From positions 62,001-126,000 of the forward strand of contig JAFVTS010000035.1 in NCBI GenBank assembly GCA_017503105.1: a DNA stretch of 64,000 nucleotides, in the 5' to 3' direction. The notes beneath the pieces are model-generated. The model did no database searches. It saw only the letters and a list, made by a program, of their open reading frames with translations, and was not told where the DNA came from. This stretch comes from Clostridia bacterium. GTDB taxonomy: Bacteria; Bacillota; Clostridia; Oscillospirales; CAG-272. Positions within the stretch are counted from its first letter, which is position 1. The number at the start of each line of letters is the position of its first letter. Both the position numbers and the translations under genes were made by a program. Shown piece by piece: positions 1 to 64,000 of this stretch.

Positions 1-690
1 ACCATACCCGTGAACGAGGCGTTTGACGCCGTTATGGAGCACCCCGAGGACGGCTGCCCGTTCTGCAAGCTTTATAAGAGGCTTGAGGAGGACGAGCTTG
101 AGATAATTCTCGGCGCGTCGATGATGGAGCCCGATATCAGAATAAAGACGAACGAGCAGGGCTTTTGCCACGGTCATTACAGGCGAATGCTGAAGCGTAA
201 AAGAATGCTCGGTATGGGACTTATGATGGAGAGCCACCTTGACGAGGTTGAAAAGCGCGTTGACGGCAAAGGAGCCTTCGGCTCGCCAAAAAGCGCGAGC
301 ATCCCGCTTCTCTCTGCTCTTGAGGCGGATTGCTACGTTTGCTCGAGAATAGACAAGAATATGCGAGCTATGATAGCAACGGCGGTATACCTCTTTGAAA
401 CGGAGCGCGATTTCAGGTCGAAGCTTTCAAAAATGCCGTTCTTCTGTTTACCGCACTACCGTATGATGCTTGAATATGCGTCAAAGAAGACGAGCAAAAA
501 AGTGTACGCGGATTTCTTCGATACCGTGCACGGAATAGAAAAGAATTATATGCAGACCCTCCGCTCGGACGTGAGTTGGTTTTGTAAGAAGTTTGATTAC
601 AGATACGACGAGGAGCCCTGGTATAATTCCAAGGATTCGGTACAAAGGTCTATTAAATTTCTCTCGGGCGTTATGGATGACGACGAGTAA
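1..690 (+). CDS. DUF6062 family protein (5' end outside window)
   Basis: The frame is open to base 1 and reads T-I-P-V-N-E-A-F before the first possible start (GTG at 10). As I remember the family, DUF6062 proteins begin with a short leader ending in TIPV, so the true start is a few codons upstream and the gene is only slightly truncated. Two similar halves are visible: CPFC followed by GFCHGHY, and CYVC followed by FFCLPHY. This suggests an internal duplication with metal- or redox-type Cys/His pairs. There is no signal peptide or membrane segment. The function is unknown. The next gene starts 21 bp after the stop, so it probably shares an operon with the SMC-like ATPase. Confidence 0.75.
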   Translation, partial: TIPVNEAFDAVMEHPEDGCPFCKLYKRLEEDELEIILGASMMEPDIRIKTNEQGFCHGHYRRMLKRKRMLGMGLMMESHLDEVEKRVDGKGAFGSPKSASIPLLSALEADCYVCSRIDKNMRAMIATAVYLFETERDFRSKLSKMPFFCLPHYRMMLEYASKKTSKKVYADFFDTVHGIEKNYMQTLRSDVSWFCKKFDYRYDEEPWYNSKDSVQRSIKFLSGVMDDDE

Positions 691-711
691 GGTATAAAAA
701 GGAGAGGAAAA

Positions 712-3024
712 ATGATTATTGAGAAGGTTGACATTAAAAGCTTCGGCAGGATAACCGACCTTACTATGACGTTCTCCGAGGGAGTAAACGTCATAGAGGG
801 AGAGAACGAGTCGGGAAAAAGCACCATCGCCGCGTTCATAAAGTATATGCTTTACGGATTCGACACGGCCGTCGGCGGTGAAGATCTTGACGAGCGCCGC
901 CGCCGCTTGAATTGGGGCACGGGAATTTGTCAGGGAACGATGACCGTGCGCGTTGGCGGAAAGGGCTATATTATCTCGCGCACCACGGTGCCCACTACGG
1001 ATTCGGGCAGGCTTTCTTATAAAGAGGAGTCTTCCATTATAGATATGGATACGGGAGCGCCCGCGTTCGGCAAGCTCTCGGCGGGTGAGGTATTCTTCGG
1101 CGTTGACAGAGAGCTTTTTGAAAATACGGCGTTTCTCGGTCAGATAGGAGATTCAAAGATCGATGAGGGCGCTGTAAAGCAGTCCATAGAGAATATTCTC
1201 TTCTCGGGCAACGAGAGGATAAATAATCAAAGAGCCGCGGCAAAGGTCGAGGAAAAGATGCGCGCTCTTCTTCACGAAAACAACTCGGGCGGCGCTATAA
1301 TGGACCTTGAGCGTAAGCGCGATAAGCTTGAGGAGCGAATGAAGCAGTCCGACGTTGACAACAAGCAGATACTTGCCAAGGAGATGGAGCTTCACGAAAT
1401 AAGAATGCGCAAGGAGTCTGCGGAGAGCACTTATAAAAAGTTTACCGACCTTGACGAGCGTTATAAGAACGCTATGATCATTCAATCCTTCGACAATCTC
1501 CACGACCTTGAGCTTGAGGCTGAAAAGAAGGCGGCGGCATATAACGATTACGTTTTAAAGAATACGAAGGCGGGATACGTTCCCGATGAAAAATATCTTT
1601 CCGATATAGTTACCGCGCGTATGGCGGTAAACGACACCTACCACAGCCTGACCGAGGCGTCGGACGAGTATTCGCGCCAAAGGAACGCGGCAGGTATTAC
1701 GAGAGAGAGCGAGGGAATGATCGAGCTCTGCGATACTATGGGCGGTGAGGAGGCTGTTCTCAAAAGAGCGAACGAGCTTTATATGTCAAAGCTCAAGGGC
1801 ATCTTCATCGGCATAGGCGGCGCAGTTCTCGGAATTTTTGCGATAGTTCTTGCCGTTCTTTCGGGCAAGCTCGGCGTCGGTGCCATCATCGGTGCGTCGC
1901 TCGTCGGAGTTCTTTCGCTGTCAGCACTTGCTTATTTCCTTTATTTGTTTATTAAAAACACCAAAGCTCTCGGCGAGATCTTCGCAACCTTCGCAACTCC
2001 CACCTATTCCGATTTTAAGCTCAAGATCGCCACGATCGGCGAGGACAGGAAAAAGCGCGACGAGATGCTTTCATCCACCGAAGCGGCGCGCTTTGCCGTC
2101 GATGACGCGAGAAACAATTACGAGCGCGCGAAGGCGGAGCTTAAGAGCGTAATTCTTCGTTGGGGCGAGGAGCCTCCCGCAAACGAGCTTAACGTATTCC
2201 TTGACGCGCTTGAGGAAAAGGTCAAGGCATATCTTGAGGGCAGAGACGACCTTTATGCGGAAAAAGAGAACATCGAGCTCACCGTCCGCGATATAAGAAG
2301 GACCCTCTCCGATAAGAGCGAGATAAATATAAGGGCGCAGGTAACGCCGCTCAAGCGCAAGGCTATGGCGGGCATAAACCACGACGAGATAATAACGGGT
2401 ATTTCCGACTGCCGCGCAAAGATAGCGGCGGAGGAAAAGCTTGCGCTCGACGTTGAGAGCGAGCTGTTCGCATTGAAGACCCGTGCAGGTGAGCCCGGAG
2501 ATTATTACGCAAATATGATCTCCGTTGAAGACAAGATAGAAGAGCTTCGAAAGAAGCATAAGTCGTATTATATAGCTCTCAAGGCAATAGAGAGCGCAAG
2601 CGACAACCTTCGCACCGAAATATCTCCCCGTCTTGGCGAGTATTCGACAAAGCTTATGGAGATAATGACCGATAAGAAGTATACGTCCATAGACGTTTCC
2701 GACGGACTGAAGGTCACCTTCACGGCAGAGGACGGAGAGAAAAAGTCAGTAGACTTCCTCTCGGGCGGAACGAGAGATCTGACTTACGTTGCAGTCAGAA
2801 TGGCACTTATAGATATGCTCTATACCGAGAAGCCGCCCGTCACCTTTGACGAGAGCTTCGCTCATCAGGACGATAAGCGCGCGGGATGTATGATGAAGGC
2901 TATCGGAGCGCTCAAGGATGAGGGCATCCAGAGCTTTATCTTCACCTGCCATTCAAGAGAAGCGGCTCTTGCCCGTGAGCACGTCTCCGATGCAGGAGTA
3001 TATAAGCTGACGGTCACCGCGTAA
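712..3024 (+). CDS. YhaN-like AAA/SMC-type ATPase
   Basis: A 770-residue ATPase of the SbcC/RecN/YhaN type, whose members process or tether DNA. The Walker A motif GENESGKST lies at residues 30-38. Long charged helices follow, broken near residues 363-415 by two hydrophobic segments that look like a membrane hairpin, which is the feature separating YhaN from soluble SbcC. The ABC signature LSGGTRD sits near residue 683 and Walker B ending in FDES near 712. The start ATG follows AGGAG at about 7 bp. YhaN proteins usually pair with an SbcD-like nuclease; none is in the window, though one could lie upstream. Family is firm; the exact role is inferred. Confidence 0.85.
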   Translation: MIIEKVDIKSFGRITDLTMTFSEGVNVIEGENESGKSTIAAFIKYMLYGFDTAVGGEDLDERRRRLNWGTGICQGTMTVRVGGKGYIISRTTVPTTDSGRLSYKEESSIIDMDTGAPAFGKLSAGEVFFGVDRELFENTAFLGQIGDSKIDEGAVKQSIENILFSGNERINNQRAAAKVEEKMRALLHENNSGGAIMDLERKRDKLEERMKQSDVDNKQILAKEMELHEIRMRKESAESTYKKFTDLDERYKNAMIIQSFDNLHDLELEAEKKAAAYNDYVLKNTKAGYVPDEKYLSDIVTARMAVNDTYHSLTEASDEYSRQRNAAGITRESEGMIELCDTMGGEEAVLKRANELYMSKLKGIFIGIGGAVLGIFAIVLAVLSGKLGVGAIIGASLVGVLSLSALAYFLYLFIKNTKALGEIFATFATPTYSDFKLKIATIGEDRKKRDEMLSSTEAARFAVDDARNNYERAKAELKSVILRWGEEPPANELNVFLDALEEKVKAYLEGRDDLYAEKENIELTVRDIRRTLSDKSEINIRAQVTPLKRKAMAGINHDEIITGISDCRAKIAAEEKLALDVESELFALKTRAGEPGDYYANMISVEDKIEELRKKHKSYYIALKAIESASDNLRTEISPRLGEYSTKLMEIMTDKKYTSIDVSDGLKVTFTAEDGEKKSVDFLSGGTRDLTYVAVRMALIDMLYTEKPPVTFDESFAHQDDKRAGCMMKAIGALKDEGIQSFIFTCHSREAALAREHVSDAGVYKLTVTA

Positions 3025-3054
3025 GACGTTAAAAAAATAAATGAGGTGTTTTTT

Positions 3055-3999
3055 ATGCCCGGTTTTAAGATACTTTTTATAGGCGGAGCAAGCCTTGAGC
3101 TTGTTACTAATATGTATAAAATTCCCGCGGAGGGAGAGCACGTGACCGATGACGGAGGCGTAGCTTATATTCCGGGAGGCGGAGCGTCTCAGGCGGCTGT
3201 CGCGGCAGCAAAAATGGGCGCGGACTCGGTTCTTTGCGCAAATCTCGGACGCGACGCTCACGGTCAGCAGCTTTTCTCCTATTATAAAGAAATGGGTGTG
3301 AATACGTCTTTTGTAAAGGCGGACAGAGAGCTTCCGAGCGGCTTTACTCTCGTTATAAAAGAGAGCGATGCGGCTCCGCGCCGTATAAGCTATCAGGGGG
3401 CTAACGTCGGACTTACTCAGGACGCTGTGATAGACGCGATGGAGTCTTGCCCGGACGCGGTCTATATCACGTTCGAGGTTCCTTTCCCCACCGCGGTAAC
3501 GGCGGCAAAGGCGGCACGCGCGAGGGGTATACCGATCTTTATAGACGCAAGCCCCGCATCAAAGGTATATCAGCTTGAGGATCTTCCCGCGGTAGACGTA
3601 TTCGTCCTTGACGCGGAGGAGGCGCGCGAGTATACGGGTGAGTGGCCTATGAATTCGGCTGCCGCTCTTCGCGCAGCGCTTGCTCTTACGAAGCGCGTGG
3701 AATGTAAATACATTCTCATCAAGCAGGGGGCGAGAGGCTCGTTCCTCTACGACGGAAAGCACTATCAGATGGAGGCGGCTCTGCGTCTTGACAAAGCACA
3801 GGACACCTCGGGCGTCGGTGACGTATTTACGTCCGCTCTGGCGCTTGAATACTTAAGAAGCAGCAGTGATATAAATACAGCCGTGAGATACGCGACTGCG
3901 GCTGCGGCAATATCCGTTACCCGCATAGGAACGGCGTCAAGCATTCCGACCGATGCGGAGGTAATGGAGGTCTATAACGATTATTACACTCAACAGTAA
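3055..3999 (+). CDS. PfkB family carbohydrate kinase (ribokinase-like)
   Basis: A 314-residue sugar or nucleoside kinase of the ribokinase fold. The glycine-rich N-terminal motif GGGASQAAVAAAKMG and the C-terminal anion-hole/catalytic motif DTSGVGD (family DTxGAGD, here with Val for Ala) are present. The open frame also contains a GTG at 3046, but GAGGTG at 3043-3048 is the ribosome site for ATG 3055. The substrate cannot be read from sequence; ribokinase, fructokinase or adenosine-type specificity are all possible. It lies 30 bp after the ATPase gene and is probably cotranscribed with it. Confidence 0.87.
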   Translation: MPGFKILFIGGASLELVTNMYKIPAEGEHVTDDGGVAYIPGGGASQAAVAAAKMGADSVLCANLGRDAHGQQLFSYYKEMGVNTSFVKADRELPSGFTLVIKESDAAPRRISYQGANVGLTQDAVIDAMESCPDAVYITFEVPFPTAVTAAKAARARGIPIFIDASPASKVYQLEDLPAVDVFVLDAEEAREYTGEWPMNSAAALRAALALTKRVECKYILIKQGARGSFLYDGKHYQMEAALRLDKAQDTSGVGDVFTSALALEYLRSSSDINTAVRYATAAAAISVTRIGTASSIPTDAEVMEVYNDYYTQQ

Positions 4000-4039
4000 A
4001 CGTGGGATATTCGCGGTGCTTGAAAAGGAATCTTGAATA

Positions 4040-4975
4040 ATGAGTTTTGAACATACCGAAGTGAGCTTTAAGTCCTCTGACGGCACGCATACCGTTTACG
4101 GAGAAATATACGTTCCGAAGGGTACCCCGATCAGGGGTGTCCTTCAGCTTTCGCACGGAATGACCGACCACGTCGGAAGATACGGGGAGCTTGCTCGCTT
4201 CGTTACGGCGAGAGGATTCGTTTTTGCGGGGCACTGTCATATCGGACACGGGAAAAGCGTTTCCACCGAGGATGAGCTTGGCTTTTTTGCCTTAAAGCAC
4301 GGCGTCGAAATATTGATCGAGGATATGCGGCTTATGAACGGGCTGTTGAAAGAACGCTTCGGCGGTGCCCCGATCATAGTGATGGGGCACAGTATGGGCT
4401 CGTTTATCGCGAGAATTTTTACAGCGCGGTACCCCGAGTCCGTATCCGCTCTGATAATCCACGGCACGTCGGGGCCCAATAAAGCGGTTTTCGCGGGGAA
4501 GGCACTCGTTCGCGTTATGAGTTTTTTCAAAGGCAAAAAGTATAGGAGCAAATTCGTAAAGAACGTCGCCTCGCGCGGATATAACAAAAAATTCCCGAAA
4601 GAAGAGGGACCGAACGCCTGGCTCACGCGCGACACGGAGCTTGCGAACGAAAAACTTTCCGACCCTCTTGGAAATTATACGTTCACCCTTTCGGCTTACG
4701 CCGATCTTTTCAGGCTCGTCGAATCCGCAAATTCAAAGCTTTGGTTTCGGTCGTATCCGAATTATATGCCCACTCTCATCGTAAGCGGTGATATGGACCC
4801 CGTGGGTGGTTACGGCAAGGGCGTGAGGTATGTCTGTAACGAGCTTCTTCGTAGAGGGCATACGGCGTTGACGCTTAAGCTTTACGAGGGAGCAAGACAC
4901 GAGCTTTTCAATGAAATCAACAGAGAAGAAGTATTTTCCGATATCGTAGATTGGATGGATCAGGTGAAGCTATGA
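4040..4975 (+). CDS. alpha/beta hydrolase (S33/monoacylglycerol lipase type)
   Basis: A 311-residue cytosolic serine hydrolase. The nucleophile elbow GHSMGS places Ser near residue 118. A downstream SGDMDPVG gives the acid and GARHELFNE the His of the triad. The layout matches the serine aminopeptidase S33/monoglyceride-lipase group, which cleaves ester or lipid substrates. There is no signal peptide. The stop overlaps the miaA start as ATGA (4972-4975), so the two are translationally coupled, but a functional link to tRNA modification is not implied. The true substrate is unknown. Confidence 0.85.
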   Translation: MSFEHTEVSFKSSDGTHTVYGEIYVPKGTPIRGVLQLSHGMTDHVGRYGELARFVTARGFVFAGHCHIGHGKSVSTEDELGFFALKHGVEILIEDMRLMNGLLKERFGGAPIIVMGHSMGSFIARIFTARYPESVSALIIHGTSGPNKAVFAGKALVRVMSFFKGKKYRSKFVKNVASRGYNKKFPKEEGPNAWLTRDTELANEKLSDPLGNYTFTLSAYADLFRLVESANSKLWFRSYPNYMPTLIVSGDMDPVGGYGKGVRYVCNELLRRGHTALTLKLYEGARHELFNEINREEVFSDIVDWMDQVKL

Positions 4976-5943
4976 GATGGGCGCTTGCTTTGACGGGGCC
5001 GACAGCCTCGGGAAAAACGGCTCTTTCGATAGAGCTTGCGAAGATTCTTTCCGCTGAAATAATATGCCTTGACTCTATGCAAATTTATAAGGGGATGGAC
5101 ATAGGAACGGCAAAGCCGACTGAAAAAGAAAGGGCAGCCGTCCCGCATCACCTGGTGGATTTTTTGCCGTTTTCGGAAAACTATAACGCGGAAAACTATA
5201 AGAACGATTCAATCTCCGTAATTGACGGAATACTCGAAGGCGCAAAGGTGCCTATGCTCGTCGGGGGGACGGGACTTTACGCAGACACTCTTATGTCAAG
5301 AGGTGCGAACGCCGCACCCGAGAGTGACAGGGAATATATAAACGCGAGACTTGCGGAAATCAAAACGGAAGAAGATGCTCACGCCCTGTGGCAGGAGCTT
5401 TCCAAGGTCGATCCGAAAAGTGCCGAAGCCGTGCACGAAAACAACGTAAAAAGAGTGCTGAGAGCACTTGAAATATATGAGAAAAGCGGGAAGACGAAAA
5501 CGTATTTTGACGACCTTTCGAAAAAGGGAGAGCCCGCTTTGAGAATAGGAATGATAACTCTCGATTTCCATAACAGAGAGCTTCTCTATTCGCGTGTCAA
5601 CGAGCGCGTTGACGAAATGATGAGGGAAGGACTGCTTGAGGAAACCGAAAGGCTTGCGCGCGAGGGGCTCTTTGACGGAGATTACACCGCGGCACAGGCG
5701 ATAGGATATAAGGAGATAGGAGAATATCTCAAGGGTCAGCTAACTCTCCCCGAAGCCGTCGAGAACCTTAAGCTTGCGACCAGAAGATACGCCAAGCGTC
5801 AGCTTACCTGGTTCAGACACGTGGAGGGAGCTTACCGCCTTTATATGGATACACAGGATGGCGCGATGCGCCCGTTATCGGACGCTCTAAGCGAGGCTTG
5901 CTCTGTGTTCCGCGGCTTTATTGAAGAATTTAATAAAATATAA
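4972..5943 (+). CDS. miaA: tRNA dimethylallyltransferase
   Basis: MiaA transfers a dimethylallyl group to N6 of adenosine 37 in tRNAs reading UNN codons. The P-loop GPTASGKT is near residues 8-15, followed by the DSMQIYKGMDIGTAKPT substrate segment, HHLVDF, the GGTGLY motif, and a C-terminal QAIGYKE plus RRYAKRQLTWFR. At 323 residues the length fits the family. The longer frame from 4951 would add seven residues inside the upstream gene; ATG 4972 in the ATGA overlap is preferred because the protein then begins MRWALALTGPTASGKT as expected. Confidence 0.96.
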   Translation: MRWALALTGPTASGKTALSIELAKILSAEIICLDSMQIYKGMDIGTAKPTEKERAAVPHHLVDFLPFSENYNAENYKNDSISVIDGILEGAKVPMLVGGTGLYADTLMSRGANAAPESDREYINARLAEIKTEEDAHALWQELSKVDPKSAEAVHENNVKRVLRALEIYEKSGKTKTYFDDLSKKGEPALRIGMITLDFHNRELLYSRVNERVDEMMREGLLEETERLAREGLFDGDYTAAQAIGYKEIGEYLKGQLTLPEAVENLKLATRRYAKRQLTWFRHVEGAYRLYMDTQDGAMRPLSDALSEACSVFRGFIEEFNKI

Positions 5944-5962
5944 AAATACAAAGGAATTTTCT

Positions 5963-7237
5963 ATGAAATCAGCAGAACTTAAGAAGATTTTGGCAGAAGG
6001 CGCGCTTGAAAAGTACGCGCATCTTTATGCGGACGTGAAGGTACAGACGGGGAGAATGATAGCGGCTATCGAGTCTTTTGAAAAACGTTACGGAGCTAAC
6101 AGAGACGTATCTCTCTTCTCCGTCCCCGGCAGAAGTGAGATACTCGGTAATCACACCGACCATAACAGAGGGTGCGTTCTCGCGGGCGCCATCGACAGGG
6201 ATATTATTGCGGTCGCGGCAAAGAACGACGACGGCGTCGTCCGTTTCCATTCCGAGGGGTATCCCGAGGACGTCGTGGATATTTCGGCGGCAAAGAATCC
6301 CGCAGGCTTTAAGCAAGTCACCTCTCGCGCTCTCGTTGCGGGTCTTGTCGGAGGATTTATCAAGGACGGATATAAGGTTGGCGGCTACGACGCATATTCC
6401 ACGACGGAGGTCCTGAAGGGCTCGGGAATTTCATCCTCCGCAGCCTTTGAGGTAATGGTAGGAAATATTCTCAACTATTTCTATAACGACGGCAAGATCG
6501 ATAACAAGGAGATAGCAAAGCTCGCGCAGTATTCCGAAAACGTGTATTTCGGCAAGCCCTGCGGACTTATGGACCAGATGGCTTGCGCCGTCGGCGGCTT
6601 CGTTTATATAGATTTTGAGGATAATAAAAATCCCGTAGTAGAGCCCATTGACTTCTCTCTTACGGCAAAGGGCTATTCGCTTTGCATAGTCAACACGGGC
6701 GGTAACCACGCGAACCTCGGCGACGATTACGCGTCGGTACCTGCGGAGATGAAGGCTGTTGCGGCGGCTCTCGGACGGGACGTTCTTCGCGGACTTGACG
6801 AGGCTGATATAATTAAGGCGGCACCCAAGCTGCGCTTGGCGGGCAACGACCGTGCCATTCTCCGCGCACTACACTTCATAAGAGAAAATAAGAGAGTTAC
6901 GTCGGCGCGTGACGCTCTTAAAGCGTCGGACGTTGAGAAGTTCTTTGAGAACGTGCTCGCCTCGGGCAGATCGTCCTTTGAGTATCTTCAGAACGTTTAC
7001 ACTACTATAAATCCGAAGGAGCAGGGGCTCTCTTTAGCTCTTGCTATGACGGACGGCTTCCTTGCGGGCAAGGGCTGCGCGTTCAGGGTTCACGGAGGCG
7101 GATTCGCGGGCACTATTCAGGCGTTCGTAAAGAACGAGTACCTTGACGAATACTGCGCGCTTATGGATTCTGTTTTCGGTGCGGGCGCGGCAATGCGTCT
7201 TAAGATACGTCCCGTCGGTGCTACCAAGCTCTTCTGA
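5963..7237 (+). CDS. galK: galactokinase (divergent GHMP kinase)
   Basis: A 424-residue GHMP-family sugar kinase, expected to phosphorylate galactose at C1 in the Leloir pathway. The galactokinase signature appears as GRSEILGNHTDHNRG (the usual form is GRxNxIGEHTDYNxG). The ATP motif GSGISSSAAFE, the catalytic-base region CGLMDQMACAVGG and the C-terminal HGGGFAGTIQ are all present. The start is ATG 5963 after AAAGGA; an upstream ATG at 5921 lies inside miaA. No galE or galT is nearby, so the sugar specificity is family inference, and the altered signature leaves room for another hexose. Confidence 0.85.
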   Translation: MKSAELKKILAEGALEKYAHLYADVKVQTGRMIAAIESFEKRYGANRDVSLFSVPGRSEILGNHTDHNRGCVLAGAIDRDIIAVAAKNDDGVVRFHSEGYPEDVVDISAAKNPAGFKQVTSRALVAGLVGGFIKDGYKVGGYDAYSTTEVLKGSGISSSAAFEVMVGNILNYFYNDGKIDNKEIAKLAQYSENVYFGKPCGLMDQMACAVGGFVYIDFEDNKNPVVEPIDFSLTAKGYSLCIVNTGGNHANLGDDYASVPAEMKAVAAALGRDVLRGLDEADIIKAAPKLRLAGNDRAILRALHFIRENKRVTSARDALKASDVEKFFENVLASGRSSFEYLQNVYTTINPKEQGLSLALAMTDGFLAGKGCAFRVHGGGFAGTIQAFVKNEYLDEYCALMDSVFGAGAAMRLKIRPVGATKLF

Positions 7238-7309
7238 ACGTCGGAGTCCGATTTATAGTACAGTAAGTGCGGTATAATCATATCGCAAACAAAAAAAGGA
7301 GATATGAAA

Positions 7310-8407
7310 ATGGCAACAAAAAAGACAACGGCGGCAGCGCAGGAAAAAGCACCTGTCGGCGATAAGAAAGCAACTATTGACAGCGTTATGGCGAGAATTG
7401 AGCGCGAATGCGGAAAGGGCTCTATTATGCGTCTTGGTGAGAACTCGGCGCTCAACGTTTCCGCCGTATCGACAGGCTCACTCTCTCTTGACTTCGCCCT
7501 TGGCGTCGGCGGCATTCCTCGCGGAAGGATCACGGAGATATACGGTCCCGAATCGTCGGGTAAGACTACGATCGCGCTTCACGTTATAGCCGAGGTGCAG
7601 AAGCAGGGCGGCGAGGCAGCGTTCATAGACGCTGAGCACGCTCTTGATCCCGTCTACGCAAAGAAGCTCGGAGTTGATATAAACAACCTCCTCGTTTCTC
7701 AGCCCGATTACGGTGAGCAGGCGCTTGAAATCGCCGAAACTTTAGTTAACTCGGGTGCTATTGATATTATAGTCATAGATTCCGTTGCGGCTCTCGTTCC
7801 CAGGCAGGAGATAGAGGGTGATATAGGAGCGTCCCACGTCGGAATCCAAGCGCGCCTTATGTCTCAGGCGATGAGAATACTCTCCGGCGCTATCGCAAAG
7901 TCTAACTGTATAGTTATCTTTACCAACCAGCTCCGTGAGAAGGTCGGCGTAATGTACGGAAATCCCGAGGTAACGACGGGCGGTAAGGCACTTAAGTTCT
8001 ACGCATCGGTACGTATCGACGTGCGCCGCGTGGAGTCACTCAAAAACGGTTCGGAGGTCTACGGCTCGCATACCAAGTGCAAGATAGTGAAGAACAAGGT
8101 AGCTCCCCCCTTCAAGACCGCGGAGTTCGATATTCTCTACGGCTCGGGCATTTCAAAATCGTCCGAGGTAATAGATATGGCGATCCAGCTTGGTATTATT
8201 GAAAAGAGCGGCGCGTGGTTCTACTACGACGGCGACAGACTCGGGCAGGGTAAGGACAACGTCAGAAAGCTTATCGAGTCTGACAAGGAGCTTATGGATA
8301 AGCTTGAGACCCTCGTGCGTCAGAAGGTCGCCGAGTCCGACACGGCAGAGGAGGCCTTGACCGAGGACGACGAGTTCGAGATCAAGGATTTTGACGAAGA
8401 GATATAA
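7310..8407 (+). CDS. recA: recombinase RecA
   Basis: RecA forms the ssDNA filament for strand exchange and triggers LexA-type autocleavage. Walker [10 protein letters not shown], the [12 protein letters not shown] segment, the L1/L2 loop region with [29 protein letters not shown] and an acidic C-terminal tail ending DFDEE are all visible. Two ATGs fit; AAGGAG at 7296-7301 is 8 bp from ATG 7310 but only 2 bp from ATG 7304, so 7310 is chosen (365 residues). A TATAAT lies at 7273-7278 with a poor -35. I saw no clear SOS box upstream. recX follows. Confidence 0.97.
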
Positions 8408-8419
8408 TACATAAACGCC

Positions 8420-8457
8420 CGAGCTGCTCTTCGTAATGATAGGCAGCTCGTGCACAT
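8420..8457 (+). terminator. hairpin between recA and recX
   Basis: An 8-bp perfect stem (CGAGCTGC at 8420-8427 with GCAGCTCG at 8443-8450) is followed by a loose T-run. It is a weak intrinsic terminator, so some read-through into recX is likely; in other bacteria recX is expressed by such read-through. Confidence 0.5.
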
Positions 8458-8487
8458 TTTTCTAAAAACATGGAAGGGGTGAGTGAT

Positions 8488-9069
8488 ATGCGGTTAGTCT
8501 ACGTAAGGGATTCTCGCGCGAAGGGATATACCGTTCTCGGCATAGATTCGGGTGACGGCGCCCGTGCTTATACCGTTGAAACTGCGCTTTATATGCGTAT
8601 TGGCTCGCCGCTTCCGTCGGATGAAATAGACGACGGTGACTTTGCCGACGTCGCTTTTGCCGATGAGGTCTTCCGCGCGACGAAAAAGGCTCTCTCTCTT
8701 CTCACTTATTCCGATAACAACAAAAAAACGCTTTTTATGAAGCTGAAGAAAGCGGGCTTTTCAGCCGATGCGGCAAAGAGTGCCGTTCAAGATATGATGA
8801 GGCTCGGCTATATAAACGAGGAAAGACAGCTTGAGCGTCTTATAATCGCAGAGGCGAAGCTTAAGCTTCAGGGGCGGCGCAAATTTATACCGAAGCTCGT
8901 GGCTAAAGGGTATGAAAGAGCTCTCGTCGATTCGGTCTTGGAAAAGCTTTTGGAATCGGGCGAGATAGATTTTGATATTATCGCCGAAGAGCTTGTAGCG
9001 AAAAAGCTCGGCGACGATCCCGATCCCGAGGCGGTGCGCATATTGCTTTATAAAAACGGCTTGGCTTAG
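8488..9069 (+). CDS. recX: RecA regulator RecX
   Basis: A 193-residue RecX, which binds and restrains RecA filaments. The repeats of three-helix modules are recognisable: LTYSDNNKKTLFMKLKKAGF, then DMMRLGYINEERQLERLI, then the GRRKFIPKLVAKGYERALVD segment. It sits directly behind recA on the same strand. The frame opens with an ATG at 8470, but GGAAGGGGTGA at 8472-8482 is the ribosome site for ATG 8488, giving MRLVYVRD. A GTG nine bp after the stop begins the extended frame of the next gene. Confidence 0.9.
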   Translation: MRLVYVRDSRAKGYTVLGIDSGDGARAYTVETALYMRIGSPLPSDEIDDGDFADVAFADEVFRATKKALSLLTYSDNNKKTLFMKLKKAGFSADAAKSAVQDMMRLGYINEERQLERLIIAEAKLKLQGRRKFIPKLVAKGYERALVDSVLEKLLESGEIDFDIIAEELVAKKLGDDPDPEAVRILLYKNGLA

Positions 9070-9078
9070 GTGCTTTTT

Positions 9079-9591
9079 ATGGATTATAAAGTAGTTTATT
9101 CGAAGAGAAAGACCGTCAGCCTGAAGGTCACCCACGAGGGGCTCGTCGTGCACGCGCCTTTCGGAGTCGGACGCGACGCGCTTGACGGTATAGTGGAAAA
9201 GCACGCAGCCTGGGTTGAGAAAACTAAAGAGCGCGTGAAAAAAGAGCACTCGTTCTGGGACTCCGTCGGTGAAGACGGGATAGAGGAATTGCGTGCCCTT
9301 GCGCGTGAGGTGCTTACGAAGAAAACGGAGCGGTATTCCAATATAATGGGGCTCAAATACGGTCGTATCACCATAACCTCCGCAAAAACGCGCTTCGGCT
9401 CTTGCTCATCAAGGGGGGACATCTCTTATTCGTACAGGCTTATGGCGTATCCCGACAGAGCAGTGGATTACGTAGTTGTACACGAGCTTTGTCATCTCGT
9501 GCATATGAATCATTCGAAGGATTTTTATGCTCTGCTTGAGCGTATTCTTCCCGATTACAAGGAAAGACGTGCGCTGCTAAAACAGAAATAA
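9079..9591 (+). CDS. YgjP/WLP-like metallopeptidase
   Basis: A 170-residue small zinc peptidase of the YgjP (DUF45) type. The zinc motif HELCH is followed by the third ligand region HMNHSKDFY, and the conserved KTRFGSCSSRGDISYSYRLM strand precedes it. There is no signal peptide, so it is cytosolic. The start is ATG 9079, with TAGGTG at 9067-9072 as ribosome site overlapping the recX stop; the GTG at 9070 is less likely. It probably belongs to the recA-recX transcription unit. The substrate is not known. Confidence 0.88.
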   Translation: MDYKVVYSKRKTVSLKVTHEGLVVHAPFGVGRDALDGIVEKHAAWVEKTKERVKKEHSFWDSVGEDGIEELRALAREVLTKKTERYSNIMGLKYGRITITSAKTRFGSCSSRGDISYSYRLMAYPDRAVDYVVVHELCHLVHMNHSKDFYALLERILPDYKERRALLKQK

Positions 9592-9597
9592 TTTAAC

Positions 9598-9620
9598 ACG
9601 GGGCGCGCTTTCCCCGTTTT
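9598..9620 (+). terminator. intrinsic terminator
   Basis: A 6-bp GC stem ACGGGG/CCCCGT with an 8-base loop and TTTT follows the YgjP-like gene. It carries the sequence TTAACACGGGG (9593-9603) that recurs after other stop codons in the window. Confidence 0.55.
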
Positions 9621-9648
9621 CGACATTTTCAAGGAAGGATTTTACGAA

Positions 9649-10368
9649 ATGCAGAAGTTGAACAGCTTCTCCGCCGGTGTGCGTGACGGAGTTTCGATAG
9701 GTCTTGGTTACCTTTCCGTTTCGTTCGCCTTTGGAATAATGGGCGTCGGCTCGGGTCTCTCTATTCTTGAGGTCGTGATGGTGTCTATGATGAACGTGAC
9801 CTCGGCGGGACAGCTTGCTGCGTTGCCGATACTCGCGAGTCTTGGCAGCGTCATTGAGCTTATCTTGACACAGGTGGTTATAAACGCGAGATACGCGCTT
9901 ATGTCGATCTCACTCTCACAAAGGCTTGCTCCCGACGTTGGCACGAAGGAGCGAATGCTCGTTGGATTCGTAAACACTGACGAGGTATTTGCAGTTGCCA
10001 CGGGAAAGGGAATGATGCTCGGAAAAATGTATCTTTTCGGACTTATTATCCCACCTTTTATAGGATGGACTATGGGAACGCTTCTCGGAGCTGTGCTTGG
10101 AAACGTTCTCCCCGTGATTTTGACGAACGCTCTTGGAATAGCACTTTATGCAATGTTCATAGCCATAGTTATTCCCGAGGGGCGCTCGGACAGAAGGACG
10201 GCCTTTTGCATACTTGTATCGGCGGCGCTTTCGTGCGCGTTCTTCTTCGTTCCGATTCTTAAAAGGATACCGTCGGGCTTCACGGTCATAATAATCGCCG
10301 TTGCGGTCTCGGCATTCTTTGCCGCTCTTTACCCGATAAAGGAAGAGGAGGTGACGGGTGATGCCTGA
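9649..10368 (+). CDS. azlC: AzlC family branched-chain amino acid exporter subunit
   Basis: A 239-residue membrane protein with about seven hydrophobic segments. The N-terminal block (GVSIGLGYLSVSFAFG, then MNVTSAGQLAA) and the YALMSISLSQ segment mark the AzlC/YgaZ family, the large subunit of a branched-chain amino acid or azaleucine exporter. The start ATG 9649 follows AAGGAAGG. It overlaps the small-subunit gene azlD by 8 bp, as is usual for this pair. The true exported substrate in this organism is inferred only. Confidence 0.9.
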   Translation: MQKLNSFSAGVRDGVSIGLGYLSVSFAFGIMGVGSGLSILEVVMVSMMNVTSAGQLAALPILASLGSVIELILTQVVINARYALMSISLSQRLAPDVGTKERMLVGFVNTDEVFAVATGKGMMLGKMYLFGLIIPPFIGWTMGTLLGAVLGNVLPVILTNALGIALYAMFIAIVIPEGRSDRRTAFCILVSAALSCAFFFVPILKRIPSGFTVIIIAVAVSAFFAALYPIKEEEVTGDA

Positions 10369-10678
10369 TATGAAATTCCTCTTTCTGCTTTTTTCGATGG
10401 CTCTTGTTACCTATCTTATAAGAGCTGTGCCTCTCGTCTTTATTAAAAAGCAGATAAAGAGCAGATTTATTCGCTCGTTCCTTTATTACGTGCCGTATTC
10501 GGTTTTGACGGTTATGACTTTCCCCGCCGTATTTTATTCAACGGGTCACCTCAGCTCAGCTGTTGCGGGCGTTGCCGTGGCGCTTGTGCTTTCGTATTTT
10601 AGGAAGCCGCTTTTGCCCGTTGCAGCTTCAGCGGCAGGTGCGGTATTCTTAGTCGAGCTTGCAATACTCTACATATAA
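10361..10678 (+). CDS. azlD: AzlD family exporter small subunit
   Basis: A 105-residue protein with four predicted membrane segments and the family N-terminus with YLIRAVPLVFI. It is the partner of AzlC. ATG 10361 is chosen because AGGAGGTGA lies 7 bp upstream inside azlC; the GTG at 10358 has poorer spacing. A strong bidirectional terminator follows at once, so azlCD ends this plus-strand block. Confidence 0.88.
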   Translation: MPDMKFLFLLFSMALVTYLIRAVPLVFIKKQIKSRFIRSFLYYVPYSVLTVMTFPAVFYSTGHLSSAVAGVAVALVLSYFRKPLLPVAASAAGAVFLVELAILYI

Positions 10679-10685
10679 TATATAA

Positions 10686-10734
10686 TAAAACAGCGGTGTT
10701 ACTCGCTTGCTTGGCGAGTAACACCGCTGTTTTA
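10686..10734. terminator. strong bidirectional terminator
   Basis: A 21-bp perfect stem (10686-10706 with 10714-10734) and a 7-base loop, with A/T tracts at both ends, lies between azlD (+) and the rhamnosidase-like gene (-), so it can stop both units. Confidence 0.93.
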
Positions 10735-10774
10735 TTGAAGGGCTTGAAAAAGCCGATACGTTTTAGGGAAAAAC

Positions 10775-12448
10775 TTATTGAGGGGAGTTATCGGATTTTT
10801 CGTTCGGGCGAACTATCTCCACCTCGTCGGGCGCGGTGATCTCAACTATCGGTCCGTCGGGCGATTTCGTGACCGAGATCTCTATATTTCCGTAAGGAGT
10901 GGGGTATGCGCCCTTCATCCACGAAAGACCTGCAAGCTCCGGCGCGACGAGGACCTTTTTGCACCCGGGCTCAAGCACCTTAACGCCGAGAAGATGCTCG
11001 GAGATCCACGGAAGCGGACCTGACGCCCAACCGTGCGCGAGGCTCCTTCTGTAACCGCGATAACAGTGCGCGCCGCCTTCGGCATAGATGTTTTTGAAGC
11101 CTTCGGTGGGGGGCGTGTCTATTTTTAACGGGGGGAGCTCACCCTCCGTTTCGGAGAGCTCGAAGTTTTCGAAGAATGTAGTAGCGCCGAGCTCGAGCAT
11201 AGCGCCCCAATATTTCTTGACCGTTTCAAGAGCGTGCTTCGTCAGACCGCATTCGGAGAGCGCGAGAAGGACGTAATAGCCGTAGAAGACGGAGATGTTG
11301 TGCGCCGTGTCGGTAGAAAGCGCGCTTGCCGCGTCCTCGGGACGCTTCTGACCCGAAAGAACTTGCATAGCTATCGCCTGCTTGTTTACCGACCAGAGGT
11401 TTCGCGAGGCAAGGCGTTTTTTGTAAGCGTCAAGTCTTTCCGCCACCGCGAGAAATTCTTCACCTCCGAGCGCCCGACAAAGATATGCGCCCCTGTCAAA
11501 CGCCATTACGGCAAGGGCGGAAAAAGCCGCGTCCTTTGCGGAATTGTTATCGTACATAGACCAATCAAGGAAATTCGGGAGTCCCGAAACGGAGCCGTCG
11601 GGATTGACGCACTTCGCAAAGCGTGAGAGAATGTCAAGAATACAGCCCATACTCTCGCGAAGATATTCCGCGTCCGCCGTGTGCATATAGAGATCGTACT
11701 GTATCATTACCCACCAGAGCGAGTACGACGGAAAAGTGTTCATCCACGCGTTCTTAGGCGTGGTGTTTTTTGCGAAGTCAAGGCTTTTTTTAACGCATTT
11801 GGTTTCGCCGAAAAGAGCGAGAGCGCATTTGACCTCGGGATGCATATCACCGACCCAAACGAGGCGGTCGCGCTTTATTCCGTCATAGAGCATATCCTGC
11901 ATATTAAGGTGCAGGGTCCTTGCTGACACTCGCCAGATCTCATTCAGCTTCTTATCGCTTGACTCAAAGCTGCCGCGCCACTCAAGCGCGCGGAAATCGG
12001 CACGGGCGAAGAGACCAATAAGAGCAAGCTGCCCGTCAAGAGCTCTTATCCTTACGAATCTGAAGCCGCATTTGCCGTATTCGAGAGAGCCGAAGCTCGG
12101 CACCGTGAGAACGGTGTCGCGTATGGAGTGGTCGTTCGTTGAGCCAAACTCTCCCGTATTTGAAAGAGCCTCAGCCGCCGATTCGCCGAAGGTAAGGCGG
12201 ATCTTTGAGCCGCTGTTTTTATGGAAAACGAGCTTGGCACCCCCTGAGATCTCCTCGCCGAAATCAACGAGCAACGTCGCACCTTCGGGAATCGTGCATA
12301 TCGAGCGCGGTGTGAGGGTAGGGTCGAAGCTGCCGCCCTTTGCGACGGCGGCAGTGCCGTCTATTCCGTCCTTGATTATAAATTTTTTAGGAGGAAGATA
12401 TCTATGTGTCAGCTCGTCAGACTTGTAATTATCGTTCTTAAAGAGCAT
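10775..12448 (-). CDS. alpha-L-rhamnosidase-like glycoside hydrolase (GH78-like)
   Basis: A 557-residue enzyme with an (alpha/alpha)6 six-hairpin fold. The motif DGIKRDRLVWVGDMHPE corresponds to the GH78 active-site segment (general form DCPxRERxxWxGD). The family C-terminal sequence AHGWASGPLPWISEHLLG is followed by a beta-sandwich (VLVAPELAGLSWMKG...TPYGNIEI). It lacks the large N-terminal beta domains of full GH78 enzymes and has no signal peptide, so it likely acts inside the cell on imported oligosaccharides. The start ATG 12448 is preceded by AAGGAG. Catalysis on rhamnosides is inferred. Confidence 0.8.
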   Translation of the reverse strand: MLFKNDNYKSDELTHRYLPPKKFIIKDGIDGTAAVAKGGSFDPTLTPRSICTIPEGATLLVDFGEEISGGAKLVFHKNSGSKIRLTFGESAAEALSNTGEFGSTNDHSIRDTVLTVPSFGSLEYGKCGFRFVRIRALDGQLALIGLFARADFRALEWRGSFESSDKKLNEIWRVSARTLHLNMQDMLYDGIKRDRLVWVGDMHPEVKCALALFGETKCVKKSLDFAKNTTPKNAWMNTFPSYSLWWVMIQYDLYMHTADAEYLRESMGCILDILSRFAKCVNPDGSVSGLPNFLDWSMYDNNSAKDAAFSALAVMAFDRGAYLCRALGGEEFLAVAERLDAYKKRLASRNLWSVNKQAIAMQVLSGQKRPEDAASALSTDTAHNISVFYGYYVLLALSECGLTKHALETVKKYWGAMLELGATTFFENFELSETEGELPPLKIDTPPTEGFKNIYAEGGAHCYRGYRRSLAHGWASGPLPWISEHLLGVKVLEPGCKKVLVAPELAGLSWMKGAYPTPYGNIEISVTKSPDGPIVEITAPDEVEIVRPNEKSDNSPQ

Positions 12449-12474
12449 TTTTTCTCCTTTCTTTTCCTGCTTTT

Positions 12475-12504
12475 AAGAAAACGGGCGGTATTATTCGCCC
12501 GTTT
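12475..12504 (-). terminator. terminator after DUF3267 gene
   Basis: A 9-bp stem AAACGGGCG/CGCCCGTTT with an 8-base loop and a T-rich run on the minus strand separates the DUF3267 gene from the downstream hydrolase gene. Confidence 0.65.
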
Positions 12505-12507
12505 AAG

Positions 12508-13068
12508 TTATTTGGAATACACGCGCATAGCCGTCCCCGTGTCGTAAACGAGGATATCGCGCGGAGCTTTTAAAAGCCGCGCCGTTACGTAAAGGTCGCC
12601 TGCCGCCCCCGATACGTTCATCACTTGAATGAAATATACGGGATAAAACCAAAGCGGCGGCAAAACGACGTTCAAAACGGCGAGCACACCCCCGAGCAAG
12701 ACGACGGGAGCGAGGGCTATTATTACGTAATGCCACTTTGAAAAGTAGAAATCGGCACCCGCAAAGGCGTAAAGCCCCGAAAATCCGTAGTGCGGCCATC
12801 TGCACCCGAAAATTATCATAAATAACCCGTGCGTCAGCTCGTGGAGTATTAAATAAACGAAGCAACCGACGGCGGTAATGATAGCCGCGAAAGCAAGATC
12901 ATCAGGCGTAATACCCGAAAAACCGCGAAGGATAACGGCGGCCACGAGCATAGCTACCGTAATAAGCACGCAGATCGCGTTTACGGTGATGAGCTGCTTT
13001 TTGTTTTTTTGCAGGTCTATTGAAATTGACTCGGAATACCCCTCGGGGAGCACTTTTACACTTTTCAT
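12508..13068 (-). CDS. DUF3267 putative membrane zinc metalloprotease
   Basis: A 186-residue protein with about four hydrophobic segments. The motif HELTH sits at the end of a membrane helix and is a canonical HExxH zinc site, as in site-2-protease-like DUF3267 proteins. A second conserved block (FAGADFYFSKWHYVIIALAP) and a C-terminal GAAGDLYVTARLL segment fit the family. It begins only 4 bp after the glnN stop, so it is in the glnN operon. The substrate and role are unknown. Confidence 0.8.
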   Translation of the reverse strand: MKSVKVLPEGYSESISIDLQKNKKQLITVNAICVLITVAMLVAAVILRGFSGITPDDLAFAAIITAVGCFVYLILHELTHGLFMIIFGCRWPHYGFSGLYAFAGADFYFSKWHYVIIALAPVVLLGGVLAVLNVVLPPLWFYPVYFIQVMNVSGAAGDLYVTARLLKAPRDILVYDTGTAMRVYSK

Positions 13069-13072
13069 AATT

Positions 13073-15172
13073 TTAAATTCTGAAGGTCATATCACCGTAT
13101 GAGGGCACGGGCCACGCATCTCTTGCGGTAAGAGTTTCCATCTTGTCGACCGCACGGCGCAGAGCGTCCATCTTCGGAATAACCGAGTTCATATAGTAAA
13201 GCGCTGCCTCTTCGTCACACTTTTTGCCAGCGGCGGTGTTCTGAACACGCTCAAGCTCCGAGTGCGCCGTAAAGGTCTTTGAGAGAAGAGCGGAGAGGGA
13301 TTCGATGATAGCCTCCTCGCAGTGACAGTCGATATTCTTTATTGCCGAGCGCTTGGCGTTTACGCCCTCGCAGAGCTCGCTTATGTATTTGGAAACGGCG
13401 GGAATGAAATCGCGCACCGTCATCTCGAGCATAGTTTTTGCCTCGATGCTCTTTATCTTTCTGTAACTTTCGAAGAATATCTCACGGCGAGAGCGCATTT
13501 CCGTTTCGCTCATAACACCGAATTTTTCAAAGAGGGCTATGTTCTTTTCGTCGGTAAAGTGCTCGTAAGCCTCGGGAGAGCATTTGAAGTTTGAAAGCCC
13601 GCGGCGTTCCGCCTCTTCCTCCCATTCCTTGGAATACGAGTTTCCCGCGAAGAGGATGCGCCTGTGTGCCTTGAGGTTTTCCGAAATGAGCTTGTCAAGC
13701 GCGGAGTCGAAATCGTCAGCTGCCTCAAGCACGTCCGCAAAGTCGGAGAAGGATTTTGCGACGGCGGTGTTGAGGACGATGTTTGAAAGCGCTATATTCT
13801 GCGACGAGCCGACCATTCTGAATTCGAATTTGTTACCCGTAAAGGCAAAGGGGGACGTGCGGTTTCTGTCCGTCGTGTCACGTCTTATAGAGGGGATGGC
13901 GTGCGTGCCGAGTGACATATATTTAGTTGTCTTTTTGGAGTATTCCGAGCCTTCTATGATGGAGTTCACTATCATATCAAGCTCGTCCCCGAGGAAGATG
14001 GAGATTATCGCGGGGGGAGCCTCGTTTCCGCCAAGGCGGCAGTCGTTGCCTGCCGTTGCCGCAGATATGCGGAGAAGATCCTGATATTCGTCGACCGCTT
14101 TTATAACGGCGGTAAGAACGAGAAGGAACTGCTTGTTCTCGGCAGGGATCTTGCCGGGCTTCAGAAGATTTACACCCGTGTCGGTGCTGAGCGACCAGTT
14201 GTTATGCTTGCCCGAGCCATTGATTCCGTCGAAGGGTTTTTCCGCAAGAAGGCACGCCATACCGTACTTTGGCGCAAGCTTCTTCATATATTCCATAGTC
14301 AGAAGGTTCTGATCCGTGGCGATGTTGGTAGTGCTGAAAATGGGAGCAAGCTCGTGCTGTGCGGGGGCTGCTTCGTTGTGCTTGGTCTTTGCGCTGATGC
14401 CAAGCTTCCAAAGCTCGCGGTCGAGCTCTTGCATATATGCGCTCACACGCGCGGGAAGAGCACCGAAGTAATGGTCTTCAAGCTCCTGTCCCTTGACTGC
14501 GGGTGCTCCGAAGAGTGTTCTTCCGCAATAGAAGAGGTCGCGTCTTGCTTTGAAATCCGCCTCGTCGATGAGGAAATATTCCTGCTCGGCACCGACGGTC
14601 GTAACTATTCTTTCAGTCGCGGTATCACCGAAGAGGCGCACTATCCTGAGTCCCGCCTCGTTTATCGCGTCCATAGAACGGAGCAGGGGGGTCTTCGTGT
14701 CAAGAGCCTCGCCTCCGTATGAGCAAAACGCCGTGGGAATGTAGAGCGAGCCGTCTTTTATAAAAGCGTAGGACGCAGGGTCCCAAGCGGTATAACCCCT
14801 CGCCTCAAAGGTGGCACGAAGTCCGCCTGAGGGGAAGGACGATGCGTCGGGCTCGCCTTTTATAAGCTCCTTGCCCGAGAATTCCATTATTGCCTTTCCG
14901 CCACCGACGGGGGTAAGGAAGGCGTCGTGCTTTTCAGCCGTAACACCCGTAAGAGGCTGGAACCAATGTGTGAAGTGCGTTGCACCGTGTTCTATCGCCC
15001 AGTCCTTCATCGCGCTTGCTACAATATCGGCAATGCCCGCGTCTATCTCCTTGCCCATAGCAATGGTATTCAGGAGTGATTTGTAGACCTCCTTCGGAAG
15101 TCTTTCTCGCATCACGTCCTCGTTAAACACGCGCGAGGCAAATATATCGGGAATTCTTTCTCGCATTTCCAT
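13073..15172 (-). CDS. glnN: type III glutamine synthetase
   Basis: A 699-residue GlnN enzyme, the large form of glutamine synthetase found in many anaerobes; it makes glutamine from glutamate, ammonia and ATP in the cytosol. The N-terminal GSIII block ([16 protein letters not shown]) is followed by THWFQPLTG, the catalytic [33 protein letters not shown] and a [10 protein letters not shown] segment. The length matches the family. A TTGACA-17-TAAAAT promoter lies upstream on the minus strand. Confidence 0.96.
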
Positions 15173-15212
15173 TTTTTCAATTCCTTCTCTTTCTTAATCC
15201 TTTAATGATGTT

Positions 15213-15241
15213 ATTTTATCATAAAATAAAGAGAATGTCAA
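15213..15241 (-). promoter_or_regulatory. glnN promoter
   Basis: The minus strand reads TTGACA (15241-15236), 17 bp, then TAAAAT (15218-15213), about 40 bp before the glnN start. Confidence 0.75.
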
Positions 15242-15336
15242 TTTGTTTTTATAAAATATATTAAGAGTTCTTTGTCATAAAGGAAGTAAAAAACGAATTT
15301 ATTTGTAACAAAGCGCGATGAGCAAAAGCAAACGGA

Positions 15337-15390
15337 ATGTTGACAAGTAAACATTTATGTGATATAATAGCTGATGTTGACAAGTAAACA
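15337..15390 (+). promoter_or_regulatory. degV promoter with duplicated operator-like repeat
   Basis: TTGACA at 15340-15345 and TATAAT at 15363-15368 are 17 bp apart, a consensus promoter. A 17-bp direct repeat (ATGTTGACAAGTAAACA) occurs at 15337-15353, covering the -35 box, and again at 15374-15390, near the expected transcript start. Each copy contains the near-palindrome GTTGACAAGTAAAC. This placement is typical of repressor sites. Confidence 0.72.
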
Positions 15391-15431
15391 AGTTGCGACT
15401 TTTATTGAAATTCTTATTCAGGAGAGCTCTG

Positions 15432-16259
15432 ATGCTGAAAATTTTCGTCGATTCGGGAAGCAGTATAAAAAGAGGGGAGTGCGAGGCGCTCGGTGTAGAA
15501 ATGCTTCCGCTCAGAATAAGCCTTGGGGAAGAGGAGTATTTAGACGGTGTAAATATTACGTCCGAGATATTTTACGACGCCCTGATAAACAAAAAGCTGT
15601 TTCCAAAAACCTCTCTCCCCTCGCTTGCCGACGCCGAGGCAAGGATCAACGCCTGCACCGATGCGGGGGACGACGTGCTCGTCTTGACTATATCGTCCGG
15701 TATATCGGGCACGTTCAGCACTTTTAAAGCTATGTTTTCGGCAAATCCGCGCGTGAGGGTGATAGACACGAAGACGGCGGTCGGCGGTATCAGGATCCTT
15801 GTGGGTGAGGCGCTGAAGCATAAAGACGAGCCGCTTGACAAAGTCGAAAAGGCGGTATTGGAGCTCATACCGCGCATCCGTGTCATAGCCATTCCCGAAA
15901 CGCTCGAATATCTTCACCGCGGCGGTAGACTCTCGAGAGCCGCTTTCACCGTCGGAAGCGTGCTTCATCTCAAGCCCTTGATAACGCTTGATTCCTCGGA
16001 CGGACGGGTGAAGGTCTTGGCAAAGGCTCTTGGCATTCGCCGTTCGATGGAGGCTCTCGTCGGGCACCTTTCGTCGGCTGACACCTCTTATCCGATAGTG
16101 CCGTCGTATACCTACGACAGAGCCAATATAGAACGCCTCGTAGCTATGACGGACGAGCGCCTGATGGGTGCTATGACGGAATATGACGATCTTGATTTTG
16201 CGATAGCTTGCCATTGGGGACCGTCGGCGTTTGGATTTATATTCGTGGCAAAGGAATGA
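15432..16259 (+). CDS. DegV family fatty-acid-binding protein
   Basis: A 275-residue DegV/FakB-type protein, which binds a fatty acid and presents it to the FakA kinase for phospholipid synthesis. Seen are the N-terminal VDSGSS, the ligand-loop motif TISSGISGTFSTF, VIDTKTAVGG, and RGGRLSRAAFTVGSVLHLKPLI. The start is ATG 15432 after AGGAGA; a TTG at 15393 would add 13 poorly fitting residues. The promoter carries a duplicated operator-like repeat. No fakA is in the window. Confidence 0.9.
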   Translation: MLKIFVDSGSSIKRGECEALGVEMLPLRISLGEEEYLDGVNITSEIFYDALINKKLFPKTSLPSLADAEARINACTDAGDDVLVLTISSGISGTFSTFKAMFSANPRVRVIDTKTAVGGIRILVGEALKHKDEPLDKVEKAVLELIPRIRVIAIPETLEYLHRGGRLSRAAFTVGSVLHLKPLITLDSSDGRVKVLAKALGIRRSMEALVGHLSSADTSYPIVPSYTYDRANIERLVAMTDERLMGAMTEYDDLDFAIACHWGPSAFGFIFVAKE

Positions 16260-16286
16260 GAGATAGCCTCAGAGGCAGAGAAAAAC

Positions 16287-16318
16287 GGACGCTGTGAAAA
16301 ACGCAGCGCCCATTTTCT
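16287..16318. terminator. terminator between degV and S24 repressor
   Basis: A GC-rich hairpin (16287-16294 with 16304-16311, one mismatch) is followed by ATTTTCTTATT. It lies between convergent genes and probably serves degV. Confidence 0.6.
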
Positions 16319-16328
16319 TATTATTAAA

Positions 16329-16952
16329 TTATATAACCGCACTCTGAAAAGCGACAGCCTTGCCGATTATTTTTATCTGCTCAAGCTCACCGCCGACGAA
16401 GACGAGCGGCGCGTATCGGGGATTTTCGGGCGAAAGGATGAGCTTGCCCTCCTCGGGATAGTAATAAACGCGCTTCAGGGTCGCCTCGTCGTTTATTATC
16501 ACGGCGGCGATCTCTCCGTTATCCACAGAGTCCTGAGAGCGAATGAATACCGTGTCACCGTCGTATATGCGTGCCCCTATCATTGAATCTCCGACAGCTC
16601 TTAAGCAAAAATCCGCATCAAGGTTCATATCCGCGGAGGCAAAGCTCTCGTGCTCTTCTTCGGCGTAGATGGGCTGACCGCACGAGATGCTTCCGAGCAG
16701 GGGGAGCTTCTTCGTTGACAGCGGTACCGTATTTTTATATTTCATCGGCGTTATCTGATCCCAACCCATAAGCTCGCTCGGCGACGTGCCGAGTGCCGCT
16801 GCAAGACGTTCTATCTTCTCGGGCGGTATATTGTTTATAATTCCGTTTTCGTATCTGTGAATGGTTTGCTTGCTCGTTCCTATCCTTGCCGCAAGCTCGT
16901 CAAGGGTTATCTTTTTTTCTTTTCTGAGCTGGCGTAATTTGTTTGCTTGCAC
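16329..16952 (-). CDS. XRE-family repressor with S24 (LexA-like) domain
   Basis: A 207-residue protein with an N-terminal Cro/CI helix-turn-helix (LDELAARIGTSKQTIHRYENG, residues about 18-38) and a C-terminal S24 autoprotease domain. The catalytic Ser is in AVGDSMIGARI and the Lys in EATLKRVYYY; the probable cleavage site is Cys-Gly in GSISCGQP. Such proteins repress until RecA filaments trigger self-cleavage. It starts at GTG 16952 with AAGGAG 8 bp upstream. It is divergent from two small unknown genes, and the shared 224-bp gap is full of palindromes. It differs from true LexA by its XRE-type DNA-binding domain. Confidence 0.9.
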   Translation of the reverse strand: MQANKLRQLRKEKKITLDELAARIGTSKQTIHRYENGIINNIPPEKIERLAAALGTSPSELMGWDQITPMKYKNTVPLSTKKLPLLGSISCGQPIYAEEEHESFASADMNLDADFCLRAVGDSMIGARIYDGDTVFIRSQDSVDNGEIAAVIINDEATLKRVYYYPEEGKLILSPENPRYAPLVFVGGELEQIKIIGKAVAFQSAVI

Positions 16953-16979
16953 GGCTTTACTCCTTTTAATCGACGCTAA

Positions 16980-17124
16980 AGGTGATTTTTCACCTTATTC
17001 TATTATATTTTAACACAAAGTCACTTGTTATGCAATAGTTTTGTCGAAAAAAACTTGAGATTTTTTCGAAAAATCACTTGACAGGTGACAAAATTTATGC
17101 TATTATAGTCACGTAACAAGTTAC
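16980..17124. promoter_or_regulatory. operator cluster between S24 repressor and divergent genes
   Basis: Four inverted repeats lie here: AGGTGA-TTTT-TCACCT (16980-16995), GTCACTTGTTAT (17020-17031), TCACTTGACAGGTGA (17074-17088) and GTAACAAGTTAC (17113-17124). The third overlaps a TTGACA (17078-17083)-17-TATTAT (17101-17106) promoter reading right; an ATTATA at 17002-17007 is the likely -10 for the repressor gene. Binding by the S24 repressor is inferred from placement. Confidence 0.7.
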
Positions 17125-17176
17125 TTTATGCAAAAAAGTTGCTTGATATGACTATTTTTGAAAGGAATGATGTATT

Positions 17177-17482
17177 TTGAAAAGGACGTTTAACGCTTAT
17201 ACGGCGCCGTACGGAATCGAATTAAGAGGCGCTGAGCACGCAAGGCGGCAAATGCGGGTGATAAGAGCCGAAATCGCCGAGGTGAACAAGACCCTTGACG
17301 CGCGCGGAGCTCTTATGGAAATGCTCTCGGAATGCGGTGAGGCAGGGGGCAGAAGCGCGGAAGAGATGAGGGAGCTTTTGTCTGAAACCAAAAAGAGCTT
17401 GGAGCAGCTTTGCGAGCTTGACGGACTTCTTGAGACTTTGCTTTCCGAATGGAGGGCGGTAAAATGCGCGGTGAGTATGTAA
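17177..17482 (+). CDS. hypothetical coiled-coil protein
   Basis: A 101-residue soluble, helix-rich protein that I do not recognise. Its middle (residues about 23-90) is rich in Glu, Leu, Arg and Lys with heptad-like spacing, so a coiled coil is likely. The start appears to be TTG 17177, with AAAGGA 10 bp upstream; ATGs at 17167 and 17170 read into an early stop. Its promoter is overlapped by an operator-like palindrome, suggesting control by the divergent S24 repressor. It overlaps the next gene by 19 bp, so the pair is one unit. Confidence 0.6.
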   Translation: MKRTFNAYTAPYGIELRGAEHARRQMRVIRAEIAEVNKTLDARGALMEMLSECGEAGGRSAEEMRELLSETKKSLEQLCELDGLLETLLSEWRAVKCAVSM

Positions 17483-17796
17483 AGGGTGTCCTTCTTCCGA
17501 CCCTTGACGCCCTCGTCGTGGCGGTATGCGCGGATTATGAAAGGAGGGAAAGTCTTTTGAGATCCGAAGTGCTCTCTTTGCGTACGAGAGCGGAGCTTCG
17601 CTACCTAAATTATATAATAAGCACGGCGACCGCTGAAATCGCCGAGCCCTGCTACGTGAATCTTTTTATCGACGAGATAGGCTCGCGCACGGGATTTGCG
17701 CACTCCGCAATAGAAGGGATGGGAGAGGAGGCGTATAAGATACGAAAAATGGAAATCAAGAGAAACATAGCGAAAAAACTGCATTTTTGTGACTGA
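17464..17796 (+). CDS. hypothetical protein, second gene of S24-controlled pair
   Basis: A 110-residue protein of unknown function. It is soluble and mostly helical, with an ERRESLLRSEVLSLRTRAEL stretch and a basic C-terminus ending in KKLHFCD. GGAGGG at 17451-17456 lies 7 bp before ATG 17464, which is preferred to the in-frame ATG at 17449. It is coupled to the preceding coiled-coil gene by overlap. No domain is recognised; it could be a lineage-specific stress or phage-derived gene. Confidence 0.6.
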   Translation: MRGEYVKGVLLPTLDALVVAVCADYERRESLLRSEVLSLRTRAELRYLNYIISTATAEIAEPCYVNLFIDEIGSRTGFAHSAIEGMGEEAYKIRKMEIKRNIAKKLHFCD

Positions 17797-17909
17797 TAAA
17801 AAAAGAAATTTTGCAAGGTCTTCTTTTGTGACAAAATATGCCAACTGCGCTGTGCTAAAATATATCCGAATAGGGCACGCGAGTGCCTGGAAAAAAGAGG
17901 ATTTAAAAA

Positions 17910-18230
17910 ATGACGGAAGACGTAATTATCAGTGAAAAGGACGGAAGGCTTACAGCCGCCTTGAAATGTGAGCTTGATCACTGCTCCGCGAAGCGGATAA
18001 GAGAGAAGATAGACCCTGCCGTGTTTATGTACAGACCCGAGACGCTGGTGCTCGATTTTACGGACGTTCACTTTATGGACAGCTCTGGCATCGGGCTTAT
18101 AATAGGCAGGACGGAGGTCGCTGCCGAGGTTGGGGCCGCGGTAAGGCTCGTCGGTCTTTCCGACGGACTTATGAAGCTTGTAAGGCTCTCGGGAATTGAA
18201 AAAATATCGGGACTCGCCGTCACGAGATAG
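17910..18230 (+). CDS. spoIIAA: anti-sigma F factor antagonist SpoIIAA
   Basis: A 106-residue STAS-domain protein. In sporulation SpoIIAA, when dephosphorylated by SpoIIE, binds SpoIIAB and frees sigma F in the forespore. The phosphoacceptor motif DSSGIGLIIGR is present. It is followed by spoIIAB and sigF in the standard order. AGAGGA lies 8 bp before the ATG. The 113 bp upstream contain no convincing sigma-A promoter, and I could not fix a sigma-H one with confidence. Confidence 0.95.
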   Translation: MTEDVIISEKDGRLTAALKCELDHCSAKRIREKIDPAVFMYRPETLVLDFTDVHFMDSSGIGLIIGRTEVAAEVGAAVRLVGLSDGLMKLVRLSGIEKISGLAVTR

Positions 18231-18240
18231 GATGAATGAT

Positions 18241-18687
18241 ATGAAAAAAATAATTAACGAAATGAAGCTTCGCCTCCCTGCGGTAGGCGTGAACGAGGCT
18301 GTCGCGAGATCTTGCATTTGCGCGTTCGTAGCAGAGCTCAATCCGACGGTGGAGGAGCTCGGAGATTTAAGACTTGCGGTGAGTGAGGCGGTAACGAACT
18401 GTATAGTTCACGCATATCGCGATTCATTGCCGACCGACAGAAACGCGAATATCTACATATCCGTTCGCCTCTACGACTCAAGGGAGGTCTCCGTTGAGAT
18501 CTCCGACAACGGCTGCGGCATCGAGGACGTGGCAAAGGCAAGAGAGCCGATGTATACGAGCACGGTAGGCTGCGAGAGATGCGGAATGGGCTTTCTCGTA
18601 ATGGAGAGCTTTATGGACTCTTTAAGCGTAAAATCAACCCCGGGCAAGGGCACTACCGTTCTTATGAGAAAAATCTTTAAGCCTTGA
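18241..18687 (+). CDS. spoIIAB: anti-sigma F factor SpoIIAB
   Basis: A 148-residue GHKL-fold serine kinase that sequesters sigma F and phosphorylates SpoIIAA. The N-box LRLAVSEAVTNCIVHAY, the G1 box ISDNGCGIEDV and the G2 region RCGMGFLVMESFMD are visible. AGGATG across the spoIIAA stop gives ATG 18241 a normal 8-bp spacing; ATG 18232, three codons upstream, remains possible. Confidence 0.95.
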   Translation: MKKIINEMKLRLPAVGVNEAVARSCICAFVAELNPTVEELGDLRLAVSEAVTNCIVHAYRDSLPTDRNANIYISVRLYDSREVSVEISDNGCGIEDVAKAREPMYTSTVGCERCGMGFLVMESFMDSLSVKSTPGKGTTVLMRKIFKP

Positions 18688-18705
18688 TTCCGTTTTCGAG
18701 GTGTA

Positions 18706-19440
18706 ATGAATAAGCTTGAGGAAAAAAATTCCGACTATGGGAGAAACGTCGACCTTTTGCGCCTTTACAGGGCGGGTGACGCTGCGGCGGGAGAGGAGCT
18801 CGTAGAGCTCAATATGCCGCTCGTATATAAGATCGCCGCGAGGTTTTCGGGCAGAGCGGAGACGGACGATCTCGTCGAGTGCGGCACTCTCGGTCTTGTA
18901 AAGGCTATGCGCAGCTTTGATTTTTCAAGAGAATGCGCCTTTTCTACCTACGCCGTACCGCTCATATTCGGTGAGATGCGCCGCTTCCTTCGCGACGACG
19001 GGCCCATCAAGGTTTCGCGCGAAGAAAAACGGCTCGGTGCCGCCCTTGCGAAGGAGAGGGAGCGAAGACAGCAAAGCGGAGAGGATCTGAGCCTTGAGGC
19101 GATAGCTTCCGCCGTCGGAGTAAGCCCGCAGGATGCGGCGTCGGCGCTGTTTTCACAGGCGCCCGTGCGCTCGCTTGACGAGTGCGTTTACGAGGACAGT
19201 GATTCCGTCACCCTCGGCTCGGTCATTGCCGACGAGGACGAGGAGGAGAGGAGCTTCAATACCCTTGCCGTTCGTATGGCGATAGAAGAGCTGCCCGAGC
19301 TTTATAAAAAAATAGTTATACTGCGTTACTTTAAGGACCTATCTCAAGTTAAGGTCGCGGAGCTGCTCGGTCTTTCGCAGGTAAAGATCTCAAGAGAAGA
19401 GAAAAAAATAATGAAGCTCCTTCGCTCAAAGCTCGATTAG
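18706..19440 (+). CDS. sigF: RNA polymerase sporulation sigma factor F
   Basis: A 244-residue sigma-70-family factor. Region 2 is seen in MPLVYKIAARFSG...DLVECGTLGLVKAMRSFDF and FSTYAVPLIFGEMRRFLRDDG. Region 3 follows, and region 4 reads LPELYKKIVILRYFKDLSQ then AELLGLSQVKISREEKKI. As the third gene of spoIIAA-spoIIAB-sigF it is the forespore-specific sigma F. Its presence says the lineage has at least the early compartment-specific sporulation switch. Confidence 0.95.
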   Translation: MNKLEEKNSDYGRNVDLLRLYRAGDAAAGEELVELNMPLVYKIAARFSGRAETDDLVECGTLGLVKAMRSFDFSRECAFSTYAVPLIFGEMRRFLRDDGPIKVSREEKRLGAALAKERERRQQSGEDLSLEAIASAVGVSPQDAASALFSQAPVRSLDECVYEDSDSVTLGSVIADEDEEERSFNTLAVRMAIEELPELYKKIVILRYFKDLSQVKVAELLGLSQVKISREEKKIMKLLRSKLD

Positions 19441-19442
19441 AC

Positions 19443-19472
19443 GGCGCTCACAAAGGGAGCGACGCGCCTTTT
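19443..19472 (+). terminator. probable terminator after sigF
   Basis: GGCGC at 19443-19447 can pair with GCGCC at 19464-19468, followed by TTTT. An alternative inner stem (CGCTC/GAGCG) competes, so the call is weak. Confidence 0.4.
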
Positions 19473-19503
19473 GTTAATAAATTGTGAAAAAACGAAAAAG
19501 CCC

Positions 19504-19573
19504 TTGATTTTCAGACGTATATAGTATAAAATATATCCTGTAAAGATTAGCACTCACATAGCGCGAGTGCTAA
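19504..19573 (+). promoter_or_regulatory. groESL promoter with CIRCE operator
   Basis: TTGATT (19504-19509), 17 bp, TAAAAT (19527-19532) is followed by a perfect CIRCE element: TTAGCACTC (19547-19555), nine bases, GAGTGCTAA (19565-19573). CIRCE is the HrcA repressor site, so heat-shock control by HrcA is expected; hrcA itself is not in the window. Confidence 0.93.
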
Positions 19574-19598
19574 AATAAGATTAGGAGGAACAAAACAA

Positions 19599-19883
19599 AT
19601 GACACTCAGACCCTTACTTGATAAAGTAGTGCTTAAAAAGGAAGAGGCGGCTGAAACGACCAAGGCGGGAATCATTCTTCCCGGCTCGGCACAGGAGAAG
19701 CCCCAGGTTTCCGTTATCGTAGCCGTTGGACCCGGCGGCATCGTGGACGGCAAGGAGGTCGTAATGACTCTCAAGGCAGGCGAAAAGGTAATTACGGGCA
19801 AGTACACAGGCACGGAGGTCAAGCTTGACGGCGTGGAATACACCATCGTCAGCCAATCCGACATCCTTGCCGTTGTAGAATAA
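19599..19883 (+). CDS. groES: co-chaperonin GroES
   Basis: A 94-residue Cpn10. The N-terminus LRPLLDKVVLKKEEAAETTKAGI, the mobile-loop region IILPGSAQEKPQ, and the C-terminal YTIVSQSDILAVVE are typical. It caps the GroEL ring during folding. The start has AGGAGG upstream. It lies 21 bp before groEL and under a CIRCE operator. Confidence 0.97.
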   Translation: MTLRPLLDKVVLKKEEAAETTKAGIILPGSAQEKPQVSVIVAVGPGGIVDGKEVVMTLKAGEKVITGKYTGTEVKLDGVEYTIVSQSDILAVVE

Positions 19884-19889
19884 TTATAA

Positions 19890-21530
<1,641 letters not shown>

Positions 21531-21549
21531 TAAAATAACAGCTTAACAT

Positions 21550-21585
21550 AAAGCGTCAGCTCCGATTTCGGAGCTGACGCTTTTT
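21550..21585 (+). terminator. groESL terminator
   Basis: A 15-bp stem (21550-21564 with 21569-21583), a 4-base loop and a T-run follow groEL by about 20 bp. Confidence 0.92.
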
Positions 21586-21599
21586 CACTTTGAAGTGAT

Positions 21600-21749
21600 T
21601 TATGTTTCGTAAGCTGATTCGTCAGAATTGTTTTTCCCAAATACGTGATCGCCTCCGTTGAAGCCGCTGGTCGAGATAACGTCGGAGCCGTCGGTGTGAA
21701 CGAGCTCGATCTTCGGGGACGTATAAGCGTTTTTTTCGTTCGTTTTCAT
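21600..21749 (-). CDS. 49-residue peptide gene downstream of secreted deacetylase
   Basis: A short frame of 49 residues reading from ATG 21749 to TAA 21600. A perfect GGAGGT (21763-21758) lies 8 bp before the start and within 11 bp of the upstream gene's stop, so translation is credible. It begins MKTNEKNAYTSPKIELVHTD and continues with DVISTSGF, then GG and an acidic, Asn/Gly-rich tail. It has no Cys, no membrane helix and no signal sequence. From memory, many gut Clostridia encode similar short proteins with a PxIE...DxIxTSG pattern, but no function is known to me. It could be a precursor peptide or a small regulator. Confidence 0.7.
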   Translation of the reverse strand: MKTNEKNAYTSPKIELVHTDGSDVISTSGFNGGDHVFGKNNSDESAYET

Positions 21750-21768
21750 TTTTAATTACCTCCGTTCT

Positions 21769-24700
21769 TTAAACTGCCGAGGCAACGTAAGCCGCAGCCG
21801 ATTTGCCGTAGCGGTAAAGCGCAAGTGCCAAAGCCGCCATATCTTCGTCCGCACCGTCGGCACTCATATAATAAGCGTAGGTGTTTACGGTGTAGACTAC
21901 CACGGATGTAGCGTTTCCGTCCGCGTCCTTAAGCGTCAGGCACTGAAGTCCCTCGGTGCCGAAATCGGTAGCGTAAACGGGCGCTGAGTAAGCTACGTAA
22001 TATCCGCCCGTGTATTCAAGGTCCTCCGCAGTAAGAGTGATAACGGACGAGGTCTTCGCGTCGTAGAGGTCTACGGAGAAGTTCTCCGTCTCCGAATATA
22101 TCTTAAAGAATATTCTGTTGACCGTGTCAAATCTTACACCTGCGGAATAAACGAAGAGCTTTTCGCTATCGTTACCATCTATGACGAGCTCGTCATCAGA
22201 CTCGGCGGGCGCATATTCGGATGCGGTAAGGTCCATATCAGCTGCGATAGTATTTTTGCCCGAAAGATACTTTTCAGCGGCTCTTGCGTAGATCAGAAGA
22301 TCGTTGACGAGGCTCACAAGCGGCTCGCTGTCGGGGAAGAGCTTCAGAGCGTCGCGGCAGTAGTTCTCAACGCTGTATCCCGTTTTCTTTACAGCGACGT
22401 CGCCGTCTATAAGAATCTCCGCGTCTATCGTAAGACCGACTTGATGGGGGCCTATTCCGTCGAACGTGAATACGTACATTTCGTGATCCGTGAGGTATTC
22501 CGTGACGGTAAAGGTCTCGCCGTTCATTGTGAAGCGCATTGAAATATCCTTGCCGTCGGCGATGGCGGGATCTTTTACGTCAACGTAAAATCTCATAGCA
22601 AGATCAGAGTCTATGGCAAGGGAAAGACCTTCAAGGGCAAGCTCGCAAACGGTGCAATAACCGTAGCCGCTGTCGCTGTGTTCTTCCGTAACTTCAAAAC
22701 CGCAAGCGCAGATCTTCTTGTGCGTATCTTCGCCTATCTTTTCAACGTCGGAGAAGCTGTGAGTTCCGTGGAGCACGATCTCCTCTCCGTCCGGGATCGC
22801 ATCGACGTACGCGTACGTAACGTCATTTTCGGTGAAGGTGTTGGCGGTCATAAGCTTGCCGTCCAGGACGTAGTGTACCGTGTCGTAGCTTTCGGGAACC
22901 TCGACCTTAACGGTCAGGGGGTGGTTGAATACGTCACGGGGAAGCGCTAAGCCGTCCTCGGTCATATCAGCCATAGTGAGAGTGAGGTAAATGTTTCCTG
23001 CCTCGTAGCGTACTGCGACTTCGGTGTTCTGACGCTCTCTTACGTATTTTACGGCGTCGGAGAAGGTCGATACCCAAACGTCACCCGCATCTTGGTATTT
23101 ATCAATGTATGCGAAGAGTTCGTCGATAACGTTGTAGGTCATCTCCGTACCCGAAACGTCACCGACCTTGTGGATGAAGGGCACGTACCAGCCGCTCTCT
23201 GTGACGGTTCTGTCTACCCAGCTCTTAAGGTAAGCAAGCTGCTCCGCTTCGCTTACAACGTTGCCGCCAGAATCCTTTTTAACAACGGTGGGAGAGTAGA
23301 GCTTGCCCCACGTGCCGTTTCCCGTTCCGAAACCGGGGTTAAGGCTTTGCACGGCACCGCCCGAAACGCCCCTTGATGCGTAGTAGGTCTTTACGGCAAT
23401 CGCTGCCGCATCGGCAGACATAGAGCCGAAGGGGATAGCGTAGGTCAGAAAGTCGTATTCAGGGAAGAGCTCCTCGAGAAGAGCCTTTGAATCAACTATC
23501 TCTTTTTTATAGTTTTCTTCGGATTGGTTTGCGATTCCATTGTCGGTGTTTGAGCGAAGGTCCATATGAGTCATAGAGTGGCTCTGCGGCTCAAGGTACC
23601 CCTTTTCAAAGAGCTTCGCCCACGTTTCGGCGTTCGCGTAATCGCTGCCGCTTGCTCCTATCCTTGAGCACCACATCATCATAGACGCCTTCATTCCGTA
23701 TTTCTCGCAAAGTTCTTCAACAACGAGCGCGGAAGGATAGACCGCGTCGTCAAAGGTAAGGGAAACGATAGCCTTCTTAGCTCCGTATACGGGCATTATA
23801 GTAGCAGAGAAATTATAAAGCTCTGCCTCTATTGCCTTAACGGAGGTTTTGTAGCTCTTAACGGGCTTTCCGTCTTCGTAGATATTGTAAACGGAGCCGT
23901 CTGACGCGATAAGCTCAAGCGTAAATTCGCCCGCGTAATCGTTGGCTGCAAGCGCGAAGCTGAAATCGTATTTGCCATTCTCGCCAACCGTGGGAACGGG
24001 GATCTCCGTCACCTTGCCCGAAGGTGAGGTAAAGCGTATCTTGGCTCCCGAGTCGTTAACGAACGCGTCGTCAAGCTCTGCGCGGAAGGTGAGGTCGAAG
24101 TCGGAGTCGTTATATCCAAGAGAAACCTTTTCCACCGTGCTCATCGTTTCGTAGCAAACGTCGGAATAGTACATTCTCACAGCGTCAAGCGAGATGAGGT
24201 CTGCGCCGTTAGCGCCAAGTGAAGTACCTTTTGAGTCAGCCGCCCTTATCGTGCCGCCTGTGTGAAGAAGTCTTATATAGGTGAGCTTATAATCGGTGGA
24301 AAGCCCCGTGTTGTTTTCGGGAGAGGACACGGCGCTGTTATTTCTGTCCACCTTGGATATCTTCGTCTGGTCCGCCTCGGAAACGAAATACAGATCTTCC
24401 TTTACGAGCTTTCCGTCGAGATATACGTCGTAAAGAACGGCACCCTTGTCGCCCTCTATCGCCGCGTCGGGCTCGTCGATCTTGACGTGAACGGAGAAGG
24501 ACGCGCTCTGACCCTTCGTAAGAGTCGTTACCGTGTCCGTTCCCGCTTTAACGCTTCCGTCCTTTGCGAACGAAAGGAACGTTGATTTTATCTGGCTTGT
24601 CGCGTTATTACAGTAAGCAACGCAGTTGAACGCGGAAGTGAATCTGTCAGCCAGCATAGTGACGTCGAGCGAGATAACGAAATCCTCGCCTGCGGGCTGG

Positions 24701-25107
24701 CTTTTGAGGGTGAGCTCAAAGTTGTTGTTATCGTCGTTGCCCGTGCTCGGGGACGTGAACGCCTTATCGTGCGCACGCCAGATTATAGAGTGACCGTCGG
24801 TGTAGAGGTTTCTGTAACCGTCGTTGACCCAGAAGTCGCGGATGGTCATAGCCGAAAAATATTTGCCCGTGGTCTTCGTTATGTCCGAGAGCGTAGACGT
24901 AGCGTTCTGCGTTCCCGTGCTTCCTGCGGGAGTGAGAACGGCGCCCTCAAAGTCCGTATCGAAAACTATCTCCTCGTTCTCGTCGGTAAGCGCCGCTTCA
25001 ACCTCCGTCGTATCGGGACGCTCGAATGCCGCAAACGCGCTCGTCGGAAGTGCGCACAGAAGCATCGCGAGAGTCAGAAGAAATGCTGAGATTCTTTTGA
25101 TTTTCAT
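21769..25107 (-). CDS. secreted polysaccharide deacetylase, multidomain
   Basis: A 1112-residue exported protein. The signal peptide is clear: MKIKR, a hydrophobic run, then AFA cleavage near residue 26. The N-terminal ~300 residues look like a concanavalin-type beta-sandwich. A NodB-type deacetylase domain begins near residue 440, with TFDD near 450 and HSMTH near 508 as metal-binding motifs. The C-terminus has a Cys pair region (CACGF...CTVC) and a further all-beta/helical module like those of large secreted proteins of gut anaerobes. It should remove acetyl groups from an extracellular glycan. There is no LPXTG or dockerin, so it is likely released or non-covalently attached. Confidence 0.85.
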   Translation of the reverse strand: MKIKRISAFLLTLAMLLCALPTSAFAAFERPDTTEVEAALTDENEEIVFDTDFEGAVLTPAGSTGTQNATSTLSDITKTTGKYFSAMTIRDFWVNDGYRNLYTDGHSIIWRAHDKAFTSPSTGNDDNNNFELTLKSQPAGEDFVISLDVTMLADRFTSAFNCVAYCNNATSQIKSTFLSFAKDGSVKAGTDTVTTLTKGQSASFSVHVKIDEPDAAIEGDKGAVLYDVYLDGKLVKEDLYFVSEADQTKISKVDRNNSAVSSPENNTGLSTDYKLTYIRLLHTGGTIRAADSKGTSLGANGADLISLDAVRMYYSDVCYETMSTVEKVSLGYNDSDFDLTFRAELDDAFVNDSGAKIRFTSPSGKVTEIPVPTVGENGKYDFSFALAANDYAGEFTLELIASDGSVYNIYEDGKPVKSYKTSVKAIEAELYNFSATIMPVYGAKKAIVSLTFDDAVYPSALVVEELCEKYGMKASMMMWCSRIGASGSDYANAETWAKLFEKGYLEPQSHSMTHMDLRSNTDNGIANQSEENYKKEIVDSKALLEELFPEYDFLTYAIPFGSMSADAAAIAVKTYYASRGVSGGAVQSLNPGFGTGNGTWGKLYSPTVVKKDSGGNVVSEAEQLAYLKSWVDRTVTESGWYVPFIHKVGDVSGTEMTYNVIDELFAYIDKYQDAGDVWVSTFSDAVKYVRERQNTEVAVRYEAGNIYLTLTMADMTEDGLALPRDVFNHPLTVKVEVPESYDTVHYVLDGKLMTANTFTENDVTYAYVDAIPDGEEIVLHGTHSFSDVEKIGEDTHKKICACGFEVTEEHSDSGYGYCTVCELALEGLSLAIDSDLAMRFYVDVKDPAIADGKDISMRFTMNGETFTVTEYLTDHEMYVFTFDGIGPHQVGLTIDAEILIDGDVAVKKTGYSVENYCRDALKLFPDSEPLVSLVNDLLIYARAAEKYLSGKNTIAADMDLTASEYAPAESDDELVIDGNDSEKLFVYSAGVRFDTVNRIFFKIYSETENFSVDLYDAKTSSVITLTAEDLEYTGGYYVAYSAPVYATDFGTEGLQCLTLKDADGNATSVVVYTVNTYAYYMSADGADEDMAALALALYRYGKSAAAYVASAV

Positions 25108-25142
25108 TTGTATATCTCCTTTTTAAATATTTGCTATAATTG

Positions 25143-25171
25143 ATTTTAACATAAATTTAAAGTTATGGCAA
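25143..25171 (-). promoter_or_regulatory. promoter of secreted deacetylase
   Basis: On the minus strand TTGCCA (25171-25166), 17 bp, TAAAAT (25148-25143); AAGGAG precedes the ATG at 25107. Confidence 0.65.
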
Positions 25172-25241
25172 GTAAAACTGACAAATTGACGTCTTTTCGT
25201 ATGATTGCACAAAATTTAAAACCGAGTTTTGTGTAAAATAA

Positions 25242-25274
25242 ATAAAGAAAGGGAAGGCCGTTCCCTTTCTTTAT
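25242..25274 (-). terminator. terminator after HAD gene
   Basis: A 14-bp AT/GC stem (25242-25255 with 25261-25274) with a 5-base loop and A/T flanks ends the addB-HAD unit. Confidence 0.8.
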
Positions 25275-25292
25275 AGAATTAAACGTGGAAAA

Positions 25293-25922
25293 TCAAATAA
25301 GCTCGCGGAAGGAGTAGACGTACTCGTCGCACACATCTTTCATCTCGTCCACGTAATCCGCGCTTGACTCGTCGTAAACACCGATGACGTAAGCACCCGC
25401 GCTTTTGGCTGTCTTGTCCGCGAAAACGTTATCGTCAAGGAAAACCAAGTCCTCAACGTCGATCCCGATGCGCTCTGCCGCCGCGCGGTATATTTCGGGG
25501 TCGCTCTTCGTCGTTCCGAAGTCCTCGCACGACCAGACGTTGTCAAAAAGCTCAAATATTCCGTTGCGCTTCAAGCAGGGGTCGAGCATCGTGTGCGGAC
25601 TTGCCGTAAGCACGTTCAGACTGTGACCTCTTTCTTTCAGCACCTTCAGCGCATTAACAACGCCGTCTTTTGCGTTTATCCTAAATACATAGTCCTCGTG
25701 TGCGCGCTTTATCATCTCTTTTATCAGATCTTCCCTCGTGCTTTTCATACCGAGCGATATAAAATGCTCGGCGGCTCCGCCGTAGCCGAGCGGAGTTATT
25801 ATTTTTACGGTATCATCAGCGTATTTGATACCCGACTCGTCGAGTATGCTTTTCATCATTCTTATAAAGGATGGCATCGAATCGACGAGCGTTCCGTCGA
25901 AATCAAAAAGATAAGCTTTCAT
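25293..25922 (-). CDS. HAD family hydrolase (phosphoglycolate phosphatase-like)
   Basis: A 209-residue HAD phosphatase. Motif I is FDFDGTLVDS, motif II is in NVLTAS, motif III is the Lys in TTKSDPEIY and motif IV is VFLDDN. A helical cap of the beta-phosphoglucomutase/phosphoglycolate type lies between motifs I and II. The longer frame starts at 25943, but GGAAAG lies 7 bp before ATG 25922, giving MKAYLFDFDG. It follows addB by about 33 bp on the same strand. The natural substrate is unknown. Confidence 0.87.
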   Translation of the reverse strand: MKAYLFDFDGTLVDSMPSFIRMMKSILDESGIKYADDTVKIITPLGYGGAAEHFISLGMKSTREDLIKEMIKRAHEDYVFRINAKDGVVNALKVLKERGHSLNVLTASPHTMLDPCLKRNGIFELFDNVWSCEDFGTTKSDPEIYRAAAERIGIDVEDLVFLDDNVFADKTAKSAGAYVIGVYDESSADYVDEMKDVCDEYVYSFRELI

Positions 25923-25955
25923 TTTTTTCTTTCCGTTTTTCATTGCGAAGCGTTA

Positions 25956-28900
25956 TCAAAGCTTCATATTTCTGCAAAAAGCCTTGAATGCGCAGTACTC
26001 GCAGGCTTTGTTTTTCTTCGCCTCTCTGCCGTTTGCGGAGCGTATATCGCCCGAGGCTATTCTGTGACCTATTCTTCCGACGGCATCCTCTACCGTTTTT
26101 GATATATCTCTCCATCCGTCTTCGGTGAAAAGATACTTTCTGTAGAGCGCGTTTACGCTGCCGTCGTTGTTAACTTTGACGGGGAGATATTCCTTTCCCA
26201 TCGCGTTTCTGATATTTTCGTCATCAAGGATCATACCCTTGCGCGCCTGAGCTTTTCTTATTTCTTCTTTTGCAAGCTCGTCGGACGAGTGAGGAACCCT
26301 TTGATCGCTGATATCCGTTTCCAAGTAGACGGCGCCCGCGGGAAGGATTTTTCCGCCTTCGCCTACGCCGATGGCATCTCTGAAGTCTTCGTTTTCATTT
26401 TCCACTATTGACTTCAAATAAAGGAACATTTGCAGGTTTACCCCGTCCTTCAGCTTGTCGGGGTTGAAATCCTTGCCTCCCGTCTTATAATCTACCACTC
26501 TTACGTAAACGTCATCCCCGTTTTTATAAGTGTCAACGCGGTCGATAGTTCCGTAAATGTTTATCTTCTCGCCGCCCTCGCCCGTGATCGCAAGAGGAGA
26601 AGCTCCGTTCGGGTATATCTTGCTTATAGGAAGCTCAAAAAAGGCAGGCTCGAATTTCGACACTTGAAATTCTTCGCAAAGGCCGTCGACGACGGGCTTC
26701 GCCGCTCTGTATATCTTAGAGAGCGCCGTGCGCATTCTTTCGCTTCCGTGACCGAGCTCTTCCGAAAATTCGTTAAGATAAATTGCGGCAGCGCGCTTTA
26801 TCATTTCTTCTTTTTTCGTTTCTTCAAGAGTCTTTAAATCGATTTTTTCCCTTTTAACTTCCAAGAAAAAGTTTTCAAGCACCGCGTGTATGTAAGAGCC
26901 TATGTTGTTTGAGCCGAATTTCGCCCGCTCGTTTTCGGAAAGAGAGAGCGTGTACTTGCAAAAATAGTTTAAAGGGCACTTGATAAAAGCGTCTATCTTC
27001 GTTTGCGTGAGATTTATTTCTTTTGAAGCTGTGGGGGAACACTCAAGACTGCCGTTATCGATCGCGTCCTCGGCAGAGAAGACGAGAGCGCCGCTTTTTT
27101 GCAGTGCTTCTTTCAGCGCCGCCTTTTGGGAAGAGGAGCACTCGTTTATCGATTCACAGGCGATCCCCACTGCATAAAATTTGTCAAGCGGAGCTAAGTC
27201 CTCTATCTTCACGGGCTTTACCGCTCCGCTTGTCAGAGAAGAAATATTGGTTATTACGAACGACGGCATAAGCTCGGAGAAAGAAGCGTCCGATTTAGGA
27301 TAGGTGAGGGTGACGGTCTCGGTCGCTGACGAAAACGCTCTCGTAAAGGAATAAAGACCTCTGGCACTGCGTATTTTTTCATCCGCGTCATCGTCTATTT
27401 GCGCGCTATGCAAAAGATTTTTCTCTCCGTCGGAGATGAGAAGCTTTTTTTCCTTATCCGTAAAGAATCCGCCGCCGCTATCGGGCGCGGGAAACTTTCC
27501 GTAATTCACTCCGATAAGGTAGACGTGCTTTTTTTCACCGAGCCGCACGGTGTCGGCAGATCCTATCATTACCTCGTCGGCAGAGGAGGGGATCCTGCCT
27601 ATTTCCGAGGCGGAGAAGACGGTGCGGAGCTGCGATGAGAAGGCGTCTTTATCGGTCGGCGCATCGCCTATCGCCTCGACCATAGTGTCAAGCGCCGCGC
27701 AGATGATGGAGTAAAGCCTGAGATTGTAGTCTGCCGCAGCGTGCTCTCCGATGTCCCCGAGCTTCTTTGAGCGCTCGTAAAGGGATTTTTCAAGCTCGAT
27801 CTCTTCAAGGAAGGAAACCAAGGCTTTCGCGTGCTCCTTGACTGTGGCAGCTGCGCAGACGTTGGCGGAAAGATGCATCAGGGGCGTCAATAATTTAACA
27901 CGGGTGGCGTCTATTCTCGCAAGAGTCGCATCGTGATCGGGAAGCTTTTTGTTGTCAAAGCCCCGAGGATTCATATTCCAGACGAGCCCGTCGGTAAAGC
28001 GTTTGCCGCTTATCTGCCATTTGTCGACGTACATTTCAAACTCATCGCGCTCGTCAAAGGAGATACCCGAAAGACCGCACGCCGCGTACGCAAGAACGTC
28101 CTCTCGCGCGAACGAACGCGTAGCCGCAAGGGCTGCAAAGACGAGCTTTACGGCTTCAAAATTCATAAGGTCGCTTCCACCCGATGAGAAGTGCTTTATT
28201 CCCGCTTTGTCAAGACCCGTGTCAAGAATTCCTTCGTAATCGGACACGCTTGCAGCTACTATGGCAAAATCGTTGTATGACGCACCCTCCGTAACTCTTC
28301 TGCGGATATCGGAGGCGATAAATTCGCATTCCTCATACGGAGTTTTTGCTTCGAATATGCGCACTTCTTCGCCTGTTTGCAAACTAAAGTTGTCAATTTT
28401 GCGGTTAGATTTCCACAGAAGCGGCACGATCAGAGAAATGGGAGTGCCGTCATCGTTTTCCTTTTCTTCCTTTTCCAGCTTTATATCTACTTCGTTTCTG
28501 TTGCAGATCGCGGTGAGCTTCTTCTTCGTTACCGCAAGCTCGGTGTATTCAAAAGCATCCTTTGCGTAGGATGGAATGTCGAGGTACACGTACACGTCGG
28601 CTTGTCTTATCATTTCGGATAAAAGGGTGTATTGCGGAACCGTAAAGGACGTGAATCCTTCGATAAATATTTCGGTATCGCAAAGATAGCTTTGGTTATC
28701 CGAGAGCTTTTTTGCGAGGAAAAGACAGTCGTCGGCGGAGTCGGCGAACTCTTTATATACGTTTGATTTGTAGAGTGAGAGTATTTTCGAGAGGTCGGAG
28801 AGCTTGCTTGCAAGTCTTTTGTCGACAGCTTCGCTTTCGGACAGTGCGGCGAGAGCTTTTGCGTCGAGTCCGAGCCCTTCCGCTTCCGCTATCGCTCCGA

Positions 28901-29261
28901 GCGTTCTCTCAACGAGCCCCGCGCTTATATCCTTCCTTGCCTTCGTAACGGTAAGAAACGGGGATAGCTCCGTCAGGGTCTGCCACATTATGAGCGATTT
29001 GACGACCTTGTCGGCATATTTTTTCTGTATGCCGCCGAGCTGTCTGAAGACGGAGTTTGCAAATCTCGTAAAGTTCGTTACTTCAAAGTAAAGAGGAGCG
29101 TTCGGAGAGAGCTGTGATGCGAGCTCTTTTTCCGCAGTAACGGTCTGCTGCTCGGGAACTATGAGAACGCATTTTTTCTCTTTTGCGATGCACTCGGCGA
29201 TCCGCTTCGTCATCACGCTGCGGCCGACTGCTCTTTTATCGCCTTTTATGAACGTGAGCAT
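25956..29261 (-). CDS. addB: AddB-like helicase-nuclease subunit
   Basis: A 1101-residue AddB-type protein of the AddAB break-processing complex. The N-terminal domain contains VLIVPEQQTVTAEKEL (AddB has a degenerate or optional helicase core). The C-terminal PD-(D/E)XK nuclease includes DRVDTYKNG and VDYKTGG. Its four-Cys iron-sulfur site is formed by one Cys in AFIKCPLNYF and the CEYCAFKAFC cluster near the end. The start ATG 29261 overlaps the upstream stop (TGATG), with GGAGG upstream. addA normally sits next to addB, but here a HAD gene follows. Confidence 0.88.
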   Translation of the reverse strand: MLTFIKGDKRAVGRSVMTKRIAECIAKEKKCVLIVPEQQTVTAEKELASQLSPNAPLYFEVTNFTRFANSVFRQLGGIQKKYADKVVKSLIMWQTLTELSPFLTVTKARKDISAGLVERTLGAIAEAEGLGLDAKALAALSESEAVDKRLASKLSDLSKILSLYKSNVYKEFADSADDCLFLAKKLSDNQSYLCDTEIFIEGFTSFTVPQYTLLSEMIRQADVYVYLDIPSYAKDAFEYTELAVTKKKLTAICNRNEVDIKLEKEEKENDDGTPISLIVPLLWKSNRKIDNFSLQTGEEVRIFEAKTPYEECEFIASDIRRRVTEGASYNDFAIVAASVSDYEGILDTGLDKAGIKHFSSGGSDLMNFEAVKLVFAALAATRSFAREDVLAYAACGLSGISFDERDEFEMYVDKWQISGKRFTDGLVWNMNPRGFDNKKLPDHDATLARIDATRVKLLTPLMHLSANVCAAATVKEHAKALVSFLEEIELEKSLYERSKKLGDIGEHAAADYNLRLYSIICAALDTMVEAIGDAPTDKDAFSSQLRTVFSASEIGRIPSSADEVMIGSADTVRLGEKKHVYLIGVNYGKFPAPDSGGGFFTDKEKKLLISDGEKNLLHSAQIDDDADEKIRSARGLYSFTRAFSSATETVTLTYPKSDASFSELMPSFVITNISSLTSGAVKPVKIEDLAPLDKFYAVGIACESINECSSSQKAALKEALQKSGALVFSAEDAIDNGSLECSPTASKEINLTQTKIDAFIKCPLNYFCKYTLSLSENERAKFGSNNIGSYIHAVLENFFLEVKREKIDLKTLEETKKEEMIKRAAAIYLNEFSEELGHGSERMRTALSKIYRAAKPVVDGLCEEFQVSKFEPAFFELPISKIYPNGASPLAITGEGGEKINIYGTIDRVDTYKNGDDVYVRVVDYKTGGKDFNPDKLKDGVNLQMFLYLKSIVENENEDFRDAIGVGEGGKILPAGAVYLETDISDQRVPHSSDELAKEEIRKAQARKGMILDDENIRNAMGKEYLPVKVNNDGSVNALYRKYLFTEDGWRDISKTVEDAVGRIGHRIASGDIRSANGREAKKNKACEYCAFKAFCRNMKL

Positions 29262-29803
29262 CACTCGTCCTCCCTTCCCATAAACTTTTCGCTTATACCG
29301 TAGCCCTTGTTTCTCGCACAGATTATTACCTTTTCTCCGTCCGCTTCAAGCTTTTCTCTTAAATAATGTATATACACGTTGACGATCCCCTCGTCCGCGT
29401 TGTTTTGCCACACCTGATCAAGTATTTCTTCTTTCGAAAAGAAACGGCGCTCCGACAAAAGGAGTGACAGAAGCTCAAATTCAAGATCGGTGAGCTTTGC
29501 CGAAACCTTTCCTATGTGAACCGTTTTCGTGACCTCGTCGAGCTTTGGCGCGCGTTTCTGCTCAAATAAAGACAAAAGATCGCTCGTGAGAAAGGGGATC
29601 CGAAGATCGCACTCCTTCTCCCTGGACATCGTCAGTGCACCCGTCGGTGTGTCAAGCCCGGTATCGGCATCAAAAAGGCAAAGATCGAAAGAGGACTGCT
29701 CGTGCGCCCCACTCGTTTTTTCGCACTTGGCAAAGCCCCTGAGGGCGAGATTTATTTTTTGAAATAAATAAGCATCGTCTGTAATTACGCCTACTCGCTT
29801 CAC
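29261..29803 (-). CDS. OmpR-type winged-helix regulator with degenerate receiver
   Basis: A 180-residue protein. The C-terminal ~95 residues are an OmpR/PhoB winged helix (LTDLEFELLSLLLSERRFFSKEEIL, then NVYIHYLREKLEADG, then ARNKGYGI). The N-terminal ~80 residues start like a receiver (VKRVGVITDDAYLFQKI) but are short and lack a clear phosphoacceptor and switch residues. GTG 29803 is the start: GGAGGAG lies 7 bp upstream. The longer frame runs through the promoter. It overlaps addB by the stop/start TGATG, so it is coupled to a repair gene. No histidine kinase is nearby. Confidence 0.8.
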   Translation of the reverse strand: MKRVGVITDDAYLFQKINLALRGFAKCEKTSGAHEQSSFDLCLFDADTGLDTPTGALTMSREKECDLRIPFLTSDLLSLFEQKRAPKLDEVTKTVHIGKVSAKLTDLEFELLSLLLSERRFFSKEEILDQVWQNNADEGIVNVYIHYLREKLEADGEKVIICARNKGYGISEKFMGREDE

Positions 29804-29820
29804 GGTTAGCCTCCTCCGAA

Positions 29821-29868
29821 TTTCTAATTTATTAGAAATATTATACATCAAACGAGTTTGCTTGTCAA
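29821..29868 (-). promoter_or_regulatory. promoter and palindromic operator of the regulator-addB operon
   Basis: On the minus strand TTGACA (29868-29863), 17 bp, TATAAT (29845-29840). Just downstream is a perfect palindrome TTTCTAAT-TT-ATTAGAAA (29821-29838), positioned as an operator in the 5' leader; autoregulation is an inference. Confidence 0.72.
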
Positions 29869-29929
29869 GCGGATATGATAAAAAAAGCGCCCAGGTCAAT
29901 TTGCGCAATCTCTCGGGCAATATTTGCAA

Positions 29930-29958
29930 TTCACGCGCACAAAAAATAATAGTATAAT
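29930..29958 (+). promoter_or_regulatory. promoter of aldolase gene
   Basis: TTCACG (29930-29935), 17 bp, TATAAT (29953-29958). Confidence 0.6.
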
Positions 29959-29992
29959 TAAGGTGATAAAATTAAACAAAGGAGAAAAACCA

Positions 29993-30958
29993 ATGAACAA
30001 CATCAATTCCGAGCTTTATTCCATAGGTCTTATTCCCGTAATAAAGATCGAAAATCCCGACGACGCCATTCCGCTTGCAAAGGCGCTTATCGACGGCGGT
30101 CTTCCCGCTGCTGAGATAACCTTCAGAACGTCCTGCGCTGCAGAGGCTATCAAGAAAATCACCGAGGCTTATCCCGAGATGCTCGTTGGCGCGGGCACGG
30201 TCCTTACCACCGAGCAGGTGGATGCGGCTATCGCGGCGGGCTCCAAGTTCCTCGTTTCCCCCGGTCTTAATCCCAAGGTCACCTCTTATTGCCTTTCCAA
30301 GGGCGTGCCTATGCTCCCCGGATGCTCCAATCCCTCTGACATCGAGGCGGCTCTTGAGCTCGGTCTTACTACCGTAAAGTTCTTCCCCGCCGAGGCTGCG
30401 GGCGGTCTTCCTATGCTCAAGGCAATGGCAGCACCCTACGGTCAGCTCACCTTTATGCCTACGGGCGGAATCAACGCGAACAACCTTCTTGATTACCTCA
30501 AGTTCAACAAGATCATCGCTTGCGGCGGTTCGTTTATGGTAAAGGACGAGCTCATAAAGGAAAAGAAGTGGGATGAGATCACCGCTCTTACCAAGAATGC
30601 CGTAAAGACTATGCTCGGTCTTGAATTTGTACATATGGGTATCAATTCCGCCGACGAGGCAGAGTGCACGAAGGGCGCTAAGCTCTTTGAAACTATGTTC
30701 GGTCTTGCAAACAGAGAAACGAGCAAATCCATATTCGCGGGCGACGCGTTTGAGTTTATGAAGGGAAAGGGCCCCGGCACTCACGGTCACATCGCTATCC
30801 GTACCAATTTCGTTGACAGAGCTATGGCTTATTTCAAGAGAATGGGCTTTGAGTTCGACGAGAGCACGGTTACCTATGACGAAAAGACGGGCAAGCCTAA
30901 GTTCGTTTACTTCAAGGATGAAGTATGCGGCTTCGCTATCCATCTCGTCCAGAAATAA
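29993..30958 (+). CDS. KDPG/KHG aldolase fused to VOC (glyoxalase-like) domain
   Basis: A 321-residue fusion. Residues 1 to about 205 form a class I KDPG/KHG aldolase barrel: Glu in AEITFRT, the Schiff-base Lys in TTVKFFPAEAAGG, and MPTGGINANN. This enzyme splits 2-keto-3-deoxy-6-phosphogluconate to pyruvate and glyceraldehyde-3-phosphate, or 4-hydroxy-2-oxoglutarate to pyruvate and glyoxylate. From about residue 210 (GLEFVHMGINSADE...) a VOC/glyoxalase-like domain follows, ending CGFAIHLVQK. ATG 29993 has AAGGAG 7 bp upstream; the frame is open further upstream only by chance. It is monocistronic, with its own promoter and terminator. Confidence 0.9.
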   Translation: MNNINSELYSIGLIPVIKIENPDDAIPLAKALIDGGLPAAEITFRTSCAAEAIKKITEAYPEMLVGAGTVLTTEQVDAAIAAGSKFLVSPGLNPKVTSYCLSKGVPMLPGCSNPSDIEAALELGLTTVKFFPAEAAGGLPMLKAMAAPYGQLTFMPTGGINANNLLDYLKFNKIIACGGSFMVKDELIKEKKWDEITALTKNAVKTMLGLEFVHMGINSADEAECTKGAKLFETMFGLANRETSKSIFAGDAFEFMKGKGPGTHGHIAIRTNFVDRAMAYFKRMGFEFDESTVTYDEKTGKPKFVYFKDEVCGFAIHLVQK

Positions 30959-30968
30959 TATTCGCAAG

Positions 30969-31010
30969 AAAAACAGGGTTCTGCCGCAAAACAGAGCCCT
31001 GTTTTTTTAT
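30969..31010 (+). terminator. terminator after aldolase
   Basis: A 15-bp stem (30969-30983 with 30992-31006, one G-T pair) with a T-run. Confidence 0.9.
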
Positions 31011-31057
31011 TTTTTTATAAAAAGTGAAGAATTTTTTTATTTTAAAACGAAAAGAAC

Positions 31058-31086
31058 TTGCATTTTATAAAATACTGTGTTAAAAT
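31058..31086 (+). promoter_or_regulatory. promoter of coiled-coil protein gene
   Basis: TTGCAT (31058-31063), 17 bp, TAAAAT (31081-31086); the TATAAT at 31086-31091 is an alternative -10 without a good -35. Confidence 0.65.
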
Positions 31087-31126
31087 ATAATAGAGAAAAA
31101 ATATTCGGTGCGGAGGTTTTCTAAAA

Positions 31127-33292
31127 ATGCTCAAGGATCTCACTCACAATAAAATAATTGCGGACACCGTTACGGACGCCTTTATTGAAAACGTCGATAG
31201 CGTTCTCGTTCCTCTCGTCGAGGGGCTGTTTGGCGATTCTGCCATTGCGCTTCAGATGTATGAGGACTATATTGCCGACGGATTTTTGAAGAGCGGGAAG
31301 TGGTGCTATCCCTTTACCGTTATTAAAAGCGACGGAGCGCAGACCCTTTGGGTCAGCTGGAGCGTTGATAAGAGAAAGTTTAAAAACGGCATTCCTTATG
31401 CCTACATAGGAAACGGCGCTATTGATTTTGCAATTATGGAAAACGTTCCCGAGGAGCTCTCGGACAAGCTTGCGGGGAGAAATATATCCGCTCCCGACGG
31501 TTGTATGAAGGTGAAGCTGCATACGGCAGCCGAGGATCCGCTCTTCCTCTCGGGCAAATATTCGCAAACCTTTATTGACGAGATGGGAAAACAGCTGACG
31601 GAGGCAATATCCCGCGCTATGAGCGTTAAGGGGCTTGAATCCTCATCACTCTCCCTTCAGATGATATTCGCTCCCGAAACATATATGGAGCACACGTCGG
31701 AAAACGTGACCTACCGCCGTCTTCGCATAGCGGATAAGGCGTCGGCACCCCGTGATTTCTGGATCAAGTGGACGAGGACCAACAGCGCCGTGGCTTATTC
31801 GGTATCCGATCACCCCGTACCCGAAACGATAAAGTTTGAGCTTGGCGAGGACGTACCCCAGAAGGTCAGAGAGAAGGAATACAGATTCCTCCTTCGTACC
31901 GACGATGACAGATACCACGCGTCGATGAGCCGTAAAAACGTCACCGAGTGGCGCGAGCTCGTAAAACGCGCGTTAAGACGCGGCGAGATAGAAAAGGTCG
32001 AGCTTGAGAGCGAATATAACAACGAGGATCTTACGAACGCTCTTCTCTCAGCGCTTCCTTCAAATGAAGCTCCCGTAAAGGAGGAGCCCGTGCTCGAAAC
32101 CGCTGACGACGCAATGCTCAAAGAGGCTCTTCAGAGAATTCTTGAAACTACCTCAACCGAGGAGAACGTTGAAGAAGTGGCGGAAGAGGCAGTAGAAGAA
32201 GCTATCGAGGAAGTGACCGAAGAGGTAGCGGAAGAAGCCGTCGAGGAAGTGACCGAAGAGGCAACGGAAGAAGCTGTCGAGGAAGTGACCGAAGAGGCAG
32301 CGGAAGAAGCTGTCGAGGAAGTAACCGAAGAGGCAGCGGAAGAGGCTGTCGAGGAAGTGACCGAAGAGGTAGCGGAAGAGGCTATCGAGGAAGCAACCGA
32401 GAACGCAGAAGAATATCAGTCTGTGTCGGCCGCGGTTTGTGAGGATGCCCTTCATGCCGAGATCGAAGCAAAGATCAGACTTGAATATGAAGCAAACGAG
32501 AAGATAAAAGTTGAAGAAGAGGCAAAGCGCCTTCTTGAAGAGCAGGAGAAATTGCGCCTTGCGAAGGAAAGGCTTATCGCCGAGGAGAAGCGCTTTGAAG
32601 AAGAGCGCGCGAAGGAGGAGGCACTCTTAAAAGAAAGAGAAGAAAAACTCCGTGCGACGATCGAAGCGCAGCTTCGTGCAGAGGCGAGAGAGAAGGAAAG
32701 ACTTGCCGAGGCGGCAATGATAGCTATTGAAGAAAAGCGCCGCATCGAAGCCGAGCGCGCTGAGGAGCTGCGCAAGAAGGAAGAGGAAGAGCGCAGATTG
32801 GAGAGCGAAAGACTCGCTGCCGAGGAGCGTGAGCGCAAGGATGCTGAGATAAAATCCGAGGCGGAAAGAATACTTCGTGAGGCTCAGGAGCAGCTCGCAC
32901 TTGCCAACGAGAAAAAGCGCGAGGCTGACGAGCGTATGGCGGAAGTTCAGAAGCTTGAGGCGCAGAAGAGTCTTGAAGACGCAGTCGCCGCAGAGAAAGC
33001 GGAAAAGCCCGAGTACACCTTTACCGCTAAGAGCGTGCTGTTCTTCTTCCGTTACCATATAGATCCCAGAATCACCGAGCCTATGGAAGCTATAATAAGA
33101 ACGACGCTCGAAAGACTCGGCAAGGATAAGGTTCCGATCAATATAAAGGCAGTTATTGTAGACGATTCTACCGTTCGTCTTGATTTCGTGAAGATTCCCG
33201 TCGAGGAAGAGGATCTTTTGATAAAGATCGTTCAGGCTCTCGGAAACGGCAATCTCGGAATTGCGAAGGCAAGAGTAGTTCCCTTGAATTAA
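31127..33292 (+). CDS. large repeat-containing coiled-coil protein, unknown function
   Basis: A 721-residue protein that I do not recognise. Three parts are visible. An N-terminal globular region (about 1-320) has aromatic-rich beta segments. A low-complexity acidic stretch (about 345-430) is made of 12-residue EEVTEEVAEEAV-like repeats, encoded by 36-bp DNA repeats. A long charged coiled coil (about 445-625) is rich in Glu, Ala, Lys and Arg. A compact C-terminal domain (about 628-721) begins YTFTAKSVLFFFRYHIDP. There is no signal peptide or membrane helix, so a cytosolic scaffold or structural role is possible but not shown. It is flanked by its own promoter and a hairpin. Confidence 0.75.
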   Translation: MLKDLTHNKIIADTVTDAFIENVDSVLVPLVEGLFGDSAIALQMYEDYIADGFLKSGKWCYPFTVIKSDGAQTLWVSWSVDKRKFKNGIPYAYIGNGAIDFAIMENVPEELSDKLAGRNISAPDGCMKVKLHTAAEDPLFLSGKYSQTFIDEMGKQLTEAISRAMSVKGLESSSLSLQMIFAPETYMEHTSENVTYRRLRIADKASAPRDFWIKWTRTNSAVAYSVSDHPVPETIKFELGEDVPQKVREKEYRFLLRTDDDRYHASMSRKNVTEWRELVKRALRRGEIEKVELESEYNNEDLTNALLSALPSNEAPVKEEPVLETADDAMLKEALQRILETTSTEENVEEVAEEAVEEAIEEVTEEVAEEAVEEVTEEATEEAVEEVTEEAAEEAVEEVTEEAAEEAVEEVTEEVAEEAIEEATENAEEYQSVSAAVCEDALHAEIEAKIRLEYEANEKIKVEEEAKRLLEEQEKLRLAKERLIAEEKRFEEERAKEEALLKEREEKLRATIEAQLRAEAREKERLAEAAMIAIEEKRRIEAERAEELRKKEEEERRLESERLAAEERERKDAEIKSEAERILREAQEQLALANEKKREADERMAEVQKLEAQKSLEDAVAAEKAEKPEYTFTAKSVLFFFRYHIDPRITEPMEAIIRTTLERLGKDKVPINIKAVIVDDSTVRLDFVKIPVEEEDLLIKIVQALGNGNLGIAKARVVPLN
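32207..32407 (+). repeat. 36-bp in-frame tandem repeat (minisatellite)
   Basis: Five near-identical 36-bp units begin at 32207, 32243, 32279, 32315 and 32351, starting GAGGAAGTGACCGAAGAGG, with a decayed sixth at 32387 and a related partial unit before 32207. Units differ by a few mostly conservative bases. Because 36 is a multiple of 3, copy changes keep the frame. Confidence 0.92.
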
Positions 33293-33320
33293 GAACAAAC
33301 GAGCAGAAAGGCGAATCAAC

Positions 33321-33352
33321 AAGCGCGAACCGTACGAGTGCGGTTCGCGCTT
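33321..33352 (+). terminator. hairpin upstream of second deacetylase
   Basis: A 12-bp stem AAGCGCGAACCG/CGGTTCGCGCTT with an 8-base loop, but only TTTG after it. It is a weak terminator or an mRNA 5' structure just before the ribosome site at 33357. Confidence 0.5.
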
Positions 33353-33369
33353 TGAAAAAGGAGATAGAA

Positions 33370-34227
33370 ATGGCAGATTTAAGACTCAGATTTCCCGGCG
33401 GGAAAAGACGGGCGCTCACGTTCAGCTATGACGACGGACTTCCGTCGGACGTAAGGCTCGTCGGTATTTTTGATAAGTACGGAATGAAGGGGACGTTCAA
33501 TCTTAACAGTAACACGTACCGTCCCGAGGACGGCGAGCCCTCCGAAAATATCAAGATAGAGAGGTCTACTATGTGGACGAGGGCAAAGAAGAGCGAGATG
33601 CAAGCCCTTTTCTCCGACGGAACGCACGAGGTTGCGGTGCACGGAATTTCACACACGCCGCTTGGAAACCTTCCCGTTTATGAGGCTGTCGAAAGAATAA
33701 TATGTGACAGAGTGGCTCACGAGCGCGACTACGGTAGGATAATAAGAGGCGCGGCGTACCCGAACGGTTCCTTTTCGGATACGGCTGTCGAGGCTCTTGC
33801 CGCATCGGGAATTGCGTATTGCCGCACCACCACGGCAACGAGAAGCTTTGATATTCCAAAGGATTGGCTGAGGCTTGATCCCACCTGCCACCATAACGAC
33901 CCGCAGATTTTTGAGCTCGCGAAGAGCTTTATCGAGAGCGATGGAAAGGACCCTATGCTATTTTACGTATGGGGGCATTCCTCTGAATTCGTTATCGACG
34001 GAAATTGGGAGAGAATAGAGCGCTTCTGCGAGCTTCTCGCTACCGCATCGGATCTCATATGGTACGCCACCAATATTGAAATATACGATTACGTAAAGGC
34101 GTTTGAAGCTCTTATAAGGTCTGCGGACGGCACTCTCGTATTTAATCCGACGTCCACGGACGTTTTCGCATCGGTCGGCGGCAAGCGCGACGTATTCATT
34201 CCCGCGGGCTCTACGGTTACGGTATAA
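33370..34227 (+). CDS. polysaccharide deacetylase family protein (cytosolic)
   Basis: A 285-residue NodB-fold carbohydrate esterase. The metal motif appears as FSYDDG (catalytic Asp pair) near residue 20 and HGISH as the HxxxH pair near 95. There is no signal peptide, unlike the large deacetylase at 21.8-25.1 kb, so it probably acts on imported sugars. AAGGAG at 33357-33362 sets ATG 33370; a TTG at 33352 in the longer frame is not used. The acetylated substrate is unknown. Confidence 0.85.
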   Translation: MADLRLRFPGGKRRALTFSYDDGLPSDVRLVGIFDKYGMKGTFNLNSNTYRPEDGEPSENIKIERSTMWTRAKKSEMQALFSDGTHEVAVHGISHTPLGNLPVYEAVERIICDRVAHERDYGRIIRGAAYPNGSFSDTAVEALAASGIAYCRTTTATRSFDIPKDWLRLDPTCHHNDPQIFELAKSFIESDGKDPMLFYVWGHSSEFVIDGNWERIERFCELLATASDLIWYATNIEIYDYVKAFEALIRSADGTLVFNPTSTDVFASVGGKRDVFIPAGSTVTV

Positions 34228-34233
34228 ATGAAC

Positions 34234-34271
34234 GAGGACGGAGAACATAAAATTCTCCGTCCTCTTTTTTT
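34234..34271 (+). terminator. terminator after deacetylase
   Basis: A 12-bp stem GAGGACGGAGAA/TTCTCCGTCCTC with a 7-base loop and seven Ts. Confidence 0.93.
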
Positions 34272-34294
34272 ATGTCAAAATCCTTTTTTCAATA

Positions 34295-35029
34295 TCAAAG
34301 CGGCTTTTTCGATATCTGCGCGAAGGGGCGCGGATAGGCGCTCGGCGTTTTTTCCTTCTTGGAAACGCGGATCAGCGGGTGTGAGAAATCCTCTCCCGAC
34401 GCGCTTTTTAATACTATGCTCTCAACGGTCGCGCCTCTGCCGCCGAGGGTAGCTATCGCGCGCTTTGCCTCGCCAAGCTCAAATTCGGCGTTTTTTCCCT
34501 TCATCGCCAGCATCTCGCCGCCGACCTTCACAAACGGCAGGCAAAGCTCGGTGAGCACGCGCATATTCGCCACGGCTCTTGCGGTTGCAATATCGAATTT
34601 CTCGCGGAATTCGGGAGATCTTCCTCCGTCCTCGGCGCGCATCGTCAAGGCTTCCACGTTTGAAAGACCTAAAAGCTCAGCGGTCTCTTTTACGTAATTT
34701 ATCCTCTTTTCCGTCGAGTCTACGGCTGTTATTTTAACGTCGGGGCGAAGCATTGCCACGGGCAGAGTGGGGAAGCCCGCGCCGCATCCGACGTCTATTA
34801 TCTTAGAGCCCTTCGGAAGTCTTGCGGCAAGTGCCGCACAGTCGACGTAATGATTCAGAATTATCATATCAACGTCTGTAATGGCTGTCAGATTGTATTT
34901 CTCGTTTTCAGTCAGCATTCTCTCGGTCAGGGCGAAAAACGCTTCGCTCTTTTCAAGTGAGAGCATTTTACCAAGACCGTTTTTGTTAAATGCCTGAGTC
35001 AAGGCTGATATGAATTCTTTCTTTTCCAT
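34295..35029 (-). CDS. rsmG: 16S rRNA (guanine527-N7)-methyltransferase RsmG
   Basis: A 244-residue SAM-dependent methyltransferase that methylates G527 of 16S rRNA. Motif I is IIDVGCGAGFPTLPVA, followed by ITAVDSTEKRINYV and the family segment DIATARAVANMRVLTELCLPFVKVGG. The N-terminal helical part contains EKYNLTAITD. It has its own minus-strand promoter. It is often near chromosome-partition genes elsewhere, but none is seen here. Confidence 0.95.
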   Translation of the reverse strand: MEKKEFISALTQAFNKNGLGKMLSLEKSEAFFALTERMLTENEKYNLTAITDVDMIILNHYVDCAALAARLPKGSKIIDVGCGAGFPTLPVAMLRPDVKITAVDSTEKRINYVKETAELLGLSNVEALTMRAEDGGRSPEFREKFDIATARAVANMRVLTELCLPFVKVGGEMLAMKGKNAEFELGEAKRAIATLGGRGATVESIVLKSASGEDFSHPLIRVSKKEKTPSAYPRPFAQISKKPL

Positions 35030-35131
35030 TTTATTTCTTCCTTAAAATAGTAATAGCGGTAAAATCCGTGCAGCGAAGCAAAAAGTCGCGTCGTGCTTTA
35101 ATAAGGCGTTTGGCTCTTCGCCGCACTATAA

Positions 35132-35160
35132 ATTATAAAATATTTGTGTTTGATTGTCAA
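35132..35160 (-). promoter_or_regulatory. rsmG promoter
   Basis: On the minus strand TTGACA (35160-35155), 17 bp, TATAAT (35137-35132): a full consensus. Confidence 0.8.
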
Positions 35161-35179
35161 GCAAAAATCGGATAAAGTA

Positions 35180-35208
35180 TTGATTTTCCCGACGTAAAGT
35201 TGTATAAT
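35180..35208 (+). promoter_or_regulatory. promoter of SGNH hydrolase operon
   Basis: TTGATT (35180-35185), 17 bp, TATAAT (35203-35208); AAGGAG precedes the first ATG. Confidence 0.78.
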
Positions 35209-35239
35209 GGAGTAAAAACTTTAAGGAGAGCTTGAAATT

Positions 35240-36310
35240 ATGTCAAACGCACTTGAATCGGCACTTGTAAACATCGAAACGGATTTTGAAAATAAGAATC
35301 TTAAATTCTATGACGCGTCAAAACCACCCTTCCGTCTTTACGGCGTTTATTACGAGGACGGGCTTTACAGAAGGCTTCCGTATTCCGTTGCGGAGGCAAC
35401 GAGCCCTGCGGTCGCGGGACTTTCACAAAAGACCTCTGGTGGCAGACTTCGTTTTGTCGTAAAGGGCTCGTCGCACGTGGCAATACACGTAGAAGGCCCG
35501 GGAGCGGGGATCTGGGACGTCAGCGCCATTACGGGCTATCACTCGTTTGATATGTATAACGGCACAAGATTCGTTGCGGTCAGCCGTCCGGGAACCGCGA
35601 AAACGGCGCAAGAATATATGTTTTGGGCTGATGCATCAAGAGAGAATCTTATGACGCTGAACTTCCCGCTCGCAGGCACCGTTTCCGCCCTTTATATTGG
35701 ACTTGACGAAGGGGCAGAGGTGCTTCCCGCACCCGACCACGATCTTGAGACCCCCGTACTCTTCTACGGCTCGTCCATCACTATGGGTATGTGCGCCTCG
35801 CGTCCCGGTATGATATATCAGAACCATCTCTCGCGCTGGCTAAACTTCAACTACACCAACCTCGGTTTCTCGGGAGCCGCAAAGGCGGAGCCCGCTATAT
35901 CGAAGTACGTTTCCGAGCAGGAGTGCAGCATCTTCGTTTACGACTACGACCACAATGCAAAGACTCCCGAATATCTTGAAGAGACGCATGAGAAGATGTT
36001 CCTTGAGTTCCGCTCTACTCACCCCGACACGCCCGTGCTCTTTATGTCGCGCCCCAACCGCTCGGCTCCCGGCTCTGTTCTTTACAACAGAATGCAGATA
36101 GTGGAAAAGACTTATAAGAACGCTCTCGCAAGGGGCGACAAGAACGTCTGGTTCATCCCCGGCAACGACCTTTTAGCTCCCGAGCTTGAGAGCAACTACA
36201 ACGTGGACGGCTCACATCCCAACGACCTCGGCTTCTTCTCTATGGCAAACGCTATAAAGCCCGTTATGGAAGAGATGATAAAGGTCGTAAAGGAAAGAGG
36301 TATCAAATAA
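35240..36310 (+). CDS. SGNH/GDSL hydrolase, paralogue 1
   Basis: A 356-residue esterase of the SGNH superfamily. The catalytic Ser is in FYGSSITMG (block I), the Gly in NLGFSGAAKAE (block II), the Asn in YDYDHNAKTPEYLEETH (block III) and the Asp/His pair in VDGSHPNDLGF (block V). The N-terminal ~165 residues form a beta-rich domain typical of carbohydrate-esterase-like SGNH proteins. There is no signal peptide. It is the first of three tandem paralogues with 1-4 bp stop/start overlaps. The likely activity is removal of acyl groups from sugars. Confidence 0.86.
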   Translation: MSNALESALVNIETDFENKNLKFYDASKPPFRLYGVYYEDGLYRRLPYSVAEATSPAVAGLSQKTSGGRLRFVVKGSSHVAIHVEGPGAGIWDVSAITGYHSFDMYNGTRFVAVSRPGTAKTAQEYMFWADASRENLMTLNFPLAGTVSALYIGLDEGAEVLPAPDHDLETPVLFYGSSITMGMCASRPGMIYQNHLSRWLNFNYTNLGFSGAAKAEPAISKYVSEQECSIFVYDYDHNAKTPEYLEETHEKMFLEFRSTHPDTPVLFMSRPNRSAPGSVLYNRMQIVEKTYKNALARGDKNVWFIPGNDLLAPELESNYNVDGSHPNDLGFFSMANAIKPVMEEMIKVVKERGIK

Positions 36311-37332
36311 TGAAGTTTTCCGAAATAGCTAAAAAACAGGAAACTGCCATTTGCGAGAAAGATATCGTTTTTGCGAATGCGGAACGTGATCCTTTCAGAG
36401 TCTGCGGCGTTTATATGGGGGATGACGGCAGGTATCACCGTATGCCCTACGAGATCGCGGAAAAGGTAAATGACGGTGTGCGCAAGCTCTCCACCAACAC
36501 GGCGGGAGGCAGAATAAGATTCGTCACCGACAGCACGTACGTTGCGGTAAAGGCGAAGCTCGGTTGGTACTGGCATATGTACCATTTCCCCGCGTGCGGA
36601 AACTACGGATTTGACGTCTACGACGGAAAAGAGTATAAGGGAACGGTAAGACCCATTGACCGTCCTACCGAGTTTGAGGGCGTTGTAAATCTTGGTAAGG
36701 GCAAGCACGAGATCACGATAAATATGCCTCTTTACAGCGACGTGAAGGAAGTACTCGTAGGACTCTCGGAGGACGCTGAAATTTCACACGCCCCCCTATA
36801 TAAGTACGAAAAGCCCGTAGTTTTCTACGGTTCTTCCATAACGCAGGGCGGTTGTGCCTCGCGCCCCGGCACCTGCTATCAGAACTTCCTTTGCCGCTCG
36901 CTTGATTTCAATTATATAAATCTCGGATTTTCCGGATCGGCAAAAGCCGAGGACACCATCATCGACTACATAGCGGGACTCGATATGAGCGTGTTCGTAT
37001 ACGATTACGACCACAATTCTCCTTCAACCGAGCATTACGCCGAAACGCACGAAAAAATGTTCTTAGCGATAAGGGAAAAGCATCCCGAAATGCCGATAAT
37101 TCTTATGTCACGCCCGTCGGGTGACGTTAAGGCGCGCATAGAGATAATTACGCGTACTTACGAGAACGCTCTTGCAAGAGGTGATAAAAACGTTTATCTT
37201 ATAAAGGGCGCAAAGCTCAATTCCAAGGGCGGCACGGTTGACGGCTGCCACCCGAACGACCTCGGATTTTACTATATGGCAAGAGATCTTGAGCCAACCT
37301 TGAAGAAATGCTTGGAGGACAGTGTGAAATGA
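36310..37332 (+). CDS. SGNH/GDSL hydrolase, paralogue 2
   Basis: A 340-residue paralogue of its neighbours. The motifs are FYGSSITQGGC, INLGFSGSAKAED, YDYDHNSPSTEHY and VDGCHPNDLGF. Its N-terminal beta domain contains the same TAGGRIRFVT core as paralogue 3. The ATG shares a base with the stop of paralogue 1 (TAATG), so translation is coupled. Divergence between copies is spread along the length, which suggests an old duplication with separate substrate preferences. Confidence 0.86.
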   Translation: MKFSEIAKKQETAICEKDIVFANAERDPFRVCGVYMGDDGRYHRMPYEIAEKVNDGVRKLSTNTAGGRIRFVTDSTYVAVKAKLGWYWHMYHFPACGNYGFDVYDGKEYKGTVRPIDRPTEFEGVVNLGKGKHEITINMPLYSDVKEVLVGLSEDAEISHAPLYKYEKPVVFYGSSITQGGCASRPGTCYQNFLCRSLDFNYINLGFSGSAKAEDTIIDYIAGLDMSVFVYDYDHNSPSTEHYAETHEKMFLAIREKHPEMPIILMSRPSGDVKARIEIITRTYENALARGDKNVYLIKGAKLNSKGGTVDGCHPNDLGFYYMARDLEPTLKKCLEDSVK

Positions 37333-38471
37333 AAGTGTCCGAACTTAAAATTACAGATATAAAAACGACCACCGACAAGGAGGATCTCGTTTTCATAAAC
37401 GTGGACGAAGAACCATTCCGTATTTACGGGGTGTACAGAGATGGTGAGTGCTATCGCAGAATCCCTGCGAGCGTTGCAGATAGATGTAATGATTTTCTTA
37501 AGTCTTACAAGCTGACAACGGCAGGCGGACGCGTTCGCTTCGTCACAAACAGCGAGTGCATAACTGTCAGAGTCGTGCTCACGGGTGCTGTGAGAAAAGA
37601 CATTATGACCGACGCCACGGCGTCGGGCGTTGACGTATATCTCGGTGAAAATTATTTCGCAACGGTAAAGAACAACGTTATCTTCAATGCCGGAACGGGG
37701 GAAAGGCTCCCGGGAGTTCTTGAATCCTCCGGCGGCGGAGTCGCTTTGCCCCCCGACGGCGTTGACATCGCCTTTGAAGCCGCGGTTGGACTCGGAGACA
37801 CAAAAGGTCAGACCGTAACGCTTAATATGCCCGTTTTCAACGGTGTCAAGGCAATGTACGTCGGGCTCAAAAAAGATGCTGAAATTTCACACGCCCCCGA
37901 CTATTCCCTTGAAAAGCCCATCGTTTTCTACGGCTCGTCCATAACGCACGGTGCCTGCTCCTCGCGCCCCGGTATGATATATGAAAATCAGCTCTCGCGA
38001 GAGCTTGACTTCAATTATATCAACCTTGGATTTGCGGGCGGAGCGAAGGCAGATCGCGCTATATCCGAGTATATCGCGGACCTTGATATGAGTATTTTCG
38101 TTTACGATTACGATCATAATGCTCCGGACGCCGAGTACCTTGAACAAACGCACGAGCGTATGTTCCTTGAATTCAGGGCGAAAAATCCCGATATTCCCGT
38201 ACTTATGCTCTCCCGTCCGTACGGAAAGCTTACCGCTGACGTTATACGCCGTCAGGAAATAATTAAAAAGACGTACGAAAACGCAAAGATGCGCGGTGAT
38301 GAGAACGTATATCTCGTCCTTGGCTCGGAGTTCTTCCCCGAATGGCTCGGCGGTGACTTCTCAGTTGACGGTTGCCACCCGAACGATATCGGCTTTATGT
38401 ATATGAAGGAGGCCATTGCGCCAACTCTTAAAAAGATGATAGAAAAAGTCAAGGCACGCGGCGTAAGATGA
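37329..38471 (+). CDS. SGNH/GDSL hydrolase, paralogue 3
   Basis: A 380-residue paralogue. The motifs are FYGSSITHGAC, INLGFAGGAKADRA (Gly block, Ala instead of Ser), YDYDHNAPDAEYLEQTH and VDGCHPNDIGF. It carries an insertion of about 40 residues in the N-terminal beta domain (around TGERLPGVLESSGGG). The start is ATG 37329 in an ATGA overlap with paralogue 2, with GGAGGA upstream; the ATG at 37308 lies inside the previous gene. A strong terminator follows. Confidence 0.86.
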   Translation: MKVSELKITDIKTTTDKEDLVFINVDEEPFRIYGVYRDGECYRRIPASVADRCNDFLKSYKLTTAGGRVRFVTNSECITVRVVLTGAVRKDIMTDATASGVDVYLGENYFATVKNNVIFNAGTGERLPGVLESSGGGVALPPDGVDIAFEAAVGLGDTKGQTVTLNMPVFNGVKAMYVGLKKDAEISHAPDYSLEKPIVFYGSSITHGACSSRPGMIYENQLSRELDFNYINLGFAGGAKADRAISEYIADLDMSIFVYDYDHNAPDAEYLEQTHERMFLEFRAKNPDIPVLMLSRPYGKLTADVIRRQEIIKKTYENAKMRGDENVYLVLGSEFFPEWLGGDFSVDGCHPNDIGFMYMKEAIAPTLKKMIEKVKARGVR

Positions 38472-38514
38472 GCCCCGTGTTGAGAAAATAAACTCAATGT
38501 AAATTAAAGTTGAC

Positions 38515-38544
38515 AAAAAACGAGGCGTATTCGCCTCGTTTTTT
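38515..38544. terminator. bidirectional terminator
   Basis: A 13-bp stem AAAAAACGAGGCG/CGCCTCGTTTTTT with a 4-base loop lies between the convergent SGNH operon and the Na/Pi cotransporter gene. Confidence 0.93.
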
Positions 38545-38556
38545 GTTTGCCCCGAT

Positions 38557-40320
38557 TTATACTAATTTCGGAAGAAGAGAATACTTTTCCGAATATTTCT
38601 CGTAAAGCTCGTCGTAAGCGGCGCTTCCGCCCTTGACGTCACGCGTGTAGCCGTGCATACCGAGGCTTGAGCGATCGATCTCAATAACGCAGCCTGCGAT
38701 GTTGGAGCAGTGATCGGCTATGCGCTCAAGATTCGTAAGAAGGTCGGAGAGAATGAAGCCGAGCTCGACCGTACATTCGTTTCTTTTGAGTCTTGCGATA
38801 TGATTGAGCCTTATATCGGATTGCAGATCGTCTATTACCGTTTCAAGGGGTTCGACGGTCTTTGCAAGCTCTACGTCATTCTCCTTGAAGCTGCGGAGGG
38901 CGATGTCGATTATTTCTCCGACGGCGTCGGTCATAACGTCAAGCTCGCGCTTTGCCGAATCGGAAAAAGCTACATTCTTTTCATACATTTCGCGCGATGA
39001 TTCCGCAAGATTTACCGCGTGGTCGGAAAGACGCTCAAGGTCGCCTATCATATGAAGCAGCTTCGTTACCTCAAGATTATCCTCCGCGCTGAGCTCACGA
39101 CCCGATATCTTGAGCAGGTAGGAGCCTATCTCGTCTTCGAGCACGTCCGCTCTGTCTTCATCTTTTGTTACGTATTCCATATCGGAGTCGCTGTATGCAT
39201 CGAGCATTCCGATGGAGCGCTTTACGGACGAAAGCGAGAGGTCTGCCATCTCGAATGCGACGGCTTTAGTTCTGTCAATAGCAACCGCAGGTGTCGCGAG
39301 AAGACGCTCGTCGAAGAGGGCGGTCTTTTCTGCGGTGCCGGATTTATCCCTGACTGTGATAGTTGCAAGCTTGCCAAGCAGACGTCCGAAGGGAAGAAGT
39401 ATAAGCGTTGCGGTGATGTTGAACGCGGAGTGAACTATCGCAATTCCCACTTCGTCAATGTAAGGCGGTAGCATTGCTTCTATATCGAAGACGTGATCGC
39501 AAACGCTGAAGGCGGCGAGCAGCACCACTGTGCTTATAATATTGAAGTAAAGGTGCACCATTGCGACTCTTTTTGCGTTTTTGTTAGCACCGACGGAGGA
39601 GATCATAGCAGTCACGCACGTACCGATATTCTGACCCATTATTATCGGAATAGCCGATATGAAGGGGATCTGCCCCGTTGCGGCAAGCGCCTGCAAAATA
39701 CCGACGGATGCGGAAGAGGACTGAATTATAGCGGTTACGAGCGCTCCGACGAGAACGCCGAGGATGGGATTCTTGAATTTTGTGAAAAGATTCGTGAATT
39801 CAGGGACGTTCTTGAGCCCGCTGACCGCGTCGGACATTGCGTCCATTCCGAAAATGAGCACGGCAAAGCCGAGTAAGGCAAGGCCGATATCCTTTTTTCT
39901 CGCGTTCTTGATGAAGACGAAGAGGATAACGCCGATTGCCGCCAGAATCGGCGTAAACGTTGAGGGCTTGAATATCTGAACGATGAAGCTGTCGCCTTCA
40001 AGACCCGAAAGGCTGAGTATCCACGCGGTGATGGTCGTACCGACGTTCGCTCCCATAATGACGGGGATCGCCGACGTAAGAGTCATAAGACCCGAGTTTA
40101 CAAAGCCGACGAGCATTACGGTCGTTGCCGACGAGCTTTGTATGATGGCAGTAACGGTCATACCGAGAATGAAGCCCTTGACGGGGTTTGACGTAAACTT
40201 GCCGAGAATGTTTTTCATTTGCCGACCCGCGCTTCGTTCAAGTGCGTCACCCATAACCGTCATTCCGAAGAGGAAGAGGGCGATGCCGCCGACGAGCGCG
40301 AGAATTTCCTGGTAACCCAT
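38557..40320 (-). CDS. Na/Pi cotransporter family protein with PhoU-like domain
   Basis: A 587-residue membrane protein. Two inverted QSSSA-type repeats are clear: IIQSSSATTVMLVGFVNSG and IIQSSSASVGILQALAATG, the substrate core of the NptA/PNaS family. Eight or more hydrophobic segments fill residues 1 to about 330. The C-terminal ~220 residues are helical and PhoU-like (DLERLSDHAVNLAESSREMYE, then LERIADHCSNIAGCVIEI). It imports phosphate with sodium, or may export it, with PhoU-type regulation. GAGGT precedes the ATG. Confidence 0.92.
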   Translation of the reverse strand: MGYQEILALVGGIALFLFGMTVMGDALERSAGRQMKNILGKFTSNPVKGFILGMTVTAIIQSSSATTVMLVGFVNSGLMTLTSAIPVIMGANVGTTITAWILSLSGLEGDSFIVQIFKPSTFTPILAAIGVILFVFIKNARKKDIGLALLGFAVLIFGMDAMSDAVSGLKNVPEFTNLFTKFKNPILGVLVGALVTAIIQSSSASVGILQALAATGQIPFISAIPIIMGQNIGTCVTAMISSVGANKNAKRVAMVHLYFNIISTVVLLAAFSVCDHVFDIEAMLPPYIDEVGIAIVHSAFNITATLILLPFGRLLGKLATITVRDKSGTAEKTALFDERLLATPAVAIDRTKAVAFEMADLSLSSVKRSIGMLDAYSDSDMEYVTKDEDRADVLEDEIGSYLLKISGRELSAEDNLEVTKLLHMIGDLERLSDHAVNLAESSREMYEKNVAFSDSAKRELDVMTDAVGEIIDIALRSFKENDVELAKTVEPLETVIDDLQSDIRLNHIARLKRNECTVELGFILSDLLTNLERIADHCSNIAGCVIEIDRSSLGMHGYTRDVKGGSAAYDELYEKYSEKYSLLPKLV

Positions 40321-40495
40321 AATAATACCTCGCTTTTAAAAATGAAATTTGTTTTGAATGACGTATTTAGTTTATCACACTTTTGTAAAAAGCAAAACCA
40401 AGACGGTGTTAAAAACACGTTAAATCGTGTAAGGATTCAAAAATATAAATTTTTTGCTCGGAATTTGAAAAAAATAAAAATTTTTGATTTACCTA

Positions 40496-40524
40496 TTTAC
40501 ATTTTTTTAGCTTTATGCTACAAT
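40496..40524 (+). promoter_or_regulatory. promoter of oxidoreductase operon
   Basis: TTTACA (40496-40501), 17 bp, TACAAT (40519-40524), in a very AT-rich stretch. Confidence 0.7.
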
Positions 40525-40573
40525 CAAATCACAAATGACTTAAATTAAAATATAAATTTTTGGAGGCTTAAAA

Positions 40574-41638
40574 ATGGAAAAACACGTAGTTGCAGTCATA
40601 GGATGCGGAAGAATAGCGAACGGATCGCATTTCCCCGCACTCGAAAAGCTTGATAACGTCAGAGTGAAGTACGCTTGTGACCTTATCGAAAAGAAGGCGC
40701 TTGACGCGAAGGAAAAATATTCTAAGGTAGAGAACGCTATAACCGATTATAACGTAGCTCTCGCAGACCCTGAGGTTGAGGCTGTGTTCGTTCTTACTCC
40801 CAATTTCGCTCATTATACGGTTACTATGGATGCTCTCAGAGCGGGCAAGCACGTCTTCTGTGAGAAGCCCATAACGGTAAATTACAAGCTCTCCTGCGAG
40901 ATGGCGGAAGAGGCTAAAAAGCAGAACAGACTTCTCGTTATCGGCGTTTGCAACCGCTTCCACAGATCCGTTGAGATGATAAAGCAAATGTACGAAGAGG
41001 GCAAGCTCGGAAACATTTATCACGTTGTTTGTAACTTCCGCGCACAAAGATCCATTCCCGGTCTTGGCGGAGATTTCACCACGAAATCGCAGTCGGGCGG
41101 CGGCGTGCTTATCGACTGGGGCGTGCATTATCTCGACCTTATTCTTTACATACTCGGCTCTCCGAAGATCAAGACCGTCACCTGCGACGCGTACTGCGAG
41201 ATGGCAAAGGATATGAAGTCCTACAAGTATAAGTCGATGTGGGCTGAGGACACAGCTGATTTTGAAAACGGAACAAACGACGTTGACGACTGCGTCAGCG
41301 GTTATATACGCACCGACTCGGGCGTTTCCATCTCCTTCAACGGCTCTTGGGCGCAGAACATTCCCGACGAGGATAAATATATCGACTTCCTTGGCGATAA
41401 GGGCGGCGTAAGACTCAAGTATTGGTCTAACTTTAAGTATTTCGACGGTCAGACGCTTGAAACGGAAATTCCCGAGTTTGATATTCCTCCCGCGCATCAC
41501 GTCGAGGACGAGGATTTCATTCGCTGCCTTGAATCGGGAGAAGAGAACAGATGCTATATCGACAACATTCTTGAAACGATGAAGCTCCTCGACGCTCTTT
41601 ACGAGTCTTCCGAAAAGAAGGCAGAGATAAGATTTTAA
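40574..41638 (+). CDS. Gfo/Idh/MocA family oxidoreductase
   Basis: A 354-residue NAD(P)-dependent sugar or inositol dehydrogenase. The Rossmann motif VIGCGRIANGSHFPAL is at residues about 8-23. The hallmark EKPI is in GKHVFCEKPITVN near residue 98, followed by the catalytic-His region with DWGVHYLDLILYILG. It is followed 46 bp later by a xylose-isomerase-like gene, a pairing common in catabolism of inositols, keto-sugars or glycosides. The substrate is unknown. Confidence 0.9.
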   Translation: MEKHVVAVIGCGRIANGSHFPALEKLDNVRVKYACDLIEKKALDAKEKYSKVENAITDYNVALADPEVEAVFVLTPNFAHYTVTMDALRAGKHVFCEKPITVNYKLSCEMAEEAKKQNRLLVIGVCNRFHRSVEMIKQMYEEGKLGNIYHVVCNFRAQRSIPGLGGDFTTKSQSGGGVLIDWGVHYLDLILYILGSPKIKTVTCDAYCEMAKDMKSYKYKSMWAEDTADFENGTNDVDDCVSGYIRTDSGVSISFNGSWAQNIPDEDKYIDFLGDKGGVRLKYWSNFKYFDGQTLETEIPEFDIPPAHHVEDEDFIRCLESGEENRCYIDNILETMKLLDALYESSEKKAEIRF

Positions 41639-41684
41639 TTAAAAAAGAGAAACGCTTTATTATTAACAAAGGTAGGTTTTCTGT

Positions 41685-42527
41685 ATGAAACTCGGTATAA
41701 TAACCAACAGCTTTAAAAGAGGAACGAAGGAGGCTATCCTTGCAGCGAAGGCGCTCGGTGCTGACGGCGTTCAGATATATGCGGCAAGAGGCGACTTCAA
41801 TTACGCGACCCTTACCGACGCCGACGTTCAGGACTATAAGAAATTCCTCGCGGATAACGGAATGGTGATAAGCGCGCTTTGTGGCGATCTCGGTCATCCC
41901 GGATTCCAGGACCCGCAGAAGAATCCCGAGAGAATAGCCGCGACCAAGGGCATTATCGACCTTGCTGTAAAGCTTGACACGAAGATAGTAACGACCCACG
42001 TCGGCGTCATTCCCGAATATGAAACGAGCCCGAAGTATCAGATGATGCTCGCGGCGCTTCGCGAGGTCGGCGATTACGCGCACGAAAGAGGCGTTACTCT
42101 CGCAATAGAAACGGGACCCGAGCTTGCAACGACGCTTCTCAAGTTCGTAAACTGCGCGGGTGACGGCGTAGGTGTAAACCTTGACCCCGCAAACTTCGTT
42201 ATGGTAACGGGTCAGGACCCCGCAGAGGCTGTTTATCTTATCGGTAAAAAGATAGTTCACACCCACGTGAAGGACGGCGTTATGCTCGTGCGCGTTGACC
42301 CCAACGCCATCTACGGTGATGCAGACGTCGAGGATGAGATCAGGGGCGCGCGCTTCTTCGCCGAGGTTCCCGTAGGAGAGGGAAGCGTTAATTGGGACAG
42401 ATACGTAAAGGCTCTTCGCGACGTGGGATATGATGGATTCCTTACCATCGAGCGTGAGGTCGGAGAGGATCCCGCCGCCGATATCAAGACCGCGATAGAC
42501 TTTATGAAGTCAAAGAATATGATCTGA
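41685..42527 (+). CDS. sugar phosphate isomerase/epimerase (xylose isomerase-like TIM barrel)
   Basis: A 280-residue AP-endonuclease-2/xylose-isomerase-like barrel. Metal-ligand motifs are visible: TTHVGVIPE, LAIETGPE, GVNLDPANF, IVHTHVKDG and FLTIERE. Such enzymes epimerise or isomerise sugars or dehydrate keto-inositols. It is the partner of the preceding oxidoreductase and ends at a strong terminator. Confidence 0.88.
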   Translation: MKLGIITNSFKRGTKEAILAAKALGADGVQIYAARGDFNYATLTDADVQDYKKFLADNGMVISALCGDLGHPGFQDPQKNPERIAATKGIIDLAVKLDTKIVTTHVGVIPEYETSPKYQMMLAALREVGDYAHERGVTLAIETGPELATTLLKFVNCAGDGVGVNLDPANFVMVTGQDPAEAVYLIGKKIVHTHVKDGVMLVRVDPNAIYGDADVEDEIRGARFFAEVPVGEGSVNWDRYVKALRDVGYDGFLTIEREVGEDPAADIKTAIDFMKSKNMI

Positions 42528-42567
42528 AAGCATTTGCTTTTTAAGGACGTTTAGTTCTGAGCTTATG

Positions 42568-42596
42568 AAAAAAGGAGCGAAATTCGCTCCTTTTTT
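42568..42596 (+). terminator. terminator after isomerase
   Basis: A 13-bp stem AAAAAAGGAGCGA/TCGCTCCTTTTTT with a 3-base loop. Confidence 0.93.
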
Positions 42597-42617
42597 CATA
42601 TAATAATTTAAAACCCC

Positions 42618-42646
42618 TTTACAAATTTTGAAAACGGTGCTATAAT
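42618..42646 (+). promoter_or_regulatory. promoter of structured RNA/AbrB gene
   Basis: TTTACA (42618-42623), 17 bp, TATAAT (42641-42646). The expected transcript start is 42652-42654, exactly at the first base of the outer stem. Confidence 0.8.
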
Positions 42647-42652
42647 AAATAT

Positions 42653-42857
42653 GCCAAACTAATCAAATAATGTGATGCAACATATTTTCACACAAATGGA
42701 GTATGATGTTTTTTTGCTTTTATATGCACAAAATGAATTTGATAAAATGCAAATTTCGCTTTGTGCATATGGATACTCCTATTGGCAATGATTAGTTTGG
42801 CGACTATCGAAGTTTGCGTTTTTGTGCGTCGACTTCGGTTGGCGCACTTTTTATTTT
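42653..42857 (+). ncRNA. nested-stem structured RNA (small RNA or cis-regulatory leader), unassigned class
   Basis: This fills most of the 341-bp gap 42528-42868. Perfect nested arms are: outer GCCAAACTAATC (42653-42664) with GATTAGTTTGGC (42790-42801); middle GGAGTAT (42698-42704) with ATACTCC (42773-42779); inner ATATGCACAAA (42722-42732) with TTTGTGCATAT (42760-42770). A side hairpin TGTGA/TCACA lies at 42671-42692. The RNA is closed by its own 5' end, has a large internal bubble, and ends at the terminator at 42824-42857, giving about 205 nt. The shape recalls 6S RNA, but I cannot assign a class. It may instead be the leader of the AbrB gene 12 bp further on. Confidence 0.65.
42808..42857 (+). 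terminator. terminator with overlapping antiterminator-like stem
   Basis: GTGCGTCGAC (42824-42833), the loop TTCG, GTTGGCGCAC (42838-42847) form a 10-bp stem with UUCG tetraloop, followed by TTTTTATTTT. CGAAGT at 42808-42813 can pair with ACTTCG at 42832-42837, which would break the terminator. Mutually exclusive stems are the mark of attenuation. Confidence 0.75.
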
Positions 42858-42868
42858 GCGGAGGGGTT

Positions 42869-43093
42869 ATGAGAAAGGTGGACAAGCTCGGAAGAATAGT
42901 TATACCGATGGAGCTCAGGCAAAAGTACGGTCTTTTCGAGGGGGCAAGCATAGAATTTCTTGATTCGGGCGACGGAATTACAGTCAAATCTTCGGCACCC
43001 ACGTGCAAGCTGTGCGGCAAAGCGATCTCTGCCGACGCCTCGATCCCGCTCTGCGAAAAATGCATTTGCGACGTGAGAGAGACTGCGCGATAA
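42869..43093 (+). CDS. AbrB/MazE/SpoVT-type regulator with zinc ribbon
   Basis: A 74-residue DNA-binding protein. Residues 1-46 are a swapped-hairpin AbrB domain (MRKVDKLGRIVIPMELRQKYG...). Residues 50-70 carry CKLCGK and CEKC, a probable zinc ribbon. Such proteins act as transition-state or stage-specific regulators. The start is ATG 42869 with GGAGGGG upstream; the longer open frame from 42761 runs through the structured RNA and is rejected. Expression should depend on read-through of the terminator 12 bp upstream. Confidence 0.87.
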   Translation: MRKVDKLGRIVIPMELRQKYGLFEGASIEFLDSGDGITVKSSAPTCKLCGKAISADASIPLCEKCICDVRETAR

Positions 43094-43097
43094 AAAA

Positions 43098-43163
43098 AGA
43101 ACGGAGAAAAGCCCGTCTCCGTTCTCAAAAGAGCGAGATGACTGCGTATCTCGTTCTTTTTTA
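43098..43163 (+). terminator. tandem hairpins ending the AbrB gene
   Basis: Stem AGAACGGAGA/TCTCCGTTCT (43098-43125) is followed by AGAGCGAGAT/ATCTCGTTCT (43130-43157) and a T-run. The second is the true terminator; its T-run touches the stop codon of the convergent glycosyltransferase gene. Confidence 0.8.
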
Positions 43164-44360
43164 TTCTGTTTTATTTGCGAGTATTCTTTCGTAAAGCGCG
43201 AGATATTCGAGATATTTTTCGTTTTTATCGAAGCGCTCCGCGTTTATTCCGTCCGTCTTCTTCGTGTCGTAAATTGCAGAAAGGAGGGCACCCGTGTCAC
43301 CTTTTTCGACTATTTTTGAGTATTTTTCGTCGGCTGACTCGGGGCTTCCGCCCGTATTGTAAGTCACGACGGGCGTTCCGCAGGCAAGGGCTTCCATATT
43401 AACGGTGGGGAAGTTATCCTCGTAGGTGGGATTTACGAAAACGTCGGCGGCAGAGTAAAGCTCGGCGAGCTCCCTCCCACTGTTGGTGCGCTCTATTCCC
43501 GTTACGTTTTCGGGAAGTGCCGCTATTTGCTTTTTGTTAAGTCCCACGAGCACGACGTGCCATTCCGGTGTGATCTTCTTCGCGATCTCAAGAAAGTCGG
43601 CAAGGCCCTTGCGTCTTTCCCAAACGCTGGCAACTCCGAGTATGATGCGCTTGCCTTCAAGTCCAAGACGCGTCAAAATATCACCCTCGGTCGGCTTGAA
43701 TACGTCAAGGTCTATGCCGTTGTTGACCGTCGCAACTTCGTATTTGCCAAGGAATGAAGAGCGCGTGAGTTCCGCAAGCCACGCCGACGGCGTAACGAGC
43801 GTCATTTTTTTTACCGACGTGAAGAGTTCCTTCTTCTCCTTCAGATTCTTTTTCGAGCGGTCGCGGAGAATGCTCGGCGGGTATTCTCCCTTTGCGGGAC
43901 AGCTTTCGCACGCTCCCGTCCTCCACTTGTCGCATTCGACAAAATCGAAATAAGCACAGTGCCCCGTGAACGCCCAACAGTCGTGCAGCGTCCAGACAAC
44001 GGGCACGTCCGCTTCTGCAAGGTATTCGAAAAGCATCCTTATATTAAGGTAATAGCCGTGGATATTGTGTAAATGTATGATGTCGGGAGAGAAGGCTTTC
44101 ATCTCTTTTATCAGCTTTTTCGTTCCGAGGATCGCGCCCTTGCCTTGGTCGTCAAAAACGAGCCCTCGCGCGAATCTTGCGTAAGCGCCGAGCTTCGTTC
44201 CGATATTAACGGTGTAATCCTTGCAAAAATCGGGAGCCTTTTCCCGTCCGTAAGCAATTTTGCATTCGTGTCCGTTTTCAAAAAGCATCTTAGCGATGTC
44301 GGTGCATATTCTGCCCGTGCTCCTGATGCCCGCGACGGAGTTTATTTCAAAAACTTTCAA
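43161..44360 (-). CDS. glycosyltransferase family 4 protein
   Basis: A 399-residue GT-B fold glycosyltransferase. The N-terminal half has IIHLHNIHGYYLN and VVWTLHDCWAFTGHC with a Cys cluster (CDKWRTGACESCPAKGEYP) seen in WcaC/colanic-acid-type transferases. The C-terminal half contains VNNGIDLDVFKP, GVASVWERRKG and the nucleotide-sugar motif EALACGTPVVTYNTGGSPE. It starts at TTG 44360 with GAGGCGAG upstream. It stands alone, so the acceptor glycan is unknown; exopolysaccharide or cell-wall glycan is likely. Confidence 0.9.
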   Translation of the reverse strand: MKVFEINSVAGIRSTGRICTDIAKMLFENGHECKIAYGREKAPDFCKDYTVNIGTKLGAYARFARGLVFDDQGKGAILGTKKLIKEMKAFSPDIIHLHNIHGYYLNIRMLFEYLAEADVPVVWTLHDCWAFTGHCAYFDFVECDKWRTGACESCPAKGEYPPSILRDRSKKNLKEKKELFTSVKKMTLVTPSAWLAELTRSSFLGKYEVATVNNGIDLDVFKPTEGDILTRLGLEGKRIILGVASVWERRKGLADFLEIAKKITPEWHVVLVGLNKKQIAALPENVTGIERTNSGRELAELYSAADVFVNPTYEDNFPTVNMEALACGTPVVTYNTGGSPESADEKYSKIVEKGDTGALLSAIYDTKKTDGINAERFDKNEKYLEYLALYERILANKTE

Positions 44361-44393
44361 GTTCTCGCCTCGTTTTCAGGTTGTTTTTATTAT

Positions 44394-44422
44394 ATTCTAC
44401 CATAAATAAGAGCAAAGGTCAA
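44394..44422 (-). promoter_or_regulatory. promoter of glycosyltransferase gene
   Basis: On the minus strand TTGACC (44422-44417), 17 bp, TAGAAT (44399-44394). Confidence 0.7.
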
Positions 44423-44465
44423 TATTAAATTTAGGTTAATCTATTATAAAATAACATCCTCTTGC

Positions 44466-44494
44466 TTGACAATTAAGGTAAAAAGTAGTATAAT
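44466..44494 (+). promoter_or_regulatory. mgsA promoter
   Basis: TTGACA (44466-44471), 17 bp, TATAAT (44489-44494): full consensus. Confidence 0.85.
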
Positions 44495-44523
44495 CAAATA
44501 AAAATCCACATTGGAGAAAATTT

Positions 44524-44910
44524 ATGCAGACGAAAAAGAAGAAAATAAAGACCGTTGCGCTCATCGCACACGACAACAAAAAGCACGACATAGTCAATTG
44601 GGCGCTTCAGAATAAAGAAATTTTGGCAGAGTACAAGCTCTGCGGTACGGGAACGACGTCAAAGCTGATCTCCGAAGCAACGGGACTTGACGTGAAGGGG
44701 TATTTTTCCGGTCCTATGGGCGGCGACCTTCAGATAGGAGCAAAGGCTGCCGAGGGCGGTATAGACGTGATAATATTCTTCTGGGATCCCCTTCAGGCTC
44801 AGCCGCACGACCCTGACGTAAAGGCGCTTTTGCGTATTGCCGTCGTCTACGATATTCCGATAGCAACGAACCGCTCTACCGCCAATCTTATACTTCAAAA
44901 CTATAAATAA
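44524..44910 (+). CDS. mgsA: methylglyoxal synthase
   Basis: A 128-residue enzyme that turns dihydroxyacetone phosphate into methylglyoxal and phosphate, a bypass when phosphorylated sugars build up. The motifs ALIAHDNKKHDIVNW, CGTGTTSKLI, SGPMGGDLQIGAK and FFWDPLQAQPHDPDVKALLR (with the catalytic Asp) and ATNRSTAN match the family along its whole length. It is monocistronic. Confidence 0.97.
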   Translation: MQTKKKKIKTVALIAHDNKKHDIVNWALQNKEILAEYKLCGTGTTSKLISEATGLDVKGYFSGPMGGDLQIGAKAAEGGIDVIIFFWDPLQAQPHDPDVKALLRIAVVYDIPIATNRSTANLILQNYK

Positions 44911-44953
44911 TTTTGCTGAAAAGCAAGCGTAAAGCAGAATATTCCGATAAGCG

Positions 44954-44992
44954 AAAACGGGACGGGGAATGTAAAATTCTCCGTCCCGTTTT
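44954..44992 (+). terminator. mgsA terminator
   Basis: A 15-bp stem (44954-44968 with 44978-44992, one G-T pair) with an AT-flanked loop and TTTT inside the right arm. Confidence 0.88.
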
Positions 44993-45027
44993 CTTGAAAA
45001 GCCCGAAATGGGCTGTGATAGGGCTTA

Positions 45028-45426
45028 TCAGTGGGAGCAATGTCCGCCGCAGGAGTGGTGTCCGCAGGCTTCTCCGTGCTCGTGGTCGTGCTCGTGGTGG
45101 GAGCATCTTGCGTTCGGGTCGTAACCGAGGTTGCCGTTAAGAAGCGCTTCCACCGCTTCATCGCAAGAGCCCGAAACACCGCCGAAGATGCGTATGCCTG
45201 CCTCGCCGAGCGCAATCTGAGCGCCGCCGCCGATGCCGCCGCAGATGAGGGTGTCAACGCCCGCATCCGAAAGAAATTCCGCGAGCGCTCCGTGTCCTTT
45301 ACCGTTCGTGCCGACTACCTCGGCGCTCGTTATCCTTCCGCTCTCTACCGTATATATTTTGAATTCCTCCGTGTGTCCGAAGTGCGCGAATACCTCTCCG
45401 CCCGCGTGAGTTACAGCTATTTTCAT
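45028..45426 (-). CDS. NifX/NifB-type dinitrogenase cofactor domain protein with His/Cys tail
   Basis: A 132-residue protein. Residues 1 to about 100 are the iron-molybdenum cofactor-binding fold seen in NifX, NafY and the NifB C-terminus (MKIAVTHAGGEVFAHFGHTEEF, then GVDTLICGGIGGGAQ). The last ~30 residues form a His/Cys-rich tail (SHHEHDHEHGEACGHHSCGGHCSH minus its first residues), which suggests metal storage or transfer. No nitrogenase genes are seen, so it is probably an iron-sulfur or metal-handling protein. GGAGGA precedes the ATG. Confidence 0.85.
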   Translation of the reverse strand: MKIAVTHAGGEVFAHFGHTEEFKIYTVESGRITSAEVVGTNGKGHGALAEFLSDAGVDTLICGGIGGGAQIALGEAGIRIFGGVSGSCDEAVEALLNGNLGYDPNARCSHHEHDHEHGEACGHHSCGGHCSH

Positions 45427-45511
45427 ACCGTGTTTTCCTCCATAACTTGTTTTTATTTTATTATAAATCTTTTAAGTCAAAAAGTCAAGAAGGAAGCAAA
45501 AAATGCATAAA

Positions 45512-45656
45512 TGCATATTTATTCGCATAAAACGCACAAATATGCACAAAATATTCACAAAAGTCCTCGGTTTTAAAGGCGCTCTTTCGTTATTATTAAC
45601 AAAAATGAAAAAAAGTGCAAAAAGGGCTTGCATATTTATTCCGTTTGTGATAGAAT
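45512..45656 (+). promoter_or_regulatory. argG promoter with ARG-box-like operators
   Basis: TTGCAT (45628-45633), 17 bp, TAGAAT (45651-45656). The 13-mer TGCATATTTATTC occurs at 45512-45524 and again at 45629-45641, overlapping the -35. It matches 11 of 14 positions of the ArgR consensus TGAATAATTATTCA in the first copy. ArgR repression by looping between the two sites is plausible; argR is not in the window. Confidence 0.68.
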
Positions 45657-45692
45657 GTTATTGCTAAAAAACATTTTCGGAGGAAAACAGAA

Positions 45693-46925
45693 ATGGATAA
45701 GTCTAAGATCAAAAAGGTTGTGCTCGCGTATTCGGGAGGTCTTGATACCTCTATCATCATTCCGTGGCTCAAGGAAAACTATAATAACTGCGAGGTCATC
45801 GCGGTTTCGGGTAACGTCGGTCAGGCTGATGAGCTTGAGGGTCTTGAAGAGAAGGCTCTTAAGACGGGTGCATCTAAGCTTTACGTTCTCGACCTCACCG
45901 AGGAATACGTAAACGATTACATCATTCCCTGCGTAAAAGCAGGCGCTATTTACGAGGATTATCTTCTCGGCACCAGCCACGCGCGTCCTTGCATCGCGAA
46001 GGGGCTCGTTGAGATAGCGAAGAAGGAAAAGGCAGACGCTATCTGCCACGGCTGCACGGGTAAGGGTAACGACCAGGTTCGTTTTGAGCTCACCATAAAG
46101 GCGTTCGCGCCCGATATGCCCATCATTGCTCCTTGGCGTGAGTGGGATATCAAGTCCCGTGATGAGGAGATCGATTATGCCGAGGCGCATAACGTACCTC
46201 TTAAGATAAACCGCGAGACCAACTATTCCAAGGACAAGAACCTCTGGCATCTTTCCCACGAGGGACTTGATCTTGAGGATGCGGGCAACGAGCCTCTTTA
46301 CGAAAAGGACGGCTTCCTTGAAATGGGCATATCTCCCATCAAGGCTCCCGATACTCCCACTTACATCACTCTTGATTTTGAAAAGGGTATTCCCACCGCT
46401 CTTAACGGTGAGAAGATGAGCGCGAAGGATATTATCCTCGCTCTTAACAAGGTCGGCGGTGAGAACGGTATTGGACTTCTTGACATCGTTGAAAACCGTC
46501 TTGTCGGTATGAAGTGCCGCGGCGTTTACGAGACCCCCGGCGGAACTATCCTTTACGAGGCTCACAAGTATCTTGAGACCGTGACTCTTGACAAGATGAC
46601 CGCGCACAAGAAGGCGGAACTTGCTATCACCTACGCGGACCTCGTTTATAACGGTCAGTGGTTCACTCCTCTTCGCGAGGCTCTTGCGGCATTCGTTGAC
46701 AAGACGCAGGAGAACGTAACGGGTAAGGTAAAGCTCAAGCTCTATAAGGGCAACGTGATCAAGGCGGGCGTGTGGAGCGACTATTCGCTTTACTCCGAGG
46801 AGATCGCAACCTTCGGCGAGGATAACGTATACAATCAGGCTGATTCCGCAGGATTTATCAACCTCTTCGGTCTTCCCATCACCGTTCAGGCTCGTCTTAA
46901 CGAGAAGCTTGCGAAGAAAAACTAA
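45693..46925 (+). CDS. argG: argininosuccinate synthase
   Basis: A 410-residue enzyme joining citrulline and aspartate with ATP. The PP-loop [15 protein letters not shown] is at the N-terminus, followed by [31 protein letters not shown] and [17 protein letters not shown] precedes the ATG. It begins the arginine block and is followed after 12 bp by argH. Confidence 0.98.
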
Positions 46926-46937
46926 GGATCTTTCGTT

Positions 46938-48320
46938 ATGAAAAAAATGTGGGCGGGAAGAACCGCGGGCGCATCAGCCGCCCTCGCGGACGATTTTAAT
47001 TCTTCCATTCATATAGACTCAAAAATGTATCGCCACGATATAAAAGGCTCTATGGCGCACGCGGCGATGCTGTCGGCACGGGGGATAATCTCCTCCGCCG
47101 ACGCCGACGCTATCATAGCGGGGCTTGAGGGAATACTTGCCGACATCGACTCGGGCAAGCTTGAAATATCCCCCGACGCCGAGGATATTCATATGTTCGT
47201 TGAGCAGATCCTCACCGAGCGTATCGGCGATGCGGGAAAAAGACTTCACACCTCAAGGAGCAGAAACGACCAGGTAGCGGTTGACACGCGCCTTTATATG
47301 CGTGACGAGGTCGAAGGTGTGAAGAAGCTTATATTCGAGCTTCTTTCGGCAATTCTCGAGAAGGCAAAGGAGCACGCGGCTGACATAATGCCGGGCTACA
47401 CTCATCTTCAAAGAGCTCAGCCCGTAACCTTCGGTCACCACCTTCTTGCCTATGCCGAGATGTTCAAAAGAGATATCGGAAGGCTTGACGACGCTTCGGC
47501 AAGAATGAACGAGTGCCCCCTCGGTGCTCTTGCTCTTGCCGGCACTACTTATGATATCGACAGGCGTATGACTGCAGAGGCACTTGGATTTACGCGTCCT
47601 ACGGCAAACAGTATGGATTCCGTTTCCGACAGGGATTTCTGCGTCGAGCTGCTCTCGGCATTCTCTCTTATAATGACTCACCTTTCGCGCTTCTCCGAGG
47701 AGCTCATCCTTTGGTCGAGCTGGGAGTTTTCCTTCGTTGAGCTTGACGATGCCTATACCACGGGCTCGTCTATAATGCCGCAGAAGAAGAATTCCGATAT
47801 GGCTGAGCTCGTAAGAGGAAAAACGGGCAGGGTCTACGGTGACCTTATGGGCACCTTGACTATGCTCAAGGGGCTGCCCCTTGCTTATAACAAGGATATG
47901 CAAGAGGACAAGGAAGCGCTCTTCGACGGACTTGAAACCGTGAAAAGATGCCTTGAGATATTCGCTCCTATGATAGCAACTATGCGCGTAAAGCCCGAAA
48001 ATATGTATAAGGCGGCTCAGCGCGGCTTCATCAACGCGACCGACCTTGCGGATTATCTTACCAAGCGCGGCACGCCTTTCAGAGCGGCGTACAAGACCGT
48101 CGGCGAGATAGTCGCGCACTGCATAAAAGAGGGAACCGTGCTCGACGAGCTTCCCATTTCGGAGTATAAGAAGTTCTCCGAGGTCTTCTCAGACGATCTT
48201 TATTCCGAGATCTCGCTTGAGACCTGCGTAAAAAAGCGTATCTCCGAGGGCTCAACGGGTCCCGTCAGCGTTCAGGCTCAATTAAATGAACTTGAAAAGT
48301 TCATAAAAAATAAAAATTAA
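46938..48320 (+). CDS. argH: argininosuccinate lyase
   Basis: A 460-residue fumarase-superfamily lyase that releases arginine and fumarate. The N-terminal MWAGRTAGASAALADDFNSSI, HTSRSRNDQVAVDTRLYMR, PGYTHLQRAQPVTFGHHLLAY and the signature GSSIMPQKKNSDMAEL are all present. It is cotranscribed with argG. Confidence 0.98.
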   Translation: MKKMWAGRTAGASAALADDFNSSIHIDSKMYRHDIKGSMAHAAMLSARGIISSADADAIIAGLEGILADIDSGKLEISPDAEDIHMFVEQILTERIGDAGKRLHTSRSRNDQVAVDTRLYMRDEVEGVKKLIFELLSAILEKAKEHAADIMPGYTHLQRAQPVTFGHHLLAYAEMFKRDIGRLDDASARMNECPLGALALAGTTYDIDRRMTAEALGFTRPTANSMDSVSDRDFCVELLSAFSLIMTHLSRFSEELILWSSWEFSFVELDDAYTTGSSIMPQKKNSDMAELVRGKTGRVYGDLMGTLTMLKGLPLAYNKDMQEDKEALFDGLETVKRCLEIFAPMIATMRVKPENMYKAAQRGFINATDLADYLTKRGTPFRAAYKTVGEIVAHCIKEGTVLDELPISEYKKFSEVFSDDLYSEISLETCVKKRISEGSTGPVSVQAQLNELEKFIKNKN

Positions 48321-48339
48321 AAGAAAGAGGTAAAGAAAA

Positions 48340-49224
48340 ATGAAAAAGTTACTCGCACTCACGCTCACACTCGCGCTTGCCGTAACGGCAATGTTCACAT
48401 TCTCCTCCTGCGGATGCAGCGAAAACGTAAGGATCGGCGTTCAGGGCGGAACGACGGGTGAATTTTACGTAAAGGGAAATGCCGATATGCTTCTTCCCGG
48501 TTACACGAATATCGAATGTATGGCATTCAACAACGGCGGTCTTGCAGTAAAGGCTATGCTTGACGGTCAGGTAGACTACGTTATCATTGATAACGAGCCT
48601 GCAAAGCAGCTCCTTGCACAGTACAGCAATGACATTAAGATCATTGACATTCCCCTCACTACCGAGAAGTATGCATACGGTGTAGACAAGGCTCAGCCCG
48701 ACCTTCTTGCGAAAGTAAATGCTTTTATCGCCTCCATCAAGGCTGACGGCACGCTCAAAGCTATTTTCGAAAAATACAACAGCCTCGAATACGATGACGA
48801 AGGTAACGTTGTAGGCGGCGATGACGCTATCGTCGGTGTTTCCAGCGCTCAGAAGAACTCGTCTAACGCGGCAGGTCAGCTCGTTGTTGCAACCAACGCA
48901 GCCTTCGCTCCTTACGAATACAAGAAGGGCGATAAGTTCGCGGGCATAGATATGGAAATAGCACAGCTTTTGGCTAACCATCTCGGACTTGAGCTCGTAA
49001 TTGAGGATATGGACTTCGACGCAGTTGTTACCTCCGTTGGAAAGAACGGCGTTGATATCGCGATGGCAGGACTTTCCGTTACTGCTACACGTCAGAAGGC
49101 GGTCAACTTCTCCGATTCTTATTACGAGGGCGCATATCAGGTGCTTATCGTTAAAAAGGACAATACCGAGTTCGATGCATGTACTACCAAAGAGCAGGTA
49201 GAAGCTATACTCAAGGACAAGTAA
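48340..49224 (+). CDS. amino-acid ABC transporter substrate-binding lipoprotein with permuted lobe order
   Basis: A 294-residue lipoprotein with a lipobox ending at Cys24 (TFSSC). It is clearly of the SBP_bac_3 (polar amino acid) family, but the halves are swapped. Residues about 29-148 hold what is normally the C-terminal half (RIGVQGGTTGEFYVKG, then DYVIIDNEPAKQLL, then DGTLKAIFEKYN). After a flexible linker (about 149-180), residues 181-294 hold the normal N-terminal half (VVATNAAFAPYEYKKG, AGIDMEIAQLLANHLGLEL, NFSDSYYEGAYQVLIVKK). This is a circular permutation. It is followed by its permease and ATPase, within the arginine block, so arginine, glutamine or a related cation/polar amino acid is the likely ligand. 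Confidence 0.9.
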   Translation: MKKLLALTLTLALAVTAMFTFSSCGCSENVRIGVQGGTTGEFYVKGNADMLLPGYTNIECMAFNNGGLAVKAMLDGQVDYVIIDNEPAKQLLAQYSNDIKIIDIPLTTEKYAYGVDKAQPDLLAKVNAFIASIKADGTLKAIFEKYNSLEYDDEGNVVGGDDAIVGVSSAQKNSSNAAGQLVVATNAAFAPYEYKKGDKFAGIDMEIAQLLANHLGLELVIEDMDFDAVVTSVGKNGVDIAMAGLSVTATRQKAVNFSDSYYEGAYQVLIVKKDNTEFDACTTKEQVEAILKDK

Positions 49225-49239
49225 TAATTTTGGTGAGTA

Positions 49240-49938
49240 ATGGAAGCTTGGGATATATTTTATAAGCAGTTCATTACCTATCACGGCTACCGCGACGTTC
49301 TCGACGGTCTTTTAACGACCGTCGAGATTGCCGTCTTAGGGCTTGTAATAGGTATTCTGATAGGTACACTTATAGCCGTTGTTAAGGTTATGCCGAAAGC
49401 AAGCGTTTTCCCGAAGGTGATAGAAAAGATATGCGATTGCTACGTTGCTTTCTTCAGAGGAACACCTATGGTCGTTCAGCTTCTTATCGGCTATTTCGTA
49501 ATTGTGCCGAGCTTGGAGATCTCTGTTAGCGGACTTGTGGTGGCTATAATTATATTCGGATTAAACAGCGGCGCATACGTTTCCGAAATAATGCGCGCAG
49601 GTATTCAATCGGTCGATCGCGGTCAGCTTGAGGCGGGTCGCGCAGTCGGACTTCCGTATTCTGTCGCAATGATGAAGATAGTTATTCCGCAGTCAGTTAA
49701 AAACATTTTACCAACGCTTGGAAACGAATTTATAGTTCTTATAAAAGAAACCTCGATAGTCAGCTTTATAGCCGTCGTCGACGTGACGAAGGCGTTTCGG
49801 TCGATAGGCGATGCGAATTACGAGTACATAATTCCGTATCTTATGCTCGCGGCAATTTATCTTGTGCTCGTGCTTGGTATCACGCTTCTGATCAGACTTT
49901 TGGAGAGGAGGCTTAAGCGCGATGAACGAAAGGCGTGA
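49240..49938 (+). CDS. amino-acid ABC transporter permease (HisM/GlnP type)
   Basis: A 232-residue inner-membrane permease with about five hydrophobic segments. The family block [16 protein letters not shown] and the EAA loop [33 protein letters not shown] are clear. It overlaps the ATPase gene by 17 bp and follows the binding protein by 15 bp. Confidence 0.94.
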
Positions 49939-50785
49939 AAAAGACGTTATAATCTCTGTTCAAGGCTTGGAAAAAAGCTTTGGTAAAAACAATGTTCTCA
50001 AGGGAATTGATCTTGACATAAGAAACGGGGAGATCATCGCAGTAATAGGCCCTTCGGGATGCGGAAAGTCGACACTTCTCCGATGCCTTAACTGTATGGA
50101 GGATCCTACGGGAGGATCCATATATTTTGAGGGCGAGGACCTCGTAGATACGAAGGTTGACATCAATAAGCACCGAGAGCATATAGGAATGGTGTTCCAG
50201 CAGTTCAATCTTTTTAACAACAAGACCGTAATGCAGAACATTACGCTTGCGCCCGTTTATTGCGGATTGAAAAAAATCAAGGCGACAAAAAGATATAATC
50301 GCACCGTTAAATTTAAAAATATATTCAGAAAGATTTTCGGAAAAGCTCCTTTGTCACAAAAAGCAATTGAAAAGGATAAAACGGCGGTTATATCCGAGGC
50401 AAACAGCAGAGCGGAGAGTCTTTTGAAATTTATTGGACTTGAGGATAAGGCGAATGATTATCCCTCAACTCTTTCCGGTGGACAAAAGCAAAGAATAGCT
50501 ATTGCCAGAGCTGTTGCTATGAATCCTAAAGTTATGCTTTTTGATGAGCCGACCTCGGCTCTCGACCCCGAGATGGTCGGCGAGGTTCTCGATCTTATGA
50601 AGGAGCTTGCAAATAACGGTATGACTATGATAGTCGTAACGCACGAAATGGGCTTTGCGCGAGAGGTCGCGAACCGCGTTATCTTCCTCGACGAGGGAAT
50701 AATCGCGGAGGAGGGAACACCCACCGAGGTGTTCGGAAACCCGAAGTCCGAAAGATTGAAAACATTCCTCTCAAAGGTTCTTTAA
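49922..50785 (+). CDS. amino-acid ABC transporter ATPase (GlnQ type)
   Basis: A 287-residue ABC ATPase. Walker [11 protein letters not shown]-loop [10 protein letters not shown], signature LSGGQKQR, Walker [15 protein letters not shown] and the switch VTHEMGFA are present. Compared with the ~240-residue norm there is an insertion of roughly 40 residues after [12 protein letters not shown], rich in Lys and Arg, between the Q-loop and the signature helix domain. It completes the three-gene transporter. Confidence 0.94.
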
Positions 50786-50796
50786 TCGGTTTAGCA

Positions 50797-50810
50797 GTAC
50801 CCCGTGTTAA
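50797..50810 (-). repeat. 14-bp inverted repeat, left copy (upstream of argC)
   Basis: GTACCCCGTGTTAA here is the exact reverse complement of TTAACACGGGGTAC at 56049-56062. The two copies bracket argC to argF. Confidence 0.7.
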
Positions 50811-50834
50811 GTTTTTGATATAATGGAGTTTGAA

Positions 50835-51761
50835 ATGAAAAAGGTATTTATAGACGGAAAGGCAGGCACGACAGGCCTTAGAATCGAAGAAAGACTCTCT
50901 TCTCGTACGGACGTTGAGATAATATCTCTCCCCGAAGAAAAGAGAAAGGATACCGAGGCGCGACGGGAGATGCTCAACCGTGCCGATATAGTATTTCTCT
51001 GCCTTCCCGACGCGGCGGCAAAAGAAGCCGTTCAGATGATCGAAAACCCCGACACGGTGGTAATTGACGCGTCTACTGCGCACAGAACGAATCCCGATTG
51101 GGCTTACGGCTTTGCCGAGCTCGGCGAGGATTTTGAGGAAAAAATAAGAAACAGCAAGCGCATTGCCAATCCCGGTTGCCACGCCAGCGGATTCATAGCG
51201 CTTGTTTACCCCCTCGTAAAGGCGGGTATAATCCCGAAGGACGCACTCCTTTCCGCTCATTCCCTGACAGGTTACAGCGGCGGCGGAAAGTCTATGATAG
51301 CGGAGTACGAGGCGGACGAGCTTGCCCCGCTTCTTGCGGCACCCCGTCAGTACGGAATATCTCAGGCACATAAGCACTTGCCCGAAATGGTCAAGGTGTG
51401 CGGGATAGACACGCCGCCCGTCTTCTCCCCTATCGTCGCTCCGTTCTATTCGGGAATGGAGGTGACCGTTCCGCTCCACAGGGCTGAGATAAACGGAACG
51501 GTGGATGATATAAAAGAAGTATACAAAAAACTCTACACGGGTCCCCTCGTAAAGTATAACGAGGGAATGGACGAGGGTGGTTTCCTCTCTGCGGGACGCT
51601 TTGAGGGGCTTGACTCTATGTCCGTCGAGGTCTTCGGAAACGAGGACAGAATAATTCTGGTAGCAAGATACGACAATCTCGGCAAGGGTGCCTCGGGTGC
51701 CGCCGTTGAATGTCTTAACATAAAGCTTGGGTGCGATAAAGCGCTCGGACTTGAAATCTAA
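50835..51761 (+). CDS. argC: N-acetyl-gamma-glutamyl-phosphate reductase (type 2)
   Basis: A 308-residue enzyme of the short ArgC group (KVFIDGKAGTTGLRI at the N-terminus). It reduces acetylglutamyl phosphate to the semialdehyde. The active-site Cys is in ANPGCHASGF, with SLTGYSGGGKSM downstream. ATG 50835 has GGAG 6 bp upstream; ATG 50823 would add MEFE. A TATAAT-like box lies 15-20 bp before the gene, so a second promoter is possible. Confidence 0.95.
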   Translation: MKKVFIDGKAGTTGLRIEERLSSRTDVEIISLPEEKRKDTEARREMLNRADIVFLCLPDAAAKEAVQMIENPDTVVIDASTAHRTNPDWAYGFAELGEDFEEKIRNSKRIANPGCHASGFIALVYPLVKAGIIPKDALLSAHSLTGYSGGGKSMIAEYEADELAPLLAAPRQYGISQAHKHLPEMVKVCGIDTPPVFSPIVAPFYSGMEVTVPLHRAEINGTVDDIKEVYKKLYTGPLVKYNEGMDEGGFLSAGRFEGLDSMSVEVFGNEDRIILVARYDNLGKGASGAAVECLNIKLGCDKALGLEI

Positions 51762-51779
51762 CTTTTGTGAGGACGAAAA

Positions 51780-52994
51780 ATGAAATTTACAGACGGCGGC
51801 GTTTGTGCCGCGAAAGGCTTTACCGCAAACGGCATACACTGCGGTGTAAGGAAGAATAAAACTAAGCGCGATATAGCGCTCATCTTTTCAGAGAAAAGGG
51901 CGACCGCCGCGGCGGTATACACGTCCAATAAGGTCAAGGGCGCGCCGATAGGCGTTACGCAGGCGAATATCGCGGACGGTTACGCGCAGGCGATCGTTTG
52001 TAACAGCGGAAACGCTAACACCTGTAATGCTAACGGCAAGGAAGTAGCGGAGAAGATGTGCGAGCTCGTAGCAGAAGAGCTTTCCATTCCCGCATCCGAC
52101 GTTGTAGTCGCTTCTACGGGCGTTATCGGTCAGCCGCTTGATATTACTCCAATAAAGAACGGTATGAGCGAGCTTGCTCGCGGTCTTACCCGTGACGGCA
52201 GCCAAAGAGCCGCCGAAGGAATTATGACTACCGACACAAGACTCAAGGAGATCGCCGTCGAATTTGAGGTGGGCGGCAAGGTCTGCAAGATCGGCGGCAT
52301 CGCAAAGGGCTCGGGTATGATACACCCCAACCTTGCGACGATGATAGTTTTCATCACCACCGACTGTGCGATTTCGTCCGAAATGCTTAAGGTAGCTCTC
52401 GCGGGCGACGTAAAGAATTCGTTCAATATGGTAAGCGTTGACGGTGATACGTCGACCAACGACACGGTTGCCGTTCTTGCCAACGGAATGGCGGGAAATG
52501 CCGAAATAGTTGACACGGGTGCGGACTTTGAAGCTTTCGCGAAAGCACTGAACACCGTCACGGTCTATCTTTGCAAGTGCATAGCGGGCGACGGCGAGGG
52601 TGCGACGAAAATGCTCGAGTGCACCGTCAAGGGCGCGAAGGACGAGAAAAACGCAAAGATAATCGCAAAGAGCGTTATTTGTTCTTCTCTCGTTAAGGCG
52701 GCAATGTTCGGCGCGGACGCAAACTGGGGCAGGGTGCTTTGCGCCATAGGCTACAGCGGCGCCGAGGTAGACGTTATGAAGGTCGACGTTTCATTCGTTT
52801 CGAAGAAGGGCGAGATAATCGTTTGCAAAGACGGTGCGGGCGTTGACTTCTCCGAGGAAAAGGCGAAGGAAATACTTCTTGAAGATGAGATCACTATTGC
52901 CGTAAAGCTTGGCGACGGTAACGCCGAGAGCACCGCTTGGGGCTGCGATCTTACTTACGATTACGTAAAGATCAACGGCGATTACAGAACTTAA
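51780..52994 (+). CDS. argJ: bifunctional ornithine acetyltransferase/N-acetylglutamate synthase
   Basis: A 404-residue ArgJ. It moves the acetyl group from acetylornithine to glutamate, recycling it. The self-cleavage site lies in KGSGMIHPNLATMIVFI, between Ala and the nucleophile Thr. The N-terminal GFTANGIHCGVRKNK and the middle NSGNANTCNA segment fit the family. Presence of argJ and absence of argA and argE indicates the cyclic pathway. Confidence 0.97.
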   Translation: MKFTDGGVCAAKGFTANGIHCGVRKNKTKRDIALIFSEKRATAAAVYTSNKVKGAPIGVTQANIADGYAQAIVCNSGNANTCNANGKEVAEKMCELVAEELSIPASDVVVASTGVIGQPLDITPIKNGMSELARGLTRDGSQRAAEGIMTTDTRLKEIAVEFEVGGKVCKIGGIAKGSGMIHPNLATMIVFITTDCAISSEMLKVALAGDVKNSFNMVSVDGDTSTNDTVAVLANGMAGNAEIVDTGADFEAFAKALNTVTVYLCKCIAGDGEGATKMLECTVKGAKDEKNAKIIAKSVICSSLVKAAMFGADANWGRVLCAIGYSGAEVDVMKVDVSFVSKKGEIIVCKDGAGVDFSEEKAKEILLEDEITIAVKLGDGNAESTAWGCDLTYDYVKINGDYRT

Positions 52995-53010
52995 TTGTGA
53001 GGATTGAAAG

Positions 53011-53895
53011 ATGTCATTTGAAATCAGTAACGCGCAAAGAGCGGAGATCCTTACGGAGGCTCTCCCTTATATGCAAAAATACTACGGCAAGACCGTCGTT
53101 ATAAAGTACGGCGGAAACGCTATGATCAACGAGGAGCTCAAGCTCCAGGTTATGTCGGATATAGTCCTTCTTCACCTCGTCGGTGTTAAGGTCGTGCTCG
53201 TCCACGGCGGCGGTCCCGAGATCACCGAGATGTTAGGCAAGGTCGGAAAGGAAACAGTGTTCGTCGACGGGCTTCGTGTGACGGATAAGGAATCTGCCGA
53301 GATAGTTCAGATGGTCCTTGCAGGCAAGATCAACAAAAATCTCGTAAATCTTCTCCAGCAGAACGGAGGCCGCGCGATAGGTCTTTCGGGCATCGACGGT
53401 CATATGATCAGCGCCGAGATGAAGAATCCCAAGCTCGGCTACGTCGGAAAGATCACGGACGTTGACGTAACGCCTATCAAGGACGTGCTTGAAAAGGGAT
53501 ATATCCCCGTCGTTTCTACCGTTGGTTGCGATTCCGAGGGCAACGTTTACAACATCAACGCGGATACTGCTGCGGCTTATATAGCGGGCGCGATGCAGGC
53601 GTCAAGACTTCTTATGATGACCGACATCGAGGGGATCCTGCGCGATAGAAACGACCCGACGTCACTTATTCCTTACGTTGATCTTAAGGACACCGAGGAG
53701 CTCTTTGCAAGCGGCGTTATTTCGGGCGGTATGATCCCGAAGGTCGAGTGCTGCGTTGAGGCGATAAATCACGGGGTCAAGAAGGTAATTATTCTCGATG
53801 GACGCGTCTCGCACTCCCTTCTCGTTGAGCTTTTCACCGACGAGGGCGCGGGAACGATGGTAGTGAAGGATAAAAACGATGATTCAAAATTCTAA
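53011..53895 (+). CDS. argB: acetylglutamate kinase
   Basis: A 294-residue amino-acid kinase. VIKYGGNAM, LVHGGGPEI, NAMINEELK, the GKINKNLVNLLQQNGGRAIGLSG segment and NINADTAAAYIAGAMQA are present. The N-terminal helix suggests the hexameric, arginine-inhibited form, though this is inference. It overlaps argD by 17 bp. Confidence 0.97.
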   Translation: MSFEISNAQRAEILTEALPYMQKYYGKTVVIKYGGNAMINEELKLQVMSDIVLLHLVGVKVVLVHGGGPEITEMLGKVGKETVFVDGLRVTDKESAEIVQMVLAGKINKNLVNLLQQNGGRAIGLSGIDGHMISAEMKNPKLGYVGKITDVDVTPIKDVLEKGYIPVVSTVGCDSEGNVYNINADTAAAYIAGAMQASRLLMMTDIEGILRDRNDPTSLIPYVDLKDTEELFASGVISGGMIPKVECCVEAINHGVKKVIILDGRVSHSLLVELFTDEGAGTMVVKDKNDDSKF

Positions 53896-55060
53896 AAATA
53901 CGGATAAAAAATACGTTGCGAATACCTACGCGCGCTTTGATATTGAAATAGCGTCGGGCAAGGGATCGCTCGTTTACGACACGGACGGCAAGGAATATAT
54001 CGACCTTGGCACGGGAATTGCGGTAAACACCTTTGGCGTCGCTGACGAGGAATGGGCAAAGGCAGTTTCAGAGCAGCTTTGCGCCTTTCAGCATACGTCG
54101 AATCTTTATTACTCGGCACCTTGCGCCGAGCTTGCGAAGGCACTTTGTGAAAGAACGGGCGCTAAGAAGGTGTTCTTCGGTAATTCGGGTGCGGAGGCAA
54201 ACGAGTGCGCGATAAAGGTCGCAAGAAAATGGGCGCAGGACACGAAGGGCGCGGGTGATTATAATATCATCACTCTCAAAAACAGCTTCCACGGCAGAAC
54301 GATAACCACCCTGAAGGCGACGGGACAGGACGTGTTCCACACGGATTTCGGGCCCTTTCCCGAGGGATTTCTCTATGCCGAGGCGAATAATTTCGCAAGT
54401 GTAGAGAAGCTTGTAAAAGAGAATAAGTGCTGTGCCGTTATGATGGAGATAGTTCAGGGCGAGGGCGGAGTCCTTCCTCTTTCTCCCGATTTTGTGAAGG
54501 ACGTATGCACTCTTGCCGAGCGCGAGGGGCTTCTCGTGATATTTGACGAGGTCCAGTGCGGCAACGGCAGAAGCGGTGCACTTTACGCTTATATGAATTA
54601 CGGCGTTATCCCCGACGTCGTAACGACTGCAAAGGGGCTTGGCGGAGGTCTTCCCATCGGTGCGGCGATGCTTTTCGAAAAGGTTGAAAACACCCTCGGC
54701 CCCGGTTCTCACGGCTCTACCTTCGGCGGAAACCCAGCGGTCTGCAAAGGCGCTTTGAATATAATAGAGCGCATAGACGAAGAGCTCCTCTCCGAGGTAA
54801 GAGAAAAGAGCAAGTACGTATTCGACACGTTAAGCGGAGCAAAGGGAATAAAGAGCGTCAGCGGTATGGGTCTTATGATAGGCATCGAGACCGAGGCTGA
54901 CTCGTCGCTCGTGCTCGCGGAATGTATAAAGCGCGGCGTTTTGCCGATCAAGGCTAAGACGAAGATAAGGCTTCTGCCCGCTCTTAATATCCCGACGGAG
55001 CTCCTTCACCGTGCCGTTGATATAATAAAAGAAGTAGCAGGAGAAATGGCAAATGGCTGA
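53879..55060 (+). CDS. argD: acetylornithine aminotransferase
   Basis: A 393-residue PLP-dependent class III aminotransferase. [34 protein letters not shown], the PLP Asp in [13 protein letters not shown], and the Schiff-base Lys in [14 protein letters not shown] are clear. It makes acetylornithine from the semialdehyde with glutamate as donor and may also serve lysine synthesis. It overlaps argF. Confidence 0.97.
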
Positions 55061-56045
55061 TATTGATCTTAAAGGCAGAGACTTTCTTAAGCTTCTCGAT
55101 TATACTACCGAGGAGATCGAATATCTTATAGACCTCGCCGCTGATTTCAAGGCGAAGAAGAAGGCGGGAATCTCGCACAAATTCCACGAGGGCAAGAACG
55201 TCGCTCTCATATTTGAGAAAACGAGCACGAGAACGCGCTGCGCCTTCGAGGTCGCGGCATACGATCTTGGAATGGGCGTGACTTATCTCGACCCGACGGG
55301 CTCACAGATAGGAAAGAAGGAAACCATCGCCGACACCGCAAGAGTCCTTGCGGGTATGTACGACGGAATTGAGTACAGAGGATTTGCTCAGACTATCGTT
55401 GAGGAGCTCGCAAAGTATTCAAAGGTTCCCGTTTGGAACGGTCTTACCAACGAGTTCCACCCCACTCAGATACTTGCCGATATGCTTACCATCAGAGAGA
55501 AACTCGGTAAGCTTCGCGGTGTGAATTTCGTATATATGGGGGACGCCCGTTATAATATGGGTAATTCTCTTATGGTCGGATGCGCGAAGCTCGGACTTAA
55601 CTTCACCGCTTGCGCTCCCGAAAAGTATTTCCCCGACAAGGCGCTAATCGCGGAGTGCGAGAAGATTGCCGAAAAGACGGGTGCGACTCTCAGATTTGAG
55701 AGCGATCCTATGAAGGCAACGAAGGGCGCTGACGTAATATACACCGACGTCTGGGTGTCAATGGGTGAGCCGACGGATGTCTGGCGTGAGAGAATAGCTG
55801 ACCTTTCACCCTATGCCGTGACGAAGAAAATAATGGATAACACCGCCGAGGGCTCGATATTTATGCACTGTCTTCCTGCGTTCCACGACCTTGGTACCGT
55901 TATAGGAAAAGAGGTTGGCGAAAAGTTCGGACTTGATTCTATGGAGGTCACGAACGAGGTGTTTGAAAGCGAAAAGTCCGTGGTGTTTGATGAGGCTGAA
56001 AACCGTATGCACACCATAAAGGCGGTAATGGCCGCAACTCTTTAA
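55053..56045 (+). CDS. argF: ornithine carbamoyltransferase
   Basis: A 330-residue carbamoyltransferase making citrulline. The carbamoyl-phosphate motif STRTR is in [13 protein letters not shown], with [12 protein letters not shown], the ornithine-side [15 protein letters not shown] and the HCLPAFHD loop. The ATG lies inside the argD end (8-bp overlap). Two hairpins follow. Confidence 0.97.
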
Positions 56046-56048
56046 AAT

Positions 56049-56068
56049 TTAACACGGGGTACCGTGTT
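56049..56068 (+). repeat. 14-bp inverted repeat, right copy, in a small hairpin
   Basis: TTAACACGGGGTAC (56049-56062) follows the argF stop by 3 bp; AACACGG/CCGTGTT (56051-56057 with 56062-56068) forms a 7-bp hairpin ending in TTT. Confidence 0.7.
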
Positions 56069-56079
56069 TTAATAAAAAA

Positions 56080-56116
56080 CGAGAAAAACCGAGCGATTTC
56101 GCTCGGTTTTTCTCGC
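56080..56116. terminator. terminator between argF and fliB-like gene
   Basis: A 16-bp perfect stem (56080-56095 with 56099-56114, short loop) with internal A/T tracts works in both directions. Confidence 0.9.
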
Positions 56117-57181
56117 TTAAGTCAGCGCTGTAAATAAACTGTCTTTGGAAAGCGACGGCTCGGTGTAAGCCATCTCGAAAATAAGCTCCAAATTCTCCTC
56201 GTTGTATTCCGCTTCCTTTGACAGAGCCTTAGCCGCTATCACCCACTCGTCCGTGCTCTCGGAATTTTTTGTTAAGGCGTGCACGGTCAAAGTAAGGACG
56301 ATGGCGAGCTTCACCTTTGAGAGCGGGTCGGAGTCAAAGACTGCCGTGATGAAGTACCTGTATACGAAGTATCTGAAAAGGCGAGTGAGTCTTGCCTCCG
56401 ATGATTTGTCGGGATAGGGGAGGGGAGAGTTGCTGATATCGTGCGCGACACGCCTTAACCGTTCTTTAAACTCCGTGTCCAAAAACTCTAACGAGTCAAG
56501 CGTTCTTATCATATCAGCGTAAGCGCTACTTGCCCGAAAGACGCCACCCGTGTTGAGTTTTCTTGCGCTTTTTGACGGATCTTCGGGCGAGAAGCACTTA
56601 TAGTTACCTTCAAAAACGGCGTCGTTCAAAGCCTCCGCGTAAATTAGTATTGCCTTTATCCTATCGTTAAAGCGGAGGTCGGAATTTTCAAGAAGTCCGT
56701 ATATTCTTCCCCTTGCAAAGAGTAAAAGGGCAAGGAGCTCTCCGTCGCAGGGGACGGACGCCGCGTCTTCTCTTTCGGTACGTACCGACGTGCTTTGCTC
56801 GCACTCAAGGATCAATCTTGCGGCTTCCTCGCACGAAAGCCCGACGCCCCATTCAACTCTGTCTTCAAGCACGTTGTAAAATCTCGGGTGCTCGCGGCAT
56901 ATCTCGCAAATATCGCACTCGCCGCGCTGCTTGATTATTTCGCAAAGATTATTTTCGTCAAGCATAGGGCATCTTCGATCATCTCCGAGCAAAAACGTGC
57001 AGTAAGTGCCACCCGTGTCGAGATTTTTGCGTATTTTCTCTCCGAGCGCGCCGCTCATTCTTTTGTATTTTTCGGATGTTTCCCCGTCTATACCGATCTC
57101 CCAGCCGATGCAGCAGTTATCGGTGCATTTATCTGCGGAGCATTTGAAGCGCAATACGTATTCGGGGCATTCGTATCTCAT
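56117..57181 (-). CDS. FliB-like flagellin lysine-N-methylase family protein
   Basis: A 354-residue protein with the FliB-type N-terminal Cys cluster: CPEYVLRFKC, then CTDNCCIGW, then CPMLDENNLCEII and CDICEICREHPRFY, which in the family binds an iron-sulfur or metal centre. FliB methylates flagellin lysines, but no flagellar gene is in the window, and many non-motile Clostridia have this family. The start is ATG 57181, with AAGGA upstream; the frame continues to 57214. The role here is uncertain. Confidence 0.8.
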   Translation of the reverse strand: MRYECPEYVLRFKCSADKCTDNCCIGWEIGIDGETSEKYKRMSGALGEKIRKNLDTGGTYCTFLLGDDRRCPMLDENNLCEIIKQRGECDICEICREHPRFYNVLEDRVEWGVGLSCEEAARLILECEQSTSVRTEREDAASVPCDGELLALLLFARGRIYGLLENSDLRFNDRIKAILIYAEALNDAVFEGNYKCFSPEDPSKSARKLNTGGVFRASSAYADMIRTLDSLEFLDTEFKERLRRVAHDISNSPLPYPDKSSEARLTRLFRYFVYRYFITAVFDSDPLSKVKLAIVLTLTVHALTKNSESTDEWVIAAKALSKEAEYNEENLELIFEMAYTEPSLSKDSLFTALT

Positions 57182-57248
57182 ATATCGGTCCTTCGTTTTT
57201 TTACTATTATACACCTAAATTCTCTGCCTGTCAATAAGAAAAGAGCAC

Positions 57249-57277
57249 TTGATTTTTCTCGGTGTTTGGAGTATAAT
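57249..57277 (+). promoter_or_regulatory. promoter of trmH-type gene
   Basis: TTGATT (57249-57254), 17 bp, TATAAT (57272-57277). Confidence 0.78.
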
Positions 57278-57307
57278 AGTATTTAACGAAAGACACCGGA
57301 GAAGCAT

Positions 57308-58129
57308 ATGCCTATAATTAAAATAAACGACCTTTCTCTTCCCGAGCTTGACGTTTTTGTAAGACTTACGGGCGCCCAGCTCAGAAACAAGCTTGAGCCC
57401 GAAAAGGGGATATTCATAGCGGAAAGCCCGACCGTCATTGACGTGGCGTTGAATTCGGGATGCACGCCTATCTCAATGCTCACCGATGAAAGACTCCTCG
57501 GCGGCGACGTCGAGCGCATAATCGAAAAGTGCGGTGATATTCCCGTATATACCGCGGACACGGACACGCTTCGCTCGCTCACGGGCTTTGAGCTGACTCG
57601 CGGCGCTCTTTGCGCTATGCATAGACCCGTACAGCCGAGCGTTGAGGCTATATGCGAGGGGGCGCGCCGCGTCGCCGTTCTTGAGGCGGTTGCGGATTCT
57701 ACTAATATAGGAGCGCTCTTTCGCTCTGCCGCCGCTCTCGGAATAGACGCGGTCTTAGTCACACCTACGTGCTGCGATCCCCTTTGCCGCCGAGCGGTGC
57801 GAGTCAGTATGGGCACGGTATTTCAAGTGCCGTGGACTCGCATAGGCGAGGTGCCGTCCGATTGGCCGAGGGCGGGGATAGAAAGACTTCGTGCCCTCGG
57901 TTTTAAGACCTGCGCTATGGCGCTCTCCGATAAATCGGTAAGTATCGACGACGCGGCGCTTATGCGTGAGGAAAAGCTTGCCATCATCCTCGGCACCGAG
58001 GGGGACGGACTTTCAAAAACGACCATTGCCGACTGTGACTATACCGTAAAGATACCTATGAGCCACGGCGTGGATTCCTTAAACGTTGCCGCCGCAGGCG
58101 CCGTTGCGTTCTGGCAATTGACGAGATGA
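57308..58129 (+). CDS. TrmH/SpoU family RNA 2'-O-methyltransferase
   Basis: A 273-residue knotted SPOUT methyltransferase. The N-terminal ~105 residues are a substrate-binding domain (KGIFIAESPTVIDVAL). The catalytic part has motif 1 in DSTNIGALFRSAAALG, motif 2 in ILGTEGDGLS and motif 3 in IPMSHGVDSLNVAAA. It should 2'-O-methylate rRNA or tRNA; the exact nucleotide cannot be told. GGAG precedes the ATG. It has its own promoter and terminator. Confidence 0.92.
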   Translation: MPIIKINDLSLPELDVFVRLTGAQLRNKLEPEKGIFIAESPTVIDVALNSGCTPISMLTDERLLGGDVERIIEKCGDIPVYTADTDTLRSLTGFELTRGALCAMHRPVQPSVEAICEGARRVAVLEAVADSTNIGALFRSAAALGIDAVLVTPTCCDPLCRRAVRVSMGTVFQVPWTRIGEVPSDWPRAGIERLRALGFKTCAMALSDKSVSIDDAALMREEKLAIILGTEGDGLSKTTIADCDYTVKIPMSHGVDSLNVAAAGAVAFWQLTR

Positions 58130-58140
58130 TATAGAATTGA

Positions 58141-58178
58141 AGCAAGCGCAGACCAAAAAGGTTTGCGCTTGCTTTTTC
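58141..58178 (+). terminator. terminator after trmH-type gene
   Basis: A 14-bp stem AGCAAGCGCAGACC/GGTTTGCGCTTGCT with AAAAA loop and a T-run. Confidence 0.92.
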
Positions 58179-58200
58179 TTATCTTTTTTGATGATTATAC

Positions 58201-59112
58201 TCATCTTTTTTTGATGATTATATCGCCGCTTGTGGTTTTTATTCTGCAGAAAGCGCCGTTTTTCTCCGAGTTTGGCACGCGTATATCGCCCGACGTGGAG
58301 TTCGTTTGATATATCATACCGCCAGCAAAGCTGCCTTCAACGTCGCCGCTCGTAGTTTCAATGTCTATCTCTTCGGTTGAGATCATATCAAATTCAACGT
58401 CACCCGATACGGTTTCTATCTTCATTTTCTTTCCGACGACGTGCCCGAGCTCAACGTCACCCGAGGTGATATTGATCTGAAGATCGCCACCAAGATCCGC
58501 CGAGCCGATATTAACGTCACCGCTCGTTGTGTCGAACGAAGCGTTGTTGCCTGCGCGAAGGCTTCTTATCTCTATATCCCCGCTCGTGGTTTGGAGATCG
58601 AGTGCGCCCAAGACCTTCATACCGTCAGCAACAATATCTCCGCTCGTCAGCTCTACTCTTAGTGAATTAAGCTCGCCGCCGTACGATGAGATAAAATCAC
58701 CGCTTAAGCTTTTCGCATCTAAGTTATAAGCCTCATCCTTAGGCAGGTATAAGATCAGGTTTTTAGGGGAAGAGAAAAGGTACTGAGTCAGGTCGTACCA
58801 CCGCCTCGTGTCATCAATGCTTATCTCAAGCTTGCCATCTGCGTTTTTTATCGTGGTCTTCAGGTATTCGTTCTCGGAGAACTCGAGCTTTATTTCGGGC
58901 TCGCTCCACTCAAGAACCTTTATATCCGTCGCATCCGAATTTATACTTATATCCGTGATCTTGTCTTTAATTATTTCTTCTTTCACGGTGTACCCACCTC
59001 CTTCAAATACTCTTATGTCAAATCCAACCGATGCAAACGCTGAAAAGCAGATGACCGCGCCGAAAATGAATACCGAAAGAGCTATTATCAATAATTTTTT
59101 TGTTTTTTTCAT
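58201..59112 (-). CDS. DUF4097 beta-helix-like surface/membrane protein
   Basis: A 303-residue protein with one N-terminal membrane anchor (LLIIALSVFIFGAVICFSAFA) and an outer domain made of repeated TSGD turns (at least seven, for example ELTSGDIVADG, TTSGDIEIRS, ITSGDVELG), the hallmark of DUF4097 beta-strand-repeat proteins. It is the last gene of a padR-HAAS-DUF4097 operon, overlapping the HAAS gene by 4 bp (ATGA). These operons are linked to envelope stress in Bacillota; the function here is inferred from that. Confidence 0.88.
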   Translation of the reverse strand: MKKTKKLLIIALSVFIFGAVICFSAFASVGFDIRVFEGGGYTVKEEIIKDKITDISINSDATDIKVLEWSEPEIKLEFSENEYLKTTIKNADGKLEISIDDTRRWYDLTQYLFSSPKNLILYLPKDEAYNLDAKSLSGDFISSYGGELNSLRVELTSGDIVADGMKVLGALDLQTTSGDIEIRSLRAGNNASFDTTSGDVNIGSADLGGDLQINITSGDVELGHVVGKKMKIETVSGDVEFDMISTEEIDIETTSGDVEGSFAGGMIYQTNSTSGDIRVPNSEKNGAFCRIKTTSGDIIIKKR

Positions 59113-59642
59113 TTGTCATCACACTCCTTTCCGCTTTTTAAAAGCCATCTTCTGAAAGCCCGACAGTATTTAAACAGAAGAAAAACGCTTACCGCAAGAG
59201 CCAATGAAAGACCTGCCAGAACGAACGCTCCGCCGACAGTGAAGAAGCCTGCGGCAAAAGCACCCTTGAAGAAAAATGCGATGCCTGTGGGGATGAGCGC
59301 TATGGCTGATAAGCCGAATGCAAAGCACGAGACGGATAAACATATCAGCACGACGCCGCCTGCAAACGCCCCTATGCCGAGCAGAGTGCAAAGAGATACG
59401 AACGCCGTCTTGGAAAGCGAGCTTATAAATCCGTTCCTTTTCTTTTGCGCGATTTCGTTTTTTATACTATTTGCTATCGTGTCGACACCGCCCATTTTCT
59501 CTATTGCGTCATCGACGGAAAGACCGTCCTCCGTATAGTCGTCGATAAGCTCGGCATAGTAATCAAGCACTTTTTTCTTATCCTCCGACGCCATAGATGG
59601 CAAATGGGTGCCGAGCTCTTTTAAAAATTCAAGCTTCGTCAT
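59109..59642 (-). CDS. DUF1700/HAAS domain membrane protein
   Basis: A 177-residue protein with an N-terminal HAAS helical domain (MTKLEFLKELGTHLPSM...EKMGGVDTIANSI, residues 1-60) and about three hydrophobic segments in the C-terminal part. HAAS domains are nearly always encoded beside a PadR regulator, as here (14-bp overlap with padR). It is thought to sense or signal at the membrane, but the mechanism is not known. Confidence 0.88.
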   Translation of the reverse strand: MTKLEFLKELGTHLPSMASEDKKKVLDYYAELIDDYTEDGLSVDDAIEKMGGVDTIANSIKNEIAQKKRNGFISSLSKTAFVSLCTLLGIGAFAGGVVLICLSVSCFAFGLSAIALIPTGIAFFFKGAFAAGFFTVGGAFVLAGLSLALAVSVFLLFKYCRAFRRWLLKSGKECDDK

Positions 59643-59955
59643 TTTTATCCTCTCCTCTCGTTACGTAATTATATATTCGCATGACCTCTTGCCACTCGTC
59701 GGCAAATGCGTCAAGACGCAAGAGCCCCGCCTTCGTGATCTTGTAATATTTTCGCAAGCGTCCGTTGTGCTCCGCAGATCTTACAGTAAGCAGCTCTGCC
59801 GCCTCAAGCCTCTTTAATATAGGATAGAGTGTGGATTCGGATATTTCAAGATAAGGCTTCAGATCTTTTATTATTGAATATCCGTATGAATCCTCGTCTT
59901 TAATAGCGGCAAGAACGAGTATGTCGAGAAGTCCGCGCTTTATTTGTGCGTCCAT
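59629..59955 (-). CDS. PadR family transcriptional regulator
   Basis: A 108-residue winged-helix repressor: QIKRGLLDILVLAAIKDEDSYGYSI, then ISESTLYPILKRLEAAELLTV and GRLRKYYKITKAGLLRL. GGAGGT 8 bp upstream sets ATG 59955; an upstream ATG at 60009 would lie in the promoter. It heads the PadR-HAAS-DUF4097 operon and probably represses it. Confidence 0.93.
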   Translation of the reverse strand: MDAQIKRGLLDILVLAAIKDEDSYGYSIIKDLKPYLEISESTLYPILKRLEAAELLTVRSAEHNGRLRKYYKITKAGLLRLDAFADEWQEVMRIYNYVTRGEDKNDEA

Positions 59956-59977
59956 AGAACAGTACCTCCTCTTACAT

Positions 59978-60009
59978 AATACTATATCACACGAGGTATT
60001 GTTTGTCAA
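59978..60009 (-). promoter_or_regulatory. padR operon promoter with inverted repeat
   Basis: On the minus strand TTGACA (60009-60004), 17 bp, TATAGT (59986-59981). An inverted repeat AATAC-N13-GTATT (59978-60000) covers the -10 and is a candidate PadR operator. Confidence 0.72.
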
Positions 60010-60065
60010 GTGCTTTTCCGTAAAAAACCGAAAAAACCATATGAAGGGGTCGGGGTGCCTTCTGT

Positions 60066-60104
60066 AAAAAAAACAGCGGCAGACCCCAAACGGGTTCTGC
60101 CGCT
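60066..60104 (-). terminator. terminator of DUF1538/PII-like operon
   Basis: On the minus strand a stem AGCGGCAGA.../...TCTGCCGCT (60104-60075, one bulge) is followed by eight Ts. Confidence 0.88.
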
Positions 60105-60118
60105 ACGTATTATTTAGT

Positions 60119-60466
60119 TTATTCCTCGGTGCGCTCGGTCTTTACTTCCTCTTTTTTGTCGGAAATACCGACGACCGCGTCAACGGGCATTGAGAAAGCT
60201 ATACCCTGTCCCGGGGTGTTGAGTCCGACGGAGCGATAAAGGGCGCGAAGGATGTCGTCCTTGAGCTCGGACTTGACGAGTATCATAACGATCTCTTTTT
60301 CGGGTTGGACTGTTATTTTATAAAGCTTTTCCGCCTCGGAGTTTGCCGTTCCTCTTCCGTGGATAACGGTACCGCCGCCCGCGCCAAATTCCTTTGCCGC
60401 AGTCATAACAGCGTCCGAAAAGCCTGCGTTTACTATACAGAATATTACTTCGTGATTGAAATTCAT
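60119..60466 (-). CDS. PII-like signalling protein, copy 2
   Basis: A 115-residue protein of the PII (GlnB) fold. GFSDAVMTAAKEFGAGGGTVIHGRGT is the core motif, with a C-terminal GQGIAFSMPVDAVVGI. The T-loop is short compared with GlnB and lacks the uridylylated Tyr context, so it belongs to the wider PII-like set. It is the last gene after DUF1538 and another PII-like gene. AAGGAG precedes the ATG. Confidence 0.82.
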   Translation of the reverse strand: MNFNHEVIFCIVNAGFSDAVMTAAKEFGAGGGTVIHGRGTANSEAEKLYKITVQPEKEIVMILVKSELKDDILRALYRSVGLNTPGQGIAFSMPVDAVVGISDKKEEVKTERTEE

Positions 60467-60478
60467 AGCGTGTCTCCT

Positions 60479-60877
60479 TTATTTTGGAAGATTTGCGAGG
60501 AACTGATATATTGCAAGTCCTACGGTTTCCGTCATCGGAACGGTGTAGGCTATGCCCTTGCCGTTTTTTATTGTCCTGAACTTTTCTTCAAGCGTCGCGA
60601 GCGCTTCCTTCGCGCGTTCTTCTTTTATAATACTTACTATCACGCACTTGTCCGATTCGGCAAGTCCGAGCAGCTCGAGCATTTCGGTTTTTGCCGTTCC
60701 GCGCGCCGAGAGGGAGATCTGCATATTGACCTCGAAGCTTTGCAGAATGTCGGTGTAGAACTCCGCTTTGCGCCTGTCAACGACGGTAAAGAGGAGCTGA
60801 AGCTTGTGCGGAGCAAGGTCGTTTTCTTTGCTTCTGCGCCTTGGAGCCATTATTTCTTTAGTTATTTTTAAAGGCAT
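60479..60877 (-). CDS. PII-like signalling protein, copy 1
   Basis: A 132-residue PII-like protein with a basic N-terminal extension (MAPRRRSKEN). The core reads LQLLFTVVDRRKAEFYTDILQSF, SARGTAKTEMLELLGL and NGKGIAYTVPMTETVG. It is only distantly like its neighbour, so the two may form a heterotrimer or sense different ligands. It begins 15 bp after the DUF1538 stop. Confidence 0.78.
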   Translation of the reverse strand: MPLKITKEIMAPRRRSKENDLAPHKLQLLFTVVDRRKAEFYTDILQSFEVNMQISLSARGTAKTEMLELLGLAESDKCVIVSIIKEERAKEALATLEEKFRTIKNGKGIAYTVPMTETVGLAIYQFLANLPK

Positions 60878-60892
60878 AATTTCCGCACCTCC

Positions 60893-62419
60893 TTACATAA
60901 ATCTGATGATCTGCTCGTCATCCGCGTCAAGTATGCGGCGCAGAGCGATCTTCTTTCTCATATGCTCGGCGACGACGGCACGGAAGCCGAGTATCTGTAT
61001 CGTGATGAGCGGAGTCATCGCAACCATTGCCACGATCCCGAACGCGAGGCTGAGAACGGAGTCCTGAGCTTGAAGCGCGGTACATACTCCGATAGAAAGA
61101 GGGAGGATGAAGCCCGAGGTCAAAGGACCGCTGGCAACTCCGCCCGAGTCAAACGCGATGGCGGTGTAAAGCTTCGGAACGAAGAACGAGAGCCCAAGGG
61201 AGATGAAATAGCCGGGGATCACGTAATAGAGAATACTGAAATCGAAGATTATACGTATCATCGAAAGCGCGATAGAGATACCGACACCTATCGAAAGGGC
61301 TATCATAACCGATTTTTTGCTTACCGTTCCGTCGGTAATCTCTTCGACCTGCTTGTTAAGGACGTGCACGGCAGGCTCTGCAAGGACGGTCACGGCTCCG
61401 AGCAAAAGACCGAAGACTACGATGACCCACGGATCTTTTTCGGCAAGGTGCGTACCGAGCTTATAGCCTATCGGCATAAATCCGACGTTAACGGCGGTGA
61501 GGAAGGTGACGAGACCTATGAAGGTGTAGATGATACCTATGGCGATTTTGATTATTCTTTTTTTCGGAAGCTTAAGTATAAAGAGCTGGAGCAGGGCGAA
61601 GAACAGAACTATGAGCCCGAGAGCCAAAAGCACCTCGCCTGCGGTATGGAGGATAGTTTTGAACAGTGCGCTTCCGTAAGCGGATTCGATCGAGTAGCTC
61701 GGCGTTTCGTAAGAAATATTTCCCTTGATACCGATTCCGAGGAGCATTACGGCGAGTATGGGACCTACCGAGCACATCGCTATCATACCGAAGCTGTTTT
61801 CGCTTGCGTTTTTGCCGCCGATCGTCATAGCGATGCCGACGCCGAGCGCCATTATGAACGGAACCGTCACAGGCCCCGTGGTAACTCCGCCCGAGTCAAA
61901 GGCAAGAGGAAGAAAGCTTGCGTTTCCGTTGAGAATAACGAGTGAAGCTATCGCGAACAGCATCATATAAAAGAAGAACAGCATCATAGAGAGCTGGATC
62001 TTAAAGAGCATCTTCAAGACCGAAAGAAGGAGGAATATTCCAACTCCCACGCCGACAGCCCAGATGAGCAACTGCTTGTTTATAACGTCCTTGACCTGTT
62101 CTCCGAGGACGGAGAGATCGGGCTCGGCAACCGTAATAAGCACGCCCATAAGAAAGGCGACCGAAAGTAAAAGCTTTATGCTTTTTGACTTCGTAAGACC
62201 TGAGCCCACCTGTTCTCCCATAGGCGTCATCGCAAGATCCGCACCGAGGCTGAACATTCCTATTCCGAAAATAAGGAACAAAGCCGAAATGCCGAAAACG
62301 ATGAGCTCTTCCGTGCTTAAGTGTATCAGTCCTGCGATATTCAGAACGTATACGATGGCCGCGACGGGCAGAACGGAGATCAACGCTTCTTTGATTTTAT
62401 CAAGTAAAGCGACCTTCAA
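60893..62419 (-). CDS. DUF1538 two-repeat membrane transporter
   Basis: A 508-residue polytopic membrane protein with about 12-14 hydrophobic segments and two DUF1538 repeats. The motif AFDSGGVTTGPVTVPFI in the first half recurs as AFDSGGVASGPLTSGFI in the second, and AEPDLSVLGEQVKDV recurs as AEPAVHVLNKQVEEI. The start is TTG 62419, with AAGGAGGA 8 bp upstream; the frame upstream runs through the promoter. From memory a split DUF1538 pair (UmpAB) was reported as a cation/proton antiporter; here both repeats are in one chain. The two PII-like genes downstream suggest regulated transport. Confidence 0.87.
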   Translation of the reverse strand: MKVALLDKIKEALISVLPVAAIVYVLNIAGLIHLSTEELIVFGISALFLIFGIGMFSLGADLAMTPMGEQVGSGLTKSKSIKLLLSVAFLMGVLITVAEPDLSVLGEQVKDVINKQLLIWAVGVGVGIFLLLSVLKMLFKIQLSMMLFFFYMMLFAIASLVILNGNASFLPLAFDSGGVTTGPVTVPFIMALGVGIAMTIGGKNASENSFGMIAMCSVGPILAVMLLGIGIKGNISYETPSYSIESAYGSALFKTILHTAGEVLLALGLIVLFFALLQLFILKLPKKRIIKIAIGIIYTFIGLVTFLTAVNVGFMPIGYKLGTHLAEKDPWVIVVFGLLLGAVTVLAEPAVHVLNKQVEEITDGTVSKKSVMIALSIGVGISIALSMIRIIFDFSILYYVIPGYFISLGLSFFVPKLYTAIAFDSGGVASGPLTSGFILPLSIGVCTALQAQDSVLSLAFGIVAMVAMTPLITIQILGFRAVVAEHMRKKIALRRILDADDEQIIRFM

Positions 62420-62461
62420 AACGTATATCCTCCTTTTAAAATTTAAATAACCACATAAATA

Positions 62462-62490
62462 AGTATAACATAAAAAACAAAGAGTGTCAA
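62462..62490 (-). promoter_or_regulatory. DUF1538 operon promoter
   Basis: On the minus strand TTGACA (62490-62485), 17 bp, TATACT (62467-62462). Confidence 0.78.
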
Positions 62491-62607
62491 GCCGAAAGCA
62501 GACTCGGGAATTACAAAAAACGGCAAAAGCAAGCATTATTGCTTGTACAATGTCGACAAAAGAATATGTGGGGTTTGCACAAAAGAGCTTCTGTTTTGAA
62601 AAAGGTA

Positions 62608-62636
62608 TTGAAACTCGTTTGAAAAAGTGATAGAAT
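62608..62636 (+). promoter_or_regulatory. promoter of lyase gene
   Basis: TTGAAA (62608-62613), 17 bp, TAGAAT (62631-62636), about 33 bp before the ATG. Confidence 0.68.
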
Positions 62637-62669
62637 AAAACAAATAATAAGCATTGGGGGATCCGACAA

Positions 62670-64000
62670 ATGGCTATCAAGCTTACGTCCGAAGAATTTT
62701 TCACAAAGAAACTCGACGAGTCCTTTGAAGGGCTGCGCGGCATTTCCCGCACCTTTCTTGAGGGCGGCGAGGCGGCTGCGGAGAAGCAGTTTGCAGATTT
62801 TATAAGAAACGGCGGCGTTGACACGGTGAATTATTTTAAAAATAAATCCGTGCCCGAGCTGACCGAAGCTCTGCTTGCCGACGGTGACAAGATACTTGAC
62901 GGATGGCTTTGCTCCTGCGGTGTTCCTATGCATTTCCCGGGACGCAAGGTCGATTGGTTCGCAAATCCCACTTATAATAAATATGCCGAGTGGACCTGGC
63001 AGCTCTCCCGTCACCCCGAGTGGACGAAGCTGGCAATGCTTTACCGCGCGACGGGAGATGAAAAATACGCCGTAGCTTTCGAGGATTATTTTATGGGATG
63101 GGTGGAGCAGACGGAAAAGCCTGAGGCGGGAACGAGCGGTTATGCAACGCTCTCGTGGAGGACTCTTGAGTGCGGAATAAGACTTGAGAGCTCGTGGCTT
63201 TACGCTATTATGTCTTTTGCTTGCTCAAAGAAAATCTCGGACCACACTATTTCGTGCTTTTTCCGCTCGGTTTGGGAGAACGTAGACAGAATACTGAACG
63301 CATCCACCACTCACAATTGGCTTATTACCGAGATGAGCGGCGTTGACGCTACGGCGATATGCTTCCCGTTCTTTAAAGAAAGTGCCGAATGGGGGGCGCA
63401 TTCACTTGGGCGTCTGACGGATGAATTTGCGGTTCAGATATACGATGACGGCTTCCAATTCGAGCTCACCACGGGTTATCATAAGGTGGTTATAAATACT
63501 TACCGCTCGGTTATATCTCTGCGCGAGAGAATGGGCGCGCCCGTCAGCGACGAGTTTTGCAAAAACGTAGCGAATCTCTACCGTGTTTACTTAAAGCTTA
63601 TGATGCCCGACGGAAAGAGCCCCGGGCTTAACGACGGCGGCAAGATCGACGTTCCGTCGACCGCCCGTGAAGCGATAGAGCTTATGCCGTCGTTTCGTCC
63701 CGAATTCGAATATATTGCCGAGGGAAAGGGAAGCGAGCCCGCATTCAAGTCCGTTCTTTTGCCGTACAGCGGCTTTGCCGTTATGCGAAGCGGTTGGACG
63801 GAGAGCGACTCTTGCGCTATACTTGAGTCAGCTCCGTTCGGATACGCGCATCAGCACGAGGATAAGCTTCAGGTGATGCTCTTTGCCTACGGAAAAAGAT
63901 TGCTTGACGACCCGGGTACGTTCAGATACGACACGTCGGCTATGAGAAAGTACATACTTTCCTCGTATTCGCACAATACGGCACTCGTTGACGGATGCGG
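62670..64000 (+). CDS. heparinase II/III-like polysaccharide lyase (3' end outside window)
   Basis: An open frame from ATG 62670 runs to the window end (443 codons and one extra base), so it is truncated at the 3' side. The N-terminal ~330 residues are an (alpha/alpha) toroid (AEWTWQLSRHPEWTKLAMLYRATGDEKYA style helices, then THNWLITEMSG). The heparinase II/III beta-sandwich starts near residue 365 (SGFAVMRSGW...), with the catalytic His region YAHQHEDKLQVMLFAYGKRLLDDPG and SSYSHNTALVDG. It has no signal peptide. It should cleave a uronic-acid polysaccharide or its oligosaccharides by beta-elimination. GGGGG lies upstream of the start. Confidence 0.87.
   Translation, partial: MAIKLTSEEFFTKKLDESFEGLRGISRTFLEGGEAAAEKQFADFIRNGGVDTVNYFKNKSVPELTEALLADGDKILDGWLCSCGVPMHFPGRKVDWFANPTYNKYAEWTWQLSRHPEWTKLAMLYRATGDEKYAVAFEDYFMGWVEQTEKPEAGTSGYATLSWRTLECGIRLESSWLYAIMSFACSKKISDHTISCFFRSVWENVDRILNASTTHNWLITEMSGVDATAICFPFFKESAEWGAHSLGRLTDEFAVQIYDDGFQFELTTGYHKVVINTYRSVISLRERMGAPVSDEFCKNVANLYRVYLKLMMPDGKSPGLNDGGKIDVPSTAREAIELMPSFRPEFEYIAEGKGSEPAFKSVLLPYSGFAVMRSGWTESDSCAILESAPFGYAHQHEDKLQVMLFAYGKRLLDDPGTFRYDTSAMRKYILSSYSHNTALVDGC

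Follow-up and report, generated by a model that had tools for sequence, protein, structure and literature searches.

Swapped segment order in a family 3 solute-binding lipoprotein from Clostridia and repeated changes of chain order among its relatives

INTRODUCTION

Most inferences of natural circular permutation come from distant pairs of proteins. Two main models for its origin are given in the cited part of PMC3320104, permutation by duplication and fission-fusion, the first of which predicts intermediates that are partly trimmed. The window, by which we mean the whole 64,000-nucleotide stretch of Clostridia bacterium DNA analysed here (GCA_017503105.1, contig JAFVTS010000035.1, positions 62,001 to 126,000), encodes a solute-binding lipoprotein of family 3 (SBP_bac_3, PF00497) whose two halves appear in swapped order. 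The locus raises the question of whether the protein is a circular permutant, whether it is likely to serve a transporter, and how its chain order arose. Segments are named here from the canonical chain: IN is the N-terminal part of lobe I, II is most of lobe II, and IC is the C-terminal part of lobe I. The canonical order is IN-II-IC, that of the window protein is II-IC-IN, and the other rotation is IC-IN-II.

RESULTS

Segment order of the window protein

The gene lies at 48340..49224 on the forward strand, as do all features given below, and encodes 294 residues from an ATG start. Alignment indicated a signal peptide extending to lipobox Cys24 (48340..48411); the lipobox was recognized by reading, and the cysteine was invariant in 17 of 17 aligned sequences, the window protein included. 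Segment II, the canonical middle part, now comes first (residues 31-92, 48430..48615) and runs from a GVQxGTTG strand to a VIIDNEPA helix. Segment IC, the canonical C-terminal part of lobe I, stands mid-chain (residues 99-146, 48634..48777), and joint-length measurement defined a new linker of 34 residues (48778..48879) leading from the former C terminus to the former N terminus. Segment IN, the canonical N-terminal part of lobe I, is last (residues 181-276, 48880..49167) and carries TNAAFAPYE...FSDSYY. The protein ends with a lobe-crossing helix (FDACTTKEQVEAILKDK; 49168..49221), recognized by comparison with IC-IN-II relatives.

Three readings agreed on the order. Pfam SBP_bac_3 matched the whole protein at 112.8 bits (cut-off 26.4) as two stretches in the same frame, the first with profile positions 55-129 (G000:C21:110559-110777, 29.8 bits) and the second with positions 1-97 (110880-111173, 86.4 bits). 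Because these partial matches share profile positions 55-97, the order was also judged with segment HMMs, which were iterated starting from the window protein's own segments. In a 296-residue frame, whose numbers less 2 give the ORF residues, the HMMs placed II at 33-94 (E 6e-26), IC at 101-148 (E 1e-23), and IN at 183-278 (E 4e-40), and with residue-shuffled proteins every one of these HMMs gave 0 matches at E < 0.05. Finally, in a phmmer search against solved structures, AncQR (4zv1) aligned by its first half with residues 177-278 and by its second half with residues 29-146. Apart from SBP_bac_3, Pfam at E <= 0.001 reported only Lig_chan-Glu_bd, below its cut-off, and did not place the protein in the Type I / Cluster B sugar-binding family. 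Thus, the swap of halves proposed by the first-pass annotation was confirmed by all three approaches. Its further expectation, that the final residues lead into the other half, held as well: the same C-terminal helix (FDACTTKEQVEAIL) leads, after a few residues, into the GVQ-GTTG strand in IC-IN-II relatives. We describe the window protein as a permuted variant of SBP_bac_3, in the order II-IC-IN instead of the canonical IN-II-IC, and not as an ordinary member.

Transport partners and conservation of the ligand site

The gene stands in a single-strand cluster in the order argG-argH-SBP-permease-ATPase-argC-argJ-argB-argD. Profile searches identified an amino-acid ABC permease, the sole permease gene of the cassette (49240..49938), and a GlnQ-like ABC ATPase (49922..50785). 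The permease starts 15 nt after the SBP stop and scored 76.8 bits against HEQRo_perm_3TM (cut-off 42.2); the best match of the ATPase was the GlnQ model, at 295 bits and below that model's cut-off of 379. The locus thus has permease and ATPase partners of the polar-amino-acid type, and the ABC genes predicted behind the SBP at first pass are present. Among nonduplicate loci, a permease followed the SBP in 25 of 26 II-IC-IN and 84 of 85 IC-IN-II cases, the two exceptions running into a contig end, and an ATPase lay within the flanks examined in 24 of 26 and 80 of 85, respectively. The host genome (96.5% complete) encodes one further SBP_bac_3 protein at E <= 0.001, which is canonical and has its own permease and ATPase. 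By a simple motif search, the window ATPase (49922-50785) has 85 residues between its Q-loop motif and LSGGQ; this spacing was 47 to 51 in 8 of 8 ATPases beside canonical SBPs and 77 to 85 in at least 30 of 48 beside permuted SBPs, the rest being mostly 47 to 59.

The flanking genes encode arginine biosynthesis: argG, argininosuccinate synthase (45693..46925), and argH, argininosuccinate lyase (46938..48320), upstream, and argC (50823..51761), argJ (51780..52994), argB (53011..53895), and argD (53879..55060) downstream. The order argG-argH-SBP-permease-ATPase-argC-J-B-D recurred around the II-IC-IN gene L296, the only other locus with the whole cluster. Parts of it were found at L295 (argG-argH upstream of an IC-IN-II gene), L085 (argG-argH downstream), and L115 (argG), and within the flanks examined no arg genes were seen in 21 of 24 loci. 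Because the SBP sits inside an arg cluster, a role in arginine-family amino-acid supply, or such a substrate, is possible as a guess from a weak link. The SBP-permease-ATPase block (48340-50785) has a GC content of about 42 to 48%, compared with about 49 to 57% in most surrounding arg genes, a difference that would suit insertion of the transporter among the arg genes.

Purifying selection and kept ligand-site residues support the suggestion, made at first pass, that the protein is probably in use. In three relatives, Ka/Ks values were 0.06, 0.09, and 0.10, the silent sites being close to saturation; two further pairs were saturated at silent sites. R251 was kept in 24 of 25 canonical, 38 of 38 II-IC-IN, and 83 of 85 IC-IN-II rows, and D84 in all rows of each order (25/25, 38/38, and 85/85). 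The ligand contacts of the glutamine-binding protein GlnBP include Arg75 and Asp157, as given in the cited part of PMC7400645. D84 aligned with the Asp of a GlnBP (4f3p), and R251 corresponds to Arg75 by the offset of the 1ggg match; by alignment, the equivalents of GlnBP Gly68, Arg75, and Asp157 are G244, R251, and D84, so that the predicted amino-acid contacts are present. We conclude that the window protein most likely folds normally and functions as other importer binding proteins do.

Relatives and their chain orders

The search for homologues of the same lobe order proposed at first pass yielded many. Some match to the window protein was found in 51 of 59 near genomes, its own included. 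L005, L006, and L007 were colinear over nearly the whole protein at about 45 to 51% identity; in L008-L021 and others, window residues ~97-292 came first and residues 28-94 second, which gives the order IC-IN-II. Wider surveys used alignment A1, an IC-linker-IN profile of 22 sequences that no single canonical protein can match end to end. In the window genus (69 genomes), A1 gave 84 matches in 64 genomes, and 31 genomes had a near end-to-end match at E <= 2.8e-52 (one clipped by a contig end), comprising 22 IC-IN-II and 9 II-IC-IN proteins. The weaker 53 matches, insofar as they were fetched, included the canonical L206, L293, and L294 and ten distant SBP_bac_3 paralogues. A class survey of 391 genomes gave 57 matches at E <= 1e-42, all permuted (35 IC-IN-II and 22 II-IC-IN), and the 4 matches among 398 evenly drawn genomes of the phylum were the window's genome and three class-mates. 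A scan of 84,980 named species genomes returned 544 pattern matches, 528 of them relatives, and the best 80 of the 528 were all permuted (63 IC-IN-II and 17 II-IC-IN); these profiles were built from permuted proteins, so that scan and surveys favor permuted forms by design and their counts do not estimate frequency. Record titles of the scanned relatives were mostly from Clostridia, with two spirochaete MAGs (L085 and L115).

Mobile-element records were also searched. Plasmid records gave 269 matches, none covering 80% of the window protein in one place. Among phage records, 34 matched and 7 did so over 80%, and the ten listed were unannotated faecal 'Bacteriophage sp.' entries. Five short records of this kind (MT838076, MT836004, MT836806, MT838900, and MT837047) matched more than 80% of the window protein in a single colinear stretch; they seem to encode permuted SBPs and may be bacterial fragments. 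The IMG/VR contig L305 carries a window-type SBP and a permease.

Cut points, joints, and fusions

The permuted proteins differ in where the chain is cut. In the window type, the cut falls between the crossing helix and the GVQ-GTTG strand; in a second kind of II-IC-IN protein (L022, L170, L177, and others), it precedes the crossing helix; and in IC-IN-II proteins, it lies ahead of the strand returning to lobe I. The ten distant paralogues of the window genus also look permuted, at other cut points: in L203, L207, and L208, the cut is by eye apparently inside lobe II, with two Pfam stretches in L203; L205 and L211 belong to the same set; and in L202, L204, L209, L210, and L212, the HMM found IN only, the remaining segments being assigned by reading.

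The GlnBP domain limits, as given in the cited part of PMC7400645, are residues 5-84 and 186-224 for the large domain and 90-180 for the small domain. By homology with these limits, the joint should connect two old ends that both belong to the large lobe, and the new ends should fall within the small lobe or beside it. Consistent with this, the IC-to-IN joint measured 19 to 34 residues in 161 distinct permuted ORFs, and the II-to-IC loop was 5 to 8 residues in II-IC-IN proteins versus 5 to 7 in canonical ones, so that only the old termini gained a linker. These lengths match the geometry expected for an unchanged fold.

Some permuted SBPs are joined to a permease. Three second-kind II-IC-IN SBPs (L183, L189, and L191) carry a fused permease, as Pfam matches showed for L183 and L189, and L015:1408-3036 encodes, in one frame of 543 residues, an IC-IN-II SBP fused to a permease at its lobe II end. 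Longer single chains were also seen: L200:617-4288 (1224 residues) holds about four binding domains and a permease, and L201:1058-3301 (748 residues) holds about two and a permease. By reading, both arrays begin with segment II and finish with IN ahead of the permease, and their repeat frame is therefore shifted relative to that of GlnPQ.

Number and direction of rotations

The number of order changes was estimated from a tree of 94 rows (148 before thinning) in which all segments had been put into a common order; it had only 200 columns, and 21 of 91 inner branches were open. The order changed at least 11 times among the three orders, a number to be read with many deep forks open, with L033 and L196 on long branches, and with the II-IC-IN label spanning two cut points; well-supported branches alone forced 7 changes for the IC-IN-II label. 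A single origin of the permuted forms, modeled as a tree in which one branch separates all 25 canonical rows from the rest, was rejected (p-AU 1.2e-7), as was a single clade of all 35 IC-IN-II rows (p-AU 1.7e-59). Weakly resolved trees of 73 rows from IN only and from II+IC needed 11 and 10 changes, respectively, with just 1 to 4 per label forced by strong branches alone.

Three trees placed the window clade inside the IC-IN-II group, and because of this nesting the window form is probably a second rotation, from canonical to IC-IN-II and then to II-IC-IN; the single swap pictured by the first-pass annotation is likely too simple in this respect. The window-type clade had a low bootstrap (50) in a sparser tree, and in the 94-row tree the IC-IN-II protein L073 fell among window-type rows (95/86), such that the second rotation may have reverted once or occurred twice. 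L206 has canonical order and lies inside an IC-IN-II clade (100/99 with four IC-IN-II rows), and its C-terminal tail by eye resembles the IC-IN linker of those four clade-mates. We read L206 as a return to canonical order.

Both orders at one place in the genus of G175

Closely related genes in both orders were found in the genus of genome G175, where 79 of 85 genomes matched. The match was shortened in 22 genomes, all of which (22/22) were IC-IN-II; the 33 genomes classified among the other 57 were all canonical. In a 55-row tree of this genus with outgroups, 19 permuted rows grouped together (76/85, which is not strong) and adjoined nine canonical rows. A sparser tree put canonical L217 beside permuted L186 (78), which would imply a return. 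The direction in this genus is likely, not certainly, from canonical to permuted.

DNA comparison of canonical L234 with permuted L193 showed colinearity in the upstream flank (67%), the first 88 nt of the gene, and the downstream flank. Between these, canonical positions 115-644 (IN-II) corresponded to 292-806 and positions 652-803 (IC) to 88-239, the two moved blocks being 84 and 82% identical. Three further pairs had the same pattern, except that L217-L186 was without an upstream match. Thus, orthologues with blocks 77 to 84% identical in DNA occur in both orders at the same place, with the same flanks and signal peptide, and differ by a block of about 150 nt, which lies at the 3' end of the mature gene in the canonical order and has moved to its 5' end in the permuted one. 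In the new linker, the end of the canonical chain (KYIPS) comes first and the N-terminal stretch of the canonical mature protein (such as FTTVEEGKLIMATN) comes next, the sequence that a head-to-tail joint of two copies would give.

Remains of a second copy were sought. By eye, no in-frame remnant was present in the 150 nt after the stop at the 22 permuted loci of this genus, and permuted loci in general had one binding-protein gene each (flanks of about 1.5 kb; up to 6 kb for L064-L143). Five tandem suspects (G522, G579, and G499, with long open frames, and G084 and G024) all proved to be single canonical copies. A search of the window for duplication scars gave, in 47900-51000, three short direct repeats of two copies each and, in 47000-52000, six short arrays of low complexity; none of them tellingly joined SBP parts. 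The first-pass annotation had proposed a tandem duplication with loss of the outer halves: the joints in the G175 genus fit that proposal, and the neighbors with two full tandem copies that it envisaged were found neither around the permuted genes examined nor among the five suspects.

DISCUSSION

The window protein has the order II-IC-IN after its lipobox, relatives share that order and the same permease and ATPase partners, and the family contains three cyclic orders with many changes between them. We hold with considerable confidence that natural circular permutation of a polar-amino-acid (SBP_bac_3) lipoprotein gave rise to this protein and that it folds as a clamp, serves the adjacent permease, and has been rotated twice. 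The usual two-lobed clamp is predicted because the 34-residue linker joins the old ends in lobe I and the new ends lie in lobe II loops near the hinge. The clamp would close on an alpha-amino acid through the usual Asp and Arg and would hand it to the adjacent permease, and the lipid anchor would thereby have shifted from lobe I to lobe II. As to origin, an ancestor would have been rotated to IC-IN-II, most simply by tandem duplication in frame followed by loss of the outer parts, with a second rotation to II-IC-IN in the lineage of the window protein.

Other explanations could account for part of these observations. The genome is a draft of 44 contigs, and the frame could in principle be a chimera of two contig pieces, an eventuality raised by the first-pass annotation. 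We give this practically no credence, as the gene lies inside a 155,716-base contig, the same order and partners recur in other assemblies, including the whole arg-SBP-transporter arrangement in L296, and IC-IN-II proteins occur in records not labeled as MAGs, such as Acetivibrio straminisolvens JCM 21531 (L091) and Blautia sp. Marseille-P3201T (L120); an assembly chimera is ruled out in substance by this recurrence. Segment order alone cannot discriminate rotation from a joining of lobe II from one paralogue with lobe I from another. Such a two-parent chimera is nevertheless very improbable, since the weakly resolved IN and II+IC trees give the window protein the same nearest relatives and its C-terminal crossing helix matches the helix ahead of segment II in sister proteins. 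It is also unlikely, if slightly less so, that a domain-swapped dimer is the only folded form of the permuted chain or that its lobes act as separate units. In favor of such a reading, the lobes are nearly contiguous in the II-IC-IN chain; against it, 34 residues are ample for termini within one lobe, and the sugar-binding permutant TpMglB-2 is described in the cited part of PMC4990184 as monomeric and as changing its conformation when ligand binds.

A real rotation could also have come about without a tandem copy, through cut-and-paste movement of a block or through gene fission and fusion. The displacement of about 150 nt between colinear flanks in the G175 genus would suit such a move, as would the lack of an in-frame second-copy remnant within 150 nt of the stop and the failure to find a tandem intermediate. 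However, the linker in that genus, KYIPS followed by the mature N-terminal stretch, is like a head-to-tail joint, and tandem arrays of such domains do exist (L200 and L201). We regard this route as possible though doubtful, and we favor rotation through a tandem copy.

The closest precedent is TpMglB-2 (Tp0684), described in the cited part of PMC4990184 as a glucose-binding lipoprotein that is a natural circular permutant of a Type I sugar-binding protein. The class name proposed for it is 'Type Ic / Cluster Bc', and its relatives occur mostly in treponemes and Gram-positive bacteria. Identity between its last 100 residues and the first 100 of EcMglB is 13%, and a possible connection with membrane anchoring is raised by its authors (PMC4990184). 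Both TpMglB-2 and the window protein are natural circular permutations of an ABC-importer binding lipoprotein, and natural permutation was thus already known. TpMglB-2 retains binding and conformational change (PMC4990184). It is a Type I / Cluster B sugar-binding protein, whereas the window protein belongs to family 3, for amino acids. For TpMglB-2 one permuted order is described in the cited part of its source, whereas SBP_bac_3 has three orders with repeated changes traceable in sequence. Among the open-access papers listed, TpMglB-2 was the only natural permuted binding protein recognized, and none on permuted SBP_bac_3 proteins was found.

Canonical SBP_bac_3 proteins (GlnH, ArtJ, HisJ, and AncQR 4zv1) share all three segments, the ligand-site residues, and the permease and ATPase partners with the window protein; they have the order IN-II-IC with free old termini and no IC-IN linker, whereas in the window protein the old termini are linked. 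The GlnPQ-type tandem SBD-permease 6h30 likewise has IC followed by IN along its chain, there of one domain and then the next, and among the best 60 of 264 structure matches it was the only one whose best stretch crossed the IC-IN joint of profile A1. We take 6h30, from its description, to contain two complete canonical domains in tandem and not one permuted domain. The window protein, by comparison, has one set of segments and a separate permease gene. No solved structure of a permuted SBP_bac_3 protein was recognized among the same best 60 of 264 matches. Within the literature covered, permuted SBP_bac_3 proteins are a new instance of this known phenomenon, and they are unusual for the number of rotations and for the closely related pairs.

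Close pairs in both orders in the G175 genus make the origin, intermediates, stability, and fitness of a permutation directly testable. If the many rotations are true, they raise the question of why the SBP_bac_3 fold in Clostridia is so free in chain order, and they would put natural permutants on offer for sensor design. A further reading, which we offer tentatively and think less probable than not, is that the fold has been rotated repeatedly and reversibly in place in Clostridia, from canonical to IC-IN-II to II-IC-IN and back, with selection acting on the tether site, so that an anchor or permease fusion would move from lobe I to lobe II without a change in the binding site. If such reversible rotation in place is true, two unrelated classes of tethered binding proteins, this one and that of TpMglB-2, would have arrived at rotation convergently.
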